Assembly (NCBI GenBank): GCA_015661185.1
Contig: JACVXU010000016.1
Location: 4,860 to 43,752, forward strand
DNA length: 38,893 nt
Reading direction: 5' to 3'
From: Bacteroidota bacterium
GTDB lineage: Bacteria; Bacteroidota; Ignavibacteria; UBA10030
The notes beneath the pieces are model-generated. The model was given only the letters and a program-made list of their open reading frames with translations, searched no databases and was not told where the DNA came from. The position numbers and the translations under genes are program-made. How positions within the stretch are numbered: position 1 is the first letter of the stretch; every line of letters begins with the position of its first letter. Of this stretch, positions 1-38,893 are shown piece after piece.

Positions 1-145
1 TCCCCACCTTCCCGAGGAGTTCTCCCTGCGTGACGTCAACAAGGGCAATTCCGTAGCCCTGCTTGACCAGCTTGGCTATTGTTCCTCCGCAGGCCAACTC
101 GATATCGTCTGGATGCGCTCCGATGGCAAGAACATCAATCTGCAT
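1..145 (-). CDS. bshB1: N-acetylglucosaminyl-malate deacetylase (PIG-L/LmbE family), N-terminal fragment cut by window edge
   Basis: Reverse complement reads [55 protein letters not shown] is the PIG-L/LmbE zinc-binding signature. Confidence 0.85.
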
Positions 146-406
146 GGTTCTCCTTTTGACGATGATTGAAGAATATAGCCATCACTCACTTTAAAGACAA
201 GGATTGAGCCTCGGCGCCAGTGATGGGCGCAAGGAATAGAATTAAAACATCAGGCAGCTCGAAAAAGTGCCGCACTGATGGATGGAGCGTTAGCAACTGT
301 GGGGCCATCTCATCCAGGCGACCGGCTGGGAAAATGGAACTTTAGCCGTGCGACGTACGGCAATGTTTCCTATATTGCCGATAAGCGGCCTCAATGGAAT
401 CCAGAT

Positions 407-1594
407 ATGTCAACCGAAAAACAAATCGTCTCAGTATCGGAAATCACTCGCCAGATCAAGATGTCTCTGGAGCAGCGATTTCCCAGGGTCTGGATCCAGG
501 GAGAAATCTCCAATTTCAAGCACCATACGTCTGGTCATCTCTACTTCACGTTGAAGGATGAAGGGGCTCAGATTTCCGCGACGATGTGGAGAAGCCGGGT
601 GGCAAGCCTTGTTTTCACACCAAAAGACGGAATGAAAGTGATCGCACGCGGAGGGATCACTGTGTATCCTCCACGTGGGAGTTACCAAATTGACGTCGAG
701 CAGCTAACGCCTGTCGGTATTGGCGAACTGCAGATTGCCTTCGATCGCTTGAAGCAGAAGCTCGCGGGGGAAGGGCTGTTTGATGAAAGCAGGAAGCGTC
801 CCTTGCCCGGGCTTCCCGCGAGAATTGGAGTTATAACCTCAGAGACAGGTGCCGCGCTGCAGGACATGCGAACGGTTCTCGCTCGCAGGTTCCCATGTGT
901 CGAAGTGATTCTCGCTCCTGTTCGAGTTCAGGGTGTGGGCGCTTCTGATGAGATAGCGCAGGCTCTTCGGGAAATGAACCGGTACGGAAAAGTGGACGTT
1001 ATAGTTGTCGGGCGCGGTGGTGGATCGCTTGAAGACCTCTGGGCTTTCAACGAAGAGGTTGTCGCAAGAGCGATTTTTGCATCTGAGATCCCCGTCGTGA
1101 GTGCAGTGGGGCATGAAATCGATTTCACCATCGCTGACTTCGTTGCAGACTTGCGTGCTCCTACTCCCTCTGCGGCCGCAGAGATGATCGTGCCGAATCG
1201 CCTTGAGCTTCTTGAACTTATACGTAACAATGAGTATACTATGCGACAGGCGCTCGCACAAATGATTGCAACGAATCGGGAACGGATTCGAAGCCTGGTT
1301 TCAAGCTATGCTTTCAACAGGCCGAAGGATATGATTCGCGAATTCGTCCAGCGAGTTGACGAACTCCACCGGTCTATTGGAACGAACATCGCACATCGCT
1401 ACGAAAGGGCCGCTCAGGACATTGAATCACTGATGAAAAGAATCGTGGCCGCGAGCCCTCGGAGTATCATGAGGCGGGGATATGCGATTGTGCGGAGGGG
1501 AGAGTCGGTTGTGACGCATGCGCAGTCATTGAAACGAAATGATGAAGCGACGATTGAACTCCAGGATGGAAAAGTTGTAACAAAGGTGCAATAA
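407..1594 (+). CDS. xseA: Exodeoxyribonuclease VII large subunit
   Basis: ORF 278..1594; likely start is the internal ATG at 407 (MSTEKQIVSVSEITRQIKMSLEQRFPRVWIQGEISNFK); VGRGGGSLEDLWAFNEE motif; xseB follows. Confidence 0.95.
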   Translation: MSTEKQIVSVSEITRQIKMSLEQRFPRVWIQGEISNFKHHTSGHLYFTLKDEGAQISATMWRSRVASLVFTPKDGMKVIARGGITVYPPRGSYQIDVEQLTPVGIGELQIAFDRLKQKLAGEGLFDESRKRPLPGLPARIGVITSETGAALQDMRTVLARRFPCVEVILAPVRVQGVGASDEIAQALREMNRYGKVDVIVVGRGGGSLEDLWAFNEEVVARAIFASEIPVVSAVGHEIDFTIADFVADLRAPTPSAAAEMIVPNRLELLELIRNNEYTMRQALAQMIATNRERIRSLVSSYAFNRPKDMIREFVQRVDELHRSIGTNIAHRYERAAQDIESLMKRIVAASPRSIMRRGYAIVRRGESVVTHAQSLKRNDEATIELQDGKVVTKVQ

Positions 1595-1833
1595 TGGGAA
1601 CGAAAAAAGCGCATAAAGGGTCGTTTGAAAGTTCGCTGAAGCGACTCGAAGTAATTGTGGAGTCACTTGAGCAGGGCAAAGTCTCACTGGACGAAGCGGT
1701 GGGCCTTTACGAAGAGGGCATTCAGCTCTCGCGAGAGTGTGGCGAGAAGCTTAAAGCGACCGAGCTCAAGATTAGAAAACTGGCAAAATCGGTTGGTGGG
1801 GATTTTGAGGTCACAGATTTGGATCAAGAATGA
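1594..1833 (+). CDS. xseB: Exodeoxyribonuclease VII small subunit
   Basis: 79 aa; FESSLKRLEVIVESLEQGKVSLDEAVGLYEEGIQLSREC is typical XseB; overlaps the xseA stop. Confidence 0.95.
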   Translation: MGTKKAHKGSFESSLKRLEVIVESLEQGKVSLDEAVGLYEEGIQLSRECGEKLKATELKIRKLAKSVGGDFEVTDLDQE

Positions 1834-3776
1834 ACGATTCGCATTTCAATTTCGAGTTTTTGGACAAGATCGACTATCCTGAGGACCTCCGGAAACTAGG
1901 CTTGAAAGATCTTCGGACTGTCTGCGCAGAGGTGCGAGAATTCCTTATTGACACCTTGTCAAAGACGGGGGGGCATTTTGGAGCTGGTCTCGGCACGGTG
2001 GAGCTGACAGTCGCCCTGCACTATGCGTTCCTGACTCCGCGAGACAAGCTCATCTGGGATACCGGGCATCAAGCATATCCTCACAAGATACTCACCGGGC
2101 GAAAAAATCGAATGAACACAATCCGGCAGCTGAACGGGTTGAGTGGATTCCTGAAACGTACTGAAAGCGAGTATGATGTCTTTGGCGCAGGACACGCCAG
2201 CACGGCGATCTCTGCAGCGCTCGGCATCGCCACTGCAAGGGACTTCAATGGGGAGGACTACAAGGTTGTTGCGATCGTCGGTGATGGTTCGCTCACCGGC
2301 GGCATGGCATACGAAGCAATGAACAATGCCGGCCTTCTGAAAAAGGACCTCATTGTCGTTCTCAATGACAACGAAATGGTCTCACTTTCCTCGGTTCGGC
2401 CGACGCTCTGGTCGTTGCATAGCTACTTCAGCGAAGCCCTGACGCATCCGTCGTATAACAAGTTCAAGACAAACGTTTGGGAGCTGACTGGCAAGCTAGA
2501 CGTCTTTGGCGATCGCCTGCGGTCCGTTGCACAAAAAGTTGAACGCGGGGTCAAAGCGATTGTAACCCCAGGTATGTTGTTCGAGGCGCTGGGGTTCAGG
2601 TATTTTGGCCCGTTCAACGGCCATAACGTATTCAAGTTGGTCGAAATCTTCCAGCACGTACGTGATCTCAAAGGCCCAATCTTGATCCATGTTCGGACGA
2701 TGAAAGGCAAAGGATACGCTCCTGCAGAAAAAGAGGCAACAAGACTGCATGGTGTGACACCCTTTGACAAGATTACCGGGATCTCTCCGAAGAAGTCGGA
2801 TGAACTCCCTGCGTATACAAAGGTCTTCGGCGAAGCGTTGGTTGAGATTTGCAGACAGAATCCGAAAGTTGTTGGCATCACTGCAGCCATGCCAGATGGA
2901 ACGGGGTTGACGCTTCTTCATACAGAAATGCCCGAGCGGTTCTTTGATGTTGGCATCGCAGAACAGCATGCAGTGACGTTCGCTGCTGGAATGGCGACCG
3001 AGGGTTATGTTCCGGTCACCGCCATCTATTCTACGTTTCTCCAGCGTGCCTTTGACCAGGTCGTCCATGATTGTGCCATCCAGAAGTTGCACGTGGTTTT
3101 TGTCCTTGACCGTGGCGGACTTGTCGGGGGTGATGGGCCTACGCATCACGGCGCTCTGGACCTCTCATACTTGCGTTGCGTGCAGGGGATGGTTGTCATG
3201 GCCCCGAAGGACGAGCAAGAACTTCGCGATATGTTGTACACGGCCGTTGAGTACAAGGACGGACCGATTGCGTTGCGTTATCCCCGGGGCAACTCCCTTG
3301 GCGTCGACGTTAGACCTGGATTTCGGAAACTCGAGATTGGCAGGGGAGTGACATTGCGCGGGGGCAAGAACGTGGCGGTACTTGCCGTTGGGAACGTGGT
3401 TCCATACGCGCTAGAAGCCGCCGAGATCCTGGCGGCTGAGGGGATCGAAGCTGAGGTTGTTAACATGCGTTTTGTGAAACCGATTGACGATGAGCTCATC
3501 CGCTTATTGGCGCTGCGGATCGATGCTATCGTAACGGTCGAAGACAACGTCATTCAAGGCGGGTTCGGCTCCGGAATACTCGAATCGATAAGCAAATTGG
3601 GGCTCTCCAACATTGCTGTGAAGCTCCACGGCCTGCCAGATGATTTTGTTGACCATGGAACGCCGAATGAACTGTATCGAATGCTGAAGCTCGATGCAGA
3701 AGGTATCGCTGATGTCGTACGGGAATTTCTCCTCTCGCGGCGGAATGCGGCCACACCCCAATTGACCTCATCGTAA
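1830..3776 (+). CDS. dxs: 1-deoxy-D-xylulose-5-phosphate synthase
   Basis: 648 aa transketolase-like TPP enzyme; VGDGSLTGGMAYEAMNNAG, DVGIAEQHAVTFAAGMA and DRGGLVGGDGPTHHG motifs. Confidence 0.96.
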   Translation: MNDSHFNFEFLDKIDYPEDLRKLGLKDLRTVCAEVREFLIDTLSKTGGHFGAGLGTVELTVALHYAFLTPRDKLIWDTGHQAYPHKILTGRKNRMNTIRQLNGLSGFLKRTESEYDVFGAGHASTAISAALGIATARDFNGEDYKVVAIVGDGSLTGGMAYEAMNNAGLLKKDLIVVLNDNEMVSLSSVRPTLWSLHSYFSEALTHPSYNKFKTNVWELTGKLDVFGDRLRSVAQKVERGVKAIVTPGMLFEALGFRYFGPFNGHNVFKLVEIFQHVRDLKGPILIHVRTMKGKGYAPAEKEATRLHGVTPFDKITGISPKKSDELPAYTKVFGEALVEICRQNPKVVGITAAMPDGTGLTLLHTEMPERFFDVGIAEQHAVTFAAGMATEGYVPVTAIYSTFLQRAFDQVVHDCAIQKLHVVFVLDRGGLVGGDGPTHHGALDLSYLRCVQGMVVMAPKDEQELRDMLYTAVEYKDGPIALRYPRGNSLGVDVRPGFRKLEIGRGVTLRGGKNVAVLAVGNVVPYALEAAEILAAEGIEAEVVNMRFVKPIDDELIRLLALRIDAIVTVEDNVIQGGFGSGILESISKLGLSNIAVKLHGLPDDFVDHGTPNELYRMLKLDAEGIADVVREFLLSRRNAATPQLTSS

Positions 3777-3792
3777 AGGAACGGAAGTCGCT

Positions 3793-4800
3793 ATGCAGAA
3801 AGCTCGGATTGCGGTGGTAGGACTGGGAACAGTCGGTCAGACGGTGCATCTTCCTATTCTCTCCAAGATTCCAGAAGTTGAAATTGTTGCCGTCTGTGAC
3901 CTGGAGGCATCCAAAGCCGAATTCGTGGCGAAGAAGTACGAGATTCCGAGGTACTACTCGGATCTCCAGGAGATGCTCAAGTCGGAGGAGGAACTCGATG
4001 GAGTCGACATCTGCACATCGACCTTCTCTCACCTTGATGCTGCTGTCTCAGCACTCGACGCAAAGAAACACGTGCTTGTGGAGAAACCCCTGGCCCGAAC
4101 CTATGAAGAAGCTTTGAAGATCGTGAATGCCGCAAAAAAGAATCAGCGCAAGGTCATGGTGGGTATGAACAACCGGTTCAGACCCGATGCTATGATCCTC
4201 AAGAGCATGATCCAGGGAGGAGAACTGGGAAAAATCTTCTACGCGAAAGCAGGTTGGCTTCGAAAACTGAAGACTGCGAGCCCCTGGCTGACGAGAAAGG
4301 AACAATCGGGAGGCGGAGTCGTTCTCGACTTGGGGATTGTCATGTTCGACCTGGCATTCTGGCTGATGGGATTCCCGGAATCCAAGGAAGTGATTGCTGC
4401 GAACTATTCCCACAACACGAAGGGGGTGGAAGACTCGTCGATTGTTTTTATCAAGATGAGAAATGGCTCTACATTGACCATCGAATCGAGTTGGTCGCTC
4501 GAGTCGGAAACGGACTTCTTCTACTGCGATTGTTTCGGAACGGATGGCGGGGGCTCACTGAATCCCTTCCGTATTCTCAAACGCATGCACGGGAACCTCG
4601 TGAACGTTACACCGGTCTCGCACGAAACTCCGCAAACGCTCTATTGGAAATCATACGATAACGAGCTGAAGCATTGGGTGGGGGCTCTTCGCGGGTTGCA
4701 TCCGGTTTTATCCACGGGTGATGAGGCGCTCCACCGCATGAAGATCGTCGATGCAATATATCAGTCAGCGAAGAAGGGTAAGAGTGTCGTCGTGAAGTGA
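3793..4800 (+). CDS. Gfo/Idh/MocA family oxidoreductase
   Basis: N-terminal Rossmann motif VVGLGTVGQTVHLPIL; VEKPLARTYEEA motif. Confidence 0.9.
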   Translation: MQKARIAVVGLGTVGQTVHLPILSKIPEVEIVAVCDLEASKAEFVAKKYEIPRYYSDLQEMLKSEEELDGVDICTSTFSHLDAAVSALDAKKHVLVEKPLARTYEEALKIVNAAKKNQRKVMVGMNNRFRPDAMILKSMIQGGELGKIFYAKAGWLRKLKTASPWLTRKEQSGGGVVLDLGIVMFDLAFWLMGFPESKEVIAANYSHNTKGVEDSSIVFIKMRNGSTLTIESSWSLESETDFFYCDCFGTDGGGSLNPFRILKRMHGNLVNVTPVSHETPQTLYWKSYDNELKHWVGALRGLHPVLSTGDEALHRMKIVDAIYQSAKKGKSVVVK

Positions 4801-4887
4801 GCGCCTCCGGTCAGAGCGCTCCCCCCAGTGACTATCCTTACGGGTGATTCCTCAAAGACTCTGTGGTGAACCCCAACCGCACATGCT

Positions 4888-5691
4888 ATGTCGATACCTT
4901 CTCCCCTTGTAGCACTTCTCACGGACTTTGGCCTCCGGGATCAATACGCAGCACTGATGAAGGGGACCATGCTCTCGATCTGTCCCACCCTTCGAATCGT
5001 CGATATAACACACGACGTCGAACCTCAGAACATTCAGCAAGCTGCATATTTGCTATGGTCTTCCTATCGGCATTTTCCTTCCAGCTCCATCTTCGCGTGC
5101 ATCGTCGATCCAGGAGTCGGTACCTCGAGAGACATCATCGGCGCAATGACGAAGCGGCACATCTTCCTTGCACCTGACAACGGCCTCCTGGATATTGTGC
5201 TGTGGCAGGAAAAGGTAAGCGAAGTCACTGTTGTTCAAATCGGGTCTCCCAAACTGCGTTCGTTGCTCCCGGGTAATATCTCCAACACGTTTCATGGAAG
5301 GGATATCTTTGCACCGCTAAGTGCCCACCTTTCGAAGGGTGTAAGCCTGAAGAGTTTGGGCACGAAACGGCGGGTCGATTGGTTGCGGCCGCCGTTTGTC
5401 GACCAGTCACATCCGCGAAACCAGCCTAAGATATTGCATATCGATCGGTTCGGAAACATCATCACGAACATTGTGGGTCTCGAAAACGGACCCCCCATGG
5501 GGATGCTGGGGATTCAATTGGGCCGGAGGAAGCTCTGCAGGTGGATCGAGAACTATGAATCAGCCCCCTCAAATGCGCCATGCCTCATTGTGGGAAGCAG
5601 CGGTCTGATCGAGATCGTCATCAAGAACAAGAGCGCCGCAGCCGCATTGAAGGTCAATCACACGGTTCCTATGATAGTCCTTCGAAAATGA
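4888..5691 (+). CDS. SAM hydroxide adenosyltransferase family protein (DUF62)
   Basis: ALLTDFGLRDQYAALMKG, ITHDVEPQN and VDPGVGT motifs; APDNGLLD. Confidence 0.9.
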   Translation: MSIPSPLVALLTDFGLRDQYAALMKGTMLSICPTLRIVDITHDVEPQNIQQAAYLLWSSYRHFPSSSIFACIVDPGVGTSRDIIGAMTKRHIFLAPDNGLLDIVLWQEKVSEVTVVQIGSPKLRSLLPGNISNTFHGRDIFAPLSAHLSKGVSLKSLGTKRRVDWLRPPFVDQSHPRNQPKILHIDRFGNIITNIVGLENGPPMGMLGIQLGRRKLCRWIENYESAPSNAPCLIVGSSGLIEIVIKNKSAAAALKVNHTVPMIVLRK

Positions 5692-6794
5692 AACGAGCAA
5701 AGACAGAAGACCAGAGATACCTCGTGCGGTGTATTGAACTCGCGAGCAAGGGATTGGGATTTGTGAGCCCGAATCCAATGGTGGGATGCGTCATCGTCAG
5801 GAACGGGCGGATCGTGGGCGAAGGATATCACAAGCGTTTTGGCGGTCCACACGCAGAAATTGAAGCCTTGCGATTGGCTGGGCGCAGAGCTAGGGGGGCG
5901 ACACTTTACGTCAACCTTGAACCGTGCTCTCATCACGGAAAAACTCCGCCATGTGTGGATGCAATAATCGACGCCGGTATCAAAAAGGTGGTTGCATGTT
6001 CTGCTGATCCGAATCCTCTCGTGGCGGGGCGCGGCGTGCGAAGACTCCGAAGGTCCGAAGTTCAAGTTAGGATCGGGGAATTGCGCAAGGAGTCGGAACG
6101 GCTCAACGAGAGGTTCTTCACGTTCATGAGGACTCGGCTGCCATTCGTTGGCATCAAGGCGGCTCAGACTCTCGACGGTCGCGTGACCGATTTTCGCGGT
6201 GCATCGAAGTGGATCACGTCAGAGGCGGCGCGAAAGGAAGCTCATCGGTTACGATCGTCCTATGATGCAATTCTCGTTGGTGCGAACACAGTCTCGCATG
6301 ACAATCCGCAGTTGACAGTTCGACGCGTCAAAGGCCGAAATCCTTTGAGAGTTGTTCTCGATCCAAGACTTCGCTTGGATCCACGTGCTGCGCTCTTCGA
6401 TACGAGACGGGCTGGAACTCTCGTCTTCACCTCAGCGCATGCGATGTCGATACGAAAGTCGACCGTTGCAAAGCTAAGCCATCGGGGTGTGTATATCCTG
6501 GGTTTGGACAAGGGTTCACCTTTTGACCTTCGCGTGATACTACGAACCCTCGCGGCGTTGGGAGTCTCTTCGGTCCTCGTCGAAGGGGGCCCATTCACAA
6601 CAGGCGAATTCGTGCAGCAAAAGCTGGTGAACAGGCTGCACTGGTTTGTCGCACCCAAGCTTTTAGGGGAGGGGCTTCACACCATCACTCTGAAGTCTCC
6701 CTTGAGTCTCAAATCGAGCATTTCCCTTCGCGGTATCACTGTTCGGACAATCGGTTCGGACTTACTGATTGAAGGATTGTTATGTTATCAATAA
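5688..6794 (+). CDS. ribD: Bifunctional diaminohydroxyphosphoribosylaminopyrimidine deaminase / reductase
   Basis: Start taken at ATG 5688 (ATGA overlap with upstream gene); NPMVGCVIV, HAEIEAL, YVNLEPCSHHGKTPPC zinc deaminase motif; C-terminal RibD reductase. Confidence 0.95.
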   Translation: MKRAKTEDQRYLVRCIELASKGLGFVSPNPMVGCVIVRNGRIVGEGYHKRFGGPHAEIEALRLAGRRARGATLYVNLEPCSHHGKTPPCVDAIIDAGIKKVVACSADPNPLVAGRGVRRLRRSEVQVRIGELRKESERLNERFFTFMRTRLPFVGIKAAQTLDGRVTDFRGASKWITSEAARKEAHRLRSSYDAILVGANTVSHDNPQLTVRRVKGRNPLRVVLDPRLRLDPRAALFDTRRAGTLVFTSAHAMSIRKSTVAKLSHRGVYILGLDKGSPFDLRVILRTLAALGVSSVLVEGGPFTTGEFVQQKLVNRLHWFVAPKLLGEGLHTITLKSPLSLKSSISLRGITVRTIGSDLLIEGLLCYQ

Positions 6795-7675
6795 GGACGC
6801 TCTCTCTGGTTATTATGACACTGAGCCCAACAATTGGCATGAGCCAAGGATACGAGAAGCTGCGTTTGGACGTACATCAGATGCTCGAGACTGTACCAGG
6901 ATTCTTTGCCGTTGCTTTCAAGCCTGGGGGTGACACAGCCGCCCTTCTGATCAACGAGAGAGCTATGTTTCATGCCGCCAGCACGATGAAGACCCCGGTC
7001 ATGATCGAGGTGTTCAGGCAGGCACGGAAAGGGCAGTTTTCTCTGGATGATAGCGTGAGCGTGAGGAATGAGTTCAAGAGCATTGTCGATGGCTCGCTTT
7101 ATGAACTCGATCTGAAGGACGACAGCGATGATTCAATGTACAAGAGAATCGGTGGAAAGGCCTCCGTCCGGGAACTGATTCATCAGATGATCATTGTGAG
7201 CAGCAACCTGGCAACAAACATCCTTATGGGCCTCGTCGGTGCTGAGAAGGTCACAGGCACAATGCGGCGACTCGGAGCTCATGATATCGAAGTGCTCCGC
7301 GGAGTGGAGGATGGGAAAGCGTTTGAACGGGGTATGAACAATCGCACCAACGCCTATGATCTGCTTCTCATCCTGGAAGCGATCGCAGAAGGACGGGCTG
7401 TGGATCCATCATCCTCAAAAGCCATGGTTGATGTTCTGCTCGCGCAACAATTCGGAGATCTCATCCCCGCGTTGCTTCCTCCAAATGTGCGGGTAGCTCA
7501 CAAGACAGGAAGCATAACAGGTGTTGAACACGATTCCGGAATTGTGTACCTGCCTGATGGCCGCCGCTACGTCCTTGTGCTTTTATCGAAGGACTTGAAG
7601 AACCTCCAGGAAGGAAAGCAAGCGCTTGCACGAGTCTCAAAACGAATCTATGACTTCATGATCGAAGGGAAGTAG
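6782..7675 (+). CDS. Class A beta-lactamase-like serine hydrolase, probably exported
   Basis: STMK (SxxK), SSN, ERGMN (ExxxN) and HKTG motifs; hydrophobic N-terminus. Confidence 0.85.
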   Translation: MLSIRTLSLVIMTLSPTIGMSQGYEKLRLDVHQMLETVPGFFAVAFKPGGDTAALLINERAMFHAASTMKTPVMIEVFRQARKGQFSLDDSVSVRNEFKSIVDGSLYELDLKDDSDDSMYKRIGGKASVRELIHQMIIVSSNLATNILMGLVGAEKVTGTMRRLGAHDIEVLRGVEDGKAFERGMNNRTNAYDLLLILEAIAEGRAVDPSSSKAMVDVLLAQQFGDLIPALLPPNVRVAHKTGSITGVEHDSGIVYLPDGRRYVLVLLSKDLKNLQEGKQALARVSKRIYDFMIEGK

Positions 7676-7679
7676 CACG

Positions 7680-8276
7680 ATGTTTACCGGTCTCATCGAA
7701 GAAGAAGGAACTGTTCAAAAGCTGCACCGCCGCGGCGGCAGTGTGATATTTACTTTTCGGGCGGGAAAGACAGTTCGTCGTCTTAATATTGATGATAGTG
7801 TTTCCGTCAATGGTGTTTGCCTCACCGTGATTCAAGCTACACGCTCTTCCTTCACGGTTCAAGCGGTCGAAGAGACGATTCGAAAGACGAACCTGGGGAA
7901 CTTGAATGTTGGTGATTCCGTAAACCTCGAGCGACCGTTGCTGCCAAACGAGCGCCTCGGCGGTCATTTCGTCCTGGGGCACATCGATGGAGCCTGCTCG
8001 GTCACTCGAATCGTAAAGCGGAAAAGCAGCTGGATGTTCTGGTTCCGAATGCCTCGGCGATTCGCCCGGTATCTCATACCGGTCGGTTCGATCGCAGTGA
8101 ATGGGGTAAGTCTGACAATCGCCTCTTTGAGAGGAAATGACTTCGCCGTATCCATCATTCCTCACACCTGGGAAGTTACCACATTCAAATACGTTCGCGT
8201 GGGGGATCGTGTAAACGTGGAGTTTGACATGCTCGGGAAGTATGTCGAACGCCTGTTGAAGCATCGGAAACGGTAG
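7680..8276 (+). CDS. ribE: Riboflavin synthase (alpha chain)
   Basis: MFTGLIEEEGTV start; two lumazine-binding repeats with NGVCLTV and NGVSLTI. Confidence 0.96.
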   Translation: MFTGLIEEEGTVQKLHRRGGSVIFTFRAGKTVRRLNIDDSVSVNGVCLTVIQATRSSFTVQAVEETIRKTNLGNLNVGDSVNLERPLLPNERLGGHFVLGHIDGACSVTRIVKRKSSWMFWFRMPRRFARYLIPVGSIAVNGVSLTIASLRGNDFAVSIIPHTWEVTTFKYVRVGDRVNVEFDMLGKYVERLLKHRKR

Positions 8277-8279
8277 CGC

Positions 8280-9051
8280 GTGGGACGGAGAATAATCTAT
8301 AGAATTGAGGACCGCAGCGACAATCGGTTCACAGACGAGGAGTGGGACGAGGTTGAGCGTCTTCAGCACTGGTACAATTCTGAATTCTCATGGAGCACAG
8401 GACGGATTGCGCTCAAACGCTATGTTGTTTTTCCGAACACCCAGGACTCTGGAAACCGCGAGATCCCGGTCTGGGGACGCGGCCTGATCCTGCTCGCGGT
8501 TTGCCTGTGGTGCGCGCTGGTGCCGTGGCGCTTTCGTCCGGTGTGGACTTATTATTGTGAAGCGGGGAGGGTATTACGACAATTGTCTTGCCAGCGGATT
8601 CACGAGAGTCGCTGATAATGAATGGAATGCGTATTTGGTTTGCGATTTCCTTCTCAAAGCATCGACTCTGATTCCGGAGGCCACAATCAGCGTCACCGAC
8701 GAGGGCAAGTTCATCAAAACCGGACGATTGGAGTTGCGGAATGCTACCGCGGCCCTCCCGGGAAATGTGACTTGCTCCGTCGATCAGGCGGAAGAGCTTT
8801 GTCGAACAGGAAGGGTTTTCTCGGTCGTCGATCCCGAAAAATACGAACGTCATCCCTCATTTGGAAACATAATCCCCGAATTCAGCAAACTGAAGGCAAG
8901 CGAGAGGAAGGAGCTCGTTCGGAATTGGAACTGGCTGGGGTACGAGGGGAACTTTGAAGTTGACGGGGACGATAAAAAGGGCTTTGAGTTAAACGTGAAG
9001 GTTCGGTCATTCGAATTGGGAGGCGGGCGGAGCACGAAAAGGCTTGAATAG
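8280..9051 (+). pseudogene. Conserved-looking hypothetical protein split by frameshift(s); N part in ORF 8280..8615, C part in ORF 8557..9051
   Basis: Good N-terminal half (RIEDRSDNRFTDEEWDEVERLQHWYNSEFSWSTGRIALKRYVVFPN) and good C-terminal half (GLIIVKRGGYYDNCLASGFTRVADNEWNAYLVCDFLLKAS) lie in different frames, joined by low-quality sequence at about 8440-8560. Confidence 0.55.
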
Positions 9052-9053
9052 GC

Positions 9054-9082
9054 TTGCATTTCAACCACATTGGTGGTATCTT
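9054..9082 (+). promoter_or_regulatory. Putative secG promoter: TTGCAT-17 bp-TATCTT(TG)
   Basis: TTGCAT 9054-9059, TATCTTTG 9077-9084, which fits the Bacteroidota TAnnTTTG -7 element. Confidence 0.5.
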
Positions 9083-9089
9083 TGAATTG

Positions 9090-9114
9090 AACCCCAAAGT
9101 AGTTGGGGTTTTTT
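9090..9114 (+). terminator. 8-bp GC-rich hairpin plus T-tract between the hypothetical and secG
   Basis: AACCCCAA-AGTAG-TTGGGGTT followed by TTTT. Confidence 0.65.
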
Positions 9115-9135
9115 ACATGTTTTTGAGGAAGAACT

Positions 9136-9480
9136 ATGTACACCTTCTTTATTGCTGTTGAAATTCTGGTCAGTGTGTTCTTGATGATCGTTATCTTGAT
9201 GCAGGCAAGCAAGGGGGGTGGGCTTGCAGGCACGCTTGGTACGAGCAACATGGGGACAGTTTTCGGTGTCCGCCGCACATCAGATTTCTTGACCAAGACA
9301 ACAACCGTTCTCGCGACCCTGTTCCTGGCGCTTGCGCTCTTCATCAATCTCGTGGTGCTGCCACGTGCAGAGAAATCGCAAGAGAGCGTCATCCAATCAG
9401 GACCGCAACCGACGGCGCTGCCCCCGGCCGAACAGCCATTGCAACAGCCTGCACCTCAACAAGCACCGGCGAACAAGTAG
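9136..9480 (+). CDS. secG: Preprotein translocase subunit SecG
   Basis: Two TM helices; LMQASKGGGLAGTLGTSNMGTVFGVRR motif. Confidence 0.93.
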   Translation: MYTFFIAVEILVSVFLMIVILMQASKGGGLAGTLGTSNMGTVFGVRRTSDFLTKTTTVLATLFLALALFINLVVLPRAEKSQESVIQSGPQPTALPPAEQPLQQPAPQQAPANK

Positions 9481-9498
9481 CCCTGCGGTTTTCGCGTT

Positions 9499-9571
9499 GC
9501 ACCCATGGCTCAATTGGTAGAGCAACTGACTCTTAATCAGTGGGTTCCAGGTTCGAGTCCTGGTGGGTGCA
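9499..9571 (+). tRNA. tRNA-Lys (anticodon CTT)
   Basis: GCACCCA/TGGGTGC acceptor stem, CTGACTCTTAATCAG anticodon arm, GGTTCGAGTCC T arm. Confidence 0.95.
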
Positions 9572-9619
9572 CAAAAACACAAGGGGTCCGCTTTCTGAGG
9601 ACCCCGATATGTTTTTGTG
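9570..9619 (+). terminator. Hairpin terminator downstream of tRNA-Lys
   Basis: GGGGTCC (9583-9589)/GGACCCC (9599-9605) stem then GTTTTT; outer CACAAAAAC/GTTTTTGTG arms can extend the stem. Confidence 0.6.
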
Positions 9620-9649
9620 TATCAGTGGGGGACGAAGTTGTCCTGCTTG

Positions 9650-9925
9650 CCCCGATGATTTGTGTCGGGGGTGGGTGCACGATGCCATAGGCCTGTGAAA
9701 TCCGCGAGAACCTATTAGTCGGTCACGCTTTCCTGAATCCCGCCCGTTTGCGGGATTCAATTGTTCAGGAAGGAAGGGGCCGGGACGTTTGAGAATTCTC
9801 TGTCGAGGTGACGGAACTGCCTACCCACCGATCAAGCACCAGAGGAGCTGGCGGGGTTGACGTGCCCCGACTAGGTCGGGGTAAACTGGACTCAGAAAGA
9901 CAGCTTGTCCCGTTTGACGGGATCT
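9650..9925. repeat. Cluster of CCCG-core palindromes
   Basis: CCCCGA..TCGGGG (9650-9670); TGAATCCCGC..GCGGGATTCA (9734-9759); CCCCGAC-TAG-GTCGGGG (9865-9881); TCCCGT-TTG-ACGGGA (9908-9922). Confidence 0.75.
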
Positions 9926-9965
9926 GGCTTACTCCTGGTGGGTAAGTTGATTGTTCGGTTTCCTC

Positions 9966-10214
9966 ATGTTCATCGTATACGTCTTGCGATCGTTGAAGGA
10001 CTTGAAGTTGTACATTGGAATGACGCAAGACCTCGCGTCGCGTGTGAAGAAACATAACGATGGAGGGGTGCCTTCGACACGATATCGCAGACCGCTCGAA
10101 TTGGTGTATCACGAACATTGTGCGACGCGAATTGAAGCGCGGCAGCGCGAAAAGTATCTGAAGAGCGGTCCCGGTCACGCATTCATCAAGAGCGTGATTT
10201 CGACGATGGCCTGA
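9966..10214 (+). CDS. Small GIY-YIG nuclease family protein
   Basis: MFIVYVLRSLKDLKLYIGMTQDLASRVKKHN...EARQREKYLKSG; VYV/YIG plus conserved R and E. ORF track starts at TTG 9951. Confidence 0.9.
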   Translation: MFIVYVLRSLKDLKLYIGMTQDLASRVKKHNDGGVPSTRYRRPLELVYHEHCATRIEARQREKYLKSGPGHAFIKSVISTMA

Positions 10215-10234
10215 ATTGAGATATATAGTCAATC

Positions 10235-10320
10235 GCCGAAGTGGCGGAACTGGTAGACGCGCTGGACTCAAAATCCAGTCTGGCTTACACCAGGTGGGGG
10301 TTCGAGTCCCCCCTTCGGCA
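10235..10320 (+). tRNA. tRNA-Leu (anticodon CAA)
   Basis: GCCGAAG/CTTCGGC acceptor stem, CTGGA-CTCAAAA-TCCAG anticodon arm, long variable arm, GGTTCGAGTCC-like T arm. Confidence 0.95.
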
Positions 10321-10401
10321 CACATTTCTTCAGGAGGATGTTGATGCACTAAGGATACGATTTGTTTGCACCCGCGTCTTGCAGTATCCTAGAGAACATC
10401 C

Positions 10402-13400
10402 TTGCAGCGAAAACTCCTCATACTCCTTCTAGTTGCATTGCCGTTCGCCCTTCGTGCGCAGCACGTCAGGCCCGCGTCGTCGATTTCATTCCGTCATTCC
10501 TCCGACATCAGGTTGGCGTCTTCGGACACAGCCTACTCCTTGCCTCATACGCTTGTTGTTCAAGGAAGCGAAGAGATTGTTCTGGATTCTCTCCGGCTCT
10601 TGCGCCGCGGATCTGATTACGAAATCCAATATTTCCGGGGCGTTGTCTCCTTCCGACGCGATCACCTGGCGATCATCCTCGCCGATTCATCGTTTCACTC
10701 GATCCGCGTGACATATGAAGTGCTGCCATATGCACTGAAGCGTGAGTACTCCCTGCGCCAGGTCACAACTTCGAGTGACTCGGCTGGTCGGCTGACCCGT
10801 AAGGTTGAATCATCATTGACCCGGTTCTCAATGGATGACATCTTCGGCTCAAGCCTTCAGAAAAGTGGCTCCTTATTTCGTGGACTCACACTGGGATCGA
10901 ATAGGGACCTCACGCTAAATTCTGGATTTCGAATGCAACTCGCCGGAAAGCTCTTGTCGGATCTAGACATTGTCGCAGCGCTAACCGACGAGAATGTCCC
11001 GATCCAGCCGGAGGGAACAACGCAGACGCTGCAGGAACTGGACAAGGTTTTCATACAGCTAAGGAGCCTGCGGTATGGTGCGACGCTGGGTGATTTTGTG
11101 TACAACCTCAGGGAGGAGGATGGCGGCGAGTTCGGCCAGCTCTCTCGCAAATTGCAGGGAGGCAATGCAACTGCAACGCTGCAAGACGTGTTGGGGCGCG
11201 GTAACTCCCTGGCGATAGGCATCACTGGTGGAACATCACGTGGGACATACACATCCAATCAAATCCAGGGAGTCGAGGGGAGCCAGGGACCTTACCGGCT
11301 AACGGGACGTGATGCAAGCAGGAGACCCGTCGTTATCGCAGGCACAGAGAGAGTTTACATCGACGGACAGTTGATGACACGTGGAGAGACAAACGACTAT
11401 ACGATCGACTATAGCACGGGCGAAGTCTTTTTCTCTGCGCGCAGGCTCATTACTCACGCTACCCGGATCACCGTGGATTTCGAGTACGCAGATCGTCAGT
11501 TCACGCGTAATCTCGTAGGCGCATCAGCCCGCGTAAGCGCTTTCGACAATCGCCTTCATCTCTTCACGTCTGTCACGCAAGAAGCAGATGATCCGGGTTC
11601 GCCAATCGATGTCGCCCTGGATGACAGCCTCCGTGCCCTTATCTCGGGGAGTGGCACCGAGAGGTACAAGGCTACTGTGAGTGGTCTTCTCTATGCAGGA
11701 CGCGATTCCATTACTCTGGCGGGGCGTGGACAGTACATTCTCAAAGACACGATCGTCAGTGGCAGGCATCGGCCTCTGCTTGTTTACTCTCCTGGGCATC
11801 CGCAGGCATACTATTCCGCAACGTTTTCCTTTGTCGACCAAATGCCAGCAGACTCGATTGGATACAACCGGTCGAACTTGGGCGGATATGTCGCAGCCGG
11901 ATTGGGGAAAGGGAGCTACCTCCCGATTCAATTCCTGCCTATTCCGGAGTTGCACAGAGTCATCAATGGACGGGCAACCTTCGCTCCACATTCCGACGTC
12001 ACGATATCCGGTGACTATGCCTTCAGTTCATACGATGAAAACCGTCTATCGAGTCTTGACGACGATGCGAATCAAGGTGGTGCGTACAATATCAGTGTGG
12101 AGTACCATCCAAAGGAGATCAGGATTGGAAATCTCATGCTGGGTGATCTGGACCTACGTGCATCTGACCGTTTCGTGGACCGCCGATTTGTTTCACTCGA
12201 TCGAGCCCGCGAAATTGAATTCGATAGAAACTGGAATATCAGCAAATTATCCGCGGGGGATGAAGAGATCCGACAAGCTGCGCTGATGTACAAACCGGTG
12301 AAGAGCATCTCAATGGCTGCGACCTACGGTTCGCTCGAACGAAAGGGGAGCATTCGCTCCAGCCGCTTGACGATGAATGCCTCTCTTTCAGACTCAGCGC
12401 TCCCGAACATGAGCCATCGATGGGAGTACATTCAAACCGAGGATCAGAGGAGCCTGAACAAATCAACCTGGACACGTCAACAAAGCACGATTTCTCATGA
12501 CGTGTGGAGATTGAAGCCCGGTCTACGGGTTGAAATGGAAGACCGACAGGATCGAAGTCCACTCACAGATTCTCTCCTAACGGGGAGCTTTCGGTATCTC
12601 GAAATTGCGCCGGGGCTTTCCCTCATCAACCTGGATCCCCTCCGGGCCACTGCGGAAATACAACTCAGAATGGAGGATAGTGCCTCGAGCGGAACGATGA
12701 CCCGCGCGTTCCGAGCAGTGACGCAGCTGTACGATCTTCAGCTCAAGGAGTGGAACTCCTTTTCCAGTTCGATCTCACTGGCTCTGAGACGCACCGACCT
12801 CTCGGCTGAGTTTCTCGACAAAGGCGGCTCTGCGTCCAACACAATACTTCTTCGGTCTCAGATGCGATATGTGCCGTGGCAGCGCGCGTTAGATGCCGAC
12901 GCTCTGTATGAGTTCTCGCGTGAGCGATCCGCCGCAATGAAACGTGTGTTTCTTCGCGTGTCAAGGGGGACAGGGAACTACACATACAAGGGAGATCTGA
13001 ATCAGAATGGGATTGGCGATGAGAACGAATTCGAACAAACCCGGTTCGATGGAGAGTATGTTGCGATGTATCTGCCGAGCGATCAACTTGTCCCCGTGGT
13101 TGATTTGAGGGCTGGCCTCCGTCTTCGGTTCACGCCAGCCAGACTCTTCTCTCAGCGACAGGGCTTCTTCGAAAAAACGCTCGCGGCAATCTCGACAGAA
13201 ACCGTGGCGCGGATCGAGGAAAAGAGCACGGAGCCCGAGGCGCGGCAAATCTACTTCCTTCACCTTTCCAAATTCCTGAATGACAGCACAACCATCACGG
13301 GAACCAACCTCTTTACCCAAGACCTACATGTCTTCGAAGCTGATCCATCTTTTTCGCTGAGATTTCGTTTCAATCAACGAAATGGCTTGCTTCGCCTTCT

Positions 13401-13941
13401 GGGTTACTCACGAGAAAGAGGAATTCGTCTGAGGACTCAGTTATTGAAAGAGATCGGTAACCAGACTGAATTCAAGAACAAGGTGGATCAACTGTTTTCG
13501 TCAATCGATTCTCCCCGCCGGCGGAATTTGGTTTCGAACGCGCTGAAGACGGAGTTCTCCTATCGGCCCTATCCGGAATGGGAAGTTGCATTTGGGACTG
13601 GCTTGTCGGAAGTCATCAATAGATTTGATGGAGGCGATGCGACTGCAGATCTAAACGATCAGTTTCTTCGGCTTACATATTCAATTCTTTCTCTGGGACA
13701 GTTGCGTGGCGAGGTTCAACGTGAAGAGGTTCAAATTGCCAAAGGCGCAAATGCTGGCGTACATGAGTTTCCGTTCGAGTTTACAAACGGTCAAGTCGTT
13801 GGCAAGACTCTCCTCTGGCGGCTTGCATTTGAATACAGGATTAGCCAATATATTCAGGTGAGTGTAAACTATGACGGCCGATCGGAGGGAGGGAGGCCAG
13901 CTGTCCATACCGCGAGGGCTGAAGCCCGGGCGTTCTTCTAG
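10402..13941 (+). CDS. Very large predicted outer-membrane beta-barrel/cell-surface protein
   Basis: 1179 aa from TTG; signal peptide MQRKLLILLLVALPFALRAQ; many alternating hydrophobic/polar strands; C-terminal Phe (ARAFF). Confidence 0.65.
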   Translation: MQRKLLILLLVALPFALRAQHVRPASSISFRHSSDIRLASSDTAYSLPHTLVVQGSEEIVLDSLRLLRRGSDYEIQYFRGVVSFRRDHLAIILADSSFHSIRVTYEVLPYALKREYSLRQVTTSSDSAGRLTRKVESSLTRFSMDDIFGSSLQKSGSLFRGLTLGSNRDLTLNSGFRMQLAGKLLSDLDIVAALTDENVPIQPEGTTQTLQELDKVFIQLRSLRYGATLGDFVYNLREEDGGEFGQLSRKLQGGNATATLQDVLGRGNSLAIGITGGTSRGTYTSNQIQGVEGSQGPYRLTGRDASRRPVVIAGTERVYIDGQLMTRGETNDYTIDYSTGEVFFSARRLITHATRITVDFEYADRQFTRNLVGASARVSAFDNRLHLFTSVTQEADDPGSPIDVALDDSLRALISGSGTERYKATVSGLLYAGRDSITLAGRGQYILKDTIVSGRHRPLLVYSPGHPQAYYSATFSFVDQMPADSIGYNRSNLGGYVAAGLGKGSYLPIQFLPIPELHRVINGRATFAPHSDVTISGDYAFSSYDENRLSSLDDDANQGGAYNISVEYHPKEIRIGNLMLGDLDLRASDRFVDRRFVSLDRAREIEFDRNWNISKLSAGDEEIRQAALMYKPVKSISMAATYGSLERKGSIRSSRLTMNASLSDSALPNMSHRWEYIQTEDQRSLNKSTWTRQQSTISHDVWRLKPGLRVEMEDRQDRSPLTDSLLTGSFRYLEIAPGLSLINLDPLRATAEIQLRMEDSASSGTMTRAFRAVTQLYDLQLKEWNSFSSSISLALRRTDLSAEFLDKGGSASNTILLRSQMRYVPWQRALDADALYEFSRERSAAMKRVFLRVSRGTGNYTYKGDLNQNGIGDENEFEQTRFDGEYVAMYLPSDQLVPVVDLRAGLRLRFTPARLFSQRQGFFEKTLAAISTETVARIEEKSTEPEARQIYFLHLSKFLNDSTTITGTNLFTQDLHVFEADPSFSLRFRFNQRNGLLRLLGYSRERGIRLRTQLLKEIGNQTEFKNKVDQLFSSIDSPRRRNLVSNALKTEFSYRPYPEWEVAFGTGLSEVINRFDGGDATADLNDQFLRLTYSILSLGQLRGEVQREEVQIAKGANAGVHEFPFEFTNGQVVGKTLLWRLAFEYRISQYIQVSVNYDGRSEGGRPAVHTARAEARAFF

Positions 13942-14137
13942 AAGGAGAGCGCCGCAGCAGCATCGTTTGCATTGAAGACAGTGTTTTAGAGACTACGATG
14001 GCCTTTACGACTGCGAAGTGCACTTGGGTCGACAGATGGTGATGAACGTTTGAGATCCGCCACGCCACGGTCTCGGTGAATGCAAGAATGATCATTGGTA
14101 CAAGGTCGTCCAGGCCGAAGCGTGCGTCTTCGCTGCC

Positions 14138-14166
14138 TTGCCTTTCGCCCCGAATTTGAATATACT
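14138..14166 (+). promoter_or_regulatory. Putative sigma-70-like promoter for the helicase: TTGCCT-17 bp-TATACT
   Basis: Hexamers at 14138-14143 and 14161-14166, about 54 bp before ATG. Confidence 0.5.
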
Positions 14167-14219
14167 CACTCCACTTTTCCCGTTCTCCTCAATTTGCTCA
14201 GCGATGATCATCCGAACAT

Positions 14220-16448
14220 ATGTCTTTCCTTAGAGATCTCAATCCTGTTCAACAAGACGCCGTCAAAGCTCTCAATGGACCGGTCATGATCATTGCCGGA
14301 GCCGGGAGTGGAAAAACGCGCGTGCTCACCTATCGGGTTGCATATCTTATCAGCTGTGGAGTCCCTCCATATCAGGTTCTTGCGCTGACGTTCACGAACA
14401 AAGCAGCAAATGAGATGAAGGAACGGATCGTCAGGCTTGTGGGGCAGAAAGCGTCCGATGTGTGGATGGGGACCTTCCACTCTATGTTTGCCCGAATCCT
14501 GCGAAAAGAGGCTCCGTTGCTCGGTTACGATCGTTCCTTCACGATCTATGACTCCGATGACTCTCATAGTGCAGTCCGACGATGCATGGAACGCATCGGA
14601 CTTTCTGCCCAGCAGATTACAGCTCAGGCGGTATGCTCTCGCATCAGCGGTGCGAAGAATCAACTTATTTCACCCATTGAATACGCGCAACTTGCTTCTG
14701 ATTTCCTTGACGAAAAGATCGGGCTCGTCTATGGCGAGTACGTGAAGCTTCTCCACCGAAGCAATGCAATGGATTTTGACGACCTGTTGGTGAAGCCGAT
14801 TGAGCTGTTTCAGAAACATCCTGATATTCTGCAGAAGTATCATCATCGTTTCAAGTTTCTCCTCGTGGATGAATTCCAGGATACCAATCGGGCCCAGTAC
14901 GAGGTCGTCAAGCAGCTTTCAAAGGAACACCAGAACATCTGTGTTGTCGGAGATGACGCCCAAAGCATCTATGCATTCCGGGGTGCCGATATCAGGAATA
15001 TCCTCGATTTTGCGAACGACTACCCGGCCAGCCAGACATTTCGGTTGGAGCAGAACTATCGCTCCACGAAGAACATCCTGACAATTGCAGATTGCCTCAT
15101 CAAATTCAACGTTGACCAGTTGAAGAAAGATCTCTGGACTGATAACCCAATGGGTGAGTCTGCGAAACTCCTCGACTGCTCTGATGATCGCGATGAAGGG
15201 CATCAGATCCTGTCAGCAATTCAAAATGAAGTTGCCGCAGAACAACGAGGCCTGAAAGATTTTGCCGTTTTGTACCGTACGAACGCACAATCCCGTTCGC
15301 TTGAAGATGTTTTTCGACGTAACGGTGTCCCATATATCATTGTCGGTGGCATTCGCTTCTACGAGCGAAAGGAGATAAAAGACGTTCTCGCGTATCTACG
15401 CGTGATTGTCAACCTGAAGGATGACGAGAGTCTGTTGAGAACCATCAACTACCCCGTACGGGGCATTGGCGATACCAGCATGGAAAAACTGCTGGAGTTC
15501 GCCAGGGAAAAAAATCTGACGGTTTTCGATGCGTGTGTTCGTGTCAACGAGGTCGGTAGCATTCAGGACCGGATCAAGAAAGCAATCCAACAGTTCTGCG
15601 TATTTGTCCAGAAGTACATTTCACTCCGTTCGAAGATGTCCATGAGCGAACTGACACGGTCAATGGTGGACGAACTTGAGATCCTGAAAAGCTACAAGGA
15701 GGAGGGGAGCGCGGAGTCAATGGGGCGATGGGAAAACGTACAGGAATTGCTCTCTGCGATTACGGAATTCGGTGATGAGCATCCCGACGGAACGCTCGAA
15801 GCATTCCTGGAGGAAGTTTCTCTTGTCTCAGACATAGACGCGTGGGATGTGTCACGAAACGCTGTCACCCTGATGACACTTCACGCTTCGAAAGGCCTGG
15901 AATTCCCTGTCGTTTTCATCTCTGGGGTTGAGGAGGGCCTCCTTCCGTTCTACACGAATTCGATTGAACGTCAGGCACTCGAGGAGGAACGCCGTCTGCT
16001 GTATGTAGGAATCACGCGGGCTCAGTCGAAGCTTTTTCTTTCAAAAGCCCAGATGCGATACAGGTTCGGCGAAGCAGCATTTGCATCGCCCTCCCGTTTT
16101 CTGTCTGAGATTGGAGAAGAGAAGCTGGAGGTCATTCAGACAAGGGGTCATCGCACATCATTCAGCGGATCAGCACCAACAAAGGGAATAACCCCGGCGC
16201 GGCGTGTGTCGGAGCAGAAGGTCCGGAAGGAAGAGCAGTTCTTTGCTGACGAGTCGCCGGATTATGAAGGTGAGAGTCAGGAGACGTTCGAAATCAAACA
16301 GGGGACGTACGTGCAGCACGAGATGTTCGGTCGCGGGAAGGTGGTACGGATCAATGGGAAGGGGGATGCGATGAAGGTAGTTGTCGATTTTGACGACTTC
16401 GGTGTGAAGAATTTGCTCGTGAAGTTTGCCCGGCTTCGGGCAAGCTAG
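14220..16448 (+). CDS. pcrA: UvrD/PcrA-type ATP-dependent DNA helicase
   Basis: AGAGSGKTRVLTYRVAYL Walker A, LLVDEFQDTNRAQYE, YRSTKNIL, TLHASKGLEFPVVFI; PcrA-like C-terminal beta domain. Confidence 0.93.
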   Translation: MSFLRDLNPVQQDAVKALNGPVMIIAGAGSGKTRVLTYRVAYLISCGVPPYQVLALTFTNKAANEMKERIVRLVGQKASDVWMGTFHSMFARILRKEAPLLGYDRSFTIYDSDDSHSAVRRCMERIGLSAQQITAQAVCSRISGAKNQLISPIEYAQLASDFLDEKIGLVYGEYVKLLHRSNAMDFDDLLVKPIELFQKHPDILQKYHHRFKFLLVDEFQDTNRAQYEVVKQLSKEHQNICVVGDDAQSIYAFRGADIRNILDFANDYPASQTFRLEQNYRSTKNILTIADCLIKFNVDQLKKDLWTDNPMGESAKLLDCSDDRDEGHQILSAIQNEVAAEQRGLKDFAVLYRTNAQSRSLEDVFRRNGVPYIIVGGIRFYERKEIKDVLAYLRVIVNLKDDESLLRTINYPVRGIGDTSMEKLLEFAREKNLTVFDACVRVNEVGSIQDRIKKAIQQFCVFVQKYISLRSKMSMSELTRSMVDELEILKSYKEEGSAESMGRWENVQELLSAITEFGDEHPDGTLEAFLEEVSLVSDIDAWDVSRNAVTLMTLHASKGLEFPVVFISGVEEGLLPFYTNSIERQALEEERRLLYVGITRAQSKLFLSKAQMRYRFGEAAFASPSRFLSEIGEEKLEVIQTRGHRTSFSGSAPTKGITPARRVSEQKVRKEEQFFADESPDYEGESQETFEIKQGTYVQHEMFGRGKVVRINGKGDAMKVVVDFDDFGVKNLLVKFARLRAS

Positions 16449-16883
16449 TCAGGTTTCCTCGGTCTTGGAGCTGACGACGACAATTTTGCCCCAGTAATTA
16501 GGATGGATGTAGTGCGTAATCAGAGAATTGAACTCTGGAATTGTTGTTGCAGGAACAATCACGAAAAGTATCGCCGGAGCTCCCGTGTGCTTGTCGAACT
16601 GGTCCAGGAACACGTTGTACTGCGTTAGAGCGTGCTCGGTCTCCAAATCTCCCCGCCCCGTTTTTGCCTCCCCCAGGATTGTACACTGGGTTGTCTCATC
16701 GAACGCGTAGATGTCGGGTGCTTTTTGCCGCTGGTCCCCATACCCGTCATTAGGGAGCTGTCGGGCGGGAGGAAGACCTGCCACTCCATCTGCTTCCAAA
16801 ACACGAAATCCTCGCTCTTTGAAAACTTCAACGAGTTCTTCGACGAGTGCGAGGTGCTTCTCCGGATCACTGCGGAATGACAT
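16449..16883 (-). CDS. Uncharacterized PD-(D/E)XK nuclease-like protein
   Basis: 144 aa with PDIYAFDETTQCTILGEAKTG (D...ExK pattern) typical of restriction-endonuclease-like folds. Confidence 0.65.
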   Translation of the reverse strand: MSFRSDPEKHLALVEELVEVFKERGFRVLEADGVAGLPPARQLPNDGYGDQRQKAPDIYAFDETTQCTILGEAKTGRGDLETEHALTQYNVFLDQFDKHTGAPAILFVIVPATTIPEFNSLITHYIHPNYWGKIVVVSSKTEET

Positions 16884-16914
16884 TGGGTTCAGGCGATCGT
16901 TTTGCTTTTACACG

Positions 16915-18051
16915 TCAGCGTGAAGCCGTTTCGGCTCCCGACAGAACCTTCAGGTAGTACTGCTCATACTGCGTAACAATCTTTGAAGCATCGAACTCGA
17001 GAGCTCGTTCGCGTGCAGCCTTTGCGAAGATCTGATGCTTGGAGGAGTTAGACAACAGGTCGATGGCATACTTGGCCATGCGTTCGATGTCACCGATCTC
17101 GGCGATATAGCCGGTCTGTCCATGAACCTGCAACTCGGGCAACCCTCCCACGCTGGAGGATATTACGGGCACGCCGCAAGCCATTGCCTCGAGTGCGGAG
17201 AGTCCGAAGCTTTCGGATTGACTCGGCATCAGGAAAAGGTCGGCCAGCGAAAGAATGTGGATGACATCAGTTTGCTTTCCGAGGAATTTTACGTGTTCAT
17301 GAATTCCAAGCTCTCTGCTGAGCAACTCGCACTGTGATCGCTCGGGTCCATCGCCAATAATGACAAGCCTGGCAGGGAGCTTCTTCAGGACCTCGTCGAA
17401 GATGCGAATGACATCGGGTACGCGCTTCACCGGCCGGAAATTTGAAGTATGGACGAGGATCTTTTCATTCGGCGACGCGAAGTGCTTGCGCACATCTTCC
17501 TCGGGATTGCGATAGTACTTCCTGGTGTCAACGAAGTTCGGGATGACTTCGATATCTTTGTCGATGCCGTAATTGGTAAGGGTTTTTTCCTTCAGGAAGC
17601 GTGAAACTGCGGTGACCCCGTCGCTCCGCTCGATGCTGAATTTCATCACGGGAAGGAAACTGGGCTCAAGACCGACCAGCGTAATGTCGGTTCCGTGGAG
17701 GGTGGTGATGACTTTGATGCGCTCCGACGCGAGCATTTCCTTCGCAAGGTAGGCGCTGGTTGCGTGCGGGATGGCATAGTGACAGTGGAAGAGGTCGAGG
17801 TTTTCGTATTTTGCAACCTCCACCATTTTGCTCGCAAGCGCAAGGGTGTAGAGTGGGAAATCGAAAAGGGGATAACTCGACATTTCGACTTCGTGGAAGA
17901 CGACATTGTCCATGAACCCCGTGAGGCGCATCGGAAGTGCATAGCTGATGAAGTGGACGGCGTGGCCGCGTTCAGCAAGCGCTTTGCCCAATTCTGTGGC
18001 GACCACACCACTGCCGCCATATGTCGGATAACACGTAATTCCAATATTCAT
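16915..18051 (-). CDS. bshA: N-acetyl-alpha-D-glucosaminyl L-malate synthase (GT4)
   Basis: MNIGITCYPTYGGSGVVATELGKALAERGHAVHFISY...; GT4 C-terminal E motif SESFGLSALEAMACGVPVI. Confidence 0.92.
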   Translation of the reverse strand: MNIGITCYPTYGGSGVVATELGKALAERGHAVHFISYALPMRLTGFMDNVVFHEVEMSSYPLFDFPLYTLALASKMVEVAKYENLDLFHCHYAIPHATSAYLAKEMLASERIKVITTLHGTDITLVGLEPSFLPVMKFSIERSDGVTAVSRFLKEKTLTNYGIDKDIEVIPNFVDTRKYYRNPEEDVRKHFASPNEKILVHTSNFRPVKRVPDVIRIFDEVLKKLPARLVIIGDGPERSQCELLSRELGIHEHVKFLGKQTDVIHILSLADLFLMPSQSESFGLSALEAMACGVPVISSSVGGLPELQVHGQTGYIAEIGDIERMAKYAIDLLSNSSKHQIFAKAARERALEFDASKIVTQYEQYYLKVLSGAETASR

Positions 18052-18487
18052 AGACTATTCCTCTCACCTCAAAGTTAGTGATCGATGAAGGAAGAAACAA
18101 GATGGATCAAGCGGCGGTGCGGTTCATGTCTGGTATGTTGAAATGATCATGCCGCAAGTAGCGCTGACTTAGCACAGAGAGCGTTGCAGCACCCTCAAGC
18201 AGCATAAGCCTTCCTGCGCGAATGTAGTCAGAGGCGCAGATCTGTGCTGAGCAAGTATGTCGAATCCTGCAGTGTTTTCTCAGTGGGCCGGTAAGCAGCT
18301 GATTATTGGCTGCGAAGGCGGGACATTGACGCATTACATGAGAACAGTGGCTGGTGCGTCTGTAGGACAAGCTACGACGGAGTCGGCATCAAAGGAATGG
18401 CTTTCTGGAACCATGACTTGAGTCGGAACGGTTTCGAGTCATTGTTTGTTCTATGAACTAAGGAGGCGCGTGGAACGCAGATTGTTC

Positions 18488-18517
18488 TTGACTTAAGAGG
18501 CCGGAAATCGTTATATT
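18488..18517 (+). promoter_or_regulatory. Putative suf operon promoter: TTGACT-18 bp-TATATT
   Basis: Hexamers at 18488-18493 and 18512-18517 upstream of the Rrf2 regulator. Confidence 0.6.
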
Positions 18518-18565
18518 TAAGAAAGGTATGTCGAGGGTTACTCCTTGATTTTTTTTGTTCCAATG

Positions 18566-18584
18566 TAGGACTTGATTGGTCGTA
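18566..18584. promoter_or_regulatory. Candidate regulator operator: imperfect palindrome TAGGAC-N7-GTCGTA
   Basis: 5/6 arm matches; lies 4 nt before the Rrf2 start codon. Confidence 0.4.
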
Positions 18585-18588
18585 TTTC

Positions 18589-18993
18589 ATGTTGCAGCTA
18601 TCAAAGAGGGTCGAATACGGTTTAATCGCACTTCGCCATATGGCGATGAAGCCATCGGGCAACATCGTAACTACCAAAGAACTCGCGAACGAATATGACC
18701 TTCCCTATGAGCTGTTGGCAAAGATCCTGCAGAAGCTCGCACGAGCCGGAGTAATCCGGTCTCTGCAGGGTGTGAAGGGGGGCTATACGCTTGCTCGCCG
18801 CCCCGAAGAACTGAAGGTGGCGGCAGTCATTAGAATAATTGATAATGTAAAACCCATGGTCGCTGGGTGCTATACAGATGGTCCCGACAGCTGCTATCTC
18901 TTCTACAATTGCACGATTCGGCGCCCTCTCGGGAAGCTCCAGAGGAATCTTAATATCTTGTTCGATAGAATGACGGTTCAAGAAATCATCTGA
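18589..18993 (+). CDS. Rrf2 family transcriptional regulator (Fe-S sensing type)
   Basis: MLQLSKRVEYGLIALRHMA...YELLAKILQKLARAGVIRSLQGVKGGYTLARRPEEL; three clustered Cys. Confidence 0.92.
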   Translation: MLQLSKRVEYGLIALRHMAMKPSGNIVTTKELANEYDLPYELLAKILQKLARAGVIRSLQGVKGGYTLARRPEELKVAAVIRIIDNVKPMVAGCYTDGPDSCYLFYNCTIRRPLGKLQRNLNILFDRMTVQEII

Positions 18994-19020
18994 CATCCAT
19001 TTCCCCACAACGGATACGAA

Positions 19021-19389
19021 ATGCCAAACCATCCAAAGACACTGATCCACAATACGAAAGAGTTGTTGCAGCATCTCAAGAGCCGAACTCACGCGTATCA
19101 CCTCTCGAACGTCTTCTTCAGGGATTTTCAGTATGCCATTCTCTCCTTTGCTGAAACCAAAGGCCTGAAGCTCTCCTATGGCAAGGCCGAGGGGCTGGCA
19201 GGCCAATTCATCGCGGCGCTTGAACAATCTGGAATTCTGAAGCCAATAAAACCGGGATCTTGGATGCTCAACTATCCTGAATACAAGAAAGCGTCTCAGA
19301 AAACTGTGCCTCAGGCGAAGCCAGTTGTGGCATCGATTGCGCCGACGACAACAGTCGAAACAAGCGTCGCAGCTTCATCAAAGCGCTAG
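19021..19389 (+). CDS. Uncharacterized protein inside the suf operon
   Basis: 122 aa ORF between rrf2 and sufB, same strand, short intergenic gaps; low-complexity C-terminus. Confidence 0.7.
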
Positions 19390-19429
19390 CCAAGGCACAA
19401 CAATTCAACCGGAAAAGCGAAGAGATCCG

Positions 19430-20878
19430 ATGAATACCGAAACGAATACGATAGAGCAACTGGCGAACAGCGAATACAAATGGGGATTCGTCACCGATAT
19501 CGAGGCAGATGCAGCTCCGAGGGGGCTCAGCGAAGGCATCGTCCGTTTCATTTCTGCCAGGAAGAATGAGCCGGAGTGGTTGCTGGAGTGGCGTCTAAGA
19601 GCCTATCGTCACTGGCTGACGATGACGGAACCCCGATGGCCCAACGTCAAGTACACCGTGATTGACTATCAGGATATCATCTACTACTCGGCTCCTAAGC
19701 CAAAGAAGGAACTGAAGAGTCTCGATGAAGTCGATCCTGAGCTCCTGCGGACTTACGAAAAACTGGGAATCTCGCTCCAGGAACAGGAAAGGCTCAGCGG
19801 CGTTGCCGTGGATGCCGTTTTCGATAGTGTTTCTGTGGCGACAACCTTCAGAGAAAAACTTATGGAGCTCGGCATCATTTTCTGCTCCTTCTCCGAAGCC
19901 GTTCATAATCATCCAGATCTTGTCAGGAAGTACCTGGGTTCTGTCGTCCCTGCGAATGATAATTTCTTTGCTGCTCTGAACTCGGCTGTATTCAGCGATG
20001 GATCGTTCTGTTACATTCCGAAAGGCGTTCGTTGCCCGATGGAGCTCTCGACCTATTTTCGCATCAACGCGGCTGACACCGGACAGTTCGAGCGTACACT
20101 CATCGTGGCGGAAGAGAACTCATACGTGAGCTACCTCGAAGGATGCACTGCGCCGATGCGTGACAAAAACCAGCTTCATGCTGCGGTCGTCGAGCTGATT
20201 GCGGTTGGCGACAATGCCCAGATCAAATACTCTACTGTCCAGAACTGGTATCCTGGCGACAAGGAGGGGAGAGGGGGCATTTACAACTTCGTCACAAAAC
20301 GCGGAAAATGCGCCGGCGAGAATTCGAAGATTTCGTGGACGCAGGTAGAAACGGGATCTGCAATCACATGGAAATATCCGAGCGTCTTGCTGCAGGGAGA
20401 CAATTCCGTCGGAGAGTTCTATTCCGTTGCCGTCGTCAACAACTACCAGCAAGCCGACACTGGATCGAAGATGATTCACATAGGCAAGAACACCCGTAGC
20501 ACCATCGTTTCGAAGGGGATTTCTGCTGGAAGGGGGCAAAACTCCTACCGTGGACTTGTTTCAGTGAAGAAGGGGGCATCCCATTCCCGCAATTTCTCTC
20601 AATGCGATTCACTCTTACTGGGTGACAAATGCGGCGCTCATACCTTTCCGTACATCGAAGTGAAGAACACTTCTTCGAAGGTGGAGCACGAGGCGTCGAC
20701 GTCCAAAATCGGAGAAGACCAGATCTTCTACTGCAAGCAGCGAGGACTTTCCACTGAGGATGCAGTAAACCTGATTGTGAACGGCTTCTGCAAAGAGGTG
20801 TTCCGCGAGCTTCCGATGGAGTTTGCCGTGGAGGCGCAGAAGCTGCTCGGTGTTAGCTTGGAAGGCAGCGTTGGGTAG
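19430..20878 (+). CDS. sufB: Fe-S cluster assembly protein SufB
   Basis: Start taken at ATG 19430; [44 protein letters not shown]. Confidence 0.96.
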
Positions 20879-20928
20879 TCGACGGTAAGCATGGTAGACA
20901 ATCATACTTCACACAAGGAAGAGAAACG

Positions 20929-21693
20929 ATGTTAGAGATCAGGAATCTCCACGCCAGCGTCAATGGCAAAGAAATTCTAAATGGGATCAACCTGAAGGTG
21001 CAGGCCGGGGAAGTCCATGCAATCATGGGACCAAACGGTTCCGGCAAAAGTACGCTTGCCCAGGTTCTGGCAGGTCGGGAAACGTATGAGGCGACTGAGG
21101 GGGAGGTTCTCTACGAGGGGAAAGACCTCCTGGCAATGTCACCCGAAGACCGTGCACGAGAGGGAGTCTTTCTCGCGTTTCAATACCCGGTAGAGATTCC
21201 TGGTGTAAGCAATATCTACTTTTTGAAGGCTGCACTCAATGCTGTGCGTAAGCACAAGGGGTTGGAAGAGGTGGATGCTGTCGACTTCCTTCAGCTCGTG
21301 AAACAACGCACGAAACTGGTGGAGATCGACGAGAGCCTTCTGAATCGCCCAGTGAACGAAGGATTCTCCGGGGGGGAAAAAAAACGAAACGAAATCTTTC
21401 ACATGGCAGTCCTCGAACCAAAACTAGCCATTTTGGATGAAACTGATTCCGGCCTTGATATCGATGCGTTGAGGATAGTTGCGGACGGCGTGAACAAGCT
21501 TCGCAAGAAGGACAACGCGGTCATTGTCGTGACGCACTACCAACGATTGCTTAACTACATTGTGCCGGATTTCGTCCACGTGCTTGTTGATGGCAGGATC
21601 GTGAAATCGGGCGGGAAAGAGCTTGCTCTCGAACTCGAGGAAAGAGGATACGAGTGGGTAAAGGAAGCTGATCGAGTAGCCATTCAAGCCTAG
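20929..21693 (+). CDS. sufC: Fe-S cluster assembly ATPase SufC
   Basis: GPNGSGKSTLAQVLAG Walker A, FSGGEKKRNEI signature, LDETDSGLDIDALR. Confidence 0.97.
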   Translation: MLEIRNLHASVNGKEILNGINLKVQAGEVHAIMGPNGSGKSTLAQVLAGRETYEATEGEVLYEGKDLLAMSPEDRAREGVFLAFQYPVEIPGVSNIYFLKAALNAVRKHKGLEEVDAVDFLQLVKQRTKLVEIDESLLNRPVNEGFSGGEKKRNEIFHMAVLEPKLAILDETDSGLDIDALRIVADGVNKLRKKDNAVIVVTHYQRLLNYIVPDFVHVLVDGRIVKSGGKELALELEERGYEWVKEADRVAIQA

Positions 21694-21709
21694 AGGAAAA
21701 ACGAATCTC

Positions 21710-23035
21710 ATGACATCAACGAATCAAGCCGTCGATTGCTACCGTTCGCATTTCGAAGCGTTTGAACGAACGCTGAACGGAGAGTCACAGTCGGGTCTCC
21801 ACCAACTCCGACGTGAGGCGATGGGAAAACTGAGCGATTCCGGATTCCCAACGACAAGGCACGAGGAATGGAAGTTCACGAACATCGCGCCGATAACGAA
21901 GATCGACTTCAAACCCGTATTCAGCTCTGATGCTGAAGGCATCCAGGCAGACCAGGTCCGACGGTTCTCATTTGGAACCCACCATCAGCTTGTTTTTGTC
22001 GACGGACATTTCTCCATCGAGCTTTCTACGGTAGGCACATTACCCAAGGGAGTATACTGCGGATCGCTGGCAGCAGCCGTGAAGGTATCCGGCGATCGCG
22101 TTCAGCAGTACCTGGGAAGGCAAGTAAAGATCGATGAAACCCCTTTCGTGTCACTCAACACGGCGTTCCTCATTGATGGTGCTTTCATCCAAATTCCTGA
22201 TGGCGTCATCCTCGAAGAATCCATCCACCTGCTATTTATCGCTTCTGGCCGCGGACAGGTTCTCATTGCGCCGAGAAATCTGATCGTCTTGGGAAAGAGG
22301 AGCCAGGCCTCAATCGTTGAAAGCTATGTCTCCCTGAAGGACTCACAATACCTCACGGACGCAGTGACCGAAATCATTGTCGGGGATGAGGCTGTGCTCG
22401 AACATGACAAGCTGCAGAAAGAGAGCAGTGATGCGTTCCACGTCGCGATGATTCATGCCCGTCTCGCTGCAAAAACTACGTTCACATCGAATTCGATCGC
22501 TATCGGTGGGTCGATCGTACGGAACAATGTGACGGCGATTTTGGATGCCGAAGGAAGCGAGTGCACCCTCAATGGCCTTTCGCTGGCAACAGCGTCCCAG
22601 ATTATTGACAACCACACGACGATTGACCACGCGAAGCCACACTGTGCGAGCCACGAACTGTACAAGTCCATTCTCGACGGCAGATCACGAGGGGTGTTCA
22701 ACGGGAAAATATTCGTGCGGCCGCAAGCTCAGAAGACCGATGCAAAACAGACAAACAAGACTCTGCTGTTATCAGACGATGCAACGGTCGATACCAAGCC
22801 TCAGCTGGAAATATTTGCCGATGATGTCAAGTGCACACACGGTGCGACGGTCGGACAGCTCGACGCGGATCAGGTATTCTATTTGCGATCGAGGGGAATT
22901 GACGAAATGACGGCACGCGACATTCTCACGTTCGCGTTCGCGAGTGATGTGGTCAGCCGGGTTCACGTGCCCCCACTTAGAATTCAACTCGAAGCTTTGA
23001 TTCACGGCCGACTTGACCAGGGAAGAAAGCTCTGA
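21710..23035 (+). CDS. sufD: Fe-S cluster assembly protein SufD
   Basis: FTNIAPI; FNGKIFVRPQAQKTDAKQTNKTLLLSDDATVDTKPQLEIFADDVKCTHGATVGQLD. Confidence 0.96.
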   Translation: MTSTNQAVDCYRSHFEAFERTLNGESQSGLHQLRREAMGKLSDSGFPTTRHEEWKFTNIAPITKIDFKPVFSSDAEGIQADQVRRFSFGTHHQLVFVDGHFSIELSTVGTLPKGVYCGSLAAAVKVSGDRVQQYLGRQVKIDETPFVSLNTAFLIDGAFIQIPDGVILEESIHLLFIASGRGQVLIAPRNLIVLGKRSQASIVESYVSLKDSQYLTDAVTEIIVGDEAVLEHDKLQKESSDAFHVAMIHARLAAKTTFTSNSIAIGGSIVRNNVTAILDAEGSECTLNGLSLATASQIIDNHTTIDHAKPHCASHELYKSILDGRSRGVFNGKIFVRPQAQKTDAKQTNKTLLLSDDATVDTKPQLEIFADDVKCTHGATVGQLDADQVFYLRSRGIDEMTARDILTFAFASDVVSRVHVPPLRIQLEALIHGRLDQGRKL

Positions 23036-23043
23036 GCGTAACG

Positions 23044-24306
23044 ATGCATACATACCAGGACATACTGACATCAAAGAAGTCAGGATCAGGTTTCGATCCA
23101 GACCTGATCCGTGAAACGTTTCCGATCCTCAAGGCAACGGTTCATGGCAAGAAATTGGTCTATCTGGATAATGCGGCAACAACCCAGAAACCCGAATCCG
23201 TTATCAAGGCCCTGGATGACTACTATCGTCATCTGAATTCGAACATTCATCGTGGAGTGCACGCCTTAAGTGAAAAGGCGACAGAGGCATACGAGGGGGT
23301 GCGTGACAAGGCAAGGCAGTTTATCAACGCTGCTTCAAATAAAGAGATCATCTTCCTGCGGGGGACAACGGAGGGAATCAACCTCGTAGCTGGAAGCTTT
23401 GGACGTTCGAATGTTGGACAAGGTGATGAAGTGCTCATCACTGGGTTGGAGCATCATTCCAATATTGTCCCATGGCAGATGCTCTGCAACCATACGGGAT
23501 CCGTCCTCAAAGTTGCGCCTATCGATGACAAAGGGGAGGTCATCCTCAGCGAATTCGAACGATTGATAGGACCGAAGACCAGGATCGTCGCGATCGCGCA
23601 CGTGTCAAACGCCCTTGGGACTGTGAATCCGGTGAAAAGGATGGTTGCCATTGCGCACGCTCACGGGATTCCGGTGCTCCTTGACGGCGCACAAGCGGTG
23701 CCGCATTTTCGGATCGATGTCCGTGATCTGGACTGTGACTTCTATGCTTTCTCCGCTCACAAGATGTATGGCCCGACGGGCATCGGCATCCTCTACGGCA
23801 AGCAGAGCATTCTGGAAGCTATGCCTCCCTACCAGGGGGGCGGGGACATGATTCGTTCCGTGACATTCGAAAAGACGATTTTTAACGACCTTCCGCATAA
23901 GTTCGAGGCGGGAACTCCGAACATTGCCGACACAATCGGCTTTGGCGCGGCATTCGACTTCCTGAATGGTCTCGATTGGAACGCGGTTTCCCATTATGAA
24001 CACGAATTGCTCACATATGCCTCGGAAGTCATTGGAGCTATCCCCGGCGTGCGAATAGTCGGGACGGCAAGCGACAAAGCCGGCGTTGTCTCCTTTGTTA
24101 TGGATGACGTGCATCCGCACGATATAGGTACGATACTTGATCGGGAAGGCATTGCCGTCAGGACCGGGCATCACTGCGCTCAGCCCGTGATGCAGCGATT
24201 CGGTATCCCTGCGACTGTTCGGGCCTCCTTTGCTCTCTACAACACCAAGGAGGAAATTGACGAGCTGGTACGCGGAATCTATGCGGTGAAAAAGGTGTTT
24301 CACTAA
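23044..24306 (+). CDS. sufS: Cysteine desulfurase SufS
   Basis: YLDNAATTQKP, SAHKMYGPTGIGILYGK (PLP Lys), RTGHHCAQPVMQRF (active-site Cys). Confidence 0.97.
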   Translation: MHTYQDILTSKKSGSGFDPDLIRETFPILKATVHGKKLVYLDNAATTQKPESVIKALDDYYRHLNSNIHRGVHALSEKATEAYEGVRDKARQFINAASNKEIIFLRGTTEGINLVAGSFGRSNVGQGDEVLITGLEHHSNIVPWQMLCNHTGSVLKVAPIDDKGEVILSEFERLIGPKTRIVAIAHVSNALGTVNPVKRMVAIAHAHGIPVLLDGAQAVPHFRIDVRDLDCDFYAFSAHKMYGPTGIGILYGKQSILEAMPPYQGGGDMIRSVTFEKTIFNDLPHKFEAGTPNIADTIGFGAAFDFLNGLDWNAVSHYEHELLTYASEVIGAIPGVRIVGTASDKAGVVSFVMDDVHPHDIGTILDREGIAVRTGHHCAQPVMQRFGIPATVRASFALYNTKEEIDELVRGIYAVKKVFH

Positions 24307-24755
24307 TGTCTGAACTCCGGGCTTTGTATCAAGAGATCATTCTCGAGCACAATAAGAAACCGCGCAATTTCAGGAAGCTCGATGATGCCAGCAGGACGCT
24401 AGAGGGGTATAACCCGCTTTGCGGCGATCACTATACACTCTATTTGAAGATTGAGAACGACGTGGTGGTCGATATCTCGTTCGAAGGTGCGGGTTGTGCA
24501 ATCTCAAAGGCCTCCGCTTCCGTGATGACGACCATGCTGAAAGGAAGGACGAAAGAAGAAGCACAGAGGATGTTTGAGACATTTCACAAACTTGTGACAG
24601 GGGAATTGACGGACATCAGCTTTGAGACTCTCGGCAAACTTGCTGCGTTTGCCGGTGTGAGTGAATTCCCGGCTCGTGTAAAGTGCGCGAGCCTCGCATG
24701 GCACACCATGAGAAACGCTCTGGATGCAAAGTCAGAGCCTGTCTCGACTGAGTAG
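24306..24755 (+). CDS. sufU: SufU-type Fe-S assembly scaffold/sulfurtransferase
   Basis: HNKKPRNFRKL, NPLCGDHYTLYL, FEGAGCAISKASASVM, RVKCASLAWHTM. Confidence 0.94.
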   Translation: MSELRALYQEIILEHNKKPRNFRKLDDASRTLEGYNPLCGDHYTLYLKIENDVVVDISFEGAGCAISKASASVMTTMLKGRTKEEAQRMFETFHKLVTGELTDISFETLGKLAAFAGVSEFPARVKCASLAWHTMRNALDAKSEPVSTE

Positions 24756-24799
24756 TTGAATCAGCCGTTATCATACCAACGATGAGGAGATGATACATC

Positions 24800-25168
24800 A
24801 TGTCAGAAATCATTGCCGAGGTTCAAGCGAATCCTACTGAAATCGTGACAATTACGCCACGAGCGGCTGAGGAAATCAGGAAGATTAAGGTTGAAAATAA
24901 GATCCCGGAATCGCATGCGCTGAGACTTGGTGTGAAGGGAGGCGGTTGTTCTGGTATGAGTTATGTACTGGCATTCGACGAGAACCCGAAGGAACGTGAC
25001 ACGGTTTATCAACTTGAGGGACTCATGGTCTACGTTGACCCAAAGAGTCAGTTCTACCTCTCGGGAACAACGCTGGATTTCTCCGACGGTCTAAGCGGGA
25101 GAGGTTTTGTTTTCAATAATCCGAATGCTGCACGCACCTGCGGTTGTGGCCACTCATTTGGTGTTTGA
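24800..25168 (+). CDS. sufA: A-type Fe-S carrier (HesB/IscA/SufA family)
   Basis: LGVKGGGCSGMSYVLAFD ... GRGFVFNNPNAARTCGCGHSFGV. Confidence 0.93.
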   Translation: MSEIIAEVQANPTEIVTITPRAAEEIRKIKVENKIPESHALRLGVKGGGCSGMSYVLAFDENPKERDTVYQLEGLMVYVDPKSQFYLSGTTLDFSDGLSGRGFVFNNPNAARTCGCGHSFGV

Positions 25169-25184
25169 GCAGAGGATTCAACGA

Positions 25185-25595
25185 ATGGAAGAGAACCAGT
25201 CATCGCAGAATGGCAGCCCGCAGACGCCGGTCTCTGAGCCGCAGGAGGTACAGGTCGGCAGCCGTGTCGTATTCGCACAAACCAGCCTCGAAGCGAGGGC
25301 TTGGGAAGCACTGAAGCAGTGTTTTGATCCGGAGATTCCGGTCAACATCGTCGACCTTGGACTTGTGTACGATCTGAAAATCGATGAAGAGCTCCCGGAG
25401 GAAGCAAACGTTTACGTTACAATGACATTGACCGCGCCGGGATGTGGAATGGGTCCCATGATTGCGGCAGACGTCCGGCGTCGCGTCCAGAGCGTCCAGG
25501 GTGTCCGCAATGTGCGCGTTGATCTGGTTTTCACTCCAACTTGGAACCCGGCCATGATGTCGGAAGCAGCGAAACTCATGCTGAATTTTGGCTGA
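25185..25595 (+). CDS. sufT: SufT/MIP18 family (DUF59) Fe-S assembly protein
   Basis: Start taken at ATG 25185; CFDPEIPVNIVDLGLVYDL, MTLTAPGCGMGPMIAADV. Confidence 0.88.
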   Translation: MEENQSSQNGSPQTPVSEPQEVQVGSRVVFAQTSLEARAWEALKQCFDPEIPVNIVDLGLVYDLKIDEELPEEANVYVTMTLTAPGCGMGPMIAADVRRRVQSVQGVRNVRVDLVFTPTWNPAMMSEAAKLMLNFG

Positions 25596-25694
25596 GCTGA
25601 GGCAGGACTCGCACGCTGCGGGTTTGCCAAATTAGAAAAGATAATCAAAACTCGAACCATCACAGCAATACATTATCCTGAAAGGATACATCGA

Positions 25695-26327
25695 ATGGCG
25701 TACGAATGGAAATTCAGCCCGCGTCCGTACACGGATGAGGACGCGAAGAAGCTGCTTGTCAACGTGGTAAGCGTGGAAACAACGGACTGGCATTACAACA
25801 CTCATCACAAGGGTTACGTAACTGCACTCAATAATATCGAGAAAGCGCTGGAAGGCGCCGATCGGGCGGCAGCGAATGGAAACTACAGCGTGGTCGGTGA
25901 ACTGAAGAGAAGATTTACGTGGAATCATGCCGGTGCGCTCCTTCACGACATTTATTGGGAGGTTCTCGGAGGAGATGGAGACCCGAACAAGGGGCCCGAA
26001 GTGAAGGCGGCAATCGAGAAGGAGTTCGGTTCGTTCGACGTGTGGAAGGCTGATTTCAAGGCTGGAACTATTTCAGCGAAGCTGAGCGGGTGGGGGTTGC
26101 TGGTGTTTGACCGGTTGTATTCAGGCCGCCTCTTGAACGTGACAGTTGATGAGCATCAATATGGAGCAATCTGGGGCGGTGTCCCCCTTGTTTCATGCGA
26201 CGTGTTTGAACACGCCTACTATCACAAAGATGGCCCGGCGAGGGCAAAGTACATTGACAACTTCATCGCCAATCTGCATTGGGGAAGGATTAATGACCGG
26301 TACAAGAAGTATGTGCTGGGGAAGTAA
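25695..26327 (+). CDS. Superoxide dismutase, Fe/Mn family
   Basis: THHKGYVTALNN, HDIYWEVLGG, CDVFEHAYYHK metal-ligand motifs. Confidence 0.9.
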   Translation: MAYEWKFSPRPYTDEDAKKLLVNVVSVETTDWHYNTHHKGYVTALNNIEKALEGADRAAANGNYSVVGELKRRFTWNHAGALLHDIYWEVLGGDGDPNKGPEVKAAIEKEFGSFDVWKADFKAGTISAKLSGWGLLVFDRLYSGRLLNVTVDEHQYGAIWGGVPLVSCDVFEHAYYHKDGPARAKYIDNFIANLHWGRINDRYKKYVLGK

Positions 26328-26347
26328 CGTTCGAGGAGTACGATTAG

Positions 26348-26388
26348 AAGGGGCCGGGGGCATCTCCGACCCCTTTTCTTTTTTTTGG
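26348..26388 (+). terminator. Rho-independent terminator after SOD
   Basis: AAGGGGCCGGG/TCCGACCCCTT stem followed by TTCTTTTTTTT. Confidence 0.8.
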
Positions 26389-26452
26389 ATTGCTCAGCGC
26401 TCAACTATTTGGTACTATGATATGAACTATACAATTAACACCAGCGAGACTG

Positions 26453-27907
26453 ATGCGATTGAGTCGACCGTCCAAACGTAGAATCCATTTCTCAGTTCTT
26501 CTTTTCCTGGTTCCCGGAGCGATGTGCTTCCCACAGACCAGGATTGAAAAAGAATTCTCTGCCAAGGTCTCGAAAACCCGTCTGCTCGAGCAAGTGCAAG
26601 ACCTCGTCAGACTCGGTTCGCGCATTGGGGGCACTGCATCTGGAGACAAGTCCGCGTCATATGTCGTCCGCAAATTCAAGCAAGCCGGCTTCAAGCCGAT
26701 CATTCAGAATGATCCTTTGCGCCTCGCCTTTGACCTTAAACGATGGAGCCTGCGGGTGACGGAACCGCGTGACCTACGCAGACTGATCAAGCACGAGTGG
26801 GTTGGAGCATATTCTCCTTCGGTGCCGGACTCGAAATCTGAGTTGCTGTACGCTCAGGATCCCCAGAAAGCCTCGAAACTTGACTTGAAGGGCAAAGCCC
26901 TCCTCGTCGACAATCCGGTTTCCACAAAAATGTATCAAGCTATGGCAGAAAATGGTGCGAGTTGCCTGCTCGTAGCTTCCCCTGTGCTCGAACGAGCATA
27001 CTCCGATTGGGCAATGATCACCGACCTTCCTCCCAGCAAGACAAATCCGATTCCACTTTTCAATGTATCATTGAACAACGCGCGGAAGCTCCAGAGCGTT
27101 CTGCAGGACAGTCAGACCGTTATGATCCGGTTCTCTGCCGAGGCGACAATTGATTCCGCAAGGGCCAAGACGGTGATTGCAACGCTTGAAGGCGAAAGCG
27201 AACAATACTATCTGATATGCGCCCACGGTGATTCCGATTCCGGGGGACCTGGTGCCGACGACAATGCTTCGGGCGTTTCCGGAGTCCTGGAGGCTGCGCG
27301 GGTTCTCAAGGAATTGGTGGTGTCCCGTCGCATCCCCAAACCGAAGTTTTCGGTTCGATTTGCCGTTTGGGGCTCGGAGATGCTTTCCACAGAGCAATAC
27401 ATCCGATTGAATGCGCGCCACCTGAAGGACATCCTCGGAGTGATGAATTTCGACCAGATCGGAACGGGGGTTACGCGGGACTGCCTGTACTTCGAGTCCA
27501 ATGATGTCAAATACAATGAGCCACTATTGAGGACACTCGAGCGCCTTGGAGAGGAGTATGCAGGGAGAAGAGGATACTGGAACGAGGCGACGACAAATCC
27601 GTCCCAGGGCGGAACGGATTCGTACGTTTTCTTTCCGAGCAGTTTGCGGCGGTTGAATGTCCCGGATCTGGAAATCCCCTCGGTCACGATCTTTACGGGT
27701 GCTTGGAATGAACTCAAGGCGATGCCACAGACGCCGGGATGGAACTCAAAAGCCTGGCGTGGCCCGCCTGATACTGTCTATATTGATTTTTCGGCGTACT
27801 ATCATTCATCATTGGACGTACCGGAGCGAACGACGGAACGTGAGCCGTTCAATATGATCGGTGCGGTCAAGGCAGTGGGAATTGCACTCCTACGTCTCGC
27901 CTGGTAG
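26453..27907 (+). CDS. Secreted M28-family peptidase-like protein with PA-type insert
   Basis: Signal peptide; CAHGDSDSGGPGADDNASGVSGVLEAARVL; NFDQIG. Confidence 0.85.
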   Translation: MRLSRPSKRRIHFSVLLFLVPGAMCFPQTRIEKEFSAKVSKTRLLEQVQDLVRLGSRIGGTASGDKSASYVVRKFKQAGFKPIIQNDPLRLAFDLKRWSLRVTEPRDLRRLIKHEWVGAYSPSVPDSKSELLYAQDPQKASKLDLKGKALLVDNPVSTKMYQAMAENGASCLLVASPVLERAYSDWAMITDLPPSKTNPIPLFNVSLNNARKLQSVLQDSQTVMIRFSAEATIDSARAKTVIATLEGESEQYYLICAHGDSDSGGPGADDNASGVSGVLEAARVLKELVVSRRIPKPKFSVRFAVWGSEMLSTEQYIRLNARHLKDILGVMNFDQIGTGVTRDCLYFESNDVKYNEPLLRTLERLGEEYAGRRGYWNEATTNPSQGGTDSYVFFPSSLRRLNVPDLEIPSVTIFTGAWNELKAMPQTPGWNSKAWRGPPDTVYIDFSAYYHSSLDVPERTTEREPFNMIGAVKAVGIALLRLAW

Positions 27908-27954
27908 CGATGCCATGAATGAAAACAGGATCAACCACACCGCGAGGTCTGCGA

Positions 27955-28131
27955 ATGGAAGAAGATGATCGTCGCAAGAACATTGACTCCAAAGCCCTCG
28001 AGTCGAACTCTGCAGTGAACTCGTTTCACTACTGGCAGTATTGCGTAAATTGTGGAACGATGCTTGAGAGCCGAAAGTGCAAGCTGATTTGCCCGAAATG
28101 TGGATTCTACCATTCCTGCAGCGAGCCATGA
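27955..28131 (+). CDS. Small zinc-ribbon protein upstream of folP
   Basis: HYWQYCVNCGTMLESRKCKLICPKCGFYHSCSEP; start taken at ATG 27955. Confidence 0.75.
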   Translation: MEEDDRRKNIDSKALESNSAVNSFHYWQYCVNCGTMLESRKCKLICPKCGFYHSCSEP

Positions 28132-28190
28132 TGCTCGTGTCTGTTGGTTGACTCCATCAACCGTATCCCGAGCCGAATCTAATTCAGACA

Positions 28191-29087
28191 TTGCCGCCAG
28201 AACCAGCGTACATCGCCGAAGCCAAGAAGATGACTCCCGAGAATGACCGTTTCCAGTTTGTTTTCGGATCGCGAACCTATGATCTGGCTTCGCGCACGCA
28301 CATCATGGGGATTGTGAATGTTACACCAGATTCGTTTTCCGACGGGGGGCTTTTCTTTGACGCTGAACGAGCCGTGGCTCATGGCCGTGAGCTCGCTGAG
28401 CAAGGAGCTGATATCCTGGACATCGGGGGAGAGTCAACCCGTCCGGGCTCGGATCCGGTGTCAGAACAAGAAGAGATAAGGCGTGTTGTGCCCGTTATTG
28501 AACGCCTGTCGCACGAATGTACTATTCCACTTTCGATCGATACATATAAGGCCAATGTGGCCCGTGCGGCACTAGCGGCCGGAGCCTGCATCGTCAATGA
28601 CATCAGCGGATTGACCTATGATCATTCGATGATCGAGGTAGTTCATGAGCATCAGGCGACGGTGGTGCTGATGCATGTTCTTGGATCACCAAAGACGATG
28701 CAAGTGCGACCCGTGTATCAGAATGTTGTGCGGGAGGTATACGAATTCCTCGAGAGCCGGTCGGGTGCTGCACGTCGACGCGGCATAAGTCAGATCATAG
28801 TCGACCCGGGACTCGGTTTTGGCAAAGAGCTCGAGCACAACCTGGACCTGGTGAGACAGTTGCAGAAGTTCAAGCGGCTCGGTTACCCTGTCCTGATTGG
28901 CCCATCAAGAAAATCGTTTATCGGAAAGATCCTTGATTTGCCGGTTCTGCAGCGCCTTGAGGGGACTGCTGCGGCAGTGACTGCTTGCATCATGCATGGG
29001 GCAAACATCATCAGGGTACACGATGTCAGGGAGATGAAGCGGGTAGCTCAGGTTGCTGACGCACTCAAGGAACGGGGGGGTGAGTGA
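28191..29087 (+). CDS. folP: Dihydropteroate synthase
   Basis: IMGIVNVTPDSFSDGG, DIGGESTRPGSDPV, DPGLGFGK; start may be TTG 28191 or ATG 28230. Confidence 0.96.
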   Translation: MPPEPAYIAEAKKMTPENDRFQFVFGSRTYDLASRTHIMGIVNVTPDSFSDGGLFFDAERAVAHGRELAEQGADILDIGGESTRPGSDPVSEQEEIRRVVPVIERLSHECTIPLSIDTYKANVARAALAAGACIVNDISGLTYDHSMIEVVHEHQATVVLMHVLGSPKTMQVRPVYQNVVREVYEFLESRSGAARRRGISQIIVDPGLGFGKELEHNLDLVRQLQKFKRLGYPVLIGPSRKSFIGKILDLPVLQRLEGTAAAVTACIMHGANIIRVHDVREMKRVAQVADALKERGGE

Positions 29088-29749
29088 TGACCGCAATACT
29101 CATTCCAGCGTTCAACGCAGCGCAATCGCTTGGCAGCTTGCTGGAGAAAATTCCTCAGAATATCGGGGATGGATGTATCGTTGTTGTCGACGATGGTTCC
29201 TCGGATGATACTTCGCGGATTGCAGCTGACGCAGGTGCGGTTGTCATTCGCCACGAGCGCAACCGAGGAAAAGGTGCTGCCCTTAGGTCGGGATTCGACT
29301 ACGTGCTTGCATCGACCCGGTCTGATTCAGTTCTTACAATGGACGCGGACCTGCAGCACGATCCGGCCGAGATCTCGAAGTTCCTGGCCGCGTGGGAATC
29401 AGGAAGGACAGACATTATCCTGGGCTGCCGTCGGTTTGGAAGGGGGATGCCGATTCATCGGATTCTCTCGAATACAATAACCTCGTCGCTCGTCTCAGCA
29501 CGCACCGGCGCAAGGATTCGTGACAGCCAGACGGGTTTTCGTTTGATCGCCCGGGAAGTGTTGTTGTCCGTCGAACTGGAAGCGGACGGGTATGAGGCGG
29601 AAACTGAGTTCCTCATCAAGGCAGCGCGAAAGGGCTTTCGCATTTCATCTGTCCCCATTGCAACGATCTATGGTACCGCGCCCAGTCACATGACGCATTG
29701 GAAAACGACCAAGCGATTTCTTCAAGTCTTACTCAGGGAGTATAAATGA
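29084..29749 (+). CDS. Glycosyltransferase family 2 (dolichyl-P-mannose synthase-like)
   Basis: ILIPAFNAAQSLGSLLEK, VVDDGSSDDTSRIA, TMDADLQHDP. Confidence 0.92.
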   Translation: MMTAILIPAFNAAQSLGSLLEKIPQNIGDGCIVVVDDGSSDDTSRIAADAGAVVIRHERNRGKGAALRSGFDYVLASTRSDSVLTMDADLQHDPAEISKFLAAWESGRTDIILGCRRFGRGMPIHRILSNTITSSLVSARTGARIRDSQTGFRLIAREVLLSVELEADGYEAETEFLIKAARKGFRISSVPIATIYGTAPSHMTHWKTTKRFLQVLLREYK

Positions 29750-30387
29750 GCCGTTTCGAGGATGAACGCCGTGAAATGATTGAGGTCCTGAAAGGACGCG
29801 GGATCGGCGATGAGCGCCTCCTACAGGTAATGGCAAAAATCGAGCGGCATTTGTTCGTTTCAGAGCCCTTCGTCAATCGCTCGTACGATGACACTGCTCT
29901 TCCGATAGCAAAGCAACAGACAATCTCGCAGCCATATACCGTTGCGTTCATGACTCAGGAATTGTGCTTGAAAACGGGGGCGAAAGTGCTCGAGGTTGGA
30001 ACAGGCTCGGGCTACCAGGCAGCGATTCTCGCGGAGATGGGTTGCAGGGTCTTCACCATCGAAAGACATGTCGATCTGCTCTTGCAGGCCCGTAAGATGT
30101 TTGAGAAGTTGGGATATCGGATAGGTTCGAAAGCAGGAGACGGCACCATCGGATGGTCGGATTTCGCTCCCTATGACGGAATCGTCGTGACGGCTGCTGC
30201 TCCAGAAGTTCCAGAACCCCTCATCCTGCAACTTGCAGAAGGCGGACGGCTTGTCATCCCTGTAGGAAACCTCGAAATGCAGGATCTTCATGTAATCACG
30301 AAGATAGGAGACCCATTCGAAAAGAAGGTGATCGAGGGCTTCAAGTTCGTGCCGCTGATTGGAAAGAAAGGCTGGAACGGTCAGTAA
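29746..30387 (+). CDS. pcm: Protein-L-isoaspartate O-methyltransferase
   Basis: ISQPYTVAFMTQ, VLEVGTGSGYQAAILAEM, VTAAAPEVPEPL. Confidence 0.95.
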   Translation: MSRFEDERREMIEVLKGRGIGDERLLQVMAKIERHLFVSEPFVNRSYDDTALPIAKQQTISQPYTVAFMTQELCLKTGAKVLEVGTGSGYQAAILAEMGCRVFTIERHVDLLLQARKMFEKLGYRIGSKAGDGTIGWSDFAPYDGIVVTAAAPEVPEPLILQLAEGGRLVIPVGNLEMQDLHVITKIGDPFEKKVIEGFKFVPLIGKKGWNGQ

Positions 30388-30435
30388 AGACACTGTGGAG
30401 GTAGCACGAGCCATCAACGAGCATCTGGTAATTCA

Positions 30436-31374
30436 TTGAAGACCCGCCCCATCCTGGCCATCGTCGGCCCCACCGCATCCGGAAAGACTCCGTTATCCCT
30501 GTTGTTGGCAGAGATCCTCAATGGAGAGATTGTCTCAGCCGATTCACGTCAAATCTTTAAATACCTTGATATTGGGACGGCGAAGCCTACACGGGCGGAG
30601 AGAAAACGAGTCCCACATCATTTTGTTGACTTCCTCGATCCCAAGGACAAGTATAGTGCAGGCCTTTATGGCGATGATGTGAAGAAGGTGGTAAAGGATG
30701 TCTTTGACCGAGGGAAAGTTCCGATTCTCGTCGGAGGATCTGGTCTCTACATAAAGGCGGCCATCGACGGGTTATTCGGTGGTCCGGGAAGGGACCCGGA
30801 AATAAGGGCCCGGCTTGAGGATCAGCTTCGGACCGGAGGTATCGAGCCCATGCTTGATACTCTGAGGAAAGTTGATCCCGTTGTTCTTCAGACGATGAAA
30901 GAGATCACTCCTCGGAGAATTATCCGTGCGCTGGAGGTGTTCTTCATAGCGGGCAAACCCCTATCAGAATACCACTCGGAACAAGGGCAGATCCCGGACT
31001 TTCAGGCGATACAATTCGGTTTGGAATGGGAACGAAAGGAGTTGTACTCGCGCATCAATCAACGCGTCGATCGTATGATCTCGGATGGACTGATGGATGA
31101 GGTACAGAAACTTGCGGGAATGGGTTTCGACAGACAGCTCAATGCTCTCAACACGGTTGGATACAAGGAAGTGTTCGACTATCTCGAGGGAACCGTGAAC
31201 CGCGAGACCATGATCGATCTCATCAAGCGCAATACCCGACGATTCGCGAAACGCCAGATTACGTGGTTCAAGGCCGACAAGAGGATTCGACAAATCCCGA
31301 TGACGGAAAATCTTGATTTGGTGGCGGCCGCCCGGAAAATTGTCGACGGGTATAGAAAAGAGATGGCCAGGTAG
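30436..31374 (+). CDS. miaA: tRNA dimethylallyltransferase
   Basis: AIVGPTASGKTPLSLLLA, SADSRQIFKYLDIGTAKP, VGGSGLYIKA; TTG start. Confidence 0.96.
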   Translation: MKTRPILAIVGPTASGKTPLSLLLAEILNGEIVSADSRQIFKYLDIGTAKPTRAERKRVPHHFVDFLDPKDKYSAGLYGDDVKKVVKDVFDRGKVPILVGGSGLYIKAAIDGLFGGPGRDPEIRARLEDQLRTGGIEPMLDTLRKVDPVVLQTMKEITPRRIIRALEVFFIAGKPLSEYHSEQGQIPDFQAIQFGLEWERKELYSRINQRVDRMISDGLMDEVQKLAGMGFDRQLNALNTVGYKEVFDYLEGTVNRETMIDLIKRNTRRFAKRQITWFKADKRIRQIPMTENLDLVAAARKIVDGYRKEMAR

Positions 31375-31390
31375 GAGCGTGACATCGACG

Positions 31391-31419
31391 TTGCTTTTCG
31401 GCGCGTTATTGATTATATT
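31391..31419 (+). promoter_or_regulatory. tRNA-Pro promoter: TTGCTT-17 bp-TATATT
   Basis: Hexamers at 31391-31396 and 31414-31419, about 20 nt upstream of the tRNA. Confidence 0.6.
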
Positions 31420-31438
31420 TCACTTGTTCGTTGTAGAT

Positions 31439-31513
31439 CGGGGCGTGGCGCAGCCTGGCTAGCGCGCTTGGTTCGGGACCAAGAGGTCGCGAGTTCGAAT
31501 CTCGCCGCCCCGA
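31439..31513 (+). tRNA. tRNA-Pro (anticodon CGG)
   Basis: CGGGGCG/CGCCCCG acceptor, CTTGG-TTCGGGA-CCAAG anticodon arm, GCGAGTTCGAATCTCGC T arm. Confidence 0.95.
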
Positions 31514-31590
31514 CGATTCTCACAACACTCGTTTTCCCCACCTTACCCTTTTCCGTCTTACGCACTCCCACATGTCTGTTGCCGTATTCA

Positions 31591-31621
31591 TTGAATCTCT
31601 AGCCAATTTTGGCTACCTTTG
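31591..31621 (+). promoter_or_regulatory. Putative der promoter with nested palindrome TAGCCAA-TT-TTGGCTA
   Basis: TTGAAT at 31591; TACCTTTG at 31614-31621 (TAnnTTTG); 7-bp inverted repeat at 31600-31615. Confidence 0.45.
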
Positions 31622-31644
31622 ATTATAACTGGGAATTATCTGCC

Positions 31645-32955
31645 ATGCCTTCCGCCATAATCGCAATTGTGGGCCGTCCCAACGTGGGAAAGTCCACGTT
31701 GTTCAACCGAATCCTGGGTGCCAGAGAGGCGATCGTCCATGACATGCCGGGCGTAACCCGTGACCGGAAGTATGCCGAGGCTGAGTGGGCTGGGGTCCAC
31801 TTTACAATCATTGATACGGGTGGATTTGTTCCAGAATCCGACGACGTTTTCGAACGGGCCATTCGGGAGCAGGCACAAATCGCCATTGAGGAGGCGGATG
31901 TTGTGGTCTTTGTGGTTGACGCTGTCATTGGCGTCACTCCTCTCGATAAAGAAATTGCGAACATTCTGAGGAAATCGAGGAAGCCCATCTGCCTCGCTGT
32001 GAACAAGATCGATTCCGCGAAACGAGAGAACGACGTGAACGAGTTCTTTTCGCTTGGCTTGGGAGAGCCGCTTTCCATTTCTGCCCTGGGCGGGCGTCAG
32101 ATAGGCGATTTCCTCGACGTCGTGACTTCCGCGTTCAAACCGGAGGAGACAGAGGAGGGTGACCAAACGAGGCTCCGCCTGGCTGTTTTGGGGAAGCCCA
32201 ATGTCGGGAAGTCGTCCCTTGTCAATGCTCTTCTCGGAAAGACACGACAGGTTGTGACAGAGATCCCGGGAACCACGAGAGATCCTATCGATTCACTCCT
32301 GAAACACGATGGGGAGGAGTTCATACTCATTGACACGGCAGGATTGAGGAAGAGGAAAAGACTGATAGAGAGCGTTGAGTTCTACAGCGCCATGCGCACG
32401 CTTCGCAGCATCGAACGGTGCGATGTCGCGCTGATTCTGTTCGACGCCAAGCGCGGATTTGACGTGCAGGATCTTCACATAGTAGAGTCGGCCCTGGAGC
32501 GTCGCCGTCCGATTCTGATTGCTGTGAACAAGTGGGACCTCGTCGAAAAGGAAACAAATACGGCAAAGGGGTATGAGAGCTTTATCAAGGAAAAGCTCGG
32601 GCTCTATGACCACATTCCGGTCATGTTTGTCTCTGCTCTGACGAAGCAGCGAATCTACAAGCTCCTCGAAAAGGCCAAGTTCATTCGCGAGGAGAATTGT
32701 AAGCGCATCGACACCAGCACACTGAATGACGTTCTCCTGCCCGAGATCGAAAGAAATCCTCCTAAATCCTCCAGTCCAAAGGAGATCAAGATCAAGTATA
32801 TCACGCAGATCAAAACCGAACCTCCAATGTTCGCGTTCTTCTGCAATGAGCCAACACTTATCCAGGAATCGTACAAACGGTACTTGCTCAATAAGCTCAG
32901 AGAACATTTTGGTTTCGAAGGCGTCCCAATCACCCTGACATTCAAGAAAAAATAA
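31645..32955 (+). CDS. der: Ribosome biogenesis GTPase Der (EngA)
   Basis: Two G domains: GRPNVGKSTLFNRI and GKPNVGKSSLVNALLG; start taken at ATG 31645. Confidence 0.96.
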   Translation: MPSAIIAIVGRPNVGKSTLFNRILGAREAIVHDMPGVTRDRKYAEAEWAGVHFTIIDTGGFVPESDDVFERAIREQAQIAIEEADVVVFVVDAVIGVTPLDKEIANILRKSRKPICLAVNKIDSAKRENDVNEFFSLGLGEPLSISALGGRQIGDFLDVVTSAFKPEETEEGDQTRLRLAVLGKPNVGKSSLVNALLGKTRQVVTEIPGTTRDPIDSLLKHDGEEFILIDTAGLRKRKRLIESVEFYSAMRTLRSIERCDVALILFDAKRGFDVQDLHIVESALERRRPILIAVNKWDLVEKETNTAKGYESFIKEKLGLYDHIPVMFVSALTKQRIYKLLEKAKFIREENCKRIDTSTLNDVLLPEIERNPPKSSSPKEIKIKYITQIKTEPPMFAFFCNEPTLIQESYKRYLLNKLREHFGFEGVPITLTFKKK

Positions 32956-32978
32956 ACCTTTCTTTCGCGGCACAAACA

Positions 32979-33605
32979 ATGAAGAACCTCACGATCCTGC
33001 ACCATCCTCTCGTACAGCGTGACCTCACCCTCTTGAGAGACAAACGAACTCCGAGCAATCAATTTCGCTCGGTGCTGCGTCGTGCATCCACACTGATGGC
33101 AATCGAAGTAACCAGGGATCTCCCGCTGAAGTCTACCATTGTGGCAACTCCACTGGCCAAGACAACAGGCTACGTGCTCTCGCGCCCGGTAGTTCTCGTC
33201 CCGATTCTGCGGGCAGGCCTGGGTCTCGTCGGCGGATTCGTGGAAGTTCTACCGGACGCCCGGGTCGGGCATATTGGGCTCTACCGGGATGAACAGTCTC
33301 TGAAGCCTGTTGACTACTATTTCAAAGTTCCGAAGAATCTCAGGGAAGCCATGGTTTTTCTCCTGGACCCCATGCTCGCCACTGGCGGTAGCCTTGCGGC
33401 AGCGATCACCTACCTGAAGAAACGTGGTGCAAAGACGTTGGTCTGTGTGACCCTTGTCGCTGCACCGGAGGGGATCAGGCGTGTCCACAAGGAACATCCG
33501 GAGGTTCCAATCTTCACCTGCTCGTTGGATAAGAGGCTGAACTCGAAGGGTTATATCCTGCCGGGTTTGGGCGACGCCGGGGATCGTATATTTGGAACAG
33601 AGTAA
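32979..33605 (+). CDS. upp: Uracil phosphoribosyltransferase
   Basis: VPILRAGLGLVGGFVEVLPDARVGHIGLYRDE; LLDPMLATGGSLAAAI PRPP motif. Confidence 0.95.
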   Translation: MKNLTILHHPLVQRDLTLLRDKRTPSNQFRSVLRRASTLMAIEVTRDLPLKSTIVATPLAKTTGYVLSRPVVLVPILRAGLGLVGGFVEVLPDARVGHIGLYRDEQSLKPVDYYFKVPKNLREAMVFLLDPMLATGGSLAAAITYLKKRGAKTLVCVTLVAAPEGIRRVHKEHPEVPIFTCSLDKRLNSKGYILPGLGDAGDRIFGTE

Positions 33606-33608
33606 GAG

Positions 33609-34661
33609 GTGGGCGTGAGACAACTCGGCTTATGCTGCCTTGCATGGATTAGCCTGATTGCGTCTGCCATGGCGCAAACCGTGTTGCCGGATGTCCGTTT
33701 GAACGCGCTTGTCCTTCAAGGAATTGATTTAGACTGGCAGGGAAAACATCTTCAGGCTGATTCGCTTTTTCAAGAAACGATCCGGGAATTTCCCAATCAC
33801 CCCGCCGGTTATGTCTACAGGGCCGGAGTGATGCAGTCGAAGGCCATGGACCAGGAGATGCAGGTTGATGAAGCACGATTTGATTCCTTGATAAGATTGG
33901 CGAAGGAGAAGGCGAAGGGGTTGCTGGAAAGAGATGGAGAGGCAAAGTGGGGGCACTTTTTTCTCGGAACGGCAGATGGTTATGATTCCTACGCCCGCGT
34001 ATATCGCGGCGACTGGCTGAGCGGGGCGTTGAGAGGCATCGCATCCGTGTCATCGTTCAAAGATGCAATCAGGCTGGACTCGTCGATGTACGACGCGTAT
34101 GGCGGGGTCGGAGCATTCAACTATTGGCGCAGTCGAAAAACTGAGTACTTCAATTGGATTCCGTTCATCGGAGATGCCAGGCCGGAAGCGTTCGCGTTTC
34201 TCAAGAAAACAATCGATCGGGGCCTCTACAATCGTTACACGGCTCTGAGTATGCTTGCGGCCATATATGATGACGCGGGATTACATGACAAAGCTCTTGA
34301 GTGTTCTCGCGCTGGGCTCGAGCGTTATCCTGCGAACCAGGTGTTCTTGTGGGCTTTGGCGACTGCCTGGCAGAAGCTCGGGAACTCCCGGGAAGCTGCA
34401 AACGCTTACGAACGACTGCTCCGGGCTTTCGCAGCTGAGAAGGAAAACAATCGTTACAACGAAATCGTCTGCAGGCTGAACCTTTCGAGATTCAAGTTGG
34501 AGCTCGGGGACACTCTTCAAGTTCGCGAGAATCTGGTTGACATACTCAAGTTCCATAAAGCTGATTTTCCGGTGCATTTGCAGAGCCGGGCTCAGGAGAA
34601 GCTGGATCAAGCGAAGGAACTCTTGCGCAAAGGACTTGACGGCCACTCCTTCACTGAGTAA
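33609..34661 (+). CDS. Exported TPR-repeat protein
   Basis: Signal-like N-terminus (LGLCCLAWISLIASAMAQ), repeated TPR-like helical segments. Confidence 0.7.
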   Translation: MGVRQLGLCCLAWISLIASAMAQTVLPDVRLNALVLQGIDLDWQGKHLQADSLFQETIREFPNHPAGYVYRAGVMQSKAMDQEMQVDEARFDSLIRLAKEKAKGLLERDGEAKWGHFFLGTADGYDSYARVYRGDWLSGALRGIASVSSFKDAIRLDSSMYDAYGGVGAFNYWRSRKTEYFNWIPFIGDARPEAFAFLKKTIDRGLYNRYTALSMLAAIYDDAGLHDKALECSRAGLERYPANQVFLWALATAWQKLGNSREAANAYERLLRAFAAEKENNRYNEIVCRLNLSRFKLELGDTLQVRENLVDILKFHKADFPVHLQSRAQEKLDQAKELLRKGLDGHSFTE

Positions 34662-34672
34662 AAGAGCGGTCC

Positions 34673-34700
34673 TTGACATTGGCGCCACGATAGATATATT
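34673..34700 (+). promoter_or_regulatory. Promoter for relA/spoT: TTGACA-16 bp-TATATT
   Basis: Hexamers at 34673-34678 and 34695-34700; ATG at 34730. Confidence 0.65.
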
Positions 34701-34729
34701 CAGGAATTGGGTGGCGGACGGGCAATTGG

Positions 34730-36913
34730 ATGGTTGATGCACAGTTCAAAAATAAGCTTGATGATCTTCTGAGCGTCTGCCGCAAAAACCTCCGGGCGGT
34801 GGATGAAGATCTGATTACTCGGGCCTTCACGCTGAGCCTGAATGCGCACAAGAATGACCTGCGTGCCTCGGGCGAGCCGTATTTCTACCACCCATATGAG
34901 GTGGCGATGATCGTGGCAAAGGAAATCCCTCTCGATGATGTCTCCGTTGCGAGCGCCCTCTTGCACGATGTTGTCGAAGATACAACGTTTGATCTGAAGG
35001 ATATCCGAGCGGAATTCGGAGGCACAGTGGCCGACATCGTCGACGGTGCCACGAAAATCACGGACATTTTTCGGAGTCACGAGGTAACGCAAGCAGAGAG
35101 CTACCGGAAGCTCCTCTTGTCGATGGTCAACGATGTTCGCGTCATGCTCATTAAGTTCGCAGATCGTCTCCACAACATGCGTACGCTGGAGTACCTTCCC
35201 CCCGAAAAGCAGCAGCGACTGGCGCGGGAAACACTCGACATCTACGCCCCCTTCGCACATCGCTTTGGTCTCGCAAAAGTCAAATGGGAGCTCGAAGACC
35301 TATCGTTCAAGTTCCTCCATCGGCCTGAGTATGATCAAATCGCGCGACAGCTGAAATCTCGTCGGCGTGAGCGCGAGCATTACATCAAGAAGTTCGTTGG
35401 CCCGATTGAAAAGAGGTTGGACGAGGAAGGAGTATCGTTCGAGCTCGAAGGACGTCCGAAACACCTGTTTAGTATCTACAACAAGATGGTCCGACGGAGC
35501 AAACCACTTGACGAAATCTATGACCTGTTTGCCGTCCGGTTCATACTTGATACGAAGGACAATAACGATTGCTTCCTCGTGTATGGTGTCATCTCTGAGA
35601 TGAACAAGCCGATCCCGGAACGATTCAAGGACTACATTTCGATTCCAAAGAAGAACGGTTATCAGTCTATCCATACGACCGTCGTCGGCCCGGGGGGCAA
35701 ATTGGTTGAAGTTCAGATTCGTACGCGCGCCATGCACGAGATCGCTGAAAAAGGGGTTGCGGCGCATTGGATGTACAAGGAGAGCAAGGGCTCCATCGAC
35801 AAGGAGCTCGAGCAATGGGTGAGTTGGGTACGGGAGATATTCGAGCAGAAGAATGAGGATACGCCGAAAGAACTCCTCGAGAGCTTCAAGCTGAATCTCT
35901 ATCAAGACGAGATCTATGTCTTTACTCCGAAGGGGGATCTCAGGATCCTTCCCCGTAATGCTACGCCCGTCGATTTTGCATTCGAAATCCATTCAAACGT
36001 CGGTTTCCATTGCATCGGCGCGAAGGTCAATGGACGCATCGTTCCACTCAACACGTTGCTTCGAAGCGGCGATCAGTTGGAGATCATTACCTCAAAAAAT
36101 CAAAACCCGAATCCGGATTGGGACAAGTTCGTCGTCACCCACAAGGCAAGGGCTCATATCAGACGTTGGATTCACGAGGAAGAGCGGAAGAGAGCGGACG
36201 TGGGAAAAGACATTTGGGACAAAAAACTCAAGAGACATAAGCTGCACTTCAGCGAAGATGATCTCTTGAAGGTCATCCACAACGCCAGGGTGGAGAACCT
36301 CCAGAAGTTTTACATTGAGATAGCGGAGGACCGCCTTGATCCTGACATTTTCATCGAAGACATGATCGTTCGACCGAAGACCGCAACCGAGGATGGCGCC
36401 AAGGCCGAGGATGAAACAGGATCTTTGTTCAGGAAGTTTATCACATCCGCGCGGGAACTGACGAGTGGGATCTCCCTTCTTGGGACAACCGATAATTTCC
36501 TGCATCAATACGCCAAGTGCTGCAATCCAATCCCGGGGGACGAGATTGTTGGATTTGTAACGATAGGTGAAGGGATCAAGGTCCATCGGAAAGACTGCAA
36601 AAACGTGATCTCGAAGAGGATGGCTGAAAGTGAGCGTATTGTCGACGTTAGCTGGCCGCTGGCCAACGCGGCAGATTTCATTGTAGCGATACGGGTGTAC
36701 GGGAAGGACAGGTCAGGTTTGTTGAGCGACGTGACGCACGCGATTTCGTCGTATCAGAATACGAATATCCGGAGCGTGAACATCGATTCGAGAGCATCAT
36801 TGTTCGAAGGGCAGATCATTCTGTTCGTGAAGAATACTGAACACCTCTCACGTGTCGTCGATAAGATCAGACGTGTTCCGGGAATTCTCGAAGTTGAACG
36901 GTTTTTCGGATGA
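34730..36913 (+). CDS. RelA/SpoT family (p)ppGpp synthetase/hydrolase
   Basis: HD domain (LLHDVVEDT), synthetase domain (DLFAVRFILDT), TGS and ACT domains. Confidence 0.96.
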   Translation: MVDAQFKNKLDDLLSVCRKNLRAVDEDLITRAFTLSLNAHKNDLRASGEPYFYHPYEVAMIVAKEIPLDDVSVASALLHDVVEDTTFDLKDIRAEFGGTVADIVDGATKITDIFRSHEVTQAESYRKLLLSMVNDVRVMLIKFADRLHNMRTLEYLPPEKQQRLARETLDIYAPFAHRFGLAKVKWELEDLSFKFLHRPEYDQIARQLKSRRREREHYIKKFVGPIEKRLDEEGVSFELEGRPKHLFSIYNKMVRRSKPLDEIYDLFAVRFILDTKDNNDCFLVYGVISEMNKPIPERFKDYISIPKKNGYQSIHTTVVGPGGKLVEVQIRTRAMHEIAEKGVAAHWMYKESKGSIDKELEQWVSWVREIFEQKNEDTPKELLESFKLNLYQDEIYVFTPKGDLRILPRNATPVDFAFEIHSNVGFHCIGAKVNGRIVPLNTLLRSGDQLEIITSKNQNPNPDWDKFVVTHKARAHIRRWIHEEERKRADVGKDIWDKKLKRHKLHFSEDDLLKVIHNARVENLQKFYIEIAEDRLDPDIFIEDMIVRPKTATEDGAKAEDETGSLFRKFITSARELTSGISLLGTTDNFLHQYAKCCNPIPGDEIVGFVTIGEGIKVHRKDCKNVISKRMAESERIVDVSWPLANAADFIVAIRVYGKDRSGLLSDVTHAISSYQNTNIRSVNIDSRASLFEGQIILFVKNTEHLSRVVDKIRRVPGILEVERFFG

Positions 36914-36929
36914 GGCGGAATTCTTAGTT

Positions 36930-37382
36930 ATGGACCAGACATTCGAACAGCAGAAACGGATCATGGGACTTGATTTTGGAACCACTCGCATTGGAATATC
37001 CCTTAGCGACCCGCTCCAAATCATAGCCAAGCCGTTTACCACAATCGAAAACGGGCGCGGCATGATTGGTGAAATCCGTGTAATTGTTCGAGACGAAAAT
37101 GTCGGACTCATCGTCGTCGGTATGCCCTTGAACCTCAAAGGCGAAAAAGGCAAGAAGGCCCAGGAAGTCGATGAGTTCATTGGAAAGATCAGAGATGCAA
37201 TTCACGTGGAAGTGATACACTGGGATGAGCGATTTACGACACTCATTGCCCATCAGACTCTCCTGAGCATGGGCACGAAGCGAGAAGAGAGGCGCACGAA
37301 AAAGGGAAGAGTGGACTCAATGGCTGCCGCGATCCTGCTTCAGGGCTTTCTTGATAGCCGGAAACGATCCTTGAGTTGTTAG
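36930..37382 (+). CDS. ruvX: Putative pre-16S rRNA nuclease / Holliday junction resolvase-like RuvX (YqgF)
   Basis: MGLDFGTTRIGISLSDP, VVGMPLNLKGEKG, DERFTT; start taken at ATG 36930. Confidence 0.93.
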   Translation: MDQTFEQQKRIMGLDFGTTRIGISLSDPLQIIAKPFTTIENGRGMIGEIRVIVRDENVGLIVVGMPLNLKGEKGKKAQEVDEFIGKIRDAIHVEVIHWDERFTTLIAHQTLLSMGTKREERRTKKGRVDSMAAAILLQGFLDSRKRSLSC

Positions 37383-38125
37383 AAATGGAACCTAGTGAAG
37401 CTGTTCGTTCCTGGGGCCAGAGGCTCCTCTCCTGGGTCCACACTCATAAAGTGTGGAGTTTCATTATTGCCATCGGTTTGTGGCTCACCGTGGAGTTTGG
37501 TGCTCTTCCATTCGGGAACATTCGTCAACTGAAGATCTCGAATCCCAGCGAGACTGCCTTCATGCGCGAACACCGGGAGGCGGCAGAGCGGGAAGGGAAA
37601 CCGTTCCGGAAGATCCAACGGTGGATTTCTCTCGGCAAGATTCCGAAAGACGTTATCAATGCGGTCATTGTTGCGGAGGACGGCACGTTTTGGGCTCACG
37701 GCGGATTTGACTGGTTCGAATTTCGGGAGTCAATCGAGCGCAACGTGAAGGAAGGTCGGGCGGCCCGCGGTGCGAGCACCATCACACAGCAACTTGTGAA
37801 GAATCTCTATCTTTCTCCATCAAAGAACCCGCTCCGGAAGCTCAAAGAGTGGGTCTTGACTTGGTACATGGAGCAGACACTAAGTAAACATCGAATCCTC
37901 GAATTGTACTTGAACCTCATCGAGTGGGGAAGAGGGATTTACGGAATCGAAGCTTCAGCACAGGAATATTTTGGGAAATCCGCCTCGATGCTTTCTCGTG
38001 ACGAAGCGGCTCGTCTCGCTGCGGTCATCCCAAATCCGCGACGGTTTCGTGTTGACAAAGAAACCAGGTATCTGGAACGGCGGTCTCAGCTCATTTTGAG
38101 CAGGATGGCTGCCCGAGGTCTCTGA
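37376..38125 (+). CDS. mtgA: Monofunctional biosynthetic peptidoglycan transglycosylase (GT51)
   Basis: VIVAEDGTFWAHGGFDW, GASTITQQLVKNLYLSPSKNPLRKLKE, NLIEWGRGIYGIEASA; alternative start ATG 37385. Confidence 0.95.
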   Translation: MLEMEPSEAVRSWGQRLLSWVHTHKVWSFIIAIGLWLTVEFGALPFGNIRQLKISNPSETAFMREHREAAEREGKPFRKIQRWISLGKIPKDVINAVIVAEDGTFWAHGGFDWFEFRESIERNVKEGRAARGASTITQQLVKNLYLSPSKNPLRKLKEWVLTWYMEQTLSKHRILELYLNLIEWGRGIYGIEASAQEYFGKSASMLSRDEAARLAAVIPNPRRFRVDKETRYLERRSQLILSRMAARGL

Positions 38126-38141
38126 CAGTACTTCGGAGTAG

Positions 38142-38798
38142 ATGATGACCAACAAAGAGTTGCTCTTGCTCCTGGAAGAGGGTGAGGGGTTCAAACTTGA
38201 GTTTAAGAGGAAAGTAACGACGCCCGAGAAGATTGCAAGAGCCCTCATCGGCTTCGCGAATACGAAGGGGGGGACGATTCTCTTTGGTGTAGATGATGAC
38301 AGGACAATTGTCGGCGTCGAAAGCGAGAAGTCCGAAGTCGAGATGATCCTGACAGCCGGGCTGGTCTATTGCGATCCGCCCATTGAGCCCACCATCGAGA
38401 TTATTTCGTATCGCGGGAAAGACGTTTTGCAAGTGACTGTCGATGAGAGCACGCAGAAGCCGCATAGCTTGATCCTTGACAATGACGGATCAAGTGATAC
38501 GGATACGAAGGTCCTGATTCGAGTGAAAGACAAGACGGTGATCGCGAGCAAGGAGGTAGTCAAGATACTACGCTCTGAGAGTCCTGAAGCTCCACCTTTA
38601 AGAATCAGGATCGGAGATACCGAGCGCAGCGTGCTTGACTATCTTGACACGAATGAAAAAATAACGGTAAGGGAATTCGGACATCTGGCGAATATTTCGA
38701 ATCGGCGTGCTTCACGGGTTCTGATCCAACTCGTACGCGCGGGAGTGCTGAGGATTCACACCCACGAAAAGGAAGACTTCTACACACTTGCCTACTAG
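38142..38798 (+). CDS. AlbA_2/Schlafen-type putative DNA-binding protein with C-terminal winged helix
   Basis: EGFKLEFKRKV...ALIGFANTKGGTILFGVDDDRTIVGV; C-terminal HTH-like segment. Confidence 0.8.
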   Translation: MMTNKELLLLLEEGEGFKLEFKRKVTTPEKIARALIGFANTKGGTILFGVDDDRTIVGVESEKSEVEMILTAGLVYCDPPIEPTIEIISYRGKDVLQVTVDESTQKPHSLILDNDGSSDTDTKVLIRVKDKTVIASKEVVKILRSESPEAPPLRIRIGDTERSVLDYLDTNEKITVREFGHLANISNRRASRVLIQLVRAGVLRIHTHEKEDFYTLAY

Positions 38799-38893
38799 AG
38801 ACGCGGCCGACAAGTCCTGCCACCAAGACACGAAGACGTCTATTGAAAACAATGTCAAGAGAAAAGAGTACTCCCGATACAAAAGTGATGCTT

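Follow-up and report, generated by a model that had tools for sequence, protein, structure and literature searches.

We consider it probable, at roughly two chances in three, that the locus between the tRNA-Lys and tRNA-Leu genes of the window (the whole stretch of 38,893 nucleotides that was analysed) is one copy, together with an older decayed one, of a minimal free-standing GIY-YIG element that is nested in tRNA genes and that, like SegB, would cleave and home into them. In the general unit, a small GIY-YIG ORF has an intact tRNA gene on one side and a partial copy of that tRNA on the other, and all three share one strand. The sequences suggest that tRNA genes are invaded by the nuclease as it spreads, yet are not destroyed. 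This is apparently a widespread bacterial element that has so far gone undescribed; no published description of the unit was found in the open PMC literature, which was searched for GIY-YIG with bacterial tRNA genes, for palindromes and for REP with GIY-YIG.

Decayed tRNA copies and a nuclease gene at the locus

The first-pass annotation of the window had reported five palindromes between the two tRNA genes, followed by a GIY-YIG ORF of 82-87 aa. All five palindromes are present, with perfect 10-bp arms at 9734-9759 and 7-bp arms at 9583-9605, 9865-9881 and elsewhere, and the ORF is intact. The features of the locus are the following:

9499-9572, + strand: intact tRNA-Lys(CTT), left border (ARAGORN; Rfam RF00005, 74 bits)
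9583-9605, no strand: palindrome 1, terminator-like spacer hairpin just 3' of tRNA-Lys, outside the element (also after tRNA-Lys in G002 and G015)
9620-9680, + strand: decayed 3' part of a second tRNA-Lys copy, T-arm broken by a hairpin (sequence reading; similar hairpin-bearing tRNA-Lys pieces in G011 and G015)
9646-9670, + strand: palindrome 2, hairpin CTTGCCCCGATGATTTGTGTCGGGG within the tRNA-Lys copy, belonging to a family of dispersed CTTG hairpins (41 matches in the host genome vs 2 for the reversed control)
9734-9759, no strand: palindrome 3, older spacer hairpin, outside the element (in the G003 spacer, without ORF or tRNA-Leu copy; also in G005)
9802-9945, + strand: decayed tRNA-Leu(CAA) copy in which hairpins occupy the D region and flank the anticodon stem on either side (sequence compared with tRNA-Leu and the copies in G005, G011, G013 and G020)
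9865-9881, no strand: palindrome 4, hairpin 5' of the anticodon stem in the tRNA-Leu copy (position common to five genera-level lineages; paired in 7/7 sequences, with a C-G/U-A exchange)
9904-9923, + strand: palindrome 5 with its CTTG flank (arms 9908-9912 and 9918-9922), hairpin 3' of the anticodon stem in the tRNA-Leu copy (tRNA-Leu copy comparison; paired in 7/7 sequences, with a U-A/C-G exchange)
9966-10214, + strand: GIY-YIG nuclease ORF of 82 aa, or 87 aa from an alternative TTG start at 9951 (Pfam PF01541, 3.1e-13)
10235-10321, + strand: intact tRNA-Leu(CAA), right border and functional copy (ARAGORN; Rfam RF00005, 62 bits)

Palindromes 2, 4 and 5 are not free-standing, and each lies inside a decayed copy of one of the flanking tRNAs. 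The tRNA-Lys remnant reads ..GTCCTG, then the hairpin CTTGCCCCGATGATTTGTGTCGGGG, then GTGGGTGCAC, palindrome 2 being the interruption. The tRNA-Leu(CAA) remnant reads GTCGAGGTGACGGAACTG followed by a hairpin, then ..ACGTG, the hairpin CCCCGACTAGGTCGGGG and TAAACTGGACTCA, then ..ACAG, the hairpin CTTGTCCCGTTTGACGGGAT and CTGGCTTAC.., with palindromes 4 and 5 flanking the anticodon stem. The unit is built from duplicated parts of tRNA genes, with hairpins at the tRNA arms, a construction that the first-pass annotation had missed. Matching hairpin-bearing tRNA-Leu copies adjoin the ORF, on its 5' or its 3' side, in G005, G011, G013 and G020, and G005 has two tRNA-Leu copies in tandem as well as a fragment of a second GIY-YIG gene. 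The tRNA-Lys copy at 9620-9680 is probably an older insertion whose ORF has since been lost.

Palindromes 4 and 5 lie inside the tRNA-Leu copy adjoining the ORF and palindrome 2 inside the tRNA-Lys copy; the view that the palindromes form one unit with the ORF fails for numbers 1 and 3, which are older spacer. These two were rejected as parts of the element because they occur in relatives that lack it or retain remnants only (palindrome 1 at the same spacer in G002 and G015, palindrome 3 in the G003 spacer with neither ORF nor tRNA copy). Hairpin-bearing tRNA-Leu copies can be mistaken for other tRNAs: two of them (L070 and L072) lie 3' of a GIY-YIG ORF, and at L072 ARAGORN calls a tRNA-Gly(GCC) at 1758-1847 that is really such a copy.

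The Pfam GIY-YIG domain spans residues 2-67 of the 82-aa protein of the window (PF01541, E = 3.1e-13). Y16, G18, R26, H30 and E62 are conserved in the family alignment, and Y16, G18, R26 and E62 are among the residues that are invariant in its 16 sequences. Between the host genome (G000) and G005, dN is 0.041 and dS 0.470, and the ORF is under purifying selection. The best profile matches of known structure are the UPF0213 proteins 1YWL (2.5e-15) and 1ZG2 (2.3e-14), and the same comparison places the SLX1 structure-specific nucleases as the nearest solved relatives outside UPF0213. NCBIfam returned no specific family for the protein; PHROG homing-endonuclease profiles gave weak matches for a few of the 16 members and none for the window protein. 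The gene is free-standing, that is, a separate ORF between tRNAs, with no intron family in Rfam. At 82 aa the protein has the catalytic domain only, and a separate DNA-binding region as in I-TevI is absent. A DNA-binding part beyond the catalytic domain is usual in Seg and Tev enzymes. Because only the catalytic domain is present, we withhold membership among the proven free-standing homing endonucleases.

Association with tRNA genes in several phyla

Within the host family (32 genomes), relatives of the ORF adjoin Leu, Arg, Pro, Ser, Gln, Asp, Val and Ala tRNA genes on the same strand, and the opposite side of the ORF usually holds a piece of the same tRNA. Such a partial copy was found across the ORF at 47 of 52 loci, by a rule slightly different from the one used for the multi-phylum count. 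For the latter, we scanned one genome per species (84,980 species) with a profile and took the best 80 relatives, whose titles name Bacteroidota, Ignavibacteria, Planctomycetes (including Scalindua), Omnitrophota, Nitrospirae, delta-proteobacteria, Patescibacteria groups and Neomarinimicrobiota. A tRNA gene on the same strand lies at most 300 bp away in 71 of these 80, and at 64 of the 71 loci a partial copy of that tRNA occurs on the other side of the ORF (0/71 in shuffled controls). Over both sets, 111 of 123 loci combine the ORF with a partial tRNA copy. The partial copy may be 5' or 3' of the ORF, and may consist of the 5' piece only or of the 3' piece only. From the aligned end of the ORF to the intact tRNA the median gap is 5 nt, and the median distance from the start of the broken copy to the start of the intact tRNA is 307.5 bp. 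The unit comprises one gene, with no integrase gene inside.

A relative of the GIY-YIG family is carried by 243 of the 396 sampled genomes of the phylum, which is an upper bound, as some relatives are not bound to tRNAs. In Flavobacterium, the lower-scoring GIY-YIG relatives do not lie beside tRNAs. The genomes are mostly draft or metagenome-assembled, and several GIY-YIG loci lie at contig ends (in the host, contig C116 of 3072 bp has a GIY-YIG match at 2784-3020). This is expected if repeats break assemblies, so that counts from draft genomes probably underestimate the number of copies. Phages or plasmids as the usual carrier were rejected, since the matches there were few and distant. The sole relative on a viral contig (L332; IMGVR_UViG_3300025138_000201, 1289-1596) is a GIY-YIG ORF that ends at an intact tRNA-Arg(ACG) and is preceded by a tRNA piece bearing a hairpin; this contig may be host DNA.

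The broken copy often bears a hairpin whose place in the tRNA is fixed, commonly CCTGCCTGCCGGCAGGCAGG following nucleotide 22, and hairpins between nucleotides 22 and 23 are found in many tRNA types and many phyla. Many of the multi-phylum copies run from tRNA nucleotides 1-22 into CCTGCCTGCCGGCAGGCAGG or a variant of it (for example CCCGCCCG..CGGGCGGG), then into a further 10-30 nt or so of the tRNA, and on through the ORF to the intact tRNA. In these the insertion of the hairpin is clean, between the D-loop and the 3' D-stem. Perfect stems of at least 7 bp are present in 66 of the 111 copies, compared with about 5.5 expected from shuffles. In Flavobacterium, TCCCGA..TCGGGA replaces the anticodon arm of the copy. 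The link between ORF and palindrome proposed in the first-pass annotation is also seen elsewhere, as the palindrome accompanies the ORF across tRNA types and phyla. At several loci of the host family (L093, L096, L097, L099 and L112 for Arg; L111, L113, L120 and L123 for Ser) the broken copy starts in the T-arm (nucleotide 58 or about 71-74) instead of the D or anticodon arm, and there the consensus of the T-loop is similar to the published SegB motif RAWTSGAAC in reverse complement.

Presence, absence and probable spread of the unit

The same SecG and downstream genes flank the window locus in relatives, and orthologous tRNA-Lys/tRNA-Leu loci with and without the insert were compared, as the first-pass annotation had recommended. 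The spacer measures 662 bp here, and empty spacers of 7, 71, 75 and 122 bp were found in G007, G010, G014 and G003, respectively. The 416-bp spacer of G002 holds a decayed copy and a remnant of the ORF. Similarly, the tRNA-Ala(GGC) locus of Flavobacterium lacks the insert in G066, G490, G469 and G260, and holds it in G377, G436, G501 and G282. The flanks of G377, once joined, align with the G066 sequence in one continuous match (87% over 485 bp), and G377 has more than 400 bp extra. At the same locus, G070 and G443 have hairpin-bearing tRNA copies and no GIY-YIG ORF: the copies (L318 and L314, respectively) are in tandem 5' of the intact tRNA, and their anticodon arm is a TCCCGAT..ATCGGGA hairpin. 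Since the empty sites are compared between species, single gains are not separable from losses. Insert-free sites in relatives and in Flavobacterium, and the recurrence of ORF and hairpins together in several phyla, bear out the earlier proposal of a minimal mobile unit.

In a tree of 68 nuclease sequences, which is based on a short alignment (89 columns) that leaves deep forks unresolved, the tRNA isotype changes 10 times (minimum 7, shuffled mean 36.5) and the host genus 40 times. Each nuclease lineage keeps to one tRNA isotype even where the host genera differ. The unit also occurs in tandem arrays; three of them have 3-5 GIY-YIG units with a period of about 323-450 bp (G273:C1:120132-122180, G210:C1:135233-136936 and G172:C1:1384625-1385513). 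A -7 motif of the Bacteroidota type precedes the broken copy at 14 of 44 loci and the intact tRNA at 2 of 44, the pattern to be expected from an insertion of the unit into the tRNA gene at a point 3' of the promoter.

The tRNA copies, their association with the ORF and its presence or absence at comparable loci are direct observations, and intronless homing would explain them best. The nuclease would cut within one arm (D, anticodon or T) of a tRNA gene that lacks the insert, and recombinational repair from an occupied copy would insert the ORF together with tRNA sequence. One complete tRNA would survive because tRNA sequence comes in with the ORF. The broken copy would mark the point of insertion, the hairpin within it may remove or block the cut site there, and the ORF would be transcribed together with the tRNA from the host tRNA promoter. 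Some points speak against homing: the intact tRNA at an occupied locus should remain a target, hairpin-bearing tRNA copies are also found without the ORF (G070 and G443), and the protein has the catalytic domain only and scores nearest to UPF0213 and SLX1.

Part of the evidence on alternative explanations comes from hairpins that are dispersed in the genomes. The palindromes do recur in the host genome, where the motif CTTGYCCCG..CGGGR has 41 matches (2 in the reversed control), far more than chance would give, and only palindromes 2 and 5 are covered by it. These CTTG hairpins are often nested inside other palindromes (for example at L044, L047 and L064). Across nine relatives, a small sample that is not corrected for kinship, hairpin copy number correlates with the number of Y1 transposase genes (rho 0.95) and not with that of GIY-YIG genes (rho 0.09). 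The host has 14 Y1 matches, all on other contigs, with no Y1 gene between the tRNAs, and G002 has 16 hairpin pattern matches without a close GIY-YIG relative. The mobilisation of dispersed palindromes by a GIY-YIG nuclease in place of a RAYT, at the core of the first-pass annotation, is not supported by this correlation. The exact 20-bp palindrome is rare (0-12 copies per genome), and all 26 phylum genomes that contain it also have the GIY-YIG family (243/396 overall; Fisher p = 2.7e-6, not kinship-corrected). Since this palindrome was found only with the GIY-YIG family and accompanies the ORF, the hairpin may take a direct part in moving the unit. What stands of the proposed REPtron-like unit is its minimal mobile nature and the restriction of the 20-bp palindrome to GIY-YIG genomes, whereas the dispersed hairpins follow Y1 transposases.

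Among the alternatives to homing, the one that we rate highest, although still as unlikely, is a new class of mobile element, in which a hairpin, a single-domain GIY-YIG protein and a borrowed tRNA piece make up a unit of about 300 bp. Its nuclease would act on hairpin or cruciform DNA, recognise the palindrome together with a tRNA arm, and exchange or insert hairpins at the arms while the tRNA is regenerated. More doubtful than this is a true GIY-REPtron, as put forward by the first-pass annotation, with the nuclease itself mobilising the hairpins. TnpA-REP is thought to move REPs by nicking hairpin DNA at the bases of stem-loops, and a GIY-YIG nuclease doing the same would move hairpins into tRNA arms and into other palindromes. 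The persistence of the palindrome with the ORF across tRNA types and phyla, the 26/26 co-occurrence, the relatedness to SLX1 and the hairpins that replace anticodon arms in Flavobacterium would all suit such an enzyme; the correlation with Y1, the hairpins of G002 and the rarity of the exact palindrome do not. If instead REP-type hairpins spread by Y1 (RAYT) had settled in dispensable tRNA copies, with the GIY-YIG ORF as an unrelated neighbour, one would understand the correlation between hairpin and Y1 copy numbers and a host with 14 Y1 matches and 41 CTTG hairpins, many of them nested in other palindromes. We hold such a coincidence to be very improbable in view of the 111 of 123 loci where ORF and partial copy occur together, and of a nuclease tree that follows the tRNA isotype. 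Independent REP insertion as the whole story was also rejected, because the tRNA position of the hairpins is the same in distant phyla, and both hairpins are common to the tRNA-Leu copies of different genera.

We likewise see very little chance that the hairpin-bearing tRNA copy is a regulatory RNA, acting as a tRNA-like leader or trailer that controls nuclease expression or tRNA processing. The block folds better than its own shuffles (z = -2.87), a promoter motif precedes the copy, and the tRNA-Leu copies show changes on both sides at 4 pairs, with 95% of cells paired. These changes come from just 7 related sequences, the anticodon-stem pairing is inherited from the tRNA, and part of the folding signal as a whole is inherited tRNA. 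In addition, a single such RNA does not explain copies that lie 5' or 3' of the ORF and are 5'-only or 3'-only pieces. Rfam returned only tRNAs at the gathering score and nothing convincing at a relaxed E-value, so that a known structured RNA family for the block was rejected; the structured RNA that the first-pass annotation had offered as its own alternative has no support in Rfam. Hardly more credible is a gene useful to the host, namely a domesticated repair nuclease of the UPF0213 type that, beside tRNA genes, would for example adjust tRNA gene dosage. Purifying selection on the ORF, the profile similarity to 1YWL and 1ZG2 and the benefit that SegB amplification brings to its phage are compatible with it, and it is opposed by sporadic presence at orthologous loci, by decayed remnants (G002) and by the many tRNA isotypes without a constant host locus.

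Comparison with known systems

The single-domain GIY-YIG family described here is tied to tRNA genes in many bacteria. If homing is true, free-standing homing endonucleases of the SegB type would not be a phage speciality and would have a large chromosomal population. They would have invaded many tRNA isotypes repeatedly, with the host spared by the replacement tRNA sequence that they carry, and this would explain the hairpin-interrupted tRNA copies, some of which ARAGORN miscalls as tRNA-Gly. Two questions become open to testing: what holds a nuclease of 80 residues to a single tRNA isotype, and why the discarded copy is broken by a palindrome.

In domain size and catalytic pattern the protein is like the single-domain GIY-YIG proteins of UPF0213 / YhbQ-YazA (1YWL and 1ZG2) and like SLX1. 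Unlike these, the tRNA-bound family is multi-copy and appears to be mobile, while its lower-scoring relatives in Flavobacterium lie away from tRNAs. With the REPtrons of REP and RAYT (TnpA-REP) the unit shares short GC palindromes, some of them dispersed, that are linked to a small nuclease gene and, in the host genus, carry the conserved tetranucleotide CTTG on one side. It differs from them in that the nuclease is GIY-YIG and not Y1/HUH, the hairpins sit at set positions in tRNA copies and the dispersed copies track Y1 genes. Some integrase islands restore a tRNA end on insertion. As in these islands and in group I introns inserted into tRNAs, conserved tRNA genes appear to serve as insertion sites with tRNA function preserved, whereas here Rfam detects no intron RNA, no integrase gene is present, and the unit is about 300 bp with one gene. 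Some group I introns carry endonucleases that are specific for the anticodon regions of tRNAs (Bonocora and Shub 2001, cited in PMC3984707).

The closest parallel to the homing explanation is SegB of T4/T6, which is referred to as a free-standing GIY-YIG homing endonuclease (Brok-Volchanskaya et al. 2008, cited in PMC3984707). Experiments have shown that this GIY-YIG enzyme cuts within tRNA genes, and that through its nuclease activity tRNA-segB is amplified in tandem by homologous recombination, to the benefit of its phage (PMC13096335). Unlike SegB, the unit is chromosomal and spread over several bacterial phyla, its protein is a single domain of about 80-95 aa, it is bracketed by a partial copy of its own tRNA with a hairpin, and its lineages are faithful to one isotype. 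Like SegB, it places a GIY-YIG gene beside tRNA genes, forms tandem tRNA-nuclease units, has no intron and is found with many tRNA isotypes.
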